Of a stretch of DNA of 64,000 bases, positions 1 to 64,000 are shown piece by piece. Under the pieces are notes generated by a model that was not told where the DNA came from, did not search any database, and was given only the letters and a program-made list of their open reading frames with translations. This DNA comes from Symbiodinium sp. CCMP2592 (lineage: Eukaryota > Sar > Dinophyceae > Suessiales > Symbiodiniaceae): contig CAJNDT010002768.1 in the NCBI GenBank assembly GCA_905221615.1, forward strand, positions 344,094-408,093, written 5' to 3'. The translations under genes and the position numbers were made by a program. The first letter of the stretch is position 1, and each line of letters starts with the position of its first letter.

Positions 1-830
1 AAAATCGGGTTGCATTGTTGCTACACTCCTCTTGTCTTGGTAAGGGAGGCAAAGAAGCGATGCCCTGACTTTTCTGGACTTTGAAGTACACAGGGAGAAA
101 AAAGTATAGACTTTTATTTTATAATGGTTCTTTTAAGGAACAGGTACCAAAAAACGTATTCAAGTGGGTTTGGAGGGTTTGCTGCTACTAGTACACACCG
201 CAAGACATGACTCCGGAACAAAACCTACAAGCCTCAGCATGCAACAAGCAAACGTGAAAGCCAGGCGTGGCAAACAAGACACTGCAAAGCAAGCAACAAC
301 AACTCGAAAGGAATGACAATCAGAGGAAAGAGTCGGAACAATGACATTAACACACTTAAACACGACAGTATATGACAACATGACACCGATTATTACCACT
401 GTCAATGACTATCTTGCTTTTCCAATCCAACCACAGATTCAGTTTACTCCGAACCCTATAACCCTAGGGATCAAAATAGCGCAAAAGCCTCTTAGTATGG
501 TGTTTGGGCCCAAACGCCTTAATATATGAGTCCTTAGATCCCCAGGGTAAACTAAACCCGATGCCGCAAATATGTTCAACAGAACCACAGTTTCAGTCGA
601 ACCCAATGCCTGAACTAAACTTAAAACCCTTAACCCTAAACCGTAAAACCTACGACCTATACGCTACAAAGAACAGCCATAAACTCTAGAAAACCCAATC
701 CTAAACTTGTAACACCTGAACCCATCAGCTCTCCAACTCCCAAACACCTAACACCGTCAAGACTAAATCCTAAAACCCTCAAGACTCGAAACCCTAAGCC
801 CTCAGCCCGAATTAAACCTTAAACCTTACC
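1..830. other. degenerate telomere-like and unassigned DNA
   Basis: From about 600 onward this is dominated by degenerate CCCTAAA-like units. The first 350 bases are not telomere-like. The minus strand carries an open Cys-rich frame (405..160) that I do not trust as a gene. A copy of the MITE-S repeat (shared words GCCCAAAAGCCT and ATATGAGTCCTTAGAT) lies at about 466..548. Confidence 0.5.
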
Positions 831-833
831 TAG

Positions 834-934
834 AGTCTCCATTGTAGTTCCTTTTTTTGGTTATCCAATTTTATGGTTAGGACCCCTATAATAGAGATTT
901 TGGTTAACCAAAAAAAGGAACTACAATGGAGACT
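834..934. mobile_element. MITE-J, palindromic element
   Basis: Near-perfect inverted repeat: AGTCTCCATTGTAGTTCC at the left end and its reverse complement at the right, continuing into TTTTTTT/AAAAAAA arms and a short AT-rich loop. It resembles MITE-I (18535, 40264) in the arms but has different ends. It has no coding capacity. Confidence 0.85.
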
Positions 935-958
935 ATAGGTACAATCCCTGGAACCTTA

Positions 959-1051
959 GAGCCGGGACGTTCCGGTTTGAACCTCATCAGCCGCCCGCTG
1001 TAAAGCGCGAAGCTCTGCTTGGGCGCTGCGGCCGCTGAGCAACGCATCCTT
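959..1051 (-). CDS. candidate coding mini-exon
   Basis: GC-rich single-copy island between telomere-like DNA and a truncated MITE-H. The minus frame is open for 31 codons and begins KDALLSGRSAQAELRALQ. The Ala/Leu/Glu/Arg-rich sequence suggests an amphipathic or coiled helix. No domain is recognisable and the splice sites are uncertain. Confidence 0.4.
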
Positions 1052-1056
1052 CGGGG

Positions 1057-1131
1057 TTCCCTACATTATAATAGGGTCCCTAATATGATTCAAGGTATAT
1101 ACTCCTTAATTAAAGGATTTTGGAAGGTCTG
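1057..1131. mobile_element. MITE-H, truncated copy
   Basis: Right half of MITE-H: core words AGGGTCCCTAATATGATT and TCCTTAATTAA leading to the end GGAAGGTCTGGG. The left arm is missing. It directly abuts the coding-like island at 959..1051. Confidence 0.65.
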
Positions 1132-1139
1132 GGTTTAGA

Positions 1140-1335
1140 GCTTCAAAGGGTCTGGGGCTCTGTTGCTCCGGGTTTAGGGTTTAGGGGTTTAAGACATATA
1201 TAGGGTTTAGGGTGTAGGGGTCAGGGTTTGAGGGGTAGGAAAAAGGTTGCAGGTTTTTTGGTTTTAAGGGTTAGGGTTGAGAGGCTTACGGGTTTGGGGG
1301 TCAGGATATAGGGCTTAGGGTTTAAGGGTTTTTTT
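1140..1335. repeat. degenerate telomere-like tract at the 3' junction of the LINE
   Basis: Run of GGGTTTAGGG, GGGGTTTAAG and similar units (TTTAGGG family). On the minus strand the LINE 3' end passes through seven A residues directly into CCCTTAAACCCTAAG, so this tract is the 3' flank of the insertion. Confidence 0.85.
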
Positions 1336-1382
1336 AAATGCAATGCCCTTCTCCTTGCGTCCAAGTCCCAAAACATTAACAC

Positions 1383-4300
1383 TTACACATCATCACTCAT
1401 CGTGGACTCTGGGACATCAGAACCAGTGGGTACATCAGGTAGAGATGAAACACCAGCATCCCCATCGATCATGGCCACCTCCAAGCCTTCGACCACAGGA
1501 CCAACACCCCCAACGAGAGGAAGGTCAGCAGGGTTCAGGGCAGGACAACCAGGAGAGACTTCAGAACTTCCAGGCACGACAGCAACTGGCACTGCAGTCT
1601 CGTCAGAATGTTCAGGTAGTGCAGAAACACTGCCATGAGGTACAGCAGACGGTGCAGCTCGTACAGGAATCCCAGGTAGTCCAACTCGGTCAGGAAGTAC
1701 ACCAGTGTCATCAGGAGGTAGAACCGAAGGTGCTGCCAAGGAGGAACTCACCAATGACTGAGGCATAGCATCCCCTCTTCGCAGTGCTACACTGGGTCCA
1801 GATAGCACAACGTCAAGCCCAGGAGAGTCGACCACAGGCTCATCTCGTACATCTGGTGCAGCATGTTCAGGTAGTCCAGCACGTTCAGGTAGTACACCAA
1901 CTTGGTCAAGAGGTACTTCCGAAGGCACCCCAAGGTCAGAACTCGCCCCAAACTGTTCTGTAACATCCCCTGCGCGCAGTGCTTCCTCAACAGCCTGCGA
2001 CGTCGCCGCCTGGAGAACCTCCACTGCTGAGTGCGGTACAGTACCACGTGGCAACAGTCCCGGCGGCTCACGGAGAGACGGAGGAGAAAGCCCAAGACGA
2101 CCAGGGGCTTCACCATGTACAACAGGTAGAGCAGGTGGAGCATCACGTCCTTCACGATAGGTTTCCCTTGCAGCCGTACGCACCCCACGAACGTCTCCTC
2201 CAGCACTCGCAGGCGTAGAAGCAGAAGCCATACCTGGTTCATCACGTTCTCCAAGTGGCGATCTCGATCTCGATCTCGATCTCGATCCCCGCGGTGCATC
2301 GTCCTCTCGACGACGTGTGTTGCGACCACCCCTTGTCCCTGAGAACAACGTCGATGTAGGGGCACTAGCGACCCCCTCTGGAACACGAGCTCTTTCAATC
2401 AGTTGCATTGCCACCTCCTCCTCCAAGGCACGCAGCAGAAAGTGGCGGTACTCAGCCATGTAGGCGACGACCCGTGTGCGCAACGCCCCATACGGTGGTT
2501 CCCGAGTCGCCGGAAAATAGGGAAGCGCCCCCAGGTTGGTGGTTCTTCGTGCAAGCAGGTCCCGCACAGTCTGCATGACACGAATACTGGCATCCCACGA
2601 CTCAACAACCAAACGTATGCCCCATCTGTATTCAGCTCCTTCACCCCGGTCTTGGATGTAGTTCAGCGAGGCCATGAGACTGCGCAGATGCCGTCGTGCA
2701 GCATCCTGGACATTCATATGATGTAGACGCCCCTCTTCCTCCACGGTGAGTTGCATGAGCGCACTTGTATCAGGGAGTTCTTCGTCGGTGGCAGCATTGA
2801 CATCCCCAACCACATCTCCAGTGACCTCCATTGTTGCGTCAGCGGCGGCGTCACCAGGACCAGCAGGGGCAGTAGGAAGACCAGGTTCAGCATGAGGAGT
2901 TGCCAAGTCGCCCCCACCAGACTGTGCCGTAGACTCGTTTGTCTCCGGCGGCGCCCCAATTTGGTAGTGGACGCCAGCTCTCTCGTTGGCCGCGCGTGTT
3001 GCAGCTCCTTCCCTCTGCGCGCGCTGCACCATTTCCCGAGCAAGTGCACGCGCGCGGGACATGGCCCAAGCTGCGGCATCACCACGCACGAAGGGTGGCT
3101 CAGGCAGCTGACGGCCATCAGCATCCACCCCATGCGGCATCCATTGCCTTCTTAGGCTTTCTTGGACCATGGACAGATGAAAATCATTCAACTGTCGTTG
3201 AAAGCCAGCAAAACCCACCACCAAACGCCCCCGAACTCCTGGATCCTCAGGCATGCGAGCTTCTTCATCTCGTAGGCGTCCCCAAAGAGTCTCCTGTGCA
3301 AGCTCGATGGTCGTGTTTCCCATGACCAGTGCATCGCCCCACACATCCAATGCCCAGGCAATGGCCCCATCCCCATACTGTTGACGAGCCCACTCCAGAA
3401 AGTCGCAGAACTCCCTCATGTTCGACACCATCTCCATTGTCCACCCAGCATCAAAAAGTGACTGTTGTTCTCCAAGAGAGAGTGGCATGGACGGGCCAAT
3501 CGCCCCATCACCAGCAGGTTGGTCGTCAGGTCGGCCCCTCTGCATAAGATCCACCTCGTCAGTCTGGTCCGGCGTCGCGTGGCTCTCCCATTGCTCCCAA
3601 TCTTCCCATTGTTTTCGCGTCCATCTCGGCGGTCGTCCCATGGCCGGACCAGCAGCAGCTTCTGCACGAGGACTTCCAGCTTCGGTAGGTACTTCGGGAG
3701 GATCACCATGAGGTACAGCAGGAGGAGCACGATCAGGAACAGCAGGAGGTTCGCAACCAGCAGAAGGTAGGACATCACCCCCATCTTGATCATCACGTGG
3801 TTCCCAATCCCAGCTAGGGACACAGCTCAGTGAACAAGAGGTGTGATCCTCACTGACACTGTCTATGTCGCCCCCGGCCTGGTTTGTACCAGTGTTTCTC
3901 GCAGCAGCTGTAGCTTCTTGGAGTGCACGTGCACCTCGAGCTTCAGCTTCACGTACAGCTTCAAGTTCTGCACCATCTCGAACACCAGTCCCATGAATGC
4001 GACGCCCCACCTCCTCCATGTCACGCCTCCACGCAGGAATGAAAGTACCTGCCTTCCACTGTCGCATCCTTTCTTGTCTCCGACTTTGGCGTTGCTGGCC
4101 TTGTCCATGTGGAATCTCTGTTCTGTCTCATCCCTCTGGCGGTCGATGTAGATGCCATGGCGATAGAATCCACGAGGACGAGCATCGCCAATCAGTCCAT
4201 GTAGTCCACGTTGTCCAGTCACTTTCGTCCCACTGCCACCACGAATCGTCCCACTCAGGCTGCGAATCGCCACGACTGTAGTCGTTCATCGCGGACGACC

Positions 4301-4706
4301 CAGTCCAGTCCCAGTGACTCGTAGACGATGAGGAGGTCCAATGCCCTTGATGTTCAGAATCGTCCCATCGTGCATCGCCAGGAGAGTGCCCTTGTGCAGC
4401 ATGTTGTCCACTCGAAGAGGCAGAAGTCGAAGTAGTACGGCGCCAATCCACCCCAGAGGTACCATGACGTAGCGCAGGATCGTCCCACGGAGCAGGAACA
4501 GGGCCAGCTTGATGACGAGCATGTAGACCAGACCAAGAAGAGGACGTAGAGGAAGTAGGATTTCCAGTCGCAGCCCAGTTGTTGGAGTTGCTGTTCCACG
4601 CGTTGGTGTTGGCAGGGACAGCTCGGCCACCCCAGAAGTAGGAGCAGAGGCAGCATACCCCGGCCAGGAAGGCGAAGCGTCCACGGAGGCACAGTCGCGT
4701 TGCCAT
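1383..4706 (-). CDS. LINE ORF3: signal peptide, Trp/Ser-rich region, Pro-rich tail (frameshifted)
   Basis: Downstream of the reverse transcriptase, where most LINEs have only a 3' UTR, lies a long coding region. It begins at a true ATG (4706) preceded by an in-frame TAA. Residues 1-31 read as a signal peptide (basic start, hydrophobic stretch FAFLAGVCCLCSYFW, then AVPA). Residues 32-180 are Ser/Asp rich with about 17 Trp (for example DDSWWQWDESDW). Shifts near 4180 and 4078 lead to a basic stretch (IYIDRQRDETEQRFHMDK, then QERMRQWKAGTF). An open frame of 894 codons follows from 4067 to 1383, with many P/A/V/E repeats (for example GVLPERAGLPEH and GVLPDRVGLPG), an SRSRSRS run near 2275, and helical segments in the middle. 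It ends in TAA. I know no family for it. It could be an accessory LINE protein or a host gene carried along. The strong open frame is clear; the function is not. Confidence 0.6.
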
Positions 4707-4934
4707 GTAAGCGAATTGGAGTGTGCTCAGAGAGCACAGGCAAAAACCACGTTAGAAAGTCACAAAGGGAAGAAACATGTGTCAATCTTGTTCACAATCA
4801 CTGTCAGGAAGTGCTCTTTGTTGTCATGTTTGCAGTACGTGGTGTTCTCGAGCCAGACGACCACAGCATTGGGAGTTCCGAAAGGGGGACTGGGCACACT
4901 CAGCCAGGCTGACTTCACACGCCCCAGTCTGATT

Positions 4935-6290
4935 TCAGTTCTCCAGACAAAGCTGTCTCCCCCGGGCCCATGGTACATCCGCAAAAGCAAGCCACAAAGG
5001 CAACAAGTGTTTCCACCCCTCCCTGTTGTACGTGGCCTCGAACCAGTTTTCACCAAAGCATGCAGAGAGGGATCGCTCCAGATTAGCGGCCCGAAATCGC
5101 ATTGGATGTCGCGCCCCAGTAGTGAGACTTTTCTCGTGACTCCACCACTTCATAGATCGCCAGAACATCATACGCCCCGCCAGACCACAGCAACCATCTT
5201 CTCCTTCTGTTTGACGCATCCAGTGACCCGCCAGTTGGAACTGTAAGCGGAGCACTTTAGTACTCCACCTTTCCACCCCTGTTTGCGCGATCCAAAGGCG
5301 GACTTGTCGCAACGACCGGGCATTGTAACTGACCCAATCTTCCCCGGTCACTCGCCGTGTTCCAAAAGCTAGCCGTAGAACACGAAGTTGAGTGCTGTTC
5401 ATCATCTGAAGTTCGGCTTTCTCCCAGTGCACCGCCCCAGCCGACCACGACCATGCACCCTCCACAAGCATCTGGACAAGACGATGTTTTTCTCGCCAGC
5501 TGCCAGGTCCACAGATAAAGTTCTTGTTCTCGTGGAAGGCGCCCCAGACCCGGCCATGAAGTTCACGCGCTTGAGAGGCGGCAGGAGCATCCAGGTCGTA
5601 GTCAAGTCCAAGGACGCGCACAGCGCTGCCGATATCTTGGATTGCAACGTCCGTCCCATCGATGTTCACGACCCGGCGTCCCTTGTAGTACTTGCTGGCG
5701 ACGAGACACGTCTTCTTGACAGCAAGCTTAAGGCCAAGACGCCGAAGTTCATCAGCAATCTGCGCGATGTTCTTCTCGAGGATCCCCGCCGTGTCGGACC
5801 AAACGAAGATGTCGTCTTGGTACGTCCCAACGTCAGCTGCAACATCCCGTAGCTTGCCCACAGGTTGTTTCCACCGGCCTCCGTGTTTGAGTCGGTTGAT
5901 GACATCAGAGATAAGCATCCCAAAGATCTCCGCCGACTCTGGAGAGCCTTGACGAATGCCACGGTTGCACCGGACGCGGACAGAGCCACCCCCAGGAGAG
6001 ACACCCCTCAGCAAGTTGTCATCCAGAAGGCGTAGTAGAAATCGTTTTTCAAAGGAGAAGTCCTCATCGCAAAGTCGCGCCTGAATGAAGTCAGCAACGC
6101 TCCCCCTATTCACGTAGTCAAACGCCCCCTCAATGTCGAGTTTGACGACAACCACCCCAAGGCGCCACTCTCGCGTCATGTCTCGAAGTCGTCCCATGTA
6201 GATCCGCCGTACCGCGATTCTGGCCGCAGGCCGACCAGGGACAGGCTTCACGAAGGCAACGAAAAGTGCGGTTCATGACGACCTTGGACA
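4935..6290 (-). CDS. LINE reverse transcriptase, catalytic and C-terminal part
   Basis: RNA-directed DNA polymerase of the non-LTR type. Within the 438-residue open frame from 6251: motif A KLDIEGAFDYVNR (catalytic D39), motif B RGIRQGSPESAEIF (about 98-110), motif C TYQDDIFVW (catalytic DD at 146-147), motif D LGLKLAVKKTCLV (172-184), then a thumb-like region with VRVLGLDYD. All catalytic residues are present. It ends in TGA at 4937..4935, and I see no CCHC knuckle after the thumb. It is separated from the endonuclease frame by a frameshift near 6260 (frame 0 to frame 2), so in the intact ancestor both were one protein. A 228-base non-coding gap then precedes ORF3. Confidence 0.93.
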
Positions 6291-7920
6291 GGAGCTTCAT
6301 ACCACTGCACGACATAGCAATAGGGCGAAGCTCACGGACAGCTTCAGGACACGCAACCTTGGGCAGTAGGGCAAGCAAAGACTCACCCCACTTTTCCGGG
6401 ATATTCCCCGTGTAAACAGTCTCATTGAGAAGATGCAGGAGTGAGTCAGGGCAGGCAACGAAGATAGCTTTCAGGAGGTCAACACTCACCCCATCAGGAC
6501 CAAGTGCAGAACGAGCTCGCATCTTGTTGAGTGCATTCCCAACCTCTTCAGCAGAGAATGGCACGAAGGTAGAGGGGCAGCAGACGATATTTCGTATTCG
6601 CCCCTCCAGCTCAGCATGCCATTGCAGAAGTGGATCGCTGACCTTGGTCTCCAAATGTTCTGTGACTGCATCAGCAAGTTCTTGTGCACTCCGATCCTTC
6701 AAGAGGTCTCCCCACCAGCATTTTCGTTTGGACTCTGCCTTGGCATCACGATAGGCATGCCAATCGCCAGCAAGGATTTTCCCGGCTCGAGAAAGTTTCC
6801 ATGCACGACGGGCTCGACGACGAAGACGGTGCACCCCATTCCATAGAGCTTTTGCCTCAGGACCACGACAAGCTTTGGCTCTCCGTGTAGCTTCTCGTAT
6901 TTCATCGGTGTCAACGTACTTCTGTCTTTGCCTCGGTTCGGTGCAGCTCTTTGCCATCGCTGAGATATCATCCCAATCACGAGGCTCGTTGATGATCGCC
7001 CCCGGTTTCACCCAGCGAGGTCGAGAGTCGAGCCAAGTCCCCCAGGATGTAGCTTGCACGTCCACGACACACTCGAGCCGTGCGTGATCCGTGTTGATAT
7101 GAAAACGAACATCTGAGTTGACCTGCACTGGGCCGGCTCTTAACTGTCGAGTGAGGACCGCGTCAATGTGCCGACCTTCACGGCTCTCGTCCCGCGGAAA
7201 GTGGGTAGGATTCCAACGATGAGCAAAAACTGGAGGAACAAGGCGACAGCGTGCATCAGCAGCAGCCTCAAGGAACTTGTCGATCTTCGCCCCTGCTCGC
7301 ACACTGACCTCATCGTCCACTTCAACAGCACGGGTCCAGTCAACAACTTCATTGACATCGACCCCAAGGAAGCAGGGCACATCAGGATGCCACCGACGAA
7401 TGCGAGCCCGAAAGTCTTGAACAGCGGCATGATAGACACGTGTAGTCACCCCTGTCGGCAGATGCAAGGAAGAAAGAATCAATCGTCTGCTGTTGCGAAA
7501 CTTGATAAGCCATGCAGCACCCTTGTCAAAGCAGATTTTGTCAGTGCAACAATCAAAGATATCCTGCGAGATGCCAACCCCAACTCCCCTCCATTGTGAT
7601 GAACTTCTGTGCGACAGCCAAATGAAACCATCAGTCGTTTCTTCGCCCCAACCTTCATCGGCCCGAGGCATCTCCTGCACCACGAGAAAATCAAGCGTCC
7701 CAGATACAGCATCAACCTTAGGAGGAGGCTGCCCTCCAAGGTTCCAAGAAGCAGCATGTCGTCGGATTCCCGACCGGGTAGAAGTAGCACTACGCGTATT
7801 GCATCTGTCTGCCTCCACCGCCCCAGACACTGCCACGTCAGTCCGAGGCTCGCCAGGTACACCATCATGTGTCTTGGCACGTCCCAGACTGTCTTGGGTG
7901 AAACTTTTCTCGTCCTTTCG
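6245..7920 (-). CDS. LINE APE-type endonuclease and N-terminal reverse transcriptase
   Basis: Endonuclease that nicks target DNA to prime reverse transcription. Numbered from the GTG at 7836, the exonuclease-endonuclease-phosphatase motifs appear in order: WNLGG (31-35), VVQEMPR with the metal-binding Glu at 55, LGVDVNE (156-162, the D-x-N motif), RHIDAV (221-226) and the terminal TDH (248-250). A linker rich in Arg/Lys follows. The fingers of the reverse transcriptase begin at 439: ARSALGPDGVSVDLLK, WGESLLALLPKVA and RELRPIAMS. The frame is open from just after the TGA at 7921, and no ATG decides the start, which suggests it was once continuous with ORF1. The true frame leaves this reading near 6260. 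Confidence 0.9.
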
Positions 7921-9260
7921 TCAAAGCTCACGCTCTACCGCCCCAAGGGCGATATCAAACTGCACACCTGTTGCCCTCGCTACGGCCATGATGTCGACCC
8001 AGCCTGAGCTCAGGAGCTTGACACTGTCTCCCTTCGGGGCCCGATGCGAACTAGACCCCAATTTGAGATCTCCATGCCATGCCGTCCCAGAGTTCCAGTC
8101 GATGTCATACGCCCCGTCCTCTTTGGCCGCAATGTTGTGGGCTTCCTTGGCGATTTCAGCGTCTTTGACGAGGTTGGTGCACACTCTGCGTATCATGGAT
8201 CCATGTGAGGCTCTCCTCCTTGCTTCCCGCGTCTTGGTGAACTGAGCCCACATCGGTCGCCCCACGCCATCTGTGCCAGGAGTGGATGGCAGACGATACG
8301 GCGTAGCCCGAAGGTTCTGAATGATCTTCCACATGCGATTACGAACGTCCCGAATTTCTTCACCATCTCGCTGCTTGAACTTGAGAACTGCGAAAGCACG
8401 ACGGGGTCCCCAGACTGCGAGCTCGGTCTGGTCCAAGTCATTCTTGATCTCGTCCCGCTCCAAGAAGCCCTTGCCTTCCTCCAGGATGAGTTGTCGTCGA
8501 CTGTCAGGCAGCCACCCCCCAACAATCAAGGTTTTCTTGTCGTCATCTGAAAGTTCTTCTCGCCCCCCACCCTGAAAGCCAGAGGAGCCAGAGGGATCGC
8601 CCCGAGGAGGAGGTCCATCGACTGCGGCAGCAGCAAAAGCAGAACCTTTCTTGGCACGAAACTGCGCCCAGGGGTCCAGACTGCCCTCGCCCCAAAGTGG
8701 CCATTAGCTTTCCCAGGCATCTCGTTGGTATTCTGCATGGCCGCGACAGTTCGGGAGAGCTCCGTGACTTTGACTTCCAAGTCCGCCTCCTTTCTCTCAA
8801 CCTGAGTGACCCTGGAGTTCAAAGTGGCAGCCTCTTTTCGCCCATTTTCAAGACGTTCTTCGACTGCTACGACCCTGCCGTCCATCTCCTGCCATGACCT
8901 GGTAATAGCATGCAAATGTTGGTTAAGTAGATCACGAAACTCCCGAGAAGTAACAGGCTGATCACCCCCAGGAGAGAAAGCACGTCCTTGAGCAACACCA
9001 CGTTGTTGAGCTTCACGACCCATTCCAGGTTCACGTGCACGTTTGCCCCGACTAGGACTCCCTCCAGTGGAGTCAACAGCCATCGCGTCCCTGGCAGCAG
9101 GAGGGTTCACGGCAGTGCCAGGGTTCGCCCCCGTAGAGTCGGACAGACCAGTAGCTGTTGCAGGCCTATCACCACGTTCCTCATCCTTGACCGAGACGAG
9201 GTCCTCGTCGTCATCATCACCAATCTCGGTGGGACTGCCATCACGTTCAGGATGCGCCAT
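7921..9260 (-). CDS. LINE ORF1: acidic region, coiled coil, basic nucleic-acid-binding-like domain (frameshifted)
   Basis: It starts at the ATG at 9260, after a 297-nt leader following the spliced leader (MAHPERDGSPTEIGDDDDED). The N-terminus is acidic and Ser/Gly/Pro rich. Residues about 90-180 form a heptad-like coiled coil (VVAVEERLENGRKEAA, VTQVERKEADLEVKV). The frame shifts at a GGGG run near 8689 into WGEGSLDPWAQFRAKKG. It then reads through SDDDKKTLIVGGW into a compact domain (GWLPDSRR, LKFKQRDGEEIRDVRNRM) and ends at TGA 7923..7921. Coiled coil plus a basic domain is the usual plan of LINE ORF1 RNA chaperones; assignment here is by order and layout, not by a recognised domain. The endonuclease follows in the same frame after the TGA. 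Confidence 0.75.
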
Positions 9261-9330
9261 GGACAGCAGATAGTTCACAGAGCAGGTAGGCCGGCACGGC
9301 AAGAGTCCGCAGGCCCCAGAAGATGCTCAG

Positions 9331-9405
9331 TGATGACAAAGGGCAGAAGCACGTAGAGGAAGAAGAGTGTCTCAAGTGATGACAAAGGGCAGAATCACGT
9401 AGAAG
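9331..9405. repeat. two-copy direct repeat in the LINE 5' leader
   Basis: GTGATGACAAAGGGCAGAA followed by CACGTAGA occurs twice about 48 bases apart, at about 9331 and 9378, inside the 5' untranslated leader of the LINE. Tandem leader repeats occur in some LINE promoters; no role is shown here. Confidence 0.7.
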
Positions 9406-9557
9406 GCGCGTGCCTCGAGCGCCGTCCTCAGTGAAGGGCCGGTGAATCGACCAGAAATGGATAAAAAAGTACACCCCAAGGGAGGAGGAAGACAAAGCTC
9501 AGAATCAGCCAGAAGACAAAGACCATCCGGCACAGTCGGCTCCTTGATCCACAACGC

Positions 9558-9579
9558 CTTGAGCCAAAATGGCTACGGG
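9558..9579 (-). ncRNA. dinoflagellate spliced-leader (DinoSL) sequence, retro-integrated
   Basis: Reading the minus strand from 9579: C, then CC, then GTAGCCATTTTGGCTCAAG. That is the complete conserved DinoSL after its variable first base. In dinoflagellates this 22-nt leader is added to mRNA 5' ends by trans-splicing, so its presence in DNA at the head of a LINE marks a reverse-transcribed mature transcript. No SL RNA gene body (donor plus Sm-site region) follows; the LINE leader follows directly. Upstream (plus coordinates above 9579) is telomere-like repeat. Confidence 0.95.
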
Positions 9580-9645
9580 TTTAGGGGTTTAGGGGTTAGG
9601 GTTGAGGGGTTTAGGGGTTAGAATACAGGGTTTAGGGTTTAGGGC
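9577..9645. repeat. telomere-like tract abutting the 5' end of the LINE
   Basis: GGGTTTAGGGGTTTAGGGG and further variants begin exactly where the spliced leader ends; GGG is shared by both, a possible microhomology at the junction. Confidence 0.9.
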
Positions 9646-9674
9646 CTTGTTTCCTTGATAGCAACCTTAAAGTT

Positions 9675-9778
9675 AGAAGGATCATGGGACTTAGTAACTC
9701 GGGTAACTGTACTTGAGATTGCTCACGTTCAGGTACTTATATACAACATTACTTACTAAGTCCCATGATCCTCCAAAT
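9675..9778. mobile_element. MITE-A copy 1
   Basis: Ends match the MITE-A inverted repeat (GGATCATGGGACTTAGTAA at left, its complement at right); the terminal bases of the left arm are altered (AGAAGG). Confidence 0.8.
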
Positions 9779-9779
9779 A

Positions 9780-10935
9780 GGTATAGACGGGTACATTGAT
9801 ATCGTGCTACACAAGGGGATTCTCGTGTTCACCATCCCGCCTTTTTGTGTTGCCACAGATAGTGAACCAGACCCCTTGGAAACAGAAAAGATGACTAGAC
9901 AGTCATTAAGACATAACATCAGAGGAAACAAACGCTTGAACTCTTCATGTCAGCAATATACTTCTTGACAAGCAATGTTCATGTTGACATGCTAGCAGCA
10001 AAAGCCCCTCACCCCAAAACCCTGCATCCCAAGCACGAAGCCCCCTAAAACCCCGAAGCCCCCGCCCCCCCCCGCCCTAAGTCAGCCTCCAGTCCCAGCA
10101 AGGTCGCGGACAAGCCTGGGATCCGACTCAGGTTTCGAAAGCTCTAGTCTCGTAGAACCTTAGTAGAATCCTTGCTAGAAAGACACCCCCCAAAAGGAGC
10201 CTCCAGTTGTCCGAAACAACCTCATATTTGGCGTTTTCGGAGGGAGGTTGGGTGGGGGAAGGTGTTCTCCCTTAGCCGCTGTTTGTGGCATGTTGCAGGT
10301 GTCATGGTGTGCTCTGTGTGCGTGCTTTCTGATCACATAGGACACAGGGCTGGGCTTGTTTGGGGAGGCATGAGAGTGTATACCTAGACTAGACTGAGGG
10401 AAGAGCGGGTTCAGTCAGTTGAGTAGTGTAGATATACCCTCTATATTACACATGATTTTACTCCTCGACAGGATTTGGGGTTACACCAGATGCTATTTGA
10501 GACGAGGGGTTTGTTAAACGAGCTTGCCGTTAGACATCTGGTTCTGCCAAGCAAGCTGCGGCAAGCTTTGTGGAGCCCTGACATAGAGACGGCTTCGCTT
10601 GGCTTGGTTTGGCTTTTACATGCGTCTACACACATGCTCAATAGATGGCATTGGGGCTTTGGGAGTCGGGATCTTGAAACAAAAACCAACTACTCCTTAG
10701 CATCGATGCACAACATGAAGCCTGCACCTTGCCCCCCCTGCTCCTCCCCCTCCAAAAAAAAATCCTAAAACCTAAACCCTAAATCCTAACCCCCCCCCCC
10801 CCCACAGACCCTTAGGTGAGTTACGGTGGAGGCAGGTTAACCAAGGGTCCGGTACTATACTTCCGTAAGTAAGATTATATTGAAACTACAGGGTTTAGGA
10901 TTTAGGGTTTAGGCAATATTAGGCTATTAAGCTTC
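9780..10935. other. low-information stretch
   Basis: Contains a poly-C run near 10062, a few degenerate CCCTAAA units, a poly-C run at about 10790 and open frames on both strands at 9765..9968 and 10475..10768 that I could not distinguish from chance. Nothing else supported. Confidence 0.4.
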
Positions 10936-10937
10936 CC

Positions 10938-11090
10938 CCCCTGTGAATCGACCCCAGACAGTCCAAGGAGACGGCTGTTGTATGCTTGGGCTCTTTTCAC
11001 CACTTCGTCGTCCTTCGGCGGCTTCAAAGCCCATACCACACGCACCCCCTTCAAAAAAACGTGGCACACAAGAACAGCCAACCATCTTGA
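10938..11090 (-). CDS. candidate coding mini-exon
   Basis: Minus frame with protein-like composition: LKPPKDDEVVKRAQAYNSRL followed by LGLSGVDSQ. It lies between degenerate telomere-like tracts. No family recognised. Confidence 0.35.
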
Positions 11091-12307
11091 AACCATCCCT
11101 CAGCTAAATCCTAAACCAGAAACCCTTACACCCGTAAGCCGCAAGCTCCAACACCATCTTTAGGGTTAAGAGCTTCAGGGTTTATTGAGGTTTAGGGGTT
11201 TAGTAGGGGCCTCAGGTGCTTAGTGGTTTAGGGTTTAGGGGGTTACCCAATGTCGGGGCGGCGTTGTCGTGGTTCATAGGACTTCGTAGAAGTTTTCGGT
11301 TTTCGTGTGGGGTTGCTGAATGTCGTGGTGGTGGGGGGGGGGTGTCTTGATGCTTCACGATCCTACCAGTACCGATCTTGTACACGGATCATCTAATGCA
11401 GGGGCCTTGGTACTTTCGAATAAGGCTGTGGGGTATGACCATTATGAATCAGGACTGCAATGGGGACACTGCTGCTACTACATATTCCGACATCTGGCCT
11501 TACTAATTAGAACCATGGCTTCGGGGCCCCTTATACTGTAGTTGTAATAAGAAGGAACCTTTAAGATAGTATTGGTAATTATATAGGCGCCGACATTATG
11601 TTCACTAACTCCTTGGGGTTGATGCTGTAGGGCTCAAAGATTCCATCGCCCAAGGCCTAAACAACCTCAAACCCTGAACCCTGCACCCGAAACCCGGGAT
11701 CCTGAACCCTGCACCCTAAGCCCTAAACCCTAAGCCCTGAACCCGAAACCCTGAACCGGAAACCCTAAGCCGTAAACCCTAAGCCCTAATTGCACCTTGA
11801 ACCTGAAGTCTCTAGACCGACCAGTCCCCGAGACCCAGGCGTCACGAACCACAACGCCGGCAACCCAGCAGCACCCCGACGCTACTTTCCCTAACACTCA
11901 AGATGTCCCAAAAGCCTTAAGGCGCAAAAGCCTTAAAATATGAGTCCTTAGAGAAAGAAGTAACAGCTTCACGTTCCTGGTTACGGGTTTTTGTGGCTCA
12001 TACTCACACGAAACACATCAGAACCCCAAACTTTCAGCAGTTTTGGTATTGGAAGAGTACGTATACACGGCTCTAAACCATCAACATAGGTCATACTTCC
12101 CTTATTTCATACTATGCAACCTTCGTATCATGTACCATCCAAAACAGGCCCTTGTAGAAGGATTGAACAGGAACAATTCAAGGAAGCCTGCACCCCAGTG
12201 TCACCCCAGCCGTGATCCTGAAACCATCAACCCTGAAACCCCGTTGAAGGCAACCTACAAGAACAATTCAAATTACTTGTCAGGTTCAGGTCCCCTATAA
12301 TACCCTA

Positions 12308-12419
12308 CTTGGAGGCCCTTTTGACTTAGTAAGTCTACTTAGGATCCCCTAGAAACCCTATTAGAAACCCCATAACCCACCTTACTAACCCTACTTACTA
12401 AGTCAAAAGGGCCTCCAAG
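12308..12419. mobile_element. MITE-C copy 1
   Basis: Inverted ends CTTGGAGGCCCTTTTGACTT and complement, flanked by TA on both sides. It shares its first eight bases with MITE-A, so A, B and C look like diverged branches of one TA-targeting lineage. Confidence 0.85.
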
Positions 12420-12536
12420 TAGGGGTCCTGGCAGTCTTTCCTTATGGTTTGTTGATACCTCGAAACGCTCTAAAGTCCTAATCAGGAGTACTTGGACCCT
12501 CTGCGTTACCCTCGGGCCGTCCCTAAACCCAAAATC

Positions 12537-12735
12537 ACAAACCCCTAAACCCCTAAACCCAAAACTCTTAATCCCTAAACCCACAACCCAAAACCCAAAA
12601 CCCCTAAACCAAAAACCTAAACCCCTAAACCGTAAACCCCTAAACCCCTAAACCCTAAACTCCTAAACCCAAAAACCTAAACCAAAAACCAAAAACCCCT
12701 AAACCCCTAAACCCTGAAATCCAAAACCCCTAAAC
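12537..12735. repeat. telomere-like tract (CCCTAAA orientation)
   Basis: About 25 degenerate units such as CCCCTAAACCCAAAAACC. It abuts the interrupted coding-like stretch that starts at 12736. Confidence 0.85.
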
Positions 12736-13084
12736 CCGAGTCCTTCTTGAGCGTTGTCTCGAGCTTTGCTAGTCCTCTGTGAAGCTTCCTGATCGGAGGG
12801 ACCCTTAATGGGGACCCCTACCCTACAATGGACCATACAATGGGTATAAAACAGCTACCTTAACCCTTAATAACCTACCTTTTTAAGGACTTATATAAGG
12901 AAATCATAATAATAGGAGCCCTAAAAGGTAGGTTATTCAGGGTTAAGGTATATTAAGGTTCTATACCTAGGGGTCCTCATTAAGGGTTCCTCCTTCTACC
13001 CTTTGACCGGAGGACAGCTGCTTCTCGCGCTTCTTTACTTGGCTCCTCATGGGGCTGCTTCTGGGGTTCCATAGGGATCTCTAC
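12736..13084 (-). CDS. candidate coding stretch interrupted by a nested MITE
   Basis: Reading the minus strand from 13084: EIPMEPQKQPHEEPSKEA, REAAVLRSKG, then the palindromic element 12993..12795, then an open frame in one register reading IRKLHRGLAKLETTLKK and in another SQEASQRTSKARDNAQ. Two of the three possible joins after removing the element stay open. Composition is similar on the two sides (charged, Ala/Lys/Glu rich, coiled-coil-like). Either the element is spliced as an intron or it breaks an old exon. Confidence 0.45.
12795..12993. mobile_element. MITE-N containing a nested MITE-L
   Basis: Outer inverted repeat GGAGGGACCCTTAATGGGGA against GGTCCTCATTAAGGGTTCC (two mismatches). Inside it, 12856..12950 is a complete MITE-L with ends TACCTTAACCC and GGGTTAAGGTA. 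The solo N copy at 17462..17545 shows the uninterrupted length. Confidence 0.85.
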
Positions 13085-13174
13085 CTGAACCCTGGATAAC
13101 CTACCTTTTTAGGGCTCCTTATTATGATTTCCTTATATAAATCCTTAAAAAAGCAAGTTACTCCGGGTTAAGGT
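13083..13174. mobile_element. MITE-L copy 2, reverse orientation
   Basis: Arms TAACCTACCTTTTTAGGG and AAAAAAGCAAGTTACTCC around a core reading TCCTTATTATGATTTCC, opposite to the copy at 12856. Confidence 0.75.
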
Positions 13175-13317
13175 AAGGTTTAGAGTTTAGGGTTTAAGGG
13201 TGGGGTCTAAGGCTCAGAATCTGGGGCTGAAGCTGTGGGAAGTTTGCTCGGAGGGTCGCGGGCCTTAGGAGGTAAAGCCTCACTCCTCTAGGTATGGTTT
13301 GGGTCTGTAGTTTCCCT

Positions 13318-13419
13318 AAGGCTCCATGTGCCCATATAGTATATACTTAGGCCTTAAAGTACCTGTAATGGGGACCCCTTTAAGGCTTAAGTATCTACTA
13401 TAAAGGTACATGGAGCCTA
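13318..13419. mobile_element. MITE-G copy 1
   Basis: Ends AGGCTCCATGTGCCCATA and GGTACATGGAGCCT; internal complementary blocks ACTTAGGCCTTAAAG and CTTTAAGGCTTAAGT make almost the whole element foldable. Confidence 0.85.
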
Positions 13420-13489
13420 TGGGTTTGGGGTCTACCATGACAGCCTTTGGGATTGTTGGGATTAGAACATAGTGGGTGGTCTTAAGCTT

Positions 13490-13672
13490 AAGCGTTCCCC
13501 TGACAAGTCGTGAAGGCGGGTCTGCATGGCAGCACCATCTTCAAGCGAGATGTTCATGTCCCTGTGGATCGGGTCCAAGACAAGCAGCATGCTGTGGGGC
13601 CTCACATCACCTGCTGACCACACACAATACTCGTGGTTTAGGCTGACTAGACCCATCTTCACCTGGATACCG
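13490..13672 (-). CDS. candidate coding exon
   Basis: The minus strand shows a possible acceptor TATCCAG followed by VKMGLVSLNHEYCVWSAG, DVRPHSMLLVLDPIHRD and MNISLEDGAAMQTRLHD. The frame stays open about 60 codons in non-repetitive DNA. Not assignable to a family. Confidence 0.4.
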
Positions 13673-14107
13673 CTGATCTAACGACAGGCATGGTTGAGTA
13701 ATCGACAGAACGATGACTCTTGAACAGTATTTCTTGACAAGCTCCCTCGGTTGGGGCTGATGACAATGTCGAAAGCTTAAACTTGAACTTAAAAAACCAA
13801 GAAGTTTCAGTTAACCGCTCAACCTTCAAAACTAGAACAGTAAACATGAACAGTCCTTCCCAGGCAGTGCAAACCGGCAAAGTAGGCAAGCTGTCAGCTT
13901 GTTACACGCTAGACCCTGACCGGCGTATGGTTTAGGGGCCCTGAACCTTCTAATTTATACCCTGAAGCCGAAATGATGTAAATGCCGGGCCGAAACTACA
14001 TGCTGCGTAATCCAGCCTCAGCGCCTCAGGATCCTACACCCTGAGCATAAGGCTTTGGCTCAATTTGCAGTAAGTGCACGAAACCACTGAGCCGCCAGCA
14101 AATACTA

Positions 14108-14227
14108 CTTGGAGGATCATGGGACTTAGCAAGCAAGGTTATAAGTACCTTAATTGGGGTTATAAGCAATTATAAGTATAGTTACCTTATTTATATCCCC
14201 AGTTGCTAAGTCCCATGATCCTTTAAG
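14108..14227. mobile_element. MITE-A copy 2
   Basis: CTTGGAGGATCATGGGACTT at left, complement ending CCTTTAAG at right, with TA directly outside each end: the TA duplication expected of Tc1/mariner-type transposition. Confidence 0.9.
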
Positions 14228-14230
14228 TAC

Positions 14231-14336
14231 TGTTGATGATAGAAATCCTGCATTGCCTCGATGACCCTAGACTATGGGAATTATGGAATAGATTCCTTAC
14301 TCTTACCAAGGGTACTGCAGGATTTGTATCATCAAC
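14231..14336. mobile_element. MITE-E copy 1, reverse orientation
   Basis: Ends TGTTGATGATAGAAATCC and GGATTTGTATCATCAAC. It begins four bases after MITE-A copy 2 ends. It is the only E copy of six with the reversed core. Confidence 0.8.
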
Positions 14337-14451
14337 GGTAGTACCAGTTATGAAAGCCTCTGCATGAATCACCGGACAACTCAAGCCGGAAGGGTGACAA
14401 TCCACGCTCTAAAACCCGAAAACCGGCCGCAGAAGTCATAAGTCTTCCGTT

Positions 14452-14660
14452 TGTGGTAGGGTCTAGGGTTTAGGGTTGATGGTTTAGGGTCTAGGGTTGA
14501 GGGCTTAGGGTTTTGGGGTTTAGGGTTGAGGGTTTATGGTTTGGGGTTTAGGGTTGAGGGTTTAGGGTTTGGGGTTTAGGGTTGAGGGTTTAGCGTTGAG
14601 GGTTCGGGGTTTAGGGTTGATGGTTCGGGGTTTAGGATTTAGGTTTCAGGGTTAACCCTG
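14452..14660. repeat. telomere-like tract (TTTAGGG orientation)
   Basis: Alternating GGGTTTAGGG and GGGTTGAGGG units, giving a higher-order period of about 21-28 bases. Confidence 0.85.
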
Positions 14661-14876
14661 TAAAACCTTGAACCCTAAGGCAGGACCATGCCCCGCCGTG
14701 TTTGGGGTACTTAGTTTTAGGGTCAGGATGTGCTACATAGACTGGGCTTTTAAGTAAGCATGGAGAAAAAGTATAAACTTGTATGTCATAAGGGTTCCGA
14801 AAGGAAAAAAGAAGTAAAGTATGGTAGTTCAAAGCTCAGTAGATGAGTCGGCACCCTCAATAAGGAGTAGCGTCTG

Positions 14877-14938
14877 ATCCTACTGATGGGCAACCCTGAG
14901 GCCGGGACAGGACTTCTTCCAAGCGGTCGGTCTGTTCC
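14877..14938 (-). CDS. candidate coding mini-exon
   Basis: After the acceptor-like CTAAACAG on the minus strand, the frame reads EQTDRLEEVLSRPQG and stops matching protein-like composition at a CAG/GG boundary. It sits between telomere-like tracts. Confidence 0.35.
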
Positions 14939-14939
14939 T

Positions 14940-15046
14940 GTTTAGGGTTTAGGGTTCAGGGTTCAGGGTTTAGGGTATAGGGTATAGGGTTTAGGGTTTA
15001 GGGTATAGGGTTTAGGGTATAGGGTTTAGGGTTTAGGGTTTAGGGG
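14940..15046. repeat. telomere-like tract, nearly regular TTTAGGG
   Basis: Alternating GGGTTTA and GGGTATA units, one of the most regular runs in the window. Confidence 0.9.
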
Positions 15047-15399
15047 TCCAGGACCAGGACACCCCCAAGGGCCCTTTAATGAGGCCTGATGGTCCGTTAC
15101 AGTGCGCGTTTGGGGTCTACTAGTTAGTTACTAGGGGGGGTCTAGATTAACTTAGGGTTTAGAGTGTAGGGTGTAGAGTTTAGGCTTGGGGCTTGGCTGT
15201 ACCTATACAATACCATAGCTACTACCATAACCTACGATTTGCAGGCTCCTGCTATGGATCAGACCTTGTAATATTGAGTTTGTCGGTACCTTCGGTAAGT
15301 CAAGGTCGGGCACTAAACCCGAAACCCTAAATCCTAAACCCTCAATCCTCAACCCTAGAGCCACAAAAGGTCTGGTTCTTAGTAGGGAATGGGAGAATG

Positions 15400-15482
15400 C
15401 GAATTTGAATCCTGCATTACCCATAATAAGGGATATACCATAATTCCCGTAGTCTAGGGCCATCAAGGTTATATCATCAACC
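15400..15482. mobile_element. MITE-E copy 2, left end worn
   Basis: Core CCTGCATTACCCATAATAAG and right end TTATATCATCAACC; the left inverted arm has decayed. Confidence 0.7.
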
Positions 15483-15746
15483 CTAAACCCTAAGACCCTA
15501 TAGATCCCTTAAAGGAACCCCTTAGAGGTAAGGATCCATTCCCTACTCTGGGTAACTCCGGGGCTCCATGGCTTCGCTCTTATAGGATCCTTAAGGGGGG
15601 GTGGTTCAAGGGGGGAGGGTACAAGGAATCCTTAGGGGAACCTTAGGGAGTACTAGGGAGATTTAGGGATCACTAGGCTATATACCCGCCTTGGAGCCCC
15701 CTCCCTTAAGGATACTATAATAGCTCTGTTCCTGCTGGTTCCCACA

Positions 15747-15930
15747 CGGCTTAGGGTTTAGGGTGAAAGGTTTGGGGTTTGAGTATACGGTTTAGGGTTT
15801 AGGGTCTAGGGTTTACAGTCTAAGGTTTAGGGTTTAGGCTCTAAGGTTTAGGGTTTTGGGTCTAAGGTTCAAGGTTTAGAGTTTAGGGTGCAGGGTTTAC
15901 GGTCTGAGGTTCAGGGTTTAGGGTGTACCT
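15747..15930. repeat. degenerate telomere-like tract
   Basis: Units such as GGGTTTAGGGTCTAGGG and AAGGTTTAGGGTTTAGGCTC; directly followed by a palindrome. Confidence 0.8.
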
Positions 15931-15944
15931 GTGGCCCAAACGAC

Positions 15945-15962
15945 CTACCGTTTTACGGAACA

Positions 15963-15993
<31 letters not shown>

Positions 15994-16068
15994 CATACAT
16001 GTATGTATGCGTATATATATATATATACACATATAGACACCATAACAAGGAACCCCAAAAGGTAGGTC
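15945..16068. mobile_element. palindromic element with a microsatellite loop
   Basis: Arms ACGACCTACCGTTTTACGG and AACCCCAAAAGGTAGGTC enclose (CT)n then (TA)n microsatellite at 15961..16030. The arms resemble MITE-L, so this may be an L-type element whose core was replaced by repeat expansion. Confidence 0.6.
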
Positions 16069-16654
16069 TTTTCGGCTAGAGCTAGGGGCTAGGGTTCACA
16101 GCTCCCTTAAGAAGTCTGTATGTCTCCGCTCCCCTGAATAGAGATGCCTACGGAAGAAGCCTGACAAATACCTAAGAACAGGCGAAAGAGTGCATGTTAT
16201 TGAGCGATCTGCTTCGGAGATCTGCGGGCGGCTGCTGGTGCACGGTATGGCTCATAAAGTTCATAAGGCCTTCTGGTTCTAGGGTTGAGGGTTTAGGTGT
16301 TTGGGGTCGCAGGAGACATTTTTGAGCGTGCCGTAGAGAACTTACGGCTAAACCCTAAGGCTAAACCGATTGTGCTTGAATGCGAGTTCAGAGTTTCAGT
16401 CTCGAACCTACAAACCGCTCTTATGCAAGAGGGTTGACGAATCACGGCTCTACATCCCTAAACTCTTCCTCCAAGAGTCCAAATTACCGAGCCTGATGAC
16501 TACGTAGGTACTCTTGCTTAGAGTTGTAGTCAAGCAGGCTAGTATTTGGGAGTGTAGGACCCCCCCATGAGGACTCCGTATACACTGAACACTAGCCCTA
16601 AACGCTGAACAGGGTTTAAGGGTTCCCAAAGCATGTACCCTGAACACTACGGCT

Positions 16655-16717
16655 GCTTGAGGATGCGACCTCCAGTTTCGCTTCTTCCGCCATGTCCAGC
16701 AGCTGCTGTCTCTCGAC
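16655..16717 (-). CDS. candidate coding mini-exon
   Basis: The minus strand has acceptor-like TTTTGTGCCAG then VERQQLLDMAEEAKLEVASS, Glu/Leu/Ala rich and coiled-coil-like. Confidence 0.45.
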
Positions 16718-16775
16718 CTGGCACAAAATGGGTTTCGGTTCAGGGTTCAGGAGTTTAGTGGTTTAGGGTTTTAGA

Positions 16776-16885
16776 CCGAACTACAAAACCAGACTTTCTT
16801 GTAGGGTTCCCATACATAGAATGTAAGCAAGGCTTGCTGATGAACCTACCAAAAAAGTAGTTTTCGGGAGTTTAAGGTAGGACTT
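16776..16885. mobile_element. MITE-K copy, degenerate
   Basis: Inner words TTCTTGTAGGGTTCCCATA and GAACCTACCAAAAAAGTAG match MITE-K at 21658; the ends are worn. Confidence 0.55.
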
Positions 16886-17111
16886 GGGGTTTAGGGTGGC
16901 AGTAGCAGGAGCGGAACTAATATATTGTAGCAACAGCAGCAGATAGTAAGCACACTTGCATGGGGCACTATATGCAAGCGAGCAAACAAGGGCATATTGT
17001 TACCGCAACACTACAAATTCGGTGACAACAAGACGGACGGGCACCAATCGCAACGCGACAGTGCATGATGACCAGATCCCCAACACCAGAAACCGATACC
17101 CAAATCCTTAA

Positions 17112-17350
17112 CCCCTATAAAAAAGCCTACACCCTAAACCTTAAACCCCTAAACCCTAGTCCCTTTTCCCTAAACCCTAAACCCTAAACCCCTACACCCT
17201 AATCCCTAAACTCTGAACCGTACCCTAATCCTTAAACCCTTAAACCCTAATCCCCAAACCCTAATCCCTAAACTCTGAACCGAACCCTAATCCTTAAACC
17301 CCTAAACCCTAATCCCTGAGCCCTAACCCCTAATCCCTTAATCCCTAAAG
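17112..17350. repeat. telomere-like tract (CCCTAAA orientation)
   Basis: Includes a tandem block in which CCCTAATCC, CTAAACTCTGAACCG and CCTTAAACCC recur with a period of about 70 bases. Confidence 0.85.
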
Positions 17351-17434
17351 CCCAGAGGCCTGAACTTTAATGCGCTTGTGGCTGCGGCTTGTGAGTTGCA
17401 ATACCAAAACAGAAGCGGAGAGCTGGGATGCCTT

Positions 17435-17634
17435 GGGTACGGCCCCCATACAGTAAGAGAAGGAGGGACCCTTAATGGGGACCCCCTAGGTATTTACCCT
17501 TAATACAGCTAGTATATACCCATTTTCCTTATTAAGGGTCCCTCCTTCGAGTCTATAATAGGGCTACTATTAAGGTCCTAACATATCTATACTATGAATA
17601 TTATTCAGCCATTACTGAGTGGGGGCCGTGCCTA
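17435..17634. mobile_element. MITE-M with a nested MITE-N
   Basis: Outer ends GGGTACGGCCCCCATACAGT and ACTGAGTGGGGGCCGTGCC. At 17462..17545 a complete MITE-N (GGAGGGACCCTTAATGGGGA to complement) separates CAGTAAGAG from GAGTCTATAATAGGG, which are adjacent in the uninterrupted M copy at 32229. Confidence 0.9.
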
Positions 17635-17723
17635 AGGGATGCCCAGTTCTCTAGAAATCAAACCCTACCTTAACGGGATCGATAGGGGTTAGGGTTTAGG
17701 GGTTTAGAGGTTTAGGGTATATA

Positions 17724-17814
17724 GAATAAAAAGGGCTCCCCTTGTGGTGCTGGGTAACTTTATCAGGAACCTAGGACTACAAAAAGGGAATAAGGGTACT
17801 ACTGGGCATCCTAG
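17724..17814 (+). mobile_element. MITE-D copy 1, left end missing
   Basis: From AATAAAAAGGGCTCCCC through CTAGGACTACAAAAAGGG to the intact right end ACTGGGCATCCTAG. Plus orientation here means the order shared by all D copies. Confidence 0.8.
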
Positions 17815-17877
17815 AGAACGGTTTAGAGTTGAGGGTTGGTTTGGGGGAAAACGCAACAGAAACAATTAGCAACTTAC

Positions 17878-17947
17878 CGAGGAGCCTTCTTGAGAAGTGC
17901 AAGACAACATCCCCAAGGGTGTCTTTTTTAAGTACATTGGACCCTTT
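17878..17947 (-). CDS. candidate coding exon with canonical donor
   Basis: Minus strand: acceptor-like CCAAGGCAG, then an open frame containing SNVLKKDTLGDVVLHFSRRL, ending CTCCTCG followed by the donor GTAAGTTG. Open frame plus a near-consensus 5' splice site makes this one of the better exon candidates. Confidence 0.5.
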
Positions 17948-18052
17948 CTGCCTTGGGTGTTCAGGGCTTAGGGTTTAAGTACTTGACACTATGAGCTTGT
18001 CTGATCCCCGGATCAAGCTCTTCTACCGCAAAGAGTACAATATGGATTAGAA

Positions 18053-18165
18053 TAGAAGCTGCCCCCACCCTGTAATAGCGACCATAAGGATTTTATTAGG
18101 GCCCTACTATAATATTCATATTATGTTCCTATTATACCACTATTACAGGGTGGGGGCAGCTTCTA
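18053..18165. mobile_element. MITE-O copy 1
   Basis: Perfect ends TAGAAGCTGCCCCCACCCTG and complement, with TAATAG/CTATTA continuing inward. No convincing target duplication at this copy. Confidence 0.85.
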
Positions 18166-18353
18166 AAATATGTACCCTAGGCCTTTTCAGGGTAGGGGTT
18201 TGGGAGTAATGTTTAAGGCTTGTGGGGCGAAACATCACCGGCACCCCAAAACACAAAAACATCCTGTAAAGGGTTCAGTTTGAAGGGTTCTACATGGGCT
18301 ACTATACGGGTTTAGTATAAGTACCTCATGATATCTGGAACAGGGGATCAAAC

Positions 18354-18459
18354 CCAGAGAGCCCAATACCCCTTAATTAAGGATTATAGCTTAAATCATA
18401 GTATGAAGCCCTATATAATTTAGGCCATATTCCTTAATTACGGGGTATTGGGCTCTCTG
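18354..18459. mobile_element. MITE-H copy 2
   Basis: Ends AGAGAGCCCAATACCCCTTA and complement around TTAATTAAGGATTATAGC; variant ends relative to the H copies at 23551 and 48947. Confidence 0.8.
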
Positions 18460-18461
18460 GG

Positions 18462-18534
18462 AAACTGTCCTGGAGACCCATAATCCCGAAATGCGACCAG
18501 CAAGGGCTCCTTTGTCAAACTTCCATACCTAGAG
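18462..18534 (-). CDS. candidate coding mini-exon between two MITEs
   Basis: The 70-base gap between MITE-H and MITE-I is open on the minus strand: VWKFDKGALAGRISGLWVSR after an AG at the MITE-I side. A second minus frame is also open, so the register is not settled. Confidence 0.35.
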
Positions 18535-18630
18535 GGTCATACCCTACCCCTTTTTGTGGCTACCTAGTTTTATGGTTAGGATATCCTATATAGAAAAGTA
18601 GGTACCATAAAAAAGGGGTAGGGTATGAGC
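18535..18630. mobile_element. MITE-I copy 1
   Basis: Ends GGTCATACCCTACCCCTTTT and AAAAAGGGGTAGGGTATGAG around CTAGTTTTATGGTTAGG. Confidence 0.85.
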
Positions 18631-18812
18631 CTATACGTATATTATATGCTACCTTAAGCACCTATACAATAAACACCCTAAACCCTGGCATACCCTAAAC
18701 CCTAAACCTTTCAAAACAAATCCCCATCTCCAAACCGGGAACAGAACCCTAAACCCTAAGAAAACCTAAACGTTTCAACGAAGATCCCGCAGCGCTAAAC
18801 CGGGCACAAAAC

Positions 18813-18878
18813 CTCGAGCTGCTCCTGCGCATCAGCCCGGGCATCGATAACGGCCTTTGCAATTTTGCGATAATGCCG
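18813..18878 (-). CDS. candidate coding mini-exon
   Basis: Minus frame RHYRKIAKAVIDARADAQ then EQLE, followed by GAG/GTTTTG. Helical, Ala/Arg/Asp rich, in a GC-rich island inside telomere-like DNA. Confidence 0.45.
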
Positions 18879-19440
18879 GGGTTTGGTTTTGGGACCTTTA
18901 GCGTTCAGGGTTTAGGGTTCAGGAGGTTTTGGGACATTCAGCAGCTTGGATGGGACATAGCTGATAAGTTCTTGGGATTGGGAATCTTGAATTCAGGGTT
19001 CAGGGCGTTTACAGCGTAGATGGGATGTGTGTTTGGGTTTAGGCTTTGAGGGTGTAATCGCCGGCAGGTTTAGATCTCAATCTAGCATAGGGCTCTTCAA
19101 TTTCAGTATAAAGCCCCTTGTAAACCCCTGTCTACAGAACACCGGGGCTCCTGTTCAGGGCTTTCGGGCTTTACGGTGTCGGGTGTAGGGTTACCTGAAG
19201 AATGGGTTGTTGGGTGACATAGCGTCAACCTAATAAAACGGCAATGATATGACTAATATGTATTAATGATAATAGTAAAACCACCAGTTTAAGTTTAGGC
19301 TACCTGGAGCCCTAGGGTAAGTTCCAACTCTCTGTGTGATGATTGGACCGCGACTCTCACTCTGAGAGTTGATCTGGCGATCTGTATCCCACATCTAACT
19401 CCGATGTGAACAAGCACATGGGTAAGCATTAAAGTGGTGT

Positions 19441-19565
19441 GTGTGTATATTATGTATAGATATATATATATATATACACATAAATATATGCAAGCAGTAC
19501 ACGTGTGTGCATATTTACGTGTATACATGCATGCATGCATGCATGCATGCATGCATGCATGTATG
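19441..19565. repeat. microsatellite cluster
   Basis: (TA)n-rich stretch, then ATGC/GCAT repeats at about 19525..19561. The plus and minus frames through it are low-complexity artefacts. Confidence 0.85.
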
Positions 19566-19700
19566 TAACATGCCCGAAACACCCACGCCACGATTTCCCA
19601 CTTTCCCCAAACAGTGTAGTATCAGATATCCCACTACCCTATGGTAGTAGCAACTCATGTAGAACCTTGCAAACAAGTTCTAAGCCCGGTTCTCACCATA

Positions 19701-19803
19701 TGGGAGTTTCCGAAAATAGGGGATCCTAATATAATACCCTGAATAGTAGGATTCCTATAATAAGGACCCAAAGCAAGGTACCCCTAAGTTTCGGAAACTC
19801 CCA
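19701..19803. mobile_element. MITE-F copy 1
   Basis: Ends TGGGAGTTTCCGAAAATAGG and complement, with TA immediately outside both ends. Core AGTAGGATTCCTATAATAAGG. Confidence 0.85.
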
Positions 19804-19985
19804 TATGTGGGTGTATCGCGGAGGTTTACACTTCCGGGGGGTATCGAAGTGAAGCCCTTAGCTTTGGGTTTAGGGTCTTAGAGTTTAGGGGTTTAGGGTT
19901 TAGGGTTTAGGATTTAGAGTTCAAGGTTTTAACCCTAAACTCAACATCCTACACTCAAGAGTCTAGCACTTTAGGGCTTTAGGCT

Positions 19986-20115
19986 TGGCTGACTTCTTTT
20001 GTCAAAGCGGTCTTTGCGATCCTGTCTCGATGATCGGCAGACTTGTTCCACAAAGAGCTGCCGGTGAGAAAACCGGCTGCAGGGTGGGACTCTTCCAAAT
20101 TTCTGTCGAGAAGGT
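19986..20115 (-). CDS. candidate coding exon
   Basis: About 43 open codons on the minus strand: LLDRNLEESHPAAGFLTG, SSLWNKSADHRDRIAKT, ALTKEVS. Non-repetitive, GC about half. No domain recognised. Confidence 0.45.
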
Positions 20116-20544
20116 TGGTGGTTCGCGGGGTGTTAGGGGCGGTAGGGGGTTTTGGGTGTAGGTCAGGGTGCGAGGGGTAGACTTTACAGGTGTTAGATTT
20201 GGGGACTCAAGGGGTGGAGTTTAGGCGTGAGGGCTACGGGGAGCGGAATGATCTTTACGTTGCTGTTGCACGGGCACGGAAGTGGGCGGAGCTGGCACAC
20301 AAATTGCGAGACAGAGACGCATTTAGAGCGTCGGAGGATTCCCCTGAGCAACACTTCGATCAGAAGCCAATCAGGGCTGTTTTGAGACGGCTGAGCTTGG
20401 CATTTATACACTAACCCTAACCCCTACGAAAGCCCCACACCCTCAAACCCTGTTGGCTGAATAATTATAGGGCCTTAACAAGTCGATTCAGACCCTTATA
20501 CTAACCCTAAACCCTGCACCGTTACGAAACCTTGTAGTACCCTT

Positions 20545-20697
20545 TAAGTTCTTTAAGCGTCTCCACACCTTCTTTTCTATATTCACGTCCCTATTGGCTT
20601 CCTCTGACACTTGGCACGTTAACAGGAAGCTACCGAGAATAAGCCGGGCTGGGCTGATGCCAGCGGACTTAATCGGAGCGGTTCCGATTTTTCCGTT
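20545..20697 (-). CDS. candidate coding exon
   Basis: Minus frame of about 51 codons: GKIGTAPIKSAGISPARLI, LGSFLLTCQVSEEANRDV, NIEKKVWRRLKNLKG. A hydrophobic stretch precedes a charged helix. Confidence 0.5.
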
Positions 20698-20840
20698 TAC
20701 AATTCTCCAAGGAATCTTAAGTAGCTTCTATGGGGTAGAGCTAGACAAGGCCAGCGGCACGGTATAGAAACCACACTATGTGAAATGCAGGACCTTAAAG
20801 CAACTATATATGAGCTCAAGATTGCGAACTTCAAACATCA

Positions 20841-21008
20841 GAATCTCGAACACCTACATGTGAAAAGAGATCTGAAAGCGTCAGTTAGTATTGGCGGCAC
20901 GGGCCGCATGCCCGGGCCGTGGGCAACCTCAAGCAGCGTGGTCGACTTCCCAGTGACGAAAGCAAGCTCATGCTGAGAGCATTGGATGACGATGGTGTTT
21001 CGTGACGC
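20841..21008 (-). CDS. candidate coding exon abutting MITE-P
   Basis: Minus frame: SRNTIVIQCSQHELAFVTG, KSTTLLEVAHGPGMRPV, PPILTDAFRSLFTC. It begins within a few bases of the inner end of MITE-P copy 1, whose terminal GCTTCTACTG could supply a pyrimidine-rich 3' splice region. Confidence 0.5.
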
Positions 21009-21012
21009 TATA

Positions 21013-21108
21013 CAGTAGAAGCCAGAAAGTTGGAATATCATTATCGTAACCCCTGTAAGGTAAATAATAGGGGATCCTACCATTAATCCATATTCCAACT
21101 TTTTGGAG
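21013..21108. mobile_element. MITE-P copy 1
   Basis: Arms AGTAGAAGCCAGAAAGTTGG and CCAACTTTTTGGAGTT; the right end is slightly worn. Confidence 0.8.
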
Positions 21109-21135
21109 TTCCCTTTATCCGGCCCGGATTGTGTG

Positions 21136-21267
21136 CTTGGGGGCTCGGGGTACTTAGTAAGTAGTTAGTAAGTAGACTTACAAGTACCCTAAAAGGGACC
21201 CTAATTGGGGTTATGGTACTTATAAGTCCCTAAAATAACCAGTTACTAAATCCCCCGACCCTCCAAG
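21136..21267. mobile_element. MITE-B copy 1
   Basis: MITE-A-like element with G-rich ends (CTTGGGGGCTCGGGGTACTT and complement ending CCCTCCAAG) and core AAGTACCCTAAAAGGGACCC. Confidence 0.75.
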
Positions 21268-21269
21268 TG

Positions 21270-21424
21270 GCTAAGCTAGCTTTACAGGCATCTTGCAGCA
21301 CATGGTTGCGTTGTAGGGGCGATGGATAATGCTGCGGAGTAGTGTGTCCGAGGGTGGCTGAAATCCTGGGCGCTACATCAAGCTGCTTTGAACCACCTTT
21401 GACTGTGATGCTGGCAATGGTCAT
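21270..21424 (-). CDS. candidate coding exon
   Basis: Minus frame: MTIASITVKGGSKQLDVAPR, ISATLGHTTPQHYPSPLQ, RNHVLQDACKASLA. It lies directly outside MITE-B copy 1. Confidence 0.4.
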
Positions 21425-21657
21425 GGAAACCGAGACCAGGCAAAGTAAAGATAGTGCTGAAGATGCTGGCGGTAATTGTGATAGTGATGCTTAACGGTCA
21501 TGCTAATATAATGCTGGTGGTGACAACTGTACCGGCGATCGGGGCGATAATGAATTGAACAGCGTCGTTGGGTGTTTTCCGTGGTCATGCCGGCCAAGGG
21601 TCATGCGGGCCAACATTCAGGCGGAGATGCCGCGGAACATGATTGACCCTAATCCCT

Positions 21658-21758
21658 ACCTTAACCTACCAAAACCTGCTTCTTGTAGGGTCCCTATATT
21701 TTCATTGTAGGGTTTATAATGAGAACCTACAAAAAGTAGGGTTTGGTAGGTTAAGGTA
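21658..21758. mobile_element. MITE-K, best copy
   Basis: Ends TACCTTAACCTACCAAAACC and complement around AGGGTCCCTATATTTTC. The outer ten bases equal those of MITE-L, linking the two families. Confidence 0.85.
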
Positions 21759-22014
21759 AACCCCTACGTCCCAAAACCCTGAGACCCTAACCCCAAATCT
21801 GGGTCCGCATGGTCCATCCTCGGCTCTTGCCCTGAACCAGACTCTGACTGAACTAGGGTTTAGGAGTTTAGGGCTTTATGATTTAGGGGTTAGGGTTTAG
21901 GAATTTGTGGTTTAGGGGTTTAGGGTTTAGTGGGATCTAAGAACAAGTTTGGCCTCAGGCTCGGTGCTTTAATCTACGCCTCTGCACCTTCACAGGCATT
22001 TTGCAGCCAGGGTG

Positions 22015-22116
22015 CTAGGCAGCTGAGGAACCGCTGGAAAGGGGACCCACGTGGTTGTCGAAGTCATCGGATATGAGCCTTGCGGCGGTGCAAAGGTGCC
22101 CAAACCATTCGTGCAT
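22015..22116 (-). CDS. candidate coding exon ending in a stop
   Basis: Minus frame MHEWFGHLCTAARLISDD, FDNHVGPLSSGSSAA, then TAG. Either a C-terminal exon or an exon whose donor lies before the stop. Confidence 0.4.
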   Translation of the reverse strand: MHEWFGHLCTAARLISDDFDNHVGPLSSGSSAA

Positions 22117-22309
22117 TTCTATCTTTCTATCTGAGCATATTTACTTGCTTTCATATGTATCTGAGTATATTTTGCAACAAACATTCTGAATGAATAAAAA
22201 AGGATGGATGAACAAGTGATGGAAGGAAAGACGGAGGAAGGATGCAATGAATACGATAAATGCATGCGTGTTTGCCTGCCTGTAAGGATGAATGACTGCG
22301 TGGAAAGAT

Positions 22310-22313
22310 GGAG

Positions 22314-22351
<38 letters not shown>

Positions 22352-22586
22352 ATGTATGTATGTATGTATGTATGTATGTACATACGTAGGTAGGTATGTA
22401 TGTATGCATGTATGCATATATATATATATGTCCATATATATATATATGTATACATACATGTTGATAGGTGGGCAGGTAGGCAGGTCGAGGGGTGGGTGGG
22501 TGGGTGGGTGGGTGGGTGGGTGCGTGGGCGGATGGGTGCGCAATTATGTTTGTGTGCATGTATGCATGTGTATACAAACGTACTAT

Positions 22587-22621
<35 letters not shown>

Positions 22622-22700
22622 CGTCACACACACACACACACCCTCTCTCTCTCTGTATATATCTATCTCTCTCTGTCTTTCTCCCTTTCTCTCTCTGTTC
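22310..22700. repeat. microsatellite cluster
   Basis: In order: (GT)n, (GTAT)n to about 22380, TA-rich, (GGGT)n at about 22490..22520, (CT)n at about 22590..22617, (CA)n, (CT)n. Long overlapping open frames here (up to 235 codons) are simple-sequence artefacts. Confidence 0.9.
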
Positions 22701-23550
22701 GGTCAAGCACACACATCTCGCCATATCCACCAGAAGTATGCCTACTTGCAGAATGGCGCTGTGCATGGAGCACTCAGAGACCGGGTTCGAGTTCCAGCGT
22801 GTGCAGGGCTTTCATCTTGCGATTTAGGGCTAGGGCAAGAGCTTCCGAGTTTGGGGCGTTGCGGGTTTAAGGCTTCGGCCGGGGGATTACCGTTTGCGGT
22901 TAAGGGCGCTGGTGCAGATGTATGGTTGAAATTTGAGGAGTTGGTACTAGTGTGCGGGTTTCGGGTTATTCTGCTGGTCTTGGGTGAGCAAGTCCCATCA
23001 TGTGAAGTGAGTTGAGAATTCATTGATATCCACATTCTACCAGCCGAACCATCACCAAGATTCCCAACTAACTAGGAGCACTAACCCTAAACCCTAAATC
23101 CTACTTCATGTCAAAGACTTGCAACAGAAGGCTGCAGCGATCTTAAAGCTTCAGGCTATGCGGGTTTTGCACTTAGGGACGGACCTTAGGGCCTTAGGGT
23201 TCTCCCTAAACCCGAAACCCTAAACACCCTAAATCGTTTTGCCCGTGAAGCTCTTGGGGCCCTTTGCGGGGGAAATTTTCTTCGCGTAAGGGCTCCTTTG
23301 TTTTGGGCTTGGGGTGCTCATGATACGGACCCACACAAAGCTCACCTGTGTTCTAAAACTGGGCCTGGCGCATACATTGGGAGTCTTAGGGCGGGACTAT
23401 ACTTCCTTAAATAGGCCTTATTACTTATTAAGTCTTACTATAGGTATTAAGGCCCCCTACCCCCCCTAAGGGTCCTTGTGACGCATCCCAAACGCACACG
23501 CCAGCCTCATTGCCACGTCCAGCTTCTGTCCGAGTGTGCCTCAGCTATAA

Positions 23551-23659
23551 CCAGACCTTCCAAAATCTCTTAATTAGGGAATATGCCTTAAATTATAATA
23601 AGGTCCCTAATATGATTTAAGGTATATTCCTTAATTAAAAGGATTTTGGAAGATATGGG
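23551..23659. mobile_element. MITE-H copy 3
   Basis: CCAGACCTTCCAAAATC at left, GGATTTTGGAAG at right, TTAATTA blocks at both sides, core AGGTCCCTAATATGATT as in the truncated copy at 1057. Confidence 0.8.
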
Positions 23660-23874
23660 TAATTACCCAGGGGTCGTTCTTGGCTTGTGGGTCATACGGT
23701 CTAGGGAGCAGGGCTTGCAGGTAGTAGAGTGTTGGGTTTAGAATTAGGTCTTGTGAGGCTGCATCCCCCCCCCCAATACGGAATAGACCTTGAATTGCAA
23801 AGGGCCTCTTACGATGTTGCCTGAGGAATATTCCTTATAGTGAAGCGGTTGAGTAGTACCACCCTTCATCAACT

Positions 23875-23973
23875 TGGATGCCCCGGAATAAAACGGGCTC
23901 CCTTTTGGGTATTGGATACATTTACAATTTATAAGGAACCTAGGACTACAAACCGGGAATCTGGGCATCCTAA
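23875..23973 (+). mobile_element. MITE-D copy 2
   Basis: Left end worn (GGATGCCCCGGAATAAAACG), right end GGGCATCCTA. Same orientation as the other D copies. Confidence 0.75.
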
Positions 23974-24064
23974 TCAATTCAGGAGCATTCCTCAAGTCAC
24001 AGGCTTCGCGGGTCGAGTGCAGTGGCACCGAAGCACTGCATCTGAAACCTTATATATGGAAACT

Positions 24065-24135
24065 TGATATAGGGGCCTTAATAATTAGAATAGGGTGTTA
24101 CCGGGGGTATATTAGACCACAATTATGATACGACC
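24065..24135. mobile_element. MITE-R copy, partial
   Basis: Shared words CCTTAATAATTAGAATAGGG; the right half is not clear. Other R copies: about 25860..25930, 32091..32200, 37455..37565, 59152..59240. Confidence 0.5.
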
Positions 24136-24288
24136 CCCCCCCCTCCTCCAAAAAAAAAGTATTGGCATTAATGTAGGCCTCTATAGTAATCCCCCTTAGC
24201 CCGAAGCTCTGCTCTACACCTCAAACCCTGCAGAGCTAAAGCCTTCCACTTTACAAATAATTAGGGCTTAGGGCTAGGGTTCCTTACA

Positions 24289-24380
24289 CCCGAAATCGTG
24301 GCTCTCTTCTTCGGCGAGCTCTTCTGCAGCACCCTCTTGCCGCAGAATCTTCCGACAGGGGTCGTATAAAGGTTCGGGGA
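24289..24380 (-). CDS. candidate coding mini-exon
   Basis: Minus frame PEPLYDPCRKILRQEGAA then EELAEEESHDF: acidic helical. All three minus frames are open over this island, so the register is uncertain. Confidence 0.35.
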
Positions 24381-24643
24381 GGGTTCTACAGAGGCTCTGT
24401 GCGGCTTCTACAAGGGAGTTGGGGTTTTGGGTCATCGAAACTGCCCAAACCCCGAAACCTTCTCACCTCACACCGGACGGCACGACCGAATGCGGGTGGA
24501 AGCAACTGTGTCAACCATTTGCTGCCATGTGTGAATATTGAATAAGGGTTATAAAAAAAACAGAACTAAGCCCGAAAACAAATGATCCATATCGAAACCA
24601 GCTAGAATTTACACGAGAAGCCCTCGATTACGAAAATACTACA

Positions 24644-24756
24644 CTAGGCTGCCCAGTAACCTCGGGATGAAAAGGGCTCCCCTTTTGGTATCGCGTAACT
24701 TTATAAGAAACCTGTGACTACAAAAAGGGAAACACAGGGCCTGCTGGGAGGCCTAG
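24644..24756 (+). mobile_element. MITE-D copy 3
   Basis: CTAGGCTGCCCAGTAACC to GGAGGCCTAG, flanked on both sides by TACA, a perfect 4-bp target duplication. Confidence 0.9.
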
Positions 24757-24789
24757 TACAAGAACCGATATCGAGGGGGTTTAGGGTTT

Positions 24790-24935
24790 CGGGTTTCGGG
24801 TTTATAGGGTTTATAGGGTTTATAGGGTTTATAGGGTTTATAGGGCTTATAGGGCTTATAGGGCTTATAGGGCTTATAAGGTTTATAGGGTTTATAGGGC
24901 TTATAGGGTTTATAGGGTTTATAGGGTTTAGAGTC
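24790..24935. repeat. minisatellite of TTTATAGGG/CTTATAGGG units
   Basis: About twelve tandem units of 11-12 bases alternating GTTTATAGG and GCTTATAGG; a telomere-like unit with an inserted TA. It encodes only repetitive GFIGFI/NPINPI artefacts. Confidence 0.9.
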
Positions 24936-25029
24936 GGACGAGATGCTGGCAAGGTTGTCCAACTTCCCGTTCATGCCTTCCAGCTGCTGCAGAACACTCC
25001 TCGGCTGTTCAGGCTTTTTGGCTTCTAGG
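24931..25029 (-). CDS. candidate coding exon, coiled-coil-like
   Basis: Minus frame LEAKKPEQPRSVLQQLEGM then NGKLDNLASISSDS, with Leu at heptad-like spacing. It adjoins the 11-12 bp minisatellite. Confidence 0.5.
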
Positions 25030-25178
25030 GGCTCCTCGTTATAATTATAGTATAGTGCCCCCAAACCCTATTCTAATTATATGTTAAAGCCCCTTTAATC
25101 TTGGGTTTGGGGCTTTGGGGCTTTCTTTGGCGTTCAAGGCCGCTCCAGGCTCTCAAAACTACTCTATGTTTAGGCCCT

Positions 25179-25280
25179 AATGCTCCATGTACCCATACAG
25201 TGTATACTTAGGCCTTAAAGTGCCTATATAGGGACCCCTTTAAGGCCTAAGTATCTACTGTAAAGGTACATGGAGCCTTT
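25179..25280. mobile_element. MITE-G copy 2
   Basis: TGCTCCATGTACCCATACAG at left and GGTACATGGAGCC at right; same core as G copy 1. Confidence 0.85.
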
Positions 25281-25545
25281 GGGAGGGTGGAGTCTAGGCT
25301 CATCGGGCTTAAGCTGCAGGCTCCTCGGCTCGGAGCTGCGAGTTTTTGCTAGGGCTTCTGTTGGCTTAAGGTTTGGGGCTTAGGGTTGAGGGCTTGGGGC
25401 CCAATTGAAGGGTTCGGGGTTTAGGGTTTACGATTTAGGGTTTGGGGGCTTAGTGCTTCAGGCTTACAGAGTCTCTCATGTTGGGGGGGCTCCAAAACCC
25501 GTCACCCTGAAGGCTCAAACCCCCGCATGGACTTCGGGTTGAACA

Positions 25546-25631
25546 TGGGCGTTTCTGATAACAGGGGACTCCAATATAGTACCCTAAAGAGTAGGATCAT
25601 CCTTATACCCCATAGTTTTCAGAAACTCCCA
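25546..25631. mobile_element. MITE-F copy 2
   Basis: TGGGCGTTTCTGATAACAGG at left, TTTTCAGAAACTCCCA at right; internally shortened. MITE-D copy 4 starts three bases later. Confidence 0.75.
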
Positions 25632-25633
25632 TA

Positions 25634-25738
25634 CTAGGATTCCCAGTAACCTAGGAATAAAACGGGCTCCCCTTTTTGGAACTTTATAAGGAACCTAGGA
25701 CTACAAAAAGGGAATAAGGGTACTGCTGGGCAACCTAG
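25634..25738 (+). mobile_element. MITE-D copy 4
   Basis: CTAGGATTCCCAGTAACC to GGGCAACCTAG; flanks CATA and CATG, a 4-bp duplication with one mismatch. Confidence 0.85.
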
Positions 25739-25744
25739 CATGTG

Positions 25745-25820
25745 GGGGCCCGGAGGTCCCCGTTCTGATCCTCCTCATCGGTTTCAAGATGCTTTGGGGA
25801 CGGAGTTTGAAGCTAAGTTA
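25745..25820 (-). CDS. candidate coding mini-exon
   Basis: Minus frame QTPSPKHLETDEEDQNGDL, acidic and hydrophilic, ending a few bases from MITE-D copy 4. Confidence 0.4.
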
Positions 25821-25987
25821 CGAATACCCACCAAGAGCTCTAGGATAGGGCTATAGGGTTACTATAAGGGTATAATAGAGGGGCCTTAGTAATCAGAATG
25901 GGGTTTTGAGGGTTCCTTATTATAAGTACGTATAGTATAATTTACGCACAATCCCTGTTTCCAATTCGGGGCTAGGGTATGTTAGGG

Positions 25988-26130
25988 TCATGGTGCCTGA
26001 GTTGAATCCTCAGCCCAGTCGTCGGCAAGTCGGTTGACAGTAAGGAAAGAACGTCCCTCGACTTGGTACCAGCTCAAAAGGTCGTGGCGGATGCTCAAGT
26101 CTTGTCGGCGCTTGCTGATAGCAAGGGCTT
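25988..26130 (-). CDS. candidate terminal coding exon
   Basis: Minus frame of 47 codons: ALAISKRRQDLSIRHDLLS, WYQVEGRSFLTVNRLADD, WAEDSTQAP, then TGA. Composition is strongly protein-like; it could be the C-terminus of a gene. Confidence 0.5.
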
Positions 26131-26213
26131 AAGGTTCAGGGGTTTGGGGTTTAGGGTTTTGGGGGTCGGGGTTTAGGGTTTAGGGGTTTAGGGTGTAGGG
26201 GTTTAGGGTTCAG

Positions 26214-26447
26214 GTTGCAAGAAGCAATCATGCCTCGAGCATTCCACGCTCAGCTCGGCCGCCTGGAAGGCATCTACAGCCTTTGCGGGTGGGATGTCGG
26301 GCCACTTGTACCCTTGCTTCATCTCCTTGATGGACTTCGTTTGTTGAAGCTGCGTCCCAAAGAAGGTGTCTTGTACACATGGACTGCCTCGGCAACTGAA
26401 CTTGATCCTGCCGAAATGGCTCTCGGCAAAGTGCTCATGTCTGCTAA
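26214..26447 (-). CDS. candidate coding exon
   Basis: Minus frame of about 75 codons: RHEHFAESHFGRIKFSC, CVQDTFFGTQLQQTKSIKEM, KQGYKWPDIPPAKAVDAF, QAAELSVECSRHDCF. One of the longer islands. No family recognised. Confidence 0.5.
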
Positions 26448-26635
26448 ACATGCTCAACACAAAATGCGACATGAGATGTAACCGGTTGCGAACTGCTTGA
26501 GAAGATAGAACGGGCTTTGGCATACCTGAAAGTAATTTTGTGCAAATAGTTATGAAATAAAAGTAGCCATATCGGAATTCGTCGGAATTCGTTCAGGCCT
26601 GTGCGGTATGCGGCTTCTCAACGTTGGAGGCATTA

Positions 26636-26764
26636 CTTAAAAGGACCATGGGACTTAGCAACGAGCGTCATTAACTGTAACTATGTTTTTTATTACGTGT
26701 AACCCCATATCACCGTACATACTTATAACCTTATTTCAATTACTAAGTCCTATGACCCTCCAAG
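26636..26764. mobile_element. MITE-A copy 3
   Basis: CTTAAAAGGACCATGGGACT to GACCCTCCAAG, TA on each side; core diverged. Confidence 0.8.
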
Positions 26765-27254
26765 TAGACCCTAAACCCCCAACCCTCACAGCAACCCTTG
26801 TAGATCCCTCAAAAGGAACACGTATAGAACCATTACTTAAAGGAACCCTATTCAGAGTTGCTTAGGGCTCGGGTTTAAGATTTAAGGTTTGGGGGTTTAG
26901 GGTTTAAGGGGAAACAGAAACAACTTAGTCCACTCAGCTCGCACAGCCCGTCCGATCGAGAAGAGACATGTTGGAGAGTGTCGGGTCTAGTACCGGGGCC
27001 TTACAAATTCCCAATGAGACTCGTTGTGTCTCTGCTTTTTGGGTGGGAGGGGGAGGGCATACGTGTCATAGTATAATTCTTAAGTTCATAAAGGGAGCCT
27101 AAGAACTGGTCTTTGAAACTGTTTAGGCTTCCGCATTACTTGTATAACCGCAAGCCCTAATCATCCAACCGGGAAGTCCGCCAAATCCCACTCAAACCCT
27201 GGACAACTGAGAGAGTGTAAGGCCCAAGCAAAACCTCAACACCCAGGAATGCCA

Positions 27255-27302
27255 ATGGAAAACACACACACACAGACACACACACACACACACACACACA
27301 CG
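27255..27302. repeat. (CA)n microsatellite
   Basis: ACACACACAGACACACAC run. Confidence 0.95.
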
Positions 27303-27377
27303 AAATCTAGCATCAGAGTAGGCGGACGGACTCCTCAGACATGGAAGGAACAGGCCCCATTATCTGGGATAAAGCCC

Positions 27378-27473
27378 TCAATCACCCTTCACGTACATGT
27401 AATCGCCGGCAATGTGCTCGAGGTCCTCGCGGGAGACGTCCTCTGACCTTTGTCCGCAGAGGTCCGCCAATTT
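27378..27473 (-). CDS. candidate terminal coding exon
   Basis: Minus frame KLADLCGQRSEDVSREDLE then HIAGDYMYVKGD and TGA. A TTGGTAG lies just upstream as possible acceptor. The plus strand is also open here. Confidence 0.45.
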   Translation of the reverse strand, partial: KLADLCGQRSEDVSREDLEHIAGDYMYVKGD

Positions 27474-27545
27474 ACCTACCAACACACACATGCACAGATA
27501 GGGCGAAAGACCCAGAGAGGGACACAGAGAGCAGAGACGGACACA

Positions 27546-28200
27546 ATATATATATATATATATATATAGATATATATATATATATATATATATATTGTCT
27601 ATACACCATAAATGCTAGGCATATGTACACATAATTAGCAATGTCTACAAAACTACATACAGGCATTACGTGGATCCGTCCATACATCCCACTGTCTGCG
27701 CATGCCGTTGCAACTGGGTATACGAAATTACACGCATACATGTACGCACACACACACACACAAAGACAGCAACACACGCGCACACACACACATGACGCCA
27801 TAGTGGGCAACCGAATACCGATCAACCAAATAGATAGATAGGTAGATAGGTAGATAGACAGATACATAGAGAAGATTGGCTTGGATTGGAATGGAACTGG
27901 ATTGGATTAGACGGGATTAGAGTAGAGTAGGTTAGATTCCGTTGGATATACGATAGATAAACAGTGCAAGATATATGGACAGGCAGATAGACAGGTAGAT
28001 GCTTACATGGATCGGTAGATAGCTGCAGTATATGGATAGGTAGGTAGATGGAGCAGGTGGCTAGATATCACACGGCAGATCCAACTATCGACAGACAGAC
28101 AGACACACGGACAAACAGACCGGCAGGCAGGCAGGCAGATACACAGATAGATAGACAGATAGATCGACTGATAGATAGATAGATAGACAGATAGCCTGCA
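27546..28200. repeat. (TA)n and GATA/GACA microsatellites
   Basis: (TA)n at 27546..27596, (CA)n near 27750..27795, then GATA, GGTA and GACA tetranucleotide repeats to about 28195. No supported gene. Confidence 0.85.
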
Positions 28201-28463
28201 TGCGAGCAAGAGGGAGAGACCAAGAGTGAGTGAGTGAGACTCAAGCAGCTTAAGCCTCAACTCTTCTTGACTCTCAAACCTCAAGCCCAAACCTAAACTC
28301 TAACCTCTAAACCTCAAAATCTAAGGAGCCGAGCCCTTAACTCCAACACTCTAACCGCGAAGAGGAGATAAGCCCTGAATACAAAATTCCAGTTTCGGGT
28401 TTGGGGTTGAAGTCCAACCCCAAAGGCGCAAAGCCTAAGCTCCATCCCCTATAGCTTTTGAGC

Positions 28464-28538
28464 TCACGATCTGTGGTATGCTGAGGCCGGCGACCCATAA
28501 AAGAACTTTTCATTGTAGTCCTGGGAAAGGGTGTCGCT
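28464..28538 (-). CDS. candidate coding mini-exon ending in a stop
   Basis: Minus frame SDTLSQDYNEKFFYGSPA then SAYHRS and TGA. A second minus frame is open too. Confidence 0.3.
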   Translation of the reverse strand, partial: SDTLSQDYNEKFFYGSPASAYHRS

Positions 28539-28539
28539 T

Positions 28540-29740
28540 TCACAGCTTAGGCTACTAATTACTGATTAGGGTTTATATGCAGTTTAGGGGAGGTGGGGAG
28601 AGTATGTTATTTAGAAGTCAGGCTATCTGTCTAAACCCTGGATTGTAGGATTTCGCTTGTTGTCTTGGCTTCTTCTCATGAGTTTCCTCATCACGAAAAC
28701 GTATCGAAACAGGGTCTAGGGAATGGTTTAAAGGCTTGGTTTAGAGCTATAGGCATTATTGTGCAAATATGACAAGAAAACCGCTATATCTCGCGATGCA
28801 GACCTCTACATGAGGGCTTGGGAGTGATCTAAACTCTGGTATAGTTTGTTGTCCCTTCATGCTCTGAACGTGGTGCGTTTGTTGCTACCCTAGACACAAT
28901 GACACGTCCTATCCTGGGATTTCCCGCCCAGGTAGGCGTCAGGGTTTAGTGTCGGTATCTGCACTGTTCACCTACGTGTTCTCCCAGTGTCCTGCTATAT
29001 GATACCTTTGACCGCCCCAAACCCGAAATCCAACCCCCTAAACACCAAGCCCCAAAGCCCTAAGCCCTAAACCCCTAAGCCCTAAGCCCTAAACCCCTAA
29101 GCCCTAAACCCCTAAACCCTAAGCCCTAAAGCCCCAAAGCCCTAAACTAAACTTCTCCCAGAAACGACTGAGGACTGAGGAGTCGGACTAAAGGAAACGA
29201 AAGCCTCCAGTCAAACTCCGAAGGTGCACACCCCTTTGGATCTTCTGGGTTAGGTCAGGGTTAGGGGTTTAGGATTGACCTTCACCCTGAACAACCTACC
29301 TGATTTAGGGTTTAGGGTTTAGGATTTAGGGTTTAGGACTTAGGGTTTAGGGTTTAGGGTTCAGGGTTTAGGGTTTAGGGTTTAGGGTTCAGGGTTTAGG
29401 GTTTAGGGTTGAGGGTTTCGGGTTATCAAAGGGGAAAAGGAGGGACCCTTCATGGGGACCCTTACCCTATAATGGGCTATATAATGGCTATATAATAGCT
29501 ATATTCAGGGTATATACCTAGGTCAGGGTTTAGGGTTTAGGGTTGACCTTAACCCTGAATGACCTACCTTTTTGAGGACTTATATAAGGAAATCATAGTA
29601 AGGAGCCCTAACAAGGTAGGTTATTCAGGGTTAAAGTTAAGGGAGGGTTGAGGGTTAGCGAGTCGTAGTCTTGACGCAGACGAAGCCCCCTGCCCGGGCG
29701 GGATGCAAGCAAAGCCCCCGAAACCCAAGCCGAGAGAGAC
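28540..29740. other. telomere-like tracts and weak islands
   Basis: CCCTAAA-type tract at about 29028..29148 and TTTAGGG-type tract at about 29298..29425, the latter close to regular. A truncated MITE-N (GGAGGGACCCTTCATGGGG) starts at about 29439 and a MITE-L (ACCTTAACCCTGAATGACC to GGTTATTCAGGGTTAA) spans about 29546..29636. Confidence 0.6.
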
Positions 29741-29830
29741 TTGGAGGATCATGGGACTTAGTAAGTAAGGCTACAAGTACCTTGATTGGGGTTATATGTA
29801 ATTATAAGTATAGTTACGTTATCTATACCC
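29740..29830. mobile_element. MITE-A copy 4, right arm lost
   Basis: CTTGGAGGATCATGGGACTT and core AAGTACCTTGATTGGGG; ends abruptly at ATCTATACC. Confidence 0.8.
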
Positions 29831-29911
29831 CCCGGAACCCAAGCCGAGCCTAGAAGCAGTAACAAATGCAGGAACCTGGCTAAGAAACCCTGGTCCTGAA
29901 CAAAACCCAAA

Positions 29912-30047
29912 TGAGAGTTACCGAAAATAGGGGAACCTTGTATAGTACCCTAAATAGTAGGATCCTTATTACAAGGAGCCCAAAATAGTAGGATCCTTAT
30001 TACAAGGAGCCCAAAATCAGGTAACCATACTTTTCAAAAAACTCCCA
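29912..30047. mobile_element. MITE-F copy 3 with internal tandem duplication
   Basis: TGAGAGTTACCGAAAATAGG to AAACTCCCA; a block of about 32 bases containing AGTAGGATCCTTATTACAAG is present twice in tandem. Confidence 0.8.
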
Positions 30048-30125
30048 AATTAGGACACTTCGGATCCCTCTGAAAGGCATGCCCTCCACCAAAGACTCCA
30101 CGGCAGATATGTGATCAAGCCTCGC
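30048..30125 (-). CDS. candidate coding mini-exon
   Basis: Minus frame RLDHISAVESLVEGMPFR then GIRSV, directly adjoining MITE-F copy 3. Confidence 0.4.
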
Positions 30126-30205
30126 ACCCCAAGCCCTAAAACCCTGAATCAATCATCCCTCAAAGCCTAAGCCGACCCTAAATCCCTCAAACACTTAGAC
30201 CCAAC

Positions 30206-30311
30206 CCTAAGGGTCCATGTACCCAAGTAGTATGTACTTTGGGCCCAATGTACCTACACAGGGAGTACTTTAAGGCCAATGTATATACTATATGAGTACA
30301 TGGACCCTTCG
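30206..30311. mobile_element. MITE-G copy 3 (GGGTCCATG variant)
   Basis: AAGGGTCCATGTACCCAAGT to GTACATGGACCCTT; core AATGTACCTACACAGGG. The same subfamily as G copy 4 at 50990. Confidence 0.85.
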
Positions 30312-30428
30312 GGCAATTTACCACTGCAGCAGAGGGGCAGATCGATGACAGATCCACCTAGGAAAAGGGAGACGATGAGATTGAAGCCCCAAAAGATCAT
30401 CCTTCTCCGGTTCTGCTGACCTAGTTTC
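30311..30428 (-). CDS. candidate coding exon with a membrane-like helix
   Basis: Minus frame VKLGQQNRRRMIFWGFNL then IVSLFLGGSVIDLPLCC. RRR followed by about 20 hydrophobic residues reads as a transmembrane segment. Flanked by MITE-G on one side. Confidence 0.4.
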
Positions 30429-30787
30429 ACCCCAAACCCTAAGCCCTCATGCCACAAATGATTGGGCTTCTGTTACTGTAACCTTGGGCATCGTGTCTTT
30501 CTACTCTTCGGAAAAACCTCGGGCATGTTCTGGAATTTTGGGGTTCTGGTGTCACAGGCTCAGGGCCTTTGAGCGGGTCTTCGGGTTTAGGACAGGATTT
30601 ACATCTGCTCCAATTCCTAGGGTTTGGGGCTTCGAATGTTGAGCTTCGGATCTTCGGATTTAGGCGGTCTACATAGGCTCTCAATCTACGGATGGATGAT
30701 GCTTTCTTGGTGAAAGGGGGCCCCACACCTCATGCAGGGACCTTATTTCTTTAGATTGTGCGACACATTATGGTGTCTACGTACGTA

Positions 30788-30907
30788 CGTAAAGGATCAT
30801 GGGACTTAGTAAGTAGGTTATAATTGGGGTTCTAAGTCCCCTAAGTGGGGTTGCGCTAATTATAACCTACTTATAACCTTACTTACTAAGTCCCATGATC
30901 CTTTAAG
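30788..30907. mobile_element. MITE-A copy 5
   Basis: AAAGGATCATGGGACTTAGT to CCTTTAAG; core AAGTCCCCTAAGTGGGGTT, itself a small palindrome, as in copies 13 and 14. Confidence 0.85.
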
Positions 30908-30973
30908 TAGAAATATCAGAAAGAGCTCTGGGGATGCTAGTGGTAATTATTCGGCTTCTAAAAAAGATAAATA

Positions 30974-31093
30974 CTTGGAGGGGCAGGGGATTTAGTAAGT
31001 CGTTTATAAGTAGGGTTATAATTGGTGTAACTCCATTTAGGGTACTTATAACTCTACTTATAAGCGACTTACTAAGTCCCCTGCCCTTCCAAG
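30974..31093. mobile_element. MITE-B copy 2
   Basis: CTTGGAGGGGCAGGGGATTT to complement ending CCTTCCAAG, TA on both sides. Confidence 0.9.
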
Positions 31094-31099
31094 TACCAT

Positions 31100-32065
31100 G
31101 TGTCGATTTCAACAGTCCCCCAAAATTTGTAAACTTAGCTACAGGGCTCGAAATTACACAACAAGCGCAAATGAGGGAAATGAGACAATTTTCCCGAATC
31201 GATTCCTAGTAAACCCAAGGAGGTGCTGACGGTGGATGGCTTTGCATTTGTGGGGGGCGGGGCTTCCGGACCACGCTTCAACGTCTCAACGCTTCGGCCG
31301 CTTCAGGATTTAGGGCGTCTACCCTAAACCCTATAATCGTAAGGCCTGTAGGGCTTCGGAGTTTAAGAATTTAGATGCCGAGAGCTGAAATTATCAACCC
31401 GAAAATCCGTCTCAGTCCATCTGATAACAGTTTCGAGGCACTTGGCCCCCCCCTTCTAGGCAATGAAAACCAGGGGATGTGCACCAAAGGCCCTGGTACC
31501 TAAGCATTGATTCATATAATCTTTTGACACGGGCATGAATTCTCCAAAACCTGGCCACCCTTGAGTCTGTCTGAACCTTAGTCGACGCTGGTCTTGACAG
31601 CTTAATCCTAAGATCACTCGAATGCTACACCCTCCGCAGCCCGAAACGCAATATGTAAAGACCCCGAACTGCTTGCACCCACACAGCCAGCCAACTAAAC
31701 GGCTTAGGGTCTGGGGTTTATTGCCCTCGGAAGAAGCAGGCTACAAATCAGAAGTCAAACCCTAAACTTTGCAATGAAACCACTTCCTGAAAGCCGAATT
31801 CACTTCTAAAGCGTCTGGAACGCCACCGCTCTTTAAGCCCTAAACTCTAAACGCCGAGGGGCAAGAACTTGGAGCTTTGTATCTCCAGCTTGCATGAGCT
31901 CTCCAGGTAGGACCTTTGAGCTCATCTTCGTTTCAGGGTTGAGTGTTTTCTGGCTTCGGGTCTATAAGGGTTTAGGCCCTAAGTTTAGGATTTAAGGCTC
32001 AGGGATTAGGGTTTGAGGTTCAGGGTGCTAGCGTTTCTAGGCTTCAAGGCTTACAGGGGTTAAGA
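31100..32065. other. no clear gene
   Basis: Weak islands with open frames on both strands (for example plus 31127..31209 and minus about 31862..31935, MSSKVLPGELMQAGDTKL) and scattered degenerate telomere units. Not enough to call either. Confidence 0.35.
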
Positions 32066-32068
32066 GCA

Positions 32069-32221
32069 AACCCTCAAGATGCCAACAAAGTAATATAGGG
32101 ACCTCAATAATTAGAATAGGGTTTTGGGGCCCATTATGCTATGACTATAAGAAGGAACCCCCAACAATAGTATAGGTAAAACTTTAAGGGCCCTGTATTA
32201 AACCCTCAAGATAGCAACACA
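32069..32221. mobile_element. MITE-R with 20-bp flanking direct repeats
   Basis: Element 32091..32200 (TAATATAGGGACCTCAATAA to GGGCCCTGTATTA). AACCCTCAAGATGCCAACA precedes it and AACCCTCAAGATAGCAACA follows it. Confidence 0.7.
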
Positions 32222-32228
32222 CTACCTT

Positions 32229-32335
32229 GGGTACGGCCCCCATACAGTAACAGTCTATAATAGGGGCTACTATTAGGCCCTTACATCTCTATATTATGAA
32301 TATTATCCAACTCTTACTGAGTGGGGGCCGTACCC
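32229..32335. mobile_element. MITE-M copy 2, uninterrupted
   Basis: GGGTACGGCCCCCATACAGT to ACTGAGTGGGGGCCGTACCC; the reference for the interrupted copy at 17435. Other copies: 52911..53001 and a truncated one at 61230..61303. All four share one orientation. Confidence 0.9.
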
Positions 32336-32341
32336 AAACGC

Positions 32342-32402
32342 TACTGACTCTGGGCTCCCTAAGTTCACTTCTTGATGTGCTTCCCTGAACAAAACGTAGA
32401 TG
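32342..32402 (-). CDS. candidate coding mini-exon between MITE-M and MITE-F
   Basis: Minus frame IYVLFREAHQEVNLGSPESV fills the roughly 60-base gap between two palindromic elements. Confidence 0.35.
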
Positions 32403-32728
32403 TGGGGGCTTTCCGAAAACAGGCGACCCTCTAAATAGTAGTCCTTATTATAAGGACCCCAAATCAGGAATTTAATTCCTTATTTGGGGCCCTTAAAATA
32501 AGGATCCTACTATGTAGGGTACTGGATTAAATCTAGTACCCGAAATAGTAGGATCCTTATCACTCACTGGCCCAAAACCCAAGGAAATAAAAGTTGAACC
32601 TTTCAGAATCGACTACCTTACGTAGAAGATCCCCAGAAGTTGAAAAAATTAAGTTTACAGCCAAGACAATTATGAGGATCCCAGGTCCCAGAATATAGTA
32701 CCCCTTTTGTTCGGAAACTCCCCTATGT
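32402..32728. mobile_element. MITE-F composite interrupted by a duplicated segment
   Basis: F-type arms at about 32405 (GGCTTTCCGAAAACAGG) and 32712 (TTCGGAAACTCCCC) with a second palindrome inside and a 95-base block (32562..32660) that recurs at 34943..35038. Confidence 0.6.
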
Positions 32729-32917
32729 GAAGCAAAAGACAGACCCTGAAGGCCCAAAACCCAAGGCCGGTCCAGGACCCTTACTGGGCTCCTGTGGTCT
32801 TCAACAACAGTTATTTTTAGGGTTTGGGGGGGTTAGGGTTTATGGTTTAGGGTTATAAATAGTGTATAGTACTCTACTGTCCTTACAAGGTGAGCAACGC
32901 GTTGTTTATGACTTGCC

Positions 32918-32998
32918 TAGACCCCAAATAACCTATATACCGTTTTAAGGACTTAAAAGGAAGTCATCGTGGGGAACCCTCAAAAGGAAGGTCTTGCA
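32918..32998. mobile_element. MITE-L copy, degenerate
   Basis: ACCCCAAATAACCTATATAC to CCTCAAAAGGAAGGTC with core AGTCATCGTGGGGAACC. A MITE-A remnant (TTGCTAAGTCCCAAGATCC) follows at 33009..33034. Confidence 0.6.
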
Positions 32999-33507
32999 GC
33001 GTCCAGGTGTTGCTAAGTCCCAAGATCCTTGAAGTCAGCCCCCAGCCCCGAAGACCTGGAATCCTCAAAATGCAAGCGCAGTAGCTGTTGGCCTTTGGGC
33101 GTCGTCAGCTTCACCTGAACAGACTCTTCTGGAAAGGGTCCATGGCTCCATTTGAGGGCCATTTGGGGGGGCTCCTGGTTAATGGGTTTTGGACGGAGTT
33201 CAGGAAGGTGTGGTTTCAGATCTGGAATTGTCGGATTTCAGCCTTACGGACTTTAAGGCTTGATGCCCCATTAGGGTTTAGGGTTCAGGGTTCTGGGGTT
33301 TAGGGTTCAGGGTTTCGGGTTTAGGGTTCACCGTTTAGGGCCTAGAATTGACGCTTCCGAGCTCCGGGTTCTAGGAACTATAGGGCTTTTCGGGATTTTC
33401 GGGATCAGCGTTTTGGGGTGTCGGTTTTGCTGTTTGTGATCGGCCGGATCGCAGCCCTAAGCTCCGCAGACCTGCTAAACCTTATTATGAACCCTCAATG
33501 CCCCAAA

Positions 33508-33590
33508 CTTACCCTGGGGATCTAAGGACTCATATATTGCCCGAAGACCATACTATATAAGGCTTTGAGGCTATCTTGATCTCTAGGGTT
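33508..33590. mobile_element. MITE-S copy, reverse orientation
   Basis: GGGGATCTAAGGACTCATAT to CTTGATCTCTAGGG, reverse of the S copies at 466, 45487, 55850 and 60898. Confidence 0.6.
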
Positions 33591-34321
33591 ATACAACCAC
33601 ACCCACAAGAATGATGTGACGCACCAACAACCATGAATAGACAGGTGCTAGCTTTGCTTCTGGAAAAGGCTCGGGTTTAACATGAATCTGGCCTAATATA
33701 GGGCACTTACAGGTTGCAATAAAATTTGGTGGTGCCGTAATCTTATAGTAGCACTACCTTAACCTACCCCTAGCAACCATTGCTGATTAGTCAAGCTTCC
33801 ATATGAGTGATCAGGGCCCCAAGAGCGAAGACACGGTTTTCTACACAATCGAAAAATGGCATTATTTCAGACCCCTTTGTGCTTGCCCCGCAGCTCGCCA
33901 CTTCTCACCGTCCTGTCTTTGCTCTTTCAAGTTGCAAGAGGGAGCTTCTCAATAAACCCAAATGAAACAAGGGAGTCTCGCAACTTTGTTAATTGAAGTA
34001 AGTATCGCGAAAAGGGTGCTGGGTTCTCCTGTAGTAAGGTTTGGGGAAGACTTTGATTTAGAGAACTACGCATAACAGTCAAGGTTTTGGACAGAAACAC
34101 CACAGCTTTGAGAGGACTCTTGTTTCTTCATGCTCTTTCTGAGGCTTCAGGATCGTGATCCTGAGGCAGTATCCTCAAGTCAGTCGCCTAAGCCGACGAA
34201 TTCCTAAACTCCTGAACCTTCCATAATTGAATCCTAAACGGTCGTAAGTCGTCAAGCACCCAATCACAAACCCAACACAATGAATAAACCCTAAACCCTT
34301 AAACCCTAAACCACATGAAAT

Positions 34322-34427
34322 GACCTGAAGCGATTGCCGCTTGAAAAGAACGGGTCCAACCGTCCTGCCCCTCGATGATGCCGGCATCTTCCCCAGAAAC
34401 CTTCGATTGCTGTAGCAGCAGGGTTTA
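34322..34427 (-). CDS. candidate coding exon
   Basis: Minus frame LLLQQSKVSGEDAGIIEGQD then GWTRSFQAAIASG, followed by G/GTCATT. GC-rich island in telomere-like DNA. Confidence 0.45.
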
Positions 34428-34942
34428 GGGAGTGGTGTTTAGCGGTTTAGGGCTTCGGGTTTAGGGTTTAGGGGTTTATATTGCTGTACCATGAGTATTA
34501 GCGGGATCCTGTGGGAAAATACTGGTAATTATGCCAGCTTCTAGATGACGCAGCTGCAGCGCCTGCTTCCGCACCATGTGTCCTTTTATGCTAAGCTGCT
34601 ATGCGTCTACAGTGTAAAACCTAGGATTTACAGTTGCTGTCTCAGGGTTTGCGGTTAGACTTTTGTCTAGCTTCTCGGGATTCAAGTCACGGCACAGCAC
34701 CCTAAACCCTAAACCCGTGAACCCCGAAGCCCTGAGCGCCAAAGCTCTGAGCCCAAAAGCCCTGAACTCCTATATGTAGGGACCCAAAAGGCGCATAAGC
34801 ACATAAGCATAAGCTTTTATAGGGATATCCCTACCTTAGGGGCCTTCCGTTTCAGGAACTCATATGGGATATCCCTATCCTCATTTTTGCTTATGTGCCT
34901 GTGTTTGAGGCCCTATGTATTTAAGGTTCGGTTCAGTATCCT

Positions 34943-35038
34943 CACTGGCCCGAAACCCAAGGAACTACAAGTTGAACCTTTCAGACTCGACTACCTTAGA
35001 AGATCCCCGGAAGTCGAAACGTTAAGCTTACGGCCAAT
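34943..35038. repeat. second copy of the 95-bp dispersed segment
   Basis: Shares CACTGGCCC, AAACCCAAGGAA, AAGTTGAACCTTTCAGA and GAAGATCCCC with 32562..32660. The minus frame of the first copy reads VNLIFSTSGDLLRKVVDS; the second lacks four bases and reads LNVSTSGDLLR before a stop. Confidence 0.8.
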
Positions 35039-35043
35039 AAGTA

Positions 35044-35155
35044 CTAGGATACCCAGTAACCTAAGAATGAAAAGGCCTCTCTTTTTGGTATTGGGTAACT
35101 TTATAAGGAACCTAGGACCACAAAAAGGGAATAAGGGTACTACTGGGCATCCTAG
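35044..35155 (+). mobile_element. MITE-D copy 5
   Basis: CTAGGATACCCAGTAACC to ACTGGGCATCCTAG with perfect 4-bp flanks AGTA/AGTA. Confidence 0.95.
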
Positions 35156-35275
35156 AGTATTCTGTGGGGGGTTAAAAAGGAGATCGGGATTCGTGTCAAA
35201 CTGGCTGACCAACTCCCCTGAACCCGAAACCCTAAACCTCGCTGCTGCACTACCCAAGCCCCTAAGCCCGAAAAC

Positions 35276-35358
35276 ACCAAAGAACCTACCTTTTTAGGGC
35301 TTCTTGTTAGGGTTTCCCTATTTATAAGTCCTTAAAGTAGGTTATGTGGGGTTAAGGT
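35276..35358. mobile_element. MITE-L copy, reverse orientation
   Basis: AAAGAACCTACCTTTTTAGG to AAAGTAGGTTATGTGGGG; core GGCTTCTTGTTAGGGTTTCC. Confidence 0.7.
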
Positions 35359-35361
35359 ATG

Positions 35362-35459
35362 CTCCTGAGCCTCCCCTAGCGAGCACATGAAGCCCCAAAG
35401 TAGGAGTGACAGCTTTCAGGAACCCTCGTGGCAACCGTGCATATTCACCAGATCGATGT
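35362..35459 (-). CDS. candidate coding mini-exon
   Basis: Minus frame LHRSGEYARLPRGFLKAV then TPTLGLHVLARGGSG, next to MITE-L. Confidence 0.4.
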
Positions 35460-35598
35460 AAAACCCTAAAGCCCTAATACCCTATGCCCGAAAACTCTTA
35501 AACTCTAGAGGACGGAACCCTAGAAACCTTACGCCTAAAGGCCTCAACCCTCAAACCCTAACTAGACCCCAACTGCCCTTTATCGTAGCCGTACTTAC

Positions 35599-35645
35599 CT
35601 CGCGATGAATCTGAGAGACCCCATTCAGGGGCACTTGGGGGGGGG
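35599..35645 (-). CDS. candidate coding mini-exon with consensus donor
   Basis: Minus frame QVPLNGVSQIHRE ending GCGAG followed by GTAAGTACGG, a textbook 5' splice site. MITE-P copy 2 lies just upstream. Confidence 0.45.
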
Positions 35646-35660
35646 TCCTGGTAAAGCCTG

Positions 35661-35789
35661 AAATAGAAGCCAGAAAAATGGAACATCATTATCCTCAACC
35701 CTAAACCCTAAACCATCCTCCTGCCTTTAAGGGAAAGTGGAGGGATTCTAGCACGAATCATCCTTAACCCATGCTCCAACTTTCTGGGA
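35661..35789. mobile_element. MITE-P copy 2 with a telomere-like insert
   Basis: AATAGAAGCCAGAAAAATGG to CCAACTTTCTGG; a short CCCTAAACCCTAAACC block interrupts the left half. Confidence 0.75.
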
Positions 35790-35796
35790 TCCACTA

Positions 35797-35928
35797 CTTG
35801 GAGGGGCAGGGGACATAGTAGGAAGGTCATAAGTAGAGTTATAAGTACCCGAAACCGAGCGACCCCAACTATAACCCTACAGGGACCCTACTTATAACCT
35901 TACTTTCTAAGCCCCCTGCCCCTCCAAG
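35797..35928. mobile_element. MITE-B copy 3
   Basis: CTTGGAGGGGCAGGGGACAT to complement, TA flanks on both sides. Confidence 0.9.
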
Positions 35929-35938
35929 TATGAACCCT

Positions 35939-36031
35939 TTTCAGCAAGATGGGCCTTGGCCACGGCCACACCTGGAGCGAGCTCGGGTGCATCCGGCACG
36001 AACCAATCGGCTTGGATCAGCATGGCCTCAA
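35939..36031 (-). CDS. candidate coding exon
   Basis: Minus frame VEAMLIQADWFVPDAPEL then APGVAVAKAHLAEKG; composition strongly protein-like, GC about 60%. Confidence 0.5.
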
Positions 36032-36033
36032 CA

Positions 36034-36340
36034 GGGTTTAGGGTTTAGGGATTGAGGATAGGTTTAGGGTTTAGGGTTTAGGGATTAAGGATGGGTCTAG
36101 GGTTAGGGATTAAGGATGGGTTTAGGGTTGAGGGAATAAAGATGGGTTTAGGGTTTAGGGATTAAGGATGGATTTAGGGTTTAGGGATTAAGGATGGGTC
36201 AAGGGTTTGGGATTAAGGATGGGTTTAGGATTGAGGGATTAAAGATGGATTTAGGGTTTAGGGATTAAGGATGGGTCAAGGGTTTGGGATCAAAGATGGG
36301 TTTAGGGTTTAGGGGTTAAGAATGGCTTTAGGGATTAGGG
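36034..36340. repeat. minisatellite built from telomere-like units
   Basis: About ten units of roughly 30 bases, each TTTAGGGTTTAGGGATTAAG followed by GATGGG; variants GATTGAGG and GGGTCAAGGG. Confidence 0.9.
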
Positions 36341-36609
36341 TTCAGAGATTTAGGGGTTTGGATTGGGGCAATTTGGCGGTTGAGGGCTTGTGGCTCCGGA
36401 TGTGCAGGCTAGGATGTAGAAATTGAGTTGCGGCTTCGAGTCTCCAAACCGATAACTCAAATGCTACCCTCAGGCCCAGGTCCTTGTATGTGAGAGGTTG
36501 TGTCGAGGATCCGGGGTGTAGGATCGTGCGGAGTGTGGATGGAGGCTTCAAAAAACATCAGGAGTCCCCTCATTACACATACTGCAGAGTTCTTGTCATC
36601 ACGCTCCTA

Positions 36610-36738
36610 CTGACAGGATCATGGGACTTTGTGGCTGGGTTAATAAACAAGGAAACTCGAGCTGTAATTAATTATACGCCCACGCTTCACTCACGTACTT
36701 ATGGCCTTCTTTCTGCATAGCTCCCGTGATCCTCCAAG
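36610..36738. mobile_element. MITE-A copy 6, diverged
   Basis: CTGACAGGATCATGGGACTT to CCTCCAAG with TA flanks; internal sequence largely unrelated to other copies. Confidence 0.75.
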
Positions 36739-36870
36739 TATGAGGGATTCAGGGACCCCGTGCGTGCGACACTCTCGGACTTCGAACTAACGAACTTATG
36801 CTTCAATATCTCGAGTGGGAGCTACCGGGTTTGTAGGCTTTACACGCTTGAGTTCAGGGTCGATCAAACT

Positions 36871-36955
36871 TGGGATACCTTAAACCACCATACCCTACTT
36901 TTTGTAGGTTCTCACTAATATTTTCAAGCAGGTTTTGGTAGGTGAAGGCAAGGTT
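36871..36955. mobile_element. MITE-K copy 3
   Basis: ATACCTTAAACCACC and CCCTACTTTTTGTAGGTTCTC to AGGTTTTGGTAGGTGAAGG. Confidence 0.65.
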
Positions 36956-37031
36956 CAGGGTTTAGTGATTGACGAGGAGTTCGGGCTTTCCGACTGCTTG
37001 GAAAGTCAGACCAGGTGCCGAAAGACATACA

Positions 37032-37132
37032 TTAGAAGGGGCCCCCACCCTGTAATAGTGACTATAAGGATTATATTAGGGCCCTATTACATTCCTATAA
37101 TACCACTATTACAGGGTGGGGGCCCCTTCTAA
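37032..37132. mobile_element. MITE-O copy 2 with 8-bp target duplication
   Basis: TTAGAAGGGGCCCCCACCCT to complement, perfect arms. GACATACA stands directly before (37024..37031) and directly after (37133..37140). An 8-bp duplication is typical of hAT and P-type transposases. Confidence 0.95.
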
Positions 37133-37176
37133 GACATACAAGAGATTTGCTAGAATCCAGACAAGGCGAAGGAGTA

Positions 37177-37296
37177 CTGCAAGGACCATGCGACTTAGTA
37201 GCTGGGGTTATAAATACGGTAACTGTACTTATAATTACTTATAGCCCCAATTAAGGTACTTATAGCCTTACTTACTAAGTCCCATGATCCTCCAAG
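37177..37296. mobile_element. MITE-A copy 7
   Basis: CTGCAAGGACCATGCGACTT to CCTCCAAG, TA on both sides; core in the orientation opposite to copies 2, 9 and 12. Confidence 0.85.
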
Positions 37297-37298
37297 TA

Positions 37299-37369
37299 GG
37301 AGTAGTGTGTTCCTCGGAATCACATCCCGGCGCCTGCCATGCGACTTCTAGGGTGGAGATGGTGAAGGC
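37299..37369 (-). CDS. candidate coding mini-exon
   Basis: Minus frame SSFQGAFTISTLEVAWQA then PGCDSEEHTT, next to MITE-A copy 7. Confidence 0.4.
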
Positions 37370-38169
37370 ACCTTGGAACGAAGATCTTCAGAGCTTAAGA
37401 CTTGGGTTCCTTTAAAGGGCTTTATACGGGTTCCGCTACAGGGATCTATATGGGTACCATGATATAGAGCCTTAATAATTAGAATAGGCTTTTGGGGCTC
37501 CTTTATGGTATATAGTTACAATAAGAAACCCTAAAGACTACAGTATTGGTACTGACTTTAGGCTTCTATGTTAGGTCACGGGATTTACTTGTTTCTTGAG
37601 GTCCTTCGCTGCGAGGGGAGCAGGTTTAGGGCGGAGGATTTGTCGTTTGGATTTTCATGGTTTAGGGTGCATCGCACTGCGAGAGCTGCAGATGTCGCGT
37701 TGACAGTCACGGCCGTAGACGAGAAGTGATAAGGCATTGAAGTTGAAAAACCTTAAACTCAATGCACTACCTGAACCCTGTAAGCTCAGAATCTCGAACC
37801 CTACAGTTACAACTCTATCCCAAGACACCCGAAAAAACCCAAAAAGTAATTAGACTACTAAAGGGCGCTTTACAGGAACGCCGCTGGAGACAAATTTCTG
37901 GATCCCGGAAACCCTAACTAAACTCCTCTGTCCCCGAACACGGCACACAGCAACCCGGCTCCATCCTAAACCCACAACGTCACACACACGGTCTAGGGCT
38001 AAGGATTTGCAGTTAGGTTTCAAGTGTTTTTTTCTCTGGCTTTTGCGGGCCGTTTTTCCTTATGCATGGTTGGCGTTAAGAAATCCCGATGGGAGGAGGC
38101 TGTGGTGCAGAGCTGACGGGCTCAAAACCCACATACTTTATCACTAAGAACAAACCGGGCGCACTGCAG

Positions 38170-38590
38170 CTCTGTTGGGCTTCGGAACCCTAAAGCCTAA
38201 ACCCTCTGGACTCTAAAGCCTAAACCCTCTCAACCCTAAGCCCTAAACCCTCTAGACCCTAAGTCCTAAACCCCAAAGCCTAAACCCTCTAGACCCTAAG
38301 CCCCTAAACCCTGAAGCCTAAACACTCTGGACCCTCAGCCCTAAACCCTAAAGGCCAAACCCTCCAGACCCTCAGCCCTAAACCCTAAACCCTCTGGACC
38401 CTCGCCCTACATCTTAAAGCCCAAACCTTCTACGTAGACCCTCAGCGCTAAACCCTAAAACCTAAACCCTCTGGGCACTAAGCCCTAAACCGCCTAAACC
38501 CTAAAACCTAAACCCTCTGTAGATCCCTTTACAGGAAACCCTAAACTCTATATAGATCCCTTTAAAGGAAATCCTAAACTCAAAGATTGA
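38170..38590. repeat. telomere-like tract with a higher-order unit
   Basis: CCCTAAACCCTCTGGACCCT-type units recur roughly every 25-35 bases. The tail contains two copies of TAGATCCCTTTAAAGGAA-type palindromic words. Confidence 0.85.
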
Positions 38591-38605
38591 GACCCTGAAA
38601 GATCC

Positions 38606-38716
38606 GACACCCAGGCTCTGAGGACGGCGCTCACCAAGGGCAGAGTGTCAAGGAATAGCGGCACGAGCTCGCAGATCAACGAGGGAGCTGCTGCCAGGAT
38701 CGCCTGCTTCAGGGTC
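38606..38716 (-). CDS. candidate coding exon
   Basis: Minus frame TLKQAILAAAPSLICELV then PLFLDTLPLVSAVLRAW. Internal GCAG/GCG and TTG/GTGAGC boundaries could define a 67-base exon. Hydrophobic, possibly membrane-associated. Confidence 0.45.
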
Positions 38717-39068
38717 CCTGAGACCCTAAACCCTTCTAGAACCCGTATAGATCCCCTTAAAGGAACCCTTGTGGTACCCTTTAAAGGAACTCTAGGGTCA
38801 GGAAGCTTAGGGGTTTAGGGATTTAGGGGCTTAGGAAGTTTAGGGGTTTAGGGTCTAGGAAGTTTAGGAGTTTAGGGGATTGGGGGCTTAGGTTTCAGGT
38901 GTTTAGGGGTTTTGGATTTAAGGGTTTAGGGTTTAGAGTATATAGGGTTTAGGGGTAAAAGCGTATTGGGCTCATAACCTAAAGATCACGTAGAATGAAA
39001 AGTAATGTTTCGAATGGATCTTGATGCTTTCACGCTCGGTTTTCTCACGACTCACTCTTCAGCTCGAC

Positions 39069-39362
39069 TTAAAAGGCCTCGAGCCACAAATGAAGGATTT
39101 CTTCCTCCAGCACCACACCTGCCACCTCCTCCTGGACAGTCATTGCCTCTGAAATCGCTTCGAGCTGAGCCGATGAGGTCATCAGTTGCCCGGTGTCCCC
39201 ACGCACAATGCCTGTTGCGGCTTCTGACACAAGCTGCTTTTTTGTGGCCTTGATCATTTTGCCTATGGATGACGCCTGCCCATGCAATTCCATCGCCAAA
39301 CTGGAGAGAAGTGCATTGCTCAGGGTTTGCTTCCCGACATCCAAAAGCATCATGGCTCGCAT
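39069..39362 (-). CDS. candidate terminal exon, helical protein
   Basis: The longest clean island outside the LINE: 97 codons from an ATG at 39362, MRAMMLLDVGKQTLSNALLS, SLAMELHGQASSIGKMIKA, TKKQLVSEAATGIVRGD, LEAISEAMTVQEEVAGVV, ending TAA. It reads as amphipathic helices. No family recognised. It may be a short gene of its own or a last exon. Confidence 0.55.
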   Translation of the reverse strand: MRAMMLLDVGKQTLSNALLSSLAMELHGQASSIGKMIKATKKQLVSEAATGIVRGDTGQLMTSSAQLEAISEAMTVQEEVAGVVLEEEILHLWLEAF

Positions 39363-39542
39363 GGCGCACCATATGATTGGGCTAAAAAGCCCTTGCTCAG
39401 TCTACGGAGCTACTTGGGTGTTTTGTACAAGGGGATTACGGTTTAGGGTTGCCCAGATTTGCATAAATACGCTCAACCTACAAGAAGGGAGTATGTTGTA
39501 GGTTCCCTGTAAAATCCATATTAGGGTCTATAGTAAGAACCC

Positions 39543-39654
39543 CTAGGAGACCCAGTAACCCAAGAATAAAAAGGCCTCTCTTTTTGGTATTGGGTAACTT
39601 TCTAAGGAACCTAGGACTACAAAAAGGGAATAAGGGTACTACTGGGCATCCTAG
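39543..39654 (+). mobile_element. MITE-D copy 6
   Basis: CTAGGAGACCCAGTAACCC to ACTGGGCATCCTAG, flanked by ACCC on both sides. Confidence 0.95.
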
Positions 39655-40069
39655 ACCCACAATTTCAGTAGCTCTTGGTGGGTTAAATTAGGCTTTAGTT
39701 TAGTCGGGTCCTTCCTGGCTTTGCCGGCCAGGGGGTTTTGCAAGAACATGACTAGTGGGGCTCGAGTTATCCTAGGTTCCTGTGAGGGGCCCCTTCATAC
39801 TAAGGTTAAACCTTTTTCTCCTACGTTTCGTTTCTTATATATCAGGGGCCCTAAAATACAAACTGCAAGAAAGGCACCACTCTGTAACCTAGTTTCCTAC
39901 TTATGACTTACAGCTCCTCCCCATAAAAAAGACCGTGAGAGCTTGAACCCTGAGCCTCGAACCTGATGGTAGGATAAAGTAGAGACCTCCTATACTATAT
40001 TGGTGTTCTTTTATTCCCATGTAATATAATGGGCCCCAAAATTCTGCCCCAAAGTTCTATTCTGATTAA

Positions 40070-40186
40070 TACGGCTCCTATATTAGAAATCCGATCCCAC
40101 AACCCTGGAAAGTGAAGCCGACGCTGGCTTGCCTTAGATTTTGAAGGCAACGTAACCCCGAATTCACATGACGCCGTGGAGCACAC
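40070..40186 (-). CDS. candidate coding exon
   Basis: Minus frame RFVCSTASCEFGVTLPSK then SKASQRRLHFPG. Other minus frames are partly open. Confidence 0.3.
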
Positions 40187-40263
40187 AAACCGGTCCCCTC
40201 GGAAGATGTAGGAGATTCGAGAATAGCGGGTACCCCAACGTAGAACCGAAGCAGTATGTCTGG

Positions 40264-40366
40264 AGGCTCATACCCTACAATTTTTTTGGGGGTTACCTAC
40301 TTTCTAAACAACACAGATCTTGGCGGAAGAACTAGGTACCTAAAAAAAGGGGTAGGGTATAAGCCT
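40264..40366. mobile_element. MITE-I copy 2
   Basis: AGGCTCATACCCTACAATTT to AAAAAAAGGGGTAGGGTATAAG then CCT. A third, degenerate copy may lie at 61840..61932. Confidence 0.8.
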
Positions 40367-40617
40367 ACAGGTAATCCCATTTAAACGGACACCCGATGTT
40401 GTAAACGAGGGCTTGAATCCCGGCGTCTCAGTTTTAATGCTCGAATCCCCCTTTGAAGTTTGAAGGTAAGCCAAAAGCATGTTTGGGAAATTTCTCTTTC
40501 AAAAGACACCGTAAGCCAAAACAGGAGAAGCCACAAAGAACTGCCCATGAGCCTGGTAGTGGGTTGAGGTCGTAGGGTTCAGGGGCTCATGAACTCTCAA
40601 CCCCTCCACCCTAGCCA

Positions 40618-40708
40618 GACCTATTATCAGGGAAGCTACACTTATAGTTACTTAAAACCCCAATGGAGGTACCCATAACTTACCAGTCAAGTTCCATGAT
40701 CCTCCAAG
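40618..40708. mobile_element. MITE-A copy 8, left end lost
   Basis: Core TATAGTTACTTAAAACCCC and right end TTCCATGATCCTCCAAG before TA. Confidence 0.7.
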
Positions 40709-40745
40709 TAGACCCTAAACCCTAAACCCCTACAGCAACCCTTAT

Positions 40746-40912
40746 CCCAATGCCTCCAAGGACCTCATAGTTAGGGCCCTAGACCCCTTAGGGACCCAAT
40801 AGTAAGGTCCTGGACACCCAAAGTATGTAAAATAATAGGCTTTTATGGGTATGAGGCCATTATTTTGCCTACTTTGGGAGGTTTAGGGTCCCCAGAAGCC
40901 CAGGGTATCGAT
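40746..40912. mobile_element. MITE-T with a nested palindrome
   Basis: ATCCCAATGCCTCCAAGGAC to AAGCCCAGGGTAT. Between CAATAGTAAGGTCCTGG and the right end is a roughly 75-base insert (CCCAAAGTATGTAAAATAAT to TATTTTGCCTACTTTGGG). The uninterrupted copy is at 47805..47884. Confidence 0.8.
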
Positions 40913-41274
40913 CCCTTAAGAGGAGCCCTTGTAGATGGAACCCGGCTCCTCCAAGCAGAGGTCTGAGCCCTCGTATGGACTCCTGTTAAGGAACTTAGCT
41001 TGAGTTACCATACCAGGACCACCCAATGACCCTTTAATGGAGCCCTTATGGTCCTTAATAGTGGGTATTTGGGGTATAGTAGAAGGTAGTTGGGGGGTCT
41101 AGGTAAAAGGGATCTATCTAGTAAATGATCTGGTTTCCTGATTTAACGTAACTTACCCCTAAACCCCTACACTTTGCCTAAAACCTTTAACAAGAACCCT
41201 TATAGATGCCCTTAACAGGAACCCGTATAGATCCTTTAAAGGAACCCTGTTCCTCCGGGTAGAGTCGGAAACCC

Positions 41275-41371
41275 TGGTTGCGGCCGGGCAGCGGCGGCGA
41301 TGGCCAGGGCGATAGTCCAGTGCAACTCTGACCAGAAGCGCTGGAAGAATCGGAAGCCCTCCACACTCAGC
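41275..41371 (-). CDS. candidate coding exon
   Basis: Minus frame RLSVEGFRFFQRFWSELH then WTIALAIAAAARPQP, after a CAG on the minus strand. Its first 33 bases recur at 41459..41492. Confidence 0.5.
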
Positions 41372-41492
41372 CTGCCCAAAGACTCAATATCCCTTAATTA
41401 AGGAATATTCCTAGGGTCCTTTAAGGGATCTATAGGGTTTAGGTTTAGGGGATTTTAAGAAGCCCTCCACACTCAGCCTGCCCAGACACTCT
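41356..41492. repeat. 33-bp exon segment duplicated around a truncated MITE-H
   Basis: GAAGCCCTCCACACTCAGCC plus TGCCCA occurs at 41356 and 41459. Between them is a MITE-H left arm (ACTCAATATCCCTTAATTAA, to about 41415). Confidence 0.8.
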
Positions 41493-41575
41493 TAGGGCTT
41501 AGGGTTAGGGGTTTAGGGTTCAGGGTTTGGGGTTTAGGGTTTCTTAATAACTTATCGTATACTATAATACACTAT

Positions 41576-41683
41576 CCCAATGACTCAATATCCCTGAATT
41601 AAGGAATCTACCTTAATTTATAGTAGGATCCCTAATATGATTTCAGGAATATTCCGTATGTCAGGGATATTGGAGTCTCTGGG
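41576..41683. mobile_element. MITE-H copy 5
   Basis: CCCAATGACTCAATATCCCT to AGGGATATTGGAGTCTCTGG; core AGTAGGATCCCTAATATGAT. Confidence 0.8.
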
Positions 41684-41710
41684 TGGACGGCTTCAGGGTT
41701 TGGGGGTATA

Positions 41711-41830
41711 CTTGGAGGATCATGGGACTTAGTAAGTAAGGTGATAAGTACCCTAATTGAGGTTATAAGTAGTTTTAAGTATAGTTGCTTTATTTATAAC
41801 CCCAGTGACTAAGTCCCATGATCCTTTAAG
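41711..41830. mobile_element. MITE-A copy 9
   Basis: CTTGGAGGATCATGGGACTT to CCTTTAAG, TA on each side; closest to the family consensus. Confidence 0.95.
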
Positions 41831-41861
41831 TAGGGGTTTAGGGGTGTTTAGGTTTGGAGCT

Positions 41862-41918
41862 CATCCTAAACGGTGCAAAGGATCCAAAAGTGCTACTTCA
41901 GCCTGGATGGATTCAGGA
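41862..41918 (-). CDS. candidate coding mini-exon
   Basis: Minus frame PESIQAEVALLDPLHRLG. Short; supported only by composition. Confidence 0.3.
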
Positions 41919-42175
41919 TTTATGGCTTTAGGGGTTTAGCTTTGGAGTTTACTTTAGAATCGTTGTGGCAATACTCACTCCCCGGTGAGGACTTTAACGG
42001 CTGAGCTGGGTTATCGCTCTTTTGAGTGTTTAGGATTTTAGGGGTTTGGGGTTTAGCTTTGGAGGTAACCCTGAAAGTCCAAAGGAGACAACAAGTAGCT
42101 ACTTGGTTTAGGGAGGGGTAGATAGGTTAGCGTTTGGGAGAATATGATGACTGGGTGCTTGGATCCTTCGGGCTT

Positions 42176-42295
42176 CTTTAAGGATCATGGGACTTAGTGA
42201 CTGGGGTTAGAAGCAAGGTAACTATACTTACAAGTAGTTATAGCACCAATTAAGGTACTTATAACCTTACTTACTAAGTCCCATGATCCTTCAAG
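42176..42295. mobile_element. MITE-A copy 10
   Basis: CTTTAAGGATCATGGGACTT to CCTTCAAG before TA; reverse core orientation. Confidence 0.9.
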
Positions 42296-42377
42296 TAGGG
42301 TTTAAGGTTGAGGGATGAGACTTAGGGCTGTGCCGAAGGCTCAAGGACTGGGTACTGGGGGGTTGGGGGCAGTGACT

Positions 42378-42485
42378 AATGTAGGAACCTGGTTAAGAAA
42401 CCTTGGGCCTGTATTAGGATTCCTTTTATGAATCCTACTATTTTGGGGTTATAGGCCCAGGGTTTCTTAATCAGGCTCCTACATT
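42378..42485. mobile_element. MITE-Q copy 1
   Basis: TAATGTAGGAACCTGGTTAA to complement ending CCTACATTA; a partial copy may lie at 29868..29910. Confidence 0.85.
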
Positions 42486-42604
42486 AGAGTTTGGGCTTTT
42501 AGGGCGTAGGAGTTTCTGGGTTAGCCTCGGACTAAACGACCTTAACAGCCTGTCGGTGAGAGTTTTGGGTTTAATGTAAGGCGTTTCAAGGTTTCAGGGG
42601 CTCA

Positions 42605-42738
42605 GGGAAGCAATCACAGACGGTCGAACAGAATTTACAAGCTATACCAGGCTTGACATCGAGCGGGACGTTCTGGCACAAGAATGCCACGCAAACAGGC
42701 ATGCACCGCTTCTCAAATCCGCAGCAACAGCACTAAGT
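42605..42738 (-). CDS. candidate cysteine-rich coding exon
   Basis: Minus frame CCGFEKRCMPVCVAFLCQN, VPLDVKPGIACKFCSTVC, DCFPE: ten Cys in about 42 residues with paired spacing, suggesting a disulfide or metal-binding module. Other frames are also open, so this rests on the Cys pattern. Confidence 0.35.
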
Positions 42739-43029
42739 CGAAACCCCCAGCACTCGATCCCTGAATCCCTAAACGAACCCTTCTAGATCCCTGTTAGTTA
42801 TAGACCCTAAAGCCTAAACAAATTACAGACGCCGAGACCCTGTTCTTCGTTCGCATCCAACGGGGGGGGCAAGTACATGACTACGTAGACAGCTTAGTAT
42901 CACTAGTCGTCAGGTTCCTCGAGATTTGAACCGCCGTGTCTTGACGATGCTTTATAACCCCAACCTGCGTCACGACATTCTAAAACCTCAACCTAAACCC
43001 CCAATCAATCCCAAATCCTAGACCCCTAA

Positions 43030-43142
43030 GCTTTGCTGCGGGCCCCCCGCCCTCCGGCCTTTGCAGCTCAAGGAAAGCTAACAGTAGCTGCGAAAGGACC
43101 TTGAAGAGTCCCGCGAGGAAGATTCCTTCCTGATTTTCATTG
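43030..43142 (-). CDS. candidate coding exon
   Basis: Minus frame NENQEGIFLAGLFKVLSQLL then LAFLELQRPEGGGPAAK; hydrophobic helix followed by Pro/Gly. Confidence 0.45.
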
Positions 43143-43572
43143 GGGTTTTTAGGGTTCAAGGTTCAGGGGTTTCAGGGTTGAGGATTGGTCGTTCAGGGTG
43201 CTGGGGGCAACTGTAATGCTTTTCTCCACACCCATACATGCGCATTGTTGTTGGTGTGAGGTTAGTAATGCCGAAAGTCGTTTCTGTCCTATCGCCGCGA
43301 CTGCTCTATTTCTGGTATCATTGCTTCTTCTTGTTGTTGTTGCCGTGGTGGTGTTGTTGGCAGTTGTGGTCGTCGTCATTCATTGGCGTATTCTGGTAGT
43401 GGTTACATGTGTAACTCAAATCTACGCATGCACATATGCACGTAGATCAGACAGAAAAATCATAGTCAGGACGGAGAAAGAGAATGCAGTCCGACTCTGC
43501 AAGGTGAACTTGGGCTTAAGGACATCAGGAGAAACAAAGACCCACATGACAGCGTTTTCTGATAACAATGGA

Positions 43573-43684
43573 CTAGGATGCCCAGTAACCTAGGGATAGA
43601 AAGGGCTCCCGTTTTGGTATTGGGTACCTTTATAAGGAACCTGGGACTACAAAAAGGGAATAAGGGTACTACTGGGCATCCTAG
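43573..43684 (+). mobile_element. MITE-D copy 7
   Basis: CTAGGATGCCCAGTAACCTA to ACTGGGCATCCTAG. Flanks TGGA and GTTT do not match, so the duplication has decayed here. Confidence 0.85.
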
Positions 43685-44212
43685 GTTTTTGAAAACAATG
43701 GGCCACTGGGCCACGACCTAGCAGGATCTTTCTGGCAGATGACTCGAAACCTCTCCGGATGGATGTGTTGAGGCGTGCAAATAGCCCTAAACCGCAAGAG
43801 TCTAAACCCTAAGAGCCTAAATCCTAAGAGTCTAAACCCTAAACCCTGAAAGCCAAAAGCCCAGAACTCTAGACCCCAAACTCCTCACGAAACATGTTTT
43901 CGGTCACGGGTTCGAGGAGCCGTGGGCAGCAACAGTGGGTTGGTCGTCGTTTTCATCGTCCTGGTCGTCGTCGTCGATCATAGTATAGTCGTAATGCTAA
44001 CAGTAGTACGGGTACTTGCACAAGTAATGATAATAGAACACAGTAAACCCTAAACCCTAAACCCTAAGCACAGGAAGAAACCAAGATATTGCACGACCAG
44101 TCTCCGCCTTGCTATAGCGACAGGGACATGTCAGAAGCTAGAAATCAATTCCTACCTTAAAGGGATGTATAGGGGTTGGGGTGTAGGGGTTCAGAGGTTT
44201 AGGGTAGAGTTT

Positions 44213-44441
44213 ACCTTAACCCCAAATATCCTACCTTTTTTCTGGAATGCCCAGTAACCTGGGAATAAACAGGGCTACCTTTTTGGTATTGGGTACCTTT
44301 TTAAGGAACCTAGGACTACAAAAAGGGAATAAGGGTACTACTGGGCGTCTTATCCTACATTTCTGATGACTTAGAAGAGGAAAGCATATTATGGGGCCCT
44401 GAAAAGGTAGGTTTCTTAGGGTCGGGACCCTCTACCGGTAA
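44213..44441. mobile_element. MITE-L interrupted by MITE-D copy 8
   Basis: L arms at 44213 (TTTACCTTAACCCCAAATAT) and 44410 (AAAAGGTAGGTTTCTTAGGG). D copy 8 (44242..44353) lies within, in the common D orientation. CCTACCTTTTTT before it and CCTACATTTCTG after it look like a diverged 12-bp duplication, longer than the usual 4. Confidence 0.8.
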
Positions 44442-44691
44442 AGGGGGAGCGGACACATGTTGGTTTATTGCCGGTGGCTGAAGTCTGCATCCAAGACGCA
44501 CTGAGGCTGACCTTCCTCATCTGCTCCACCATGTGCAGCAGTCGCCTGCAGTCCAAATTAGAAACTTGTAGAAATCCCAACAGCTGCTAAGTCAGAACTG
44601 GGCCCGTATGAAACCCAACACCCCATACTCTAAACCTTACACCCCAAAGCCTAAACCCCGAACCCCCATAGTCTTTACCCTTAACCAGCCG

Positions 44692-44763
44692 AGGATGGCA
44701 CTGTTTGTGAAGCATCTCCACGTAGATCAAGCCTCCACAGCTCGTGACCATGAACAAGATTAG
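44692..44763 (-). CDS. candidate coding mini-exon
   Basis: Minus frame LILFMVTSCGGLIYVEML then HKQCHPRLVKG; hydrophobic start. Confidence 0.4.
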
Positions 44764-44949
44764 GCTTTAGGGATTGATGAGAGTTTAGGGTTTAGGGATT
44801 AAGGAATAAGGTTTAGGGATAAAGGAGTACGGCTTAGCGTTTAGGGACATGGTCTAGGGGCTTTGGGGGTGGAGGGAAGGGCAACCCTGTTAGGGTCTAT
44901 TAGAGGGTAGTTGGGGGGTCTAAGTAGGCTGTCTTTTGCAATCCAAGGG

Positions 44950-45080
44950 TCAATACTTTGCGCGCTCCTTGATGAAGTGCAGCTCCGTCTCGGAGTTAAC
45001 CCGGTCATACTCGTTGCCGTACACAGCGATGACCTGATTTGACAGTTGATCTCCAAAGAAGAAGATAAGTATACTAGACT
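44950..45080 (-). CDS. candidate terminal exon, part of a tandemly repeated block
   Basis: Minus frame FFGDQLSNQVIAVYGNEYD, RVNSETELHFIKERAKY, then TGA. Upstream on the minus strand the segment around GTCATGGCTGTGTACGGC is repeated twice more at roughly 100-110-base spacing with decaying coding potential. Confidence 0.5.
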
Positions 45081-45240
45081 AAGGGTTCGAAGAGCGTTAT
45101 AGGGCTTAACCTCGCCGTACACAGCCATGACCTGAATTGACAGTTGATCTCCAAAGAAGAAGATACTTTTCCCAGACTACAAGTTTGAAGAGCATTGAAA
45201 GAGCTTTACAGGGCTTCGCCTTGCCGTACAAAGCCATACC
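45013..45240. repeat. tandem repeat of about 100-110 bp spanning exon and intron sequence
   Basis: GCCGTACACAGC(G/C)ATGACCTG starts at 45014 and 45113, and a weaker GCCGTACAAAGCCATACCTG at 45223. CAGTTGATCTCCAAAGAAG is shared by the first two. Confidence 0.8.
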
Positions 45241-45265
45241 TGGTTGAAAGTTGATCTTGACCTGC

Positions 45266-45364
45266 GGTTGATGATATAAATCCTGCATTACCCATAATAA
45301 GGAATATACCATAATTCCCATAGCTTAGGGTCCTTAAGGTAATGCAGGATTTATATCATCAACA
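45266..45364. mobile_element. MITE-E copy 3
   Basis: GGTTGATGATATAAATCCTG to CAGGATTTATATCATCAAC; perfect arms of more than 20 bases. Confidence 0.95.
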
Positions 45365-45486
45365 ACCATATCAATGTACCCGGTAACCCAGTGTTTAGGC
45401 AGCTGGAGCCCGAAAGTTAGACGAAGGCCCAAATTAAACTAGCGCTGTTTAGAGCTTTGAATTGAAGTTCATTGAAAGAGCCTTAC

Positions 45487-45578
45487 CCTGGGCATCAAAA
45501 TAGCCCAAAAGCCTTTTATAGTATGGCCTTTGGGCCCAAAAGCCTGAATATATGAGTCCTTAGATGCCTAGGGTTATA
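45487..45578. mobile_element. MITE-S copy 2
   Basis: CCCTGGGCATCAAAATAGCC to AGATGCCTAGGG; core AGTATGGCCTTTGGGCCC. Confidence 0.7.
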
Positions 45579-45795
45579 GGGTTTAAACGTATTAGACTTT
45601 CGGGCTCAGCGGACAATGAAGGTTTTTCTTTAAGGTCCTTGAGAAAGCATAATACCGGTCGGGTCTACATTGAGGTCCCCACTTCTGATGCTTCCGTTTT
45701 GGCTCTGGGCAAGGGTACGATCGAGATTAGGGTTTTGGGGTTTAGGCGTGTTTGTCTAGAGCCTAGGCGGTTATGATTGGAATTAGGCCGAAAGT

Positions 45796-45907
45796 CCAGG
45801 ATACCCAGCAACCTAAGAATAAAAAGGCCTCTCTTTTTGGTATTGGGCAACTTTATAAGGAACCTAGGACTACAAAAAGGGAATAAGGGTACTACTGGGC
45901 ATCCTAG
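45796..45907 (+). mobile_element. MITE-D copy 9
   Basis: CCAGGATACCCAGCAACC to ACTGGGCATCCTAG, flanked by AAGT on both sides. Confidence 0.95.
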
Positions 45908-45942
45908 AAGTCCTTCATTCCCACAATCGCCTGAGTACCTGG

Positions 45943-45988
45943 CTTACCGAAGCTCATCTAAACTCGGAATCTCCCGCAAAATTCTTAC
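45943..45988 (-). CDS. candidate coding mini-exon with donor, next to MITE-P
   Basis: Minus strand: the MITE-P end GGCTTCTACTGTAAG, then RILREIPSLDELR, then GTAAGCCAGG. A GT donor closes the frame. Confidence 0.4.
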
Positions 45989-46084
45989 AGTAGAAGCCAG
46001 AAAGTTGGAATATGATTATCGTAACCCCTTTCAGGTAAATTATAGGGGATCCTACCATGAAGCCATCTTCCAACTTTCTGGAGT
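45989..46084. mobile_element. MITE-P copy 3
   Basis: AGTAGAAGCCAGAAAGTTGG to CCAACTTTCTGGAG; same core as copy 1. Confidence 0.85.
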
Positions 46085-46329
46085 TCCCTGTAATTTTAGC
46101 CTGATGACTCCAAGAAAACGAAGCCCTACTAGCCACCCAGAATATTCCTGAAGGAGCCCAACACGCACCTGCACTCCTCTGAAACCTAAACACTACAGCC
46201 TGCCGGAAAAGCTTGTGGGCCCCCTCAGTTTGGAACAGGCAAATCCGGGTAAGCCCGTTGTCTTATTCCTACCGCCCCGCAGCCCCTACCTCATAAAAGC
46301 AACAAGCAACACACAAATCGAACCCTGTG

Positions 46330-46432
46330 CTCAGTCGCTGGCCAGGTTGAGAACCGTCACGTTGAACAAGATCGTGCCGCTGAACATGAACCTTCGCTCC
46401 AATAGACTCAAAGTACGTACTACAAAGGCCTC
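46330..46432 (-). CDS. candidate coding exon
   Basis: Minus frame FVVRTLSLLERRFMFSGT then ILFNVTVLNLASD and a stop; hydrophobic. The plus frame is also open, so strand is uncertain. Confidence 0.3.
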
Positions 46433-46859
46433 ACTATAGGCTTGTACAGGTTCTACGAAGGATTTGGAGTGTTGGGGATGGAAGGGTTTACGGTTGAAAG
46501 GCTGACTGTTAAGGGGATCCACAAAAAGATGTGGTATACTAAGTTCAGATGGCTAGAGTATCTTCATGCAGGGTAAATATGGATACGAAGAGGGATGCTA
46601 CTTCTAATCTTATTTGGTACCATGGACCCTAGATACATGAAGCCCTGCCTGAACCCTAAGCATAATCTCTCATTGAACATCTTCAGCCCGAACATGAAAC
46701 CCTATGAACCCTGAACCGGCATGATAAGCAGTGAACCCTGTTCTCCAAGCTCCCTGAGCTCCGAATATGCCACTTCGAGGATCATGGGACTTAGTAAGGG
46801 TTTGTCGGGATCTACAGGGATCCTTTCCGGAGTCTATGGGGTTTAGGGTTTAGGGTCTA

Positions 46860-46980
46860 CTTCGAGGATCATGGGACTTGGTAAGTAAGGTTATAAGTAC
46901 CTTAATTGGGTTTTTTTAGTAATTATAAGTATCGTTACCTTATTGATAACCCCAGTTACTAATTCCCATGATCCTTTAAG
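46860..46980. mobile_element. MITE-A copy 12
   Basis: CTTCGAGGATCATGGGACTT to CCTTTAAG with TA flanks. A lone left arm with the same CTTCGAGG variant sits 90 bases upstream at 46772..46798. Confidence 0.9.
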
Positions 46981-47242
46981 TATGAAGCCTGAGCCCGGTA
47001 CCGCAATCCTTACTACCGCGAACTCCGGGCCCTAAACCCTGATTCAGAGCCCATAAAACCCTCAACCACTAAACTCCAAACACTCAACCTCCAAACTCCA
47101 ATGACTCAGGGGCAGAACCGAACACCAAGGCTTGCGAAGTAAGATGGCTATAGCTGCCGTACGCATAATTTTATACAACCCGACGTATACCTATCCAAGG
47201 TGCATGGAATGAAATCCTAGACCCTAAACCAACAGACTTAAA

Positions 47243-47352
47243 GCAGTAGAACCTGACACCGAGGCGCATGGCAAGTGGAATCTTGTTGTCCAACTTTTCG
47301 TTCTCCCCGAGGGCAAGACCGAGGTTGTCCAAGCCAGTCTCAGTTGTCTCTT
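47243..47352 (-). CDS. candidate coding exon
   Basis: Minus frame ETTETGLDNLGLALGENEKL then DNKIPLAMRLGVRFYC; GC-rich island, composition strongly protein-like. Confidence 0.5.
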
Positions 47353-47976
47353 GTTTTTTGTTTTTTGTTTTTGGGTTTTAAGTCTTAGTGGCAGGGCCTT
47401 TGGCTTTAGGGACTTTAGGGTTCAAAAGTTTATAGGAGTTTTATTAGTTTTTTTGGTTTTCGGCTGTAAGGTCTGGGGTTTAGGGTTTCGGATTCAGGCT
47501 TAAGGGTTTAGGGTTCAGTATTCATTCGAATTGTTGGTTCAGCTGGCTCTTAAGAAGGGATATGTGCAAGTAATGTGTTTGTAGTGTTCTAGATTGAAGG
47601 CTTTAGGGTTTCTTTTGAAGCGGCTTCAAATGATTCTGGGAAGCCATATATTACACATTTATTGGGAGCAGGGGACACAACAACTAATCTTTCAGACCAC
47701 TGTATTCGCATGTGTTGGTTACCATTCGTGTTTATGGCTCATTGTCTCAGCATTGAAATTTAACATGTCCCCATAGCACCCAAATACTACATAATAGGCA
47801 CTATCCCAATGCCTCCAAGGACCTTATAGTTCGGGCCCTAGACCCCTTAAGGACCCAATAATAAGGTCCCTGGAAGCCCAGGGTATTAGCTTTCAGGACC
47901 TGATCACCAGAGTCACGAGCCGATGCCAGGCCCAAGCGCGGAAATCTACACCCCAAGCCCCAGCTGAAACGCGAAC

Positions 47977-48090
47977 TGGGAGTTTCCGAAAATAGGGGTA
48001 CCTTATTTCGGGGTCCCTATAATAAGGGTCCTACTATTGTCCTACTATTTAGGGTACTATATTAGGGTCCCCTATTTTCGGAAACTCCCA
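47977..48090. mobile_element. MITE-F copy 5, reverse orientation
   Basis: TGGGAGTTTCCGAAAATAGG to complement, perfect arms; the only clearly reversed F copy. Confidence 0.9.
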
Positions 48091-48190
48091 ACTCTTAACC
48101 CGGAAGCCCAATCCCCAACCCCACCGGAACCGTAGACGCTAAGCCGCTTATAGAAACCCCTGAAGGAACTCCAGAAGTCCTAATCCGCTA

Positions 48191-48420
48191 GGGCTCAAGT
48201 TACCTGAATAATACGTTACTTAGAGGACCATGGGACTTGGTAAGTAGGTTATAATTAGGGTTATAAGTCCCCTAAGTGGGGTTACCCTAATTATAACCTA
48301 CTTATAACCTTACTTACTAAGTCCCATGAGCCTTTAAGTAGGGCTCCAGTTACCTGAATAATACGTTACTGGGCCAGACTGTGTATGGTTAGTAACCTAC
48401 TCTTTGGGCAACTGGAGCCC
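48191..48420. mobile_element. MITE-A copy 13 bracketed by a 28-bp direct repeat; MITE-V beside it
   Basis: A copy: CTTAGAGGACCATGGGACTT to CCTTTAAG, 48219..48338, TA flanks. GGGCTCMAGTTACCTGAATA plus ATACGTTA stands at 48191 and again at 48341. The second copy opens a palindrome (MITE-V, 48341..48420) ending AACTGGAGCCC. Confidence 0.8.
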
Positions 48421-48556
48421 GAGGGAAACCCCAAGCAATCAACTCCTAAACCTTAAACCCCGAACCCTAAACCCGAAACCCGCAACCCCCTAAACCCGAA
48501 ACCCTAAAACCCCTAAGCCCCTTTATGGATCCCTTTAAAGGAACTCTTTGGAACCT

Positions 48557-48622
48557 AAAACCATCGAGGAGCGCCGTCCCCGAACATCAGCCCACGGTAG
48601 AGGTAGGTCACGGTCCAAGCCT
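48557..48622 (-). CDS. candidate coding mini-exon
   Basis: Minus frame QAWTVTYLYRGLMFGDGA then PRW after a CAG; aromatic and hydrophobic. Confidence 0.45.
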
Positions 48623-48946
48623 GAAATTAAAGTCTGGTTCAGCTCAGGCTTTTAGGGTTTAGGGTTTAGGGGTTTAGGGCTTAGGGTTTAGGGGTTGAGG
48701 GTTGAGGGTTTAGGGGCTAGGGGTTTAGGGATTTAGGGTTTAGGGTTCGGGTTCCGGTTCAGGACTTTGACTTTAAGGTTTAATTTGGGAGTAGACGGAT
48801 CTACATAGGAGTCCCGGGGCACTTAGGAATGTAATTTCGAGTCTGTGAGCATCTGCACCTTTTGGAAGACCCTTCCGGGTTGGAGGCTCAGGGCCAGTGG
48901 CTTTTTTTGATGACTTGGTGTCTTGGGTTTGGGGGTATAGGGTTCT

Positions 48947-49051
48947 CAGAGACTCCAATATCCCTTAATTAAGGAATATTCCTTAAATCATATTAGGGAT
49001 CCTACTATAATTTAAGGTTTGTTCCTTAATTAAGGGGTTTTGGAGTCTCTG
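48947..49051. mobile_element. MITE-H copy 6, best preserved
   Basis: CAGAGACTCCAATATCCCTT to complement ending GGAGTCTCTG; TTAATTAAGG blocks on both arms. Confidence 0.9.
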
Positions 49052-49263
49052 GGTTTTCTGTAGGTTTTCTAGGGCTTGGATTTGGATTTTAGAGTCATTA
49101 TGCGGCTTGAAGCGGCACAGCCCTGATTCAAGTGCCCCATCAACTAGGAGGGGCTTTTAAAGCCTTTGAAAAATATTAGTAGGTAAGATCCTCTTAAGCC
49201 CAATAAGAAAAAATATTAATTGTCCCAAAGCCGTACCTAGTCAAGATAAGCTCAATAGTACAA

Positions 49264-49366
49264 CCCCTGATTCATCAATCCCCTTTCTCTATCGGCCTCA
49301 GTACTCTCATCCTTCCAAAACCTGAATGCAAGATCCCAATCCTCAACCCCAAACCGTCGATGAGGT
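49264..49366 (-). CDS. candidate coding exon
   Basis: Minus frame FGVEDWDLAFRFWKDEST then EADRERGLMNQG; charged and aromatic. Confidence 0.45.
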
Positions 49367-49482
49367 TTCTACATGAATTGAAGCAACCGACCCCAGGTAT
49401 TACAGAGACCTTAAGAATAAGATGAGGCTTCTAGGGCCGATGATAGTGCAGCCATACGAAGGAGCTCTGTGGAATAGCCTTG

Positions 49483-49586
49483 CAGTATCCTAGGAATGAC
49501 AAGGGCTCCCCTTCTGGTATTGGGTACCCTTGTATAAGGAACCTAGGCCTACAAACAGGGAAGAAGGGAACGACTGGGCATCCTAG
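49483..49586 (+). mobile_element. MITE-D copy 10, left end lost
   Basis: Starts at TCCTAGGAATGACAAGGGC; right end ACTGGGCATCCTAG intact; common D orientation. Confidence 0.8.
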
Positions 49587-50153
49587 TATGGGCTTCTATG
49601 GTACCGTAGGTTCCTTATATTAAGACGGAAGCTCTCGTATGGATAGTATGGCTCCATGTAGCCAGTGTATGAAGTTCCTTCACCCAAAGGTCCGAACCAA
49701 ATTCATGGGGAAGGGTTTAACCCAATCCATACTGGGTTGTTGTTGAGGACTTGAATTTCTTGTTACCATAAAAAAGAAAACATGTTGTTTACTGTATATC
49801 CTTATGATGGCATTTCTTCTGGCAATGTAAACCAAGTTCCTTAACAAGAACCCAGCATGGTTGCAACTGGTAGAATACATGACCAACAGCAAGTAGCTGA
49901 GGGGTTCGGATGAACCTTTGCTACTGATTTCTGATGTTCGCTTAGAGCACGTGATCTCAATATCTACATACGATTGCCGCTTTACAATTACTATGATGCT
50001 TACGCTTCTTGTGCTTCCTACTGCGTTGACTTTGCTGTCTTCGAACTATTGCTGTAAGTCCTGCTGAGACCATCATGACTAGTCTTCACCAGGATGATAA
50101 AGAACCTATTAACCTGCAAGACCGTTCCTAGCTACATCGCCACTGCCTGGACT

Positions 50154-50402
50154 TTAGGCATCAGCAGGTCGAATGGGATCTAACCGTTGCGTTGCATTGC
50201 ACGATGCTGAGGGCAGCACTGCATCTTCTCGACGGATGAGCGTCACGAAGGCAAAGGAAAAGGACCCCTTGATTAGACCCAGAGATTCAGGCTTCATGCG
50301 CGGATGTCGGAATATCGGTTCAGCAATTTCGATACCCATGAGGTGAGGGTCCTTTCTTTCGACGTTCGAGTTCCGAATTGACTTGCGGAGGATTCCTGGC
50401 AT
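50154..50402 (-). CDS. candidate exon or short gene, ends in a stop
   Basis: 82 open codons on the minus strand: GILRKSIRNSNVERKDPH, LMGIEIAEPIFRHPRMKP, ESLGLIKGSFSFAFVTLI, RREDAVLPSASCNATQRL, ending PADA and TAA. Lies in a repeat-free stretch. Confidence 0.5.
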   Translation of the reverse strand: MPGILRKSIRNSNVERKDPHLMGIEIAEPIFRHPRMKPESLGLIKGSFSFAFVTLIRREDAVLPSASCNATQRLDPIRPADA

Positions 50403-50989
50403 CTCCGCTAAGCAGCAAGCCTATATTATATATCACGGTTTACAGTTTAGGGTGCAGAGACTTACATGCAGAATTCGTGCAAGCGCAGTCGATCTTTGGT
50501 CTCAACACCGCAACAGCACAAACAACCAAACCCTCATGCTTCAGTAGTTGCCCTACAGGATTTGGAGGTTTGACACAGCGGGGCTAGGTGGCAAACAAAC
50601 CTTATATCCTAACATATCCTAGCCCAAACCCTACCCCCCGGACCCTAAAACCTACACCCTCAAACAAAAGCCTTAAACCCCAAACCCGAAAACCTACATC
50701 CTAAAGCCTAAAACCCGAACCCGGTACACCCATAACCCTATCCCCAACGAAGCAAAAGTTTGGGCCTATAGGGTTTACGGCTCAGAGTTTTCGGGCTTAG
50801 GGTTTTGTACCCATAAGTTCATAAGTTTAGAGCTTACAGAAGGACTTGGGAGTTCATAAAACATGATGGCTGAGCGGTTATGGTTAGTAAGTTTGTATTT
50901 TAGGATTCGGTGTGTAGGGTAGAGGGCAACTACAGTAGAAGCAAGAAGACAGTCCCCCCCCCCCGAATCTTCCAAGCATAGAAACACCC

Positions 50990-51198
50990 AAGGGTGCATG
51001 TACCCACATAGTATATACTTTGGGCCCAATGTACCTATATAGTGAATACTTTAAGGCCAATGTATATACTATGTGGGTAATTGTCAAAATTATGGTCCCT
51101 TCTTGGGTACCCTAAATATTAGGTGCCGTACTATATTAAGGACCCCAAAACGGGACCCTAATTTTGACAACCGCCCATATGAGTACATGGACCCTTAG
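50990..51198. mobile_element. MITE-G copy 4 interrupted by MITE-X
   Basis: G arms AAGGGTGCATGTACCCACAT and GAGTACATGGACCCTT. MITE-X (51081..51170) has perfect ends TTGTCAAAATTA and TAATTTTGACAA. Compare uninterrupted G copy 3 at 30206. Confidence 0.9.
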
Positions 51199-51202
51199 GG
51201 AG

Positions 51203-51290
51203 CAGCAAGGACGTCTTCCTTTCGCAGCCCAGCTGCAAAAACCATTGCCTCGGCTCTTAGCTCGGAGTCGAGAGGTTCTGAAAGGGCTTA
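51203..51290 (-). CDS. candidate coding mini-exon
   Basis: Minus frame LSEPLDSELRAEAMVFAAGL then RKEDVLAAP, next to MITE-G copy 4. A 12-bp tandem repeat (GGGATACTATAA, four units) follows at 51296..51342. Confidence 0.4.
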
Positions 51291-51342
51291 CTATAAGGGA
51301 TACCATAAGGGATACTATACGGGATACTATAAGGGATACTAC

Positions 51343-51493
51343 GGTTGATGATATAAATCCCAGGGCTCCTTTAAAGGGATCTATAGAGTTTAGCGTTTAG
51401 GGATATAGATCCGGCATTTCCCATAATAAGGAATATACCAGAATTCCCATCGTTTAGGGTCCTTAAGTTAATGCAGGATTTATATCATCAACA
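51343..51493. mobile_element. MITE-E copy 4 with an internal insertion
   Basis: GGTTGATGATATAAATCC, then about 55 extra bases including CTCCTTTAAAGGGATCTATA and telomere-like words, then the usual E core and GGATTTATATCATCAAC. Confidence 0.85.
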
Positions 51494-52399
51494 GTATTGA
51501 ATTTGGGGCTCTAGGCTCTACCCTGAGCTACAAAAACCTACTTTTTTTGTACGATCCCTAAAAAAATTCCTTAATTACTAGGGTTTCTCATAAGAACCTA
51601 CATTTTTCTGAATGTTGGGTTTAGGTTTTAGGACTTGGGAGGCTTGGTGTAGGCGAGTTCGGGGTCCTCGAGGTTTGGGAGCTGAGGTTTTAGGGGGTGG
51701 AGCTTGCGACGAAAACAAATCTTGAGTCCGGGGCTTCGGCTTGATTGCTTGAGCTTCAGGTGGGGCTTGTGGGTTTGGGACTTAAGCATGCGTGGCTCTG
51801 GAGTTAAGGAAATTGAGACTGGGATTTTGGGCTCGGGGTCTTGGGATTGGAGCTTGGCCTTTGCGAGTTTACGGTTGCAGAGAATTGGGATGTCGGGTTT
51901 AGGCTGCTGGGCGGTGCGCAGAGGGCTTCGGAGTTGTGGATCGTTAGGGTTTGACACATTTACTTACAGAAGTTTACAGTGGTTCGTATTCGGGTGAGTG
52001 GGTCTCATCCACTTTTCTGTGAAGTTAGATTGAAAGATGAGCTACGATTTACACGGGTCGGAATACTTAGAAATGATGTCCCCTTGTAGTCTCTGATATA
52101 CTTAAAGGACTGCAGGCTTACACAATCATGGAACCATGGGTTTAGCACCTACGGCTCAAAGACTAGACCCTTAAACCGAGTATCAAATCATAACTACTCC
52201 CAATGCCTCCCTGCAATGCAGGTGGCCCTCAGAGCTCTTTGCCCGCTTTGCAGAAACCCGAGAGCATGTAAGCATAGAATGCCGGACGGTCCGAAATTTA
52301 GTTACAACGTTCCGCTACAGTCTCTATATCATAACGCGATGCGAAAGAATATGCAAAAAAACCGAATCTATTTATTCAGAACCCCTCACCTGAGCATCG

Positions 52400-52492
52400 C
52401 CAGGGGACGGCGATGAGCAACATCTCGAGAATAGTTCTGCTGAAAAAGGTCCTTGGATGCCAAGTTCGAGTGTTGGCGCACAGGGCCCCCCC
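52400..52492 (-). CDS. candidate coding exon with GTGAGG donor
   Basis: Minus frame APTLELGIQGPFQQNYSRDV then AHRRPLAMLR, reaching GCTCAG/GTGAGG. Another minus frame is also open. Confidence 0.4.
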
Positions 52493-52509
52493 TGTATCCC
52501 ATAATAATA

Positions 52510-52586
52510 GGTTTAGGGTTTAGGGTTTAGGGGTTAGGGTTTAGGGTTTAGGGTTTAGGGTTTAGGGTTTAGGGTTTAGGGTTTAG
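52510..52586. repeat. near-perfect TTTAGGG array
   Basis: About ten consecutive TTTAGGG units with one GGGG variant, the most telomere-like run in the window. It runs into the remains of MITE-C copy 2 (to 52676), whose left arm is missing. Confidence 0.95.
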
Positions 52587-52829
52587 TAAGTAGGGTTAGT
52601 AAGGTGGGTTATGGGGATTATAATGGGGTTTGTAGGGGATACTAAGTAGACTTACTAAGTCAAAAGGGCCTCCAAGTAATAATACACCCTCAGCCCTCAA
52701 CCCCATAACACACGCTAAACCCTATATCGTGCCCTCGACCCTATGTAAGCCCTGCAAACCCTATGTAAACCCCAAACCCAAAGCCCCACCTTGCCTGGGC
52801 CTTAAGCTGCATCTTACGTAACTACGATC

Positions 52830-52912
52830 TTAGGCCATAAAAATGCGAAAGTATTGTGTCCCTTGCACCCTCAGGGTGAGAGATAGCGGGCGGCTGGCAG
52901 CTCCCCGAGACA
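52830..52912 (-). CDS. candidate coding mini-exon abutting MITE-M
   Basis: Minus frame SGSCQPPAISHPEGARDT then ILSHFYGLR; starts where MITE-M copy 3 ends. Confidence 0.35.
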
Positions 52913-53203
52913 GTAACAGTCTTCTTTTGGATCTACTATTATGGTCCTCATATCTCTATATTATGAATATTATCAACTGTTACTGAGTGTGGGCAGTACC
53001 CAAAGTAGAGTTAGAGTTGTTAAAGCTTGCGGCCGAGAGGCACCAAAGTCTAAATCCGAACCCTCCATCTTTCAGGAAGAGTGCTGCCGACTTCTGAATG
53101 CTGGTAGTCCATACCCTAAGGCTCCATGTACCCATAATAGGGGTTCCTTTACGGCTTCCTTTAAGGGTTCCTTTAAGGGTATCATTCATAAGGGTTTAGG
53201 GTT

Positions 53204-53303
53204 AAGGCTCCATGTACCCATATAGTATATACTAAGGCCTTAAAGTACCTAAATGGGGACCCCTTTAAGGCCTAAGTATCTACTATAAAGGTACATGGAG
53301 CCA
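53204..53303. mobile_element. MITE-G copy 6, preceded by a partial G copy
   Basis: AGGCTCCATGTACCCATATA to GGTACATGGAGCC. A partial G arm at 53118..53140 and a CCTTTAAGGGTTCCTTTAAG linker stand before it. Confidence 0.85.
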
Positions 53304-53483
53304 CTGGGATAAGTAGCTAAGGCTGCGAGCTGCCGGCATTATAGTGGTAACATTGCAAGCCTGGCAACCCTAAACATCACCAGCTGAAGTCCAAATATTC
53401 GGCAGCGTAACTTCGGGGTGCAGAACTAGAAGACCTTCGCATTGTTCTTGAGTTCCTCATCCCTTACAACTTACACGTTGAGC

Positions 53484-53738
53484 TCATTTCTCCAAAACAA
53501 ACTTCCGAAACCGACCCGATGCAGATGTCAGATCTCGTGTGCGGAACTTGGGAGAAATGGGTCCTATAGTGTCATGGGAATAGAACAGAAGCAGCATTGA
53601 AGCGACCACGCGTAAGCATTCGTCCGCGCTGTGAAACCATGCTGTACTGCTAGCAGACAACTCTCGCATTTCTCCAAACCGCCCGGTGAAAAAATACCAG
53701 ACAAGGCGAGGCGCTTGAAAATCGCGAGAATCCTGCAT
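53484..53738 (-). CDS. candidate terminal exon, 84 codons
   Basis: Minus frame: RDFQAPRLVWYFFTGRFGEM, RELSASSTAWFHSADECL, RVVASMLLLFYSHDTIGP, ISPKFRTRDLTSASGRF, RKFVLEK, then TGA. It contains a hydrophobic segment (VVASMLLLF). One of the best open frames outside the LINE; family unknown. Confidence 0.55.
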   Translation of the reverse strand: MQDSRDFQAPRLVWYFFTGRFGEMRELSASSTAWFHSADECLRVVASMLLLFYSHDTIGPISPKFRTRDLTSASGRFRKFVLEK

Positions 53739-54004
53739 GCAATGGCTCGTCGGGCTCTAGAATCCTTCCCCTTAACCTGAAAGCCCCGCCCTGTATGATC
53801 TAAACCTCAAACCTAGAACCTGAACTCCGGATATTGGGATGTCAGCTGAGGGTTTCAACACTTCGAGTGCTTTGATGCTTCGGCACCTCGGACCACTGCA
53901 ACCAGTACAGCTGTTTTGGTAAACTGTCACGCAACTTCCACTGCATTGGAGAATCGCAGTATGTTCAGGAAGGTAGCGACTCTGGTGGCGTCAGTCACTA
54001 ACCC

Positions 54005-54106
54005 AAAGGCTCCATGTACCTTTATAGTAGATATTTAGGCCTTAAGGGGTCCCTGTATAGGTACTTTAAGGCCTGAGTATATACTATATGGGTACATGGA
54101 GCCTTA
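54005..54106. mobile_element. MITE-G copy 7, reverse orientation
   Basis: AGGCTCCATGTACCTTTATA to GGTACATGGAGCCTT with the core reversed relative to copies 1, 2 and 6. Confidence 0.85.
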
Positions 54107-54107
54107 G

Positions 54108-54222
54108 GGTAAGATGCCATGCACCAAGGCTGCTGCAGCCAACTTTTCAGGCCTGAACACTCTCGCCCCGATGCCCTCGGGAGGGGGCCGGCTGCATGGG
54201 ATCACGAGGTGTCACATACAGC
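54108..54222 (-). CDS. candidate coding exon exactly between two MITEs
   Basis: The whole 115-base gap between MITE-G copy 7 and MITE-P copy 4 carries an open minus frame: PCSRPPPEGIGARVFRPEK then LAAAALVHGIL. The plus strand is also open. Confidence 0.35.
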
Positions 54223-54330
54223 GAATCCCAGAAAGTTGGAACATGGGATTAGGAGGATTCGTGCTAGAATCCCTTATACTTTACCTTAAGGGCAGGAGGA
54301 GAATGATGTTCCAACTTTCTGGCTTCCACA
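54223..54330. mobile_element. MITE-P copy 4, reverse orientation
   Basis: AATCCCAGAAAGTTGGAACA to CCAACTTTCTGGCTTC; core reversed relative to the other four P copies. Confidence 0.85.
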
Positions 54331-54344
54331 ATATACCCCAAGTC

Positions 54345-54510
54345 CCAACTTTGAACACCCCGGGTCGAAGATTGAGAACTCATCCCGGAAGCCCCCGGAC
54401 CTCTTGAAGCGATGTAGCAGCCGAAGCATGTACCTGGCGCTGAATCTCTTGATCCAACAGATGGCCGGGAATATGAGCAGAAGAGGAGAGTTAAGTAGTG
54501 GAGTACGCAC
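54345..54510 (-). CDS. candidate coding exon with a membrane-like helix
   Basis: Minus frame LLNSPLLLIFPAICWIKRF, SARYMLRLLHRFKRSGGF, RDEFSIFDPGCSKLG. A hydrophobic segment is followed by a strongly basic stretch. Confidence 0.5.
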
Positions 54511-54686
54511 GCTGTGCCATACATCTAACGCAGGACATGCAACCGCGGGGCATGTTGTTACATCGTGCTAGCAACTCCAGCAGCACCTGTACTGCTGTTC
54601 AGGGTCAGGAGCGCATGCCCTGGAGACTCTCTATTGGTAGGTTTTGAATCTTGTATTTGCTGCTCATGGCATTGGTAATATCAGGG

Positions 54687-54688
54687 GC

Positions 54689-54725
<37 letters not shown>
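54687..54725. repeat. (TA)n microsatellite
   Basis: Two TATATATAT runs around GTATAT. Confidence 0.95.
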
Positions 54726-55014
54726 GCCAAAAATGAACATGCCAACAGGCACAAGTGCCCTACATACATTCAGCAAGACCCAAGCATGATTCACGGCTCG
54801 AGTACAGTGTCGGGTAGGTTTAGGGGACACCTTAAGCCTTCCAAACTACCGCAATAAACTCTCAAGTCCTTAAACGACCTTAAACCCCAAATTCAAAACC
54901 TTCAATCTTGAATGCAATGCCTAAAGCCTGAATCATAAATACAATGCTCTGCTCATTCATAAGCTGCTAAGCGCGATATCCTAAACCCCAACGCACCTAA
55001 GGCCCAAACCTAAT

Positions 55015-55091
55015 GAGAGTCCCAGGGACGTCACGGCAAAGCCCTGCACAAAGACGTTGATGGCGAGAAGGCCCTGCTCCCACTCCGTCAT
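55015..55091 (-). CDS. candidate coding exon just downstream of MITE-P
   Basis: Minus strand: TTCTACTATAAACTAACAG, then VMTEWEQGLLAINVFVQG and FAVTSLGLSL. The acceptor-like AG lies about a dozen bases inside from the MITE-P end. Hydrophobic, possibly a membrane segment. Confidence 0.5.
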
Positions 55092-55103
55092 GACCTGTTA
55101 GTT

Positions 55104-55220
55104 TATAGTAGAAGCCAGAAAGTTGGAACATCATTGTCCTCATTACCTTAAAGCAAAGTAGAGGTAATCCTAGCACTAATCCTCCTATAGCCATGTTCCA
55201 ACTTTCTGGCTTCTACTATA
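55104..55220. mobile_element. MITE-P copy 5, perfect arms
   Basis: TATAGTAGAAGCCAGAAAGT continuing TGGAACAT, matched exactly by the right end: 28 bases with no mismatch. Confidence 0.95.
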
Positions 55221-55231
55221 TGTGTTTGTGT

Positions 55232-55412
55232 TCCCTAAAACCCTAAACCCTAAAACCCTAAAACCCTAAACCCTAAAACCCTAAAACCCTAAACCCAAAG
55301 ACCCTAAACCCTAAAACCCTAAACCCTAAAACCCTAAAACCCTAAACCCAAAGACCCTAAACCCTTAGACCCTAAAACCCTAAAACCCTAAAACCCTAAA
55401 CCCTTAAACCCT
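55232..55412. repeat. CCCTAAA/CCCTAAAA tract
   Basis: Alternating 7- and 8-base units; a block of about 60 bases ending CCCAAAGACC is repeated in tandem. An oppositely oriented TTTAGGG tract follows at 55448..55557. Confidence 0.9.
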
Positions 55413-56019
55413 CAACTTCGGCTCCTTGCTCCCTCTGCATCAGGTGGACTTCGGGGTTTAGGCTTGAGGGCTTAGGGTTTAGGGTTTAAGGGTTGAGGGC
55501 TTAGGGTTTAGGGTTTTAGGGTTTAGGGTTTAGGGTTTAGGGTTTTAGGGTTTAGAATAGTGCTCTGTGTAGGGTGTCTGCAAAAACCGTATCAAAGCGA
55601 AGAGGATTAGGAAGCCAAAACCCACGCAGAAGCTTGTGTCGACCCTTCTTAGCACGGCTACATCACTGCCAGTCGGGGGAAAAGCTTAAGATCTCTCTTC
55701 TCGGCTCCGGTATAGATTTGAGTGCTCTGCCGGTGTTTCAAAGGGCTTACCCTGAATCCTGAACCCCCAAACCCTGACCCCCAAACCCTGAATCCCACAC
55801 CCTGAACCCCTAAACCTTAAAGCCTCAACCCCTCAACCCCCTCTACATCATAACCCTAAGGCTCGAGATGGCCGAAAAGCCTAATATGATATGGTCTTTA
55901 GGCCCAACAGCCTTAAAGTATGAGTCCTCTGAGCCTTAGGGTCAAAACCAGGAGGGTCTACCTCCGTCGCGGGGTTCCCATGGGACTAGTGCAAGAACAG
56001 CCTGGCATGATACCATTTG

Positions 56020-56130
56020 CTAGGATGCCCAGTAGCCAGGACTATAAAGGGCTCCCTTTTTGGTATTGGGTACCTTTTTAAGGAACCTAGGACTACAAAA
56101 AGGGAATAAGGGTACTACTGGGCATCCTAG
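56020..56130 (+). mobile_element. MITE-D copy 11
   Basis: CTAGGATGCCCAGTAGCC to ACTGGGCATCCTAG, flanked by TTTG on both sides. Confidence 0.95.
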
Positions 56131-56329
56131 TTTGTGGTATGTTGCCCCCAGGGTCCGAAGGGTCCTATGAGGTATCTAGAAGGGGTCTACTATGCGGATT
56201 AATTGTGGGGTATTCTAAAGGTTGAAGGGTCCAAAGGGTCCAAGTCTTCTGGGTGCTCGGGTTTAGGGTAGTAGTCATGTAGTTTCGTATGTGGGAGAGC
56301 ACATCACCATTAGGTAGTTGGACCCCTGT

Positions 56330-56490
56330 TTAAAAAAGAACTCACGCGAATCACGAACATGCCGAACACCGTGAACCCTAAACCGACAACCTTCCTTCCA
56401 AGAAACCGGATCGCGAGAGGGCATGAAGTGGTCGTAGACACAGGGCAGCACCTTGAGCTCGAGACTGCTTGCGTCTCTCTGGTCTTGCTC
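56330..56490 (-). CDS. candidate coding exon
   Basis: Minus frame RDASSLELKVLPCVYDHF, MPSRDPVSWKEGCRFRVH, GVRHVRDSREFF. A second minus frame over the same bases is hydrophobic (VVGLGFTVFGMFVI), so the register needs transcript evidence. Confidence 0.45.
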
Positions 56491-56636
56491 TGTCCCTTAC
56501 ACGAAACCTGCACCTAAACCCCAGACTCCTAAATCCCAAGCCGCCAAAAGCCGGTGAACCCGGAACCCCATCAAAACGCGCATGTCAGCCAAAATCCTTC
56601 GCTGAAGACTCTAGGGTTTAGGGTTTAGGGGTTTAG

Positions 56637-56951
56637 GGCCTGCCTTAACCCCAATTCACCTGCTTTTTAAGGACTTCTGTAAGGACAACATAATAAGGAG
56701 CCCTGAAAAGGCAGGTTACTTAGGGCCCAGGTCCCGGTTAATGTAGGAACCTGATTGACAAACCCTGGCCGTATAACCCCAAAATAATAGGATTCATGTA
56801 AGGAACCCGAATAAAGGCCCAAGGTCTCTTAATCAGGCTCCTACATTACCCTAAACCTTACCTGGACACCAAAGAACCTACCTTTTTCGGGCTCCTTTTT
56901 TGGATTCCATATATAAGTCCTTAAAAAAATACATTATTTGGGGTTAAGATA
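56637..56951. mobile_element. cluster L, Q, L
   Basis: MITE-L (about 56637..56733), MITE-Q copy 2 (56738..56847, TTAATGTAGGAACCTGATT to complement) and a reversed MITE-L (about 56867..56951) stand head to tail with almost no spacing. Confidence 0.8.
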
Positions 56952-57014
56952 GACCTTAAACTGTTAAATGGGTCTACGGAAACCATGATCAGGAGAGGTC
57001 CAGGTAGGAGAGGG

Positions 57015-57450
57015 TCCGGGTAGGACCAAAACCCTGAACCCTACACCCGGAAGCCTTAAACCCTAAACCCTAAGCCCTGAACCCTAAACCCTAAACCGTA
57101 AACCCTTAAACAGCCTAAACCCCTAAACCCGTAGACCCTAAACCCTAAACCCTTAAATCCTAAACCCTGAAATCCTAAACCCTTAAACCCTAAACCCTTA
57201 AATCCTAAACCCTTAGACCCTAAACCCTGAAATCCTAAACCCTTAGACCCTAAACCCTAAACCCTTAAACCCTTAAATCCCAAACCCTAAACCCTGAGAC
57301 CCTAAACCCTAAACCCTGAAACCCTAAACCCTTAGACCCTCAACCCTGAAACCCTAAACCCTTAGACCCCAAACCCTGAAATCCTAAACCCTAAACCCTA
57401 AACCCTGAAATCCTAAACCCTAAACCCTTCAACCCTAAACCCTTAGGGTT
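57015..57450. repeat. long CCCTAAA-type tract
   Basis: About 60 degenerate units; CCCTAAACCCTTAGACCC and CCTGAAATCCTAAACCC alternate. Confidence 0.9.
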
Positions 57451-57465
57451 CAAAGTCCTTCTCTG

Positions 57466-57531
57466 ACAGCCAAAGCCGACGGAGGCGCCAGAAGCGAACG
57501 GCAGGTGAGCGTCAAGCCTCCGCCGCTTACC
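57466..57531 (-). CDS. candidate coding mini-exon
   Basis: Minus frame KRRRLDAHLPFASGASVG then FGCQR; GC-rich between a telomere-like tract and MITE-G. Confidence 0.35.
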
Positions 57532-57535
57532 CTAA

Positions 57536-57724
57536 GGCTCCATGTACCCTTAATAGGGTTCCCTTTAAGGGTTCCTTTAAGGGTTCTATAAAGGGTATCA
57601 TAAGGGTTTAGGGTTTAGGGTTTTAGGCTCCATGTACGTTTATAGTAGATACTTGAGGCTTAAAGGGGTCCCCATTAGGTACTTTAAGGCCTAAGTATAT
57701 ACTTTCTGGGTACATGCGGAGGCT
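57536..57724. mobile_element. partial plus full MITE-G (copies 8 and 9)
   Basis: Partial G arm, CCTTTAAGGGTTCCTTTAAG linker, telomere-like words, then a full G element (57625..57724) in reverse orientation. The layout is the same as at 53118..53303 except that the full element is flipped. Confidence 0.8.
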
Positions 57725-57725
57725 C

Positions 57726-58184
57726 TACCCAAGTAAGCAAGGAATGCACCTTATAATTATAGTCGGATCCCGAAATAAGTAAGTAATGTATCTCGTAATT
57801 ATAGTAGGATCCCCAAAAAATATATGAGGATCCCCAATGTGGTTTCAGCTTAAGATATTAGCCTTATACCCAAGTAAGCAAGGAATGTATCTCGTAATTA
57901 TAGTAGGATACCAAAATATATGTGTTTTCCCCAATGTGGTGTCAGCTTAAGATATTAGCCTTATACCCAAGTAAGCAAGGAATGTATCTCGTAATTTAGT
58001 AGGATCCCCAAAAAATATATGAGGATCCCCAATGTGGTTTCAGCTTAAGATATTAGCCTTATACCCAAGTAAGCAAGGAATGTATCTCGAAATTATAGTA
58101 GGATACCAAAAAATATATGAGGATCCCCAATGTGGTTTAAGCTTCAGGTACATTCCTTGATTAAGGGATATTGAAAGGTCTGGA
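57726..58184. repeat. tandem array of about 97-bp units derived from MITE-H
   Basis: TACCCAAGTAAGCAAGGAAT begins units at about 57726, 57866, 57962 and 58060. The first unit carries an extra partial block. The array ends in a MITE-H right arm (TCCTTGATTAAGGGATATTG). Confidence 0.85.
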
Positions 58185-58353
58185 TGGTTTTGATGATTCA
58201 TAAGGTTTAGGGTTGATGGTTTATAGGGCTCTAGATCTCGAGTTTCGGTTCAGGGTGGTAAATATACCGAAAATCGTGGTATAAAGTTGGTGGATGGTTG
58301 AAGTGCAGAAGTATTTGATAAGACGTCGAATGACATGCTTGTCCGCGTAGGGG

Positions 58354-58379
58354 CGTGTGTGTCTGTGTGTGTGTGTGTT
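58354..58379. repeat. (GT)n microsatellite
   Basis: GTGTGTGTCTGTGTGTGTGT. Confidence 0.95.
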
Positions 58380-58497
58380 GCTCACAGGGTTTCTTTGAAT
58401 GTTATGGGGAGCTGCCTTCGTTTGTCCTTTCCCTAAAAGGACCGTGCGGGCATTCTATATCATATAATATACGTTGGGCTCTAAAGTAGTCGCTACA

Positions 58498-58707
58498 TGG
58501 GAGTGTCCGGAAATGGGGGACCCTAAGATAGTACCCTAAATAGTAGGATCCTTGTTGTAAGCAATCCCCAAAGAAGGTACGCATAATTTTCGGAAACTCC
58601 CATATAGCGGTTGATGATATAAATCCTGCATTACCCATAATAAGGAATATACTATAGTTCCCATAGTTTAGGGCCCTTAAGGTAATGCAGGATTTATATC
58701 ATCAACC
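58498..58707. mobile_element. MITE-F copy 6 and MITE-E copy 5 in tandem
   Basis: F: TGGGAGTGTCCGGAAATGGG to AACTCCCA (58498..58602). E: GGTTGATGATATAAATCCTG to CATCAACC (58609..58707), six bases apart. Confidence 0.9.
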
Positions 58708-58883
58708 GAAGTACTCTGGAGCCAAAGCATATACATGGAGCCTCAGGGGATGAGGTCTTCGGCCCACCCTGAGCTGTAAGCTCTGAACCCGATTCAGGGT
58801 TTAGGGTTTAGGGTTTTGGGTTTAGGGTTTTGGGTTTAGGGTTTAGGGTTTAGGGTTTGGGGTTTGGGGTTTAGGGTTTTTAA

Positions 58884-58984
58884 CCTATGGCCCATGCGTC
58901 AGTATGTTTCTGAGTTTCTAAGAACTGGCCGAGGACTGCAAGACTGAGGTTGTGCTTAACTTGTTCTGTTCGGCGTACTCTTGC
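58884..58984 (-). CDS. candidate coding exon
   Basis: Minus frame ARVRRTEQVKHNLSLAVL then GQFLETQKHTDAWAIG. It lies beside a TTTAGGG tract (58795..58878). Confidence 0.45.
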
Positions 58985-59302
58985 ATTGGATTATTGCCTC
59001 AAAGGCCTCTCCCCTAACCCCTAACCCTCCATCGCAAACCATCAAGTCCGGGTCATGCTTGCAGCTTAAGCTTCAGAGCCAACGAAGAGCCGCAACATAA
59101 GCCACCTCCACCGAGCTTACAGAAAACCCTAGGTGTCAACACAATGCATGGTAACATGGGGGCGTTAAGAATTAGAATAGGGTTTTGGGACCCATTATCC
59201 GAATCATTTTTAATAAGGAATAGTATAGGCAATTATTGACCTACTATAGATCCCTTATAGACCCCCTTGTAGACCCCTTTAAAGGAATGCTATGTTAACT
59301 TC

Positions 59303-59420
59303 TACCTGAGTGCCTTAAGAAGAGCCCAGGAAAGTCCAGAGCCGAGGGGCATGAGGATAGAAACCAAGCATCGGTGAAGAAGACCGTCCTCTGGTCGATG
59401 CGGACGTCGAAATAAGGAGT
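59303..59420 (-). CDS. candidate coding exon
   Basis: Minus frame PYFDVRIDQRTVFFTDAW, FLSSCPSALDFPGLFLRH, SGRS, then a stop. The plus frame is interrupted. Confidence 0.5.
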
Positions 59421-59684
59421 TACAGTATTATCTTAGGGTTTATAGGCTTGGGGGTTTAGGGTCTAGGTGTATTGTCTTACGGCTTACGGCCCCTGTAGAG
59501 TTAGACGATATTATTCTATAGGGGTTTAGGGGTTAGGGTTTAAGGTGTATCAATTTACAACCCCGGTAGAATTAGACTACATTGCGCTGTACCCCAAGAC
59601 CATATAGTCCAGCCATTACGGCCCCTACATGGCATGTGGTCTAGGCTCCAAGGTTTCCCTAGGAAGGCTCACTATAAAACCCTA

Positions 59685-59804
59685 CTTAAAGGATCATGGG
59701 ACTTCGTAAGTAAGGTTATAAGTAGGTTATAAATAGGATAACCCCACTTAGGGGACTTACAACCCCAATTATAACCTACTTACTAAGTCCCATGATCCTT
59801 TAAG
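59685..59804. mobile_element. MITE-A copy 14
   Basis: CTTAAAGGATCATGGGACTT to CCTTTAAG, TA on both sides. Confidence 0.9.
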
Positions 59805-59921
59805 TAAACCCTGGGTTCGAGGGCTTCGAGCTTCTGAAGCCAATGAAGATTGATTGCGCTACGCGGAGGTTTAGTTTTCGAGAGTCTTGTGGTGAAATTT
59901 GAGGCTTGCAATCCTCCTGGA

Positions 59922-60043
59922 CTTTAAGGCTTTCATGGAACTTAGTAAGTAAGGCTATAAGTACCTTAATTGGGGTTATAAGTACTTGTAAGCATAGTTA
60001 TCTTATTTATAACCCCAGTTGCTAAGTCTCATGATCTTTTAAG
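59922..60043. mobile_element. MITE-A copy 15, worn left arm
   Basis: CTTTAAGGCTTTCATGGAAC to ATGATCTTTTAAG before TA. Confidence 0.8.
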
Positions 60044-60172
60044 TAGACCCTAAACCCTAAACCCCATAGATCCCTTTAAGGAAGCCTATAGATCCCTTTA
60101 AAGAGCCCTTGAAGGATCCTTACTAAGGAACCCTGAATCCTCGGCCCTATGCCCTGCATCCTAACGGTCCAA

Positions 60173-60266
60173 GGAGCGGATGCCAAAGGGACTTCATCGT
60201 CAAGTCGTCATGGGAGTACCATTTGCTCCAGTGTGCAAGGAACCACCAGAGTAGATTCAGTCCTGT
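60173..60266 (-). CDS. candidate coding exon
   Basis: Minus frame CTGLNLLWWFLAHWSKWY then SHDDLTMKSLWHPLL; very Trp/Leu rich, possibly membrane-associated. Confidence 0.45.
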
Positions 60267-60569
60267 GCAGGGTAGTTAAGGGAATGGGGCTTAGTGTTTA
60301 GGGACATTTGGGTATTTGGGCAGATGGATTCTATTGAGGGAGGTCTTGGGTTTAGGGCTGTGGCTGCCAGAATCGCCTTACTGAGACTTCTAAACCCCGA
60401 ACTGCAAGAGACCTAGATCCAGAGTCCGTTTCTCTGCACATGCTCCGGCACACCACTTAAACACCGAAACACCGAACGAACACGGACACCAACAACTAAT
60501 AGATCATAGAAAGCCCTACACCCGAATCCCTAAAAACAAAACAAACCCAAAACCCTAGCTCCTAAACCT

Positions 60570-60735
60570 TCCCATTACACAACCCCAACTCCCCAACCAC
60601 GCAACCCGCTGAGCCCTAGAACCCATAGTCATAATCAGGTTAGCACCACTAAACCTCACGACTGCAAGAACACCACTAGGTTTAGGTTTTAGGGCTTCAA
60701 ATCCAAGCCGGTATTCCCACAGAAATCGAGGAACC
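60570..60735 (-). CDS. candidate coding exon
   Basis: Minus frame LSCCSDEVPRFLWEYRLGF, EALKPKPSGVLAVVRFSG, ANLIMTMGSRAQRVAW. The island is surrounded by degenerate telomere-like DNA. Confidence 0.4.
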
Positions 60736-60897
60736 TCATCAGAACAACAACTCAAACCCTGCACCCTAAACCCCTACCGCTTAAACCCTAAACCGCTAAA
60801 CCCTTAAATCCTGGTACACCCTAAAACCTATAAACCCTAAACCCCGAACCATAAACCCTTGAATCCTATATACACTCTGAATCCTTAAGCCCTAAAC

Positions 60898-61000
60898 CCC
60901 TAGGGGTCAGAATAGCCCACAAGCCTTATACAGTATGGTCTTTGGGCCCACAAGCCCTAATATATATATATATATATATATGAGTCCTTAGATCCCTTGG
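60898..61000. mobile_element. MITE-S copy 4 with a (TA)n expansion
   Basis: CCTAGGGGTCAGAATAGCC to GAGTCCTTAGATCCCTTGGG; (TA)n at 60958..60981 inside the shared word AATATATGAGTCC. Confidence 0.75.
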
Positions 61001-61229
61001 GAACCCCAAACCCTGAACCCGATGCCCGCGTCGGGGGGGGCCTTCTCGGACCTCAGATGGCTGCTCACTGGGTTCGGGTCTTTTGCGACGTCAGATTTCG
61101 GGGCCATAGACTGATATACTAAGCTGACGATAAGGTTTAAATTACTATAGGTAGAGAGGTTTAGGGGTTTAGGGTTTAGGGCTTAAGGGTTTATAGAAAT
61201 TGGTAGGGGCCATAGATTGATATTCTTTG

Positions 61230-61416
61230 GGTTCGGCCCCCATACAGCAACAGTCTATAATAGGGCTGCTATTAAGGGCCTACTATATCTATATTTTGAA
61301 TACGGACCCGATATGGGAGTTTCCGAAAATAGGGGACCCTAGTATAGTTCCCTAAATAATAGGATCCCTATTATAAGGACCCCCAAATCAGGTACCCTAA
61401 TTTTTGGAAACTCCCA
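61230..61416. mobile_element. truncated MITE-M followed by MITE-F copy 7
   Basis: M left part GGGTTCGGCCCCCATACAGC stops at GAATACGGA. F copy 7 (61314..61416, TGGGAGTTTCCGAAAATAGG to complement) follows with TA on both sides. Confidence 0.85.
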
Positions 61417-61639
61417 TATACTAATATATAGGATGCTAAAAAATATTACTACAATAATTACTGTATTAGGGTTTGGGGCTTAGGCCTTGGTGATCTAACG
61501 ACTAAAAACCGAAGGCTCCAAAACATAATGACGTAACGTCGTTTGTGAAGGCACCTCGTTTCTAAACTAAAAACTCCCTCATCAGACGTTCGTAACACTT
61601 TACAAAAACGCCCATAAATTCTGATCATTTCCAAAGGTA

Positions 61640-61742
61640 ACTCCATACCCTACGAAGACAACCCGAGCTTCAGTGTGATTGGTGTGAAATTTGCATTCGC
61701 TGTCCTCGATGTGGCACAAGTAAACTGCATCATGCCGTGATC
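61640..61742 (-). CDS. candidate coding exon
   Basis: Minus frame RHDAVYLCHIEDSECKFH then TNHTEARVVFVGYGV. The plus strand over the same bases also reads protein-like (CDWCEICIRCPRCG), so strand is unresolved. Confidence 0.4.
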
Positions 61743-62038
61743 ACTTCCGAATCTGCGAAGCGCCGAAACTGTACCGAAATATGTCTAAGGTAAGCCCTCA
61801 GGCAACCCTATCCTAATGTTGAAGTCCCCACCTGTAGGGTCACAGCCTACCTTGTTTCGGGGTACCTACTTTTCTATAGAACAGATGCTATCCTGAAAAC
61901 TTGCTACCCTGAAAAGTGGTGTACCTCCAGGCAATAGACCCTAATCCCTAAACCCCCTAACCCCCCTAAACCCTAAACCGTGATCTCCCTAAACCCTAGA
62001 CCCTAATGGACCTAAACCCAAAACCCTACTACTACTAT

Positions 62039-62137
62039 TGTTGATGGACAAAATCCTGCATTACCCATTATAAGGAATATACCATAATTCCCATAGCTTA
62101 GAGTCATTAGGGTCATGCAGGATTTTGTCCATCAACA
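62039..62137. mobile_element. MITE-E copy 6
   Basis: TGTTGATGGACAAAATCCTG to complement, perfect arms; both arms share the same substitutions (GGACAAAA for ATATAAA), as expected of a distinct subfamily. Confidence 0.9.
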
Positions 62138-62149
62138 GTATCACAGACC

Positions 62150-62226
62150 CAGGTGCGGCTCCGCCCAGGAGGATGGCCCAGTACCGGTGGACGTTCTGCA
62201 GGGAGTTGCCCTGGAGGCGAGTAGTA
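62150..62226 (-). CDS. candidate coding mini-exon next to MITE-E
   Basis: Minus frame RLQGNSLQNVHRYWAILL then GGAAPGSV; GC-rich; 13 bases from MITE-E copy 6. Confidence 0.45.
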
Positions 62227-62641
62227 GTATTATTATGATTACTGTTTTTCGTAATTACTTATTGCTATTATGCTTATGATGACGATTATCCTTATTACTA
62301 CTATTACTCTGATTATAATATTGCTAAGACTATGATTGTTTATGTTCGGGATTTAGGGTGCGGGGGTCAAAAATGGTTTAGGGTCAAGAAGTCTAGGGTG
62401 GGGTTTCGGGTGTAGGCCCTCTAGGCCTTGTCTTAGGCTCATGCTTCGGCTCCGTTCAGGGTTCTCTGAACAGGTGGATTCGAAAGATTCCCACAAAGGG
62501 TTCTATGAGGTTTCGGATTTGGGAAACAGATGTGGCTTGTAGGGCTCGGGGGCCTTTGGGTTCAATTTCGGTTTGTACATATAGGGCTTAGGGCTCTGGG
62601 TGTGGAAAGAGGGTCTTTATGATCTGAGCATTGGGGTCCAG

Positions 62642-62786
62642 GGTTCGGGTGTTGGGATATCAGACCTTGATCATTTTGAATATTGCTCAATACTTGAACA
62701 TCCAACTCTGAACAAAAGCCAAAATCAAGCCTCTCAGCCCTCATCTCCAAGCCCTCAACCGTGATAGACCAACCCAACACCGAAGA
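62642..62786 (-). CDS. candidate coding exon
   Basis: Minus frame LGWSITVEGLEMRAERLD, FGFCSELDVQVLSNIQND, QGLISQHPNPGPQ; composition strongly protein-like. No family recognised. Confidence 0.5.
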
Positions 62787-63019
62787 CGGTGCCTCGAACC
62801 GGGCTCGAGTATACGATCCCTATGCAGAACCCTGTGTCCTTCCCTAACAAGGCCCCATGGGGTTTAGGGATGTTTAGGGTTTGGGTCAGGTTCATATCGG
62901 GGGACTCCTGAAAACCAGTGGTCCGTACGGTAAGGATCCCAGTACTTCGGGCGTCTCATTTCTTCAGCTTCCATGCCCCAAACCCCGAAACCCTACACCC
63001 CAAAGGCTAAACCCTAAGC

Positions 63020-63180
63020 ACCCCCTGAAAGCCAAAGTCCTGTGACTCCATCGGAAGTTCGCAGGAAAAAACTGTTAGTCACGTAACATGAAGCACCAAT
63101 ATAGAGGCCTGGACAAATCTCATAAAATGTTCCCCCACTTGGGTCTCTGAAATACCTTACCAAAATCACAGACACCCCAA
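63020..63180 (-). CDS. candidate coding exon
   Basis: Minus frame VSVILVRYFRDPSGGTFYE, ICPGLYIGASCYVTNSF, FLRTSDGVTGL. Upstream the frame runs into a decayed MITE-F right arm (TTTTCGGAAACTCCCAT, to about 63250). Confidence 0.5.
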
Positions 63181-63556
63181 CATCATATCTTAATGATTTT
63201 GAGATATAGGACTCCAAAGTAAGGCACCCCAAATTTTCGGAAACTCCCATAAGGCTATGCCAGGATGCTTCAGAATTGGGCCGCACGCCCCAGTGCAGCC
63301 TCCCACACGAGGAAAAGTGCGCAGGATTTGGCAGGGCTTAACTTCTTTTCTGTAATGCATTAGGGCTTAGGCAACCCGCTGGGACAATGACGATCACTAG
63401 CCAGGAGTCTCTTTCTGCGGATTGAAACCATTACCCTGAGGGACAAGGGCTCCATGTACCTACGTATGTAGTTCGGGCTGCGGCCCGGGTACTACAAGGC
63501 CAAAGTATGTACGAGGGGTACAAGGAATGATAGGGAATAGGTCGGTTTAAGATATT

Positions 63557-63718
63557 TCACAAGAACGTTCCAACATACCGTTTGCGGCTACTGTATATCC
63601 TGCCCTGCACGGCAAAACCCCTAAGTGGAGCAAGGAGCAGCACGACAAGGTCGATGCCAAGAAAGAGCCATGAGGATGCGAAGACCGGCCACACAAGCCT
63701 GGGCGCAAAACATAACCT
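63557..63718 (-). CDS. candidate terminal exon of a membrane protein
   Basis: Minus frame FAPRLVWPVFASSWLFLG, IDLVVLLLAPLRGFAVQG, RIYSSRKRYVGTFL, then TGA. About 25 hydrophobic residues followed by a basic segment read as one transmembrane helix with a cytosolic tail. Near the window edge, so upstream exons may lie outside. Confidence 0.5.
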   Translation of the reverse strand, partial: RLCFAPRLVWPVFASSWLFLGIDLVVLLLAPLRGFAVQGRIYSSRKRYVGTFL

Positions 63719-64000
63719 AAGGGGCAGGGAAACCGAGCCCCGAAAAACCGAAACCTCAAACTCCAAGTCCAACACTCCAGACCCCGAAGACCCGGCCTCC
63801 TCAACCCTAAAACGCACAGTCTCTAAACCCTGAACCCCAGACACAAACACCCACCCACCACAAAACATTCTGAAGATCTAGTGGTCGCGCAGCTTGGCTC
63901 CCACAAACAATCCCATCAGGGGGGCCCTCCCTGCCCCTGCCCCGGCGCCTGCCCTGCCCTGGCCTAGGATGCATCCCTGCAGACCCTTGGCAAGCCCAGT

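Follow-up and report, generated by a model that had tools for sequence, protein, structure and literature searches.

DinoSL spliced-leader sequence as the DNA terminus of LINE families in Symbiodinium

The window LINE and its 5' end

The window analyzed here, a 64-kb stretch of DNA from Symbiodinium sp. CCMP2592, contains on its minus strand a LINE of approximately 8.2 kb with a spliced-leader (SL) sequence at its 5' end. The leader, CCGTAGCCATTTTGGCTCAAG, occupies positions 9558-9578 and is identical at 21 of 21 bases to nucleotides 2-22 of the dinoflagellate spliced leader, DinoSL. It is the sole match in the window with up to three mismatches allowed, and a chance match is ruled out by its absence from 100 shuffles and by a reversed control that matches nowhere in the genome. 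The first base of DinoSL is D, that is U, A or G (PMC6050394), whereas position 9579 is a C on the minus strand and belongs to a CCCTAAA-like, telomere-like repeat on that strand (9577-9644), which shares a CC with the leader and is the likely target of insertion. The window leader thus comprises nucleotides 2-22 and not all 22. A first-pass annotation of this DNA had described a complete DinoSL at the 5' end of the LINE, with telomere-like repeats directly outside it; the terminal position and the adjoining repeat are borne out, with the leader itself one nucleotide short. The leader is followed by GC, not by a GT donor, and runs on into LINE sequence. An Rfam scan of the window matched no family.

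All parts of the element lie on the minus strand. Directly inside the leader is a degenerate relic leader, GCGTTGTGGATCAAG (9543-9557), which agrees with the relic DinoRL, CCATTTTGGCTCAAG, at 11 of 15 bases in the exact 15-nt register. The 5' UTR spans 297 nt (9261-9557) between the leader and the first ATG of ORF1 (9260-9258). ORF1 (7924-9260) is frameshifted in the window copy, its split frames reaching up to 9302, and has relatives 3' of the leader in L035, L047, L008 and L046 (L-numbers label individual leader loci taken from the same genome). The N-terminal part of ORF2 (6133-7920) is endonuclease-like by homology and aligns with L035, L047, L029 and L030, with no Pfam match of its own. 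The reverse transcriptase (RT) part of ORF2 (4938-6272) is frameshifted relative to the endonuclease (EN) part and matches RVT_1 (E 1.9e-12) in the frame at 4938-6251. Then comes a third long open frame of 914 codons (1386-4127), which gave no tblastn match in any of 48 leader loci; a Pfam scan of the part that starts with ATG (1386-4067) was negative. An A7 run (1329-1335) is taken as the 3' tail, after which a CCCTTAAACCC-like, telomere-like repeat begins.

L035 and L047 also have long third ORFs in this place after the RT ORF; with that of the window they range from 914 to at least 1311 codons, and none has a Pfam match. L035 has the same ORF order as the window LINE, its three open frames being 509, 1005 and at least 1311 codons long, and is 37-41% identical in protein to the window EN, RT and ORF1. 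The Exo_endo_phos family is matched weakly in the relatives L030, L031 and L041, above the cut-off in L031 only. For ORF2 of L030 the best solved structures include R2 proteins, with LINE-1 ORF2p a weaker match, and 2 of its 12 protein relatives are named pol of Symbiodinium. Together with the leader and the TTTAGGG-type repeats of the window, these relatives suggest a dinoflagellate of the Symbiodiniaceae kind. By homology, the window element would be an APE-type non-LTR retrotransposon (LINE) with a third ORF.

Leader loci and LINE termini across the genome

The DinoSL 21-mer is a genome-wide feature, with 429 exact places (217 + 212) in the 1.098-Gb assembly, in which the window lies at G000:C2768:344094-408093, and none for the reversed control. 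Forty-eight of the 429 loci were sampled in list order (8, then 20 with 3 kb, then 20 with up to 10 kb of DNA), and counts on 49 canonical places refer to these loci plus the window. Canonical loci were picked by exact match, so that the perfect leader in them is partly a matter of ascertainment. A local RT profile, applied up to 9 kb from the leader and seeded with seven of the 20 long loci, L012 and the window (the seeds match by construction), detects an RT 3' of the leader and in the same sense in 12 of the 20 long loci: L029, L030, L031, L035, L036, L040, L041, L042, L045, L046, L047 and L048. L029 and L030 are near-identical, and the RT of L036 lies 8 kb from the leader. An antisense RT is present in one of the 20, L040, which has a sense RT as well (sign test for sense versus antisense, 0.0017, with the 12 sense loci not all independent). 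Searches by tblastn with the window LINE proteins gave matches 3' of the leader in 9 of the 48 loci (L008, L012, L029, L030, L035, L041, L042, L046, L047). Among selected ORFs, Pfam RVT_1 was matched in 9 of the 20 long loci (L030, L031, L035, L040, L041, L045, L046, L047, L048), below the curated cut-off in L031 and L046. Ten ORFs after other leaders had no Pfam match; their loci may be retrogenes or contain unrecognized ORF1s.

Several loci have distinctive arrangements. In L031 (G000:C126:150919-160918, from 1001 on the plus strand) the leader is followed by a DNA_methylase open frame, which starts 42 nt from the first base of the leader, and then by EN- and RT-containing ORFs. Six loci (L001, L012, L033, L037, L038, L039) form a family that starts with the leader plus TRCTGCACCTTTGCT-like sequence, five of the six after (GA)n microsatellites. 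Four of its members (L033, L037, L038, L039) have no RT match within 9 kb and may be non-autonomous. In L094 (G000:C708:128060-128360) two canonical leaders face each other head to head across 85 bp.

Several LINE families have the leader as their DNA terminus, and at two loci it is accompanied by target-site duplications. Over 4659 bp L029 and L030 have 99.94% identity, and the 1521 bp of L002 agree with both. From the leader on the three are 99.9-100% identical, each starting with the leader plus one relic, and their 5' flanks have no similarity to one another, the divergence falling exactly at the leader. The groups L020/L024, L001/L039 and L014/L032/L022 likewise share sequence only from the leader on, at lower identity. 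Target-site duplications were sought as a copy of the flank after an A run, with 200 control flanks per locus taken from the same locus. In L041 a duplication of 11-13 bp adjoins leader nucleotide 2 and bounds a unit of about 8.47 kb, and in L047 one of 8-11 bp adjoins nucleotide 2 and follows A12, for a unit of about 8.6 kb; none of the 200 controls was as good in either case. No duplication was found in the other 46 of the 48 loci, many of whose 3' ends lie beyond the fetched DNA. In the window, telomere-like repeats at both ends, beyond the leader and the A7 run, obscure any duplication. The base preceding the canonical leader is T in 16, C in 12, A in 12 and G in 9 of the 49 places; any base may therefore stand there, and the cap-proximal nucleotide 1 is not regularly copied. 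In L024, L046 and L014, pieces of the leader or of the element start are repeated, directly or inverted, just upstream, giving complex 5' junctions. The first-pass annotation had proposed that LINE DNA carrying the leader derives from a trans-spliced transcript, and as far as the DNA shows this is upheld, the leader being the terminus of the inserted unit.

Relics, inverted leaders and flanking repeats

An exact 15-nt relic directly follows the leader in 9 of the 48 canonical loci, and a match of 11 of 15 bases is present in L041 and in the window (null expectation for at least 11, 1.0e-4 per 15-mer). The window relic is found unchanged in L050, L051 and L073. Over 81 non-redundant leader loci, 8-mers matching GGCTCAAG at six or more of eight bases reach a summed fraction of 0.46 at positions 4-8 after the leader, a sum that may count a locus twice, against 0.0045 per position further in. 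Relics are stacked in L004, L074 and L084. L074 comprises three stacked leader-derived units, inverted and canonical alternating, and may be read as a record of several cycles. Such relics would fit repeated rounds of leader addition. Tandem-SL RNA genes have been published as an alternative source of intact relics (PMC6616646), and part of the relics could come from these.

A second form, the inverted leader AAATGGCTACGGCTCAAG, consists of the reverse complement of DinoSL nucleotides 2-13 joined to the last six nucleotides of DinoSL. It has 72 exact places in the genome, with none for the reversed control. The 39 places fetched comprise 37 open ends and two palindromes (L067, L086), and their bodies and flanks are mostly unrelated; L062 and L080 have a common flank and body and represent one event or a duplicated stretch. 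Among the open ends, 25 of 37 start exactly at AAATGG, the point at which the search pattern itself began, and five extend to CCAAAATGG. Exact 15-nt relics follow the inverted leader in L064 and L072. Near-perfect palindromes are centered on the inverted leader in L016 (arms of 246 nt), L067 (at least 97 nt) and L086 (at least 95 nt), the latter two limited by the fetched length.

These structures suggest that the inverted leader is a snap-back product of first-strand cDNA. Such a cDNA would end in CTTGAG-CC-AAAATGGCTAC-GG-3', and its GG could snap back on the internal CC and be extended; a hairpin left unopened would give a palindrome, and one opened in its loop would give an inverted leader. 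L016, L067 and L086 look like unopened cDNA hairpins of this kind. Snap-back requires a cDNA that ends at leader nucleotide 2, an end which the canonical junctions show independently. In DNA folding, the leader complement alone favors an AGCCA/TGGCT hairpin with the 3' ACGG unpaired, whereas the 27-nt snap-back product forms an 8-bp stem with an 11-nt loop. The register of priming is therefore taken from the observed products and is not a prediction of the folding.

The two leader forms meet within the family of the window LINE. A DNA search with window positions 8500-9579, and thus by body sequence, returned at least six places, the window included, and the 5' ends of the five other copies (L049, L050, L051, L073, L074) were read. 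Body pieces are 67-86% identical to the window (best per copy 67-79%), with only about 100 bp in two copies. All six copies have leader-derived sequence at their start, at one common junction after CCCTAAA-type repeats. The window alone has the canonical leader; in the other five the first part is inverted. The outer leaders are AAATGGCTACGGCTCAAG in L051, GCTACGGCTCAAG in L073 and L074, TACGGCTCAAG in L050 and AATGGCTATGGCTCAAG in L049. Across the six copies, 92 of 93 outer-leader bases, counted by hand from the start of the match, fit the canonical or the snap-back leader. The starts of the inverted leaders vary (TACGG, GCTACGG, AATGG, AAATGG). A 19-nt sequence just inside the leader, GCGTTGTGGATCAAGGAGC (window 9539-9557), is identical in L050, L051 and L073 despite best body identities of 67-79%, and is possibly a functional element. 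The expectation that other copies of this LINE carry the SL at the same position is thus confirmed for the junction, at which five of five begin, and modified for the leader, which is rearranged.

Telomere-like sequence outside the leader is common and strand-biased. CCCTAA occurs within 60 nt upstream of 14 of 49 canonical and 11 of 19 inverted leaders (the first 19, one palindrome dropped), against 1.7% of same-locus tiles; the corresponding figures for TTAGGG are 2 of 49, 2 of 19 and 1.6%, so that CCCTAA stands against TTAGGG as 25 to 4 over the canonical and inverted loci tested. Over all 37 open inverted ends, CCCTAA is found at 23 and TTAGGG at 4. The repeats look like a preferred target, and the bias would fit nicking of the TTTAGGG strand with TTT priming on the A tail. 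The association of CCCTAA with leaders may be partly regional. The window is far richer in these motifs than other loci (CCCTAA in 11.7% and TTAGGG in 13.4% of its tiles); its own flanks are accordingly less informative on the choice of target. A second group of families stands after (GA)n, at 8 of 49 places compared with 0.9% of tiles.

A possible replication cycle and its relation to known systems

Probably, the window element is a LINE with a third ORF whose template for retrotransposition is its own mature, trans-spliced and polyadenylated mRNA. On the evidence of sequence, a cycle can be proposed in which a genomic copy would be transcribed, probably by read-through from upstream, and the spliceosome would join DinoSL to the transcript at an AG, as the junctions suggest. 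Use of the CAAG that ends the integrated leader would restore the leader exactly, whereas use of the internal GTAG would leave a 15-nt relic. The endonuclease would then cut open a CCCTAAA-like repeat, always in one orientation, and the A tail would be copied by reverse transcription, a step suggested by the flanks, the strand bias and the duplications in two other loci (L041, L047). Reverse transcription would proceed to leader nucleotide 2, the end seen at the junctions, and not to the cap-proximal nucleotide 1. Direct joining of the second strand to the target would yield a canonical leader, as in the window. Alternatively, the cDNA end would snap back, with GG-3' on the internal CC, and prime itself, and opening of the loop would leave an inverted-leader end. 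Since the leader carries its own AG, the 5' end would renew itself and need no internal promoter. Re-addition by splicing in each cycle is argued above all from the interchange of leader forms at one junction. More tentatively, and with somewhat less than an even chance, the leader may itself do work in the replication cycle and be renewed by the host in each generation, so that host trans-splicing makes the LINE 5' end and the leader complement can prime the second strand.

Other readings of the same data differ in what they make of the leader. It is highly improbable that the match in the window is an SL RNA gene, or that an independent insertion or a join in the assembly put it there. SL genes carry the 21-mer too, GC donors are possible in dinoflagellates (GU/C; PMC6616646), and GC follows the leader at 4 of 49 canonical places, the window included; but GT follows at none of the 49 examined (of 429), the window leader continues into the LINE, and relatives on other contigs have the same repeat, leader-derived sequence and junction. 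An SL RNA gene and an assembly join were rejected for the window on these grounds. The first-pass annotation had also suggested that the SL may be part of the transmissible unit; the interchange of leaders at one junction qualifies this, suggesting re-addition in each cycle and not simple inheritance. A further reading is inheritance in the element DNA, with transcription starting at the leader and no re-addition by splicing, and the rearranged leaders at the same junction speak against it. The young copies L002, L029 and L030 do share the leader plus relic exactly, as inheritance would have it, yet canonical and rearranged leaders stand at one junction within a single family, the outer leaders fit at all but one base while bodies differ by 14-33% from the window and inner relics are degenerate, and stacked relics fit repeated addition. 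This reading is decidedly unlikely.

The inverted form might itself be a second leader, a real one with its own SL RNA gene that would be placed on LINE and gene transcripts beside DinoSL. Its many places with mostly unrelated bodies and flanks, its sharp start at AAATGG, as a fixed leader RNA would give, and the relics that follow it as they follow DinoSL all speak for such a leader. Against it, the sequence is exactly the GG/CC snap-back product of DinoSL cDNA, the palindromes contain that product and would be hard to obtain by splicing, and the starts vary within the window family. GT follows the inverted leader at 1 of 39 places (L069) and GC at 2 of 39, with no excess of donor sites, and dinoflagellates are said to have only one SL (PMC6616646). 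The palindromes make snap-back the more likely origin, and a second leader seems unlikely. A more serious possibility, if one still short of even, is that the leader comes along passively, being given to every mRNA, LINE RNA included, and having no role in the cycle. Ordinary genes, too, have many SL-tagged retrocopies (PMC12014239, PMC6050394), and many of the 48 loci are without an RT match and may be retrogenes. The snap-back product does draw on leader sequence, and if the leader's own AG were used again and again, the leader would be of benefit even after a passive origin.

If the proposed cycle operates, any read-through transcript of a copy would regain a perfect capped end through the leader's own acceptor. 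The findings touch on the long-standing questions of how LINEs keep their 5' ends and how the second DNA strand is formed. With the leader as a marker of the RNA 5' end in DNA copies, one can tell to the base how far reverse transcription went, and the inverted leaders and palindromes have the look of fossils left by self-primed second-strand synthesis. The findings also suggest a source for SL-tagged retrogenes, namely LINE machinery acting on SL-capped RNA; in the sample of long loci, 12 of 20 leaders lead into a LINE-type RT. In the literature searched, which takes in few subscription papers, neither LINE families that end in DinoSL nor inverted leaders are described.

DinoSL-tagged retrogenes are a close parallel: their integrated cDNA starts with a leader or relic, and a 15-nt relic remains after loss of the first seven nucleotides (PMC12014239, PMC6050394). 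The units integrated here likewise begin with one or the other, with the difference that the tagged cDNA is the autonomous LINE itself, repeatedly and in families; inverted leaders and palindromes do not appear in the portions available of those two accounts. In Schistosoma mansoni, six genome-encoded SL exons are merged to transposable elements and trans-spliced, retro-transcribed elements were suggested, with assembly chimerism left open (PMC5832876); the leader-bearing LINEs here show duplications at two loci, junctions common to a whole family, and near-identical copies whose flanks differ. SymbioLINE-Dnmt of Symbiodinium is a LINE with a DNA methylase in ORF1 (PMC5890265). L031 has the architecture described for it and also starts with DinoSL, whereas the window LINE has no methylase in the frames scanned with Pfam; neither "spliced leader" nor "splice leader" occurs in the available main text of that paper. 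The L1Tc/ingi elements of trypanosomatids are also LINEs in a host with SL trans-splicing, and carry the Pr77 promoter and have unspliced transcripts (PMC8190864). SL-linked viral elements near LINEs have been reported as well (PMC10235124).

Among LINEs of other hosts, the window family can be compared with two groups in different respects. TRAS and SART LINEs insert into telomeric repeats; the targets here are interstitial, degenerate CCCTAAA repeats, and site specificity is putative. R2-type elements obtain their 5' end when a 5' ribozyme processes the RNA of a co-transcript. Trans-splicing would do the 5' processing in the Symbiodinium elements, a role analogous to that of the ribozyme, and would, if the proposed cycle is correct, stand with internal promoters and ribozymes as a third means of setting the 5' end of a LINE.
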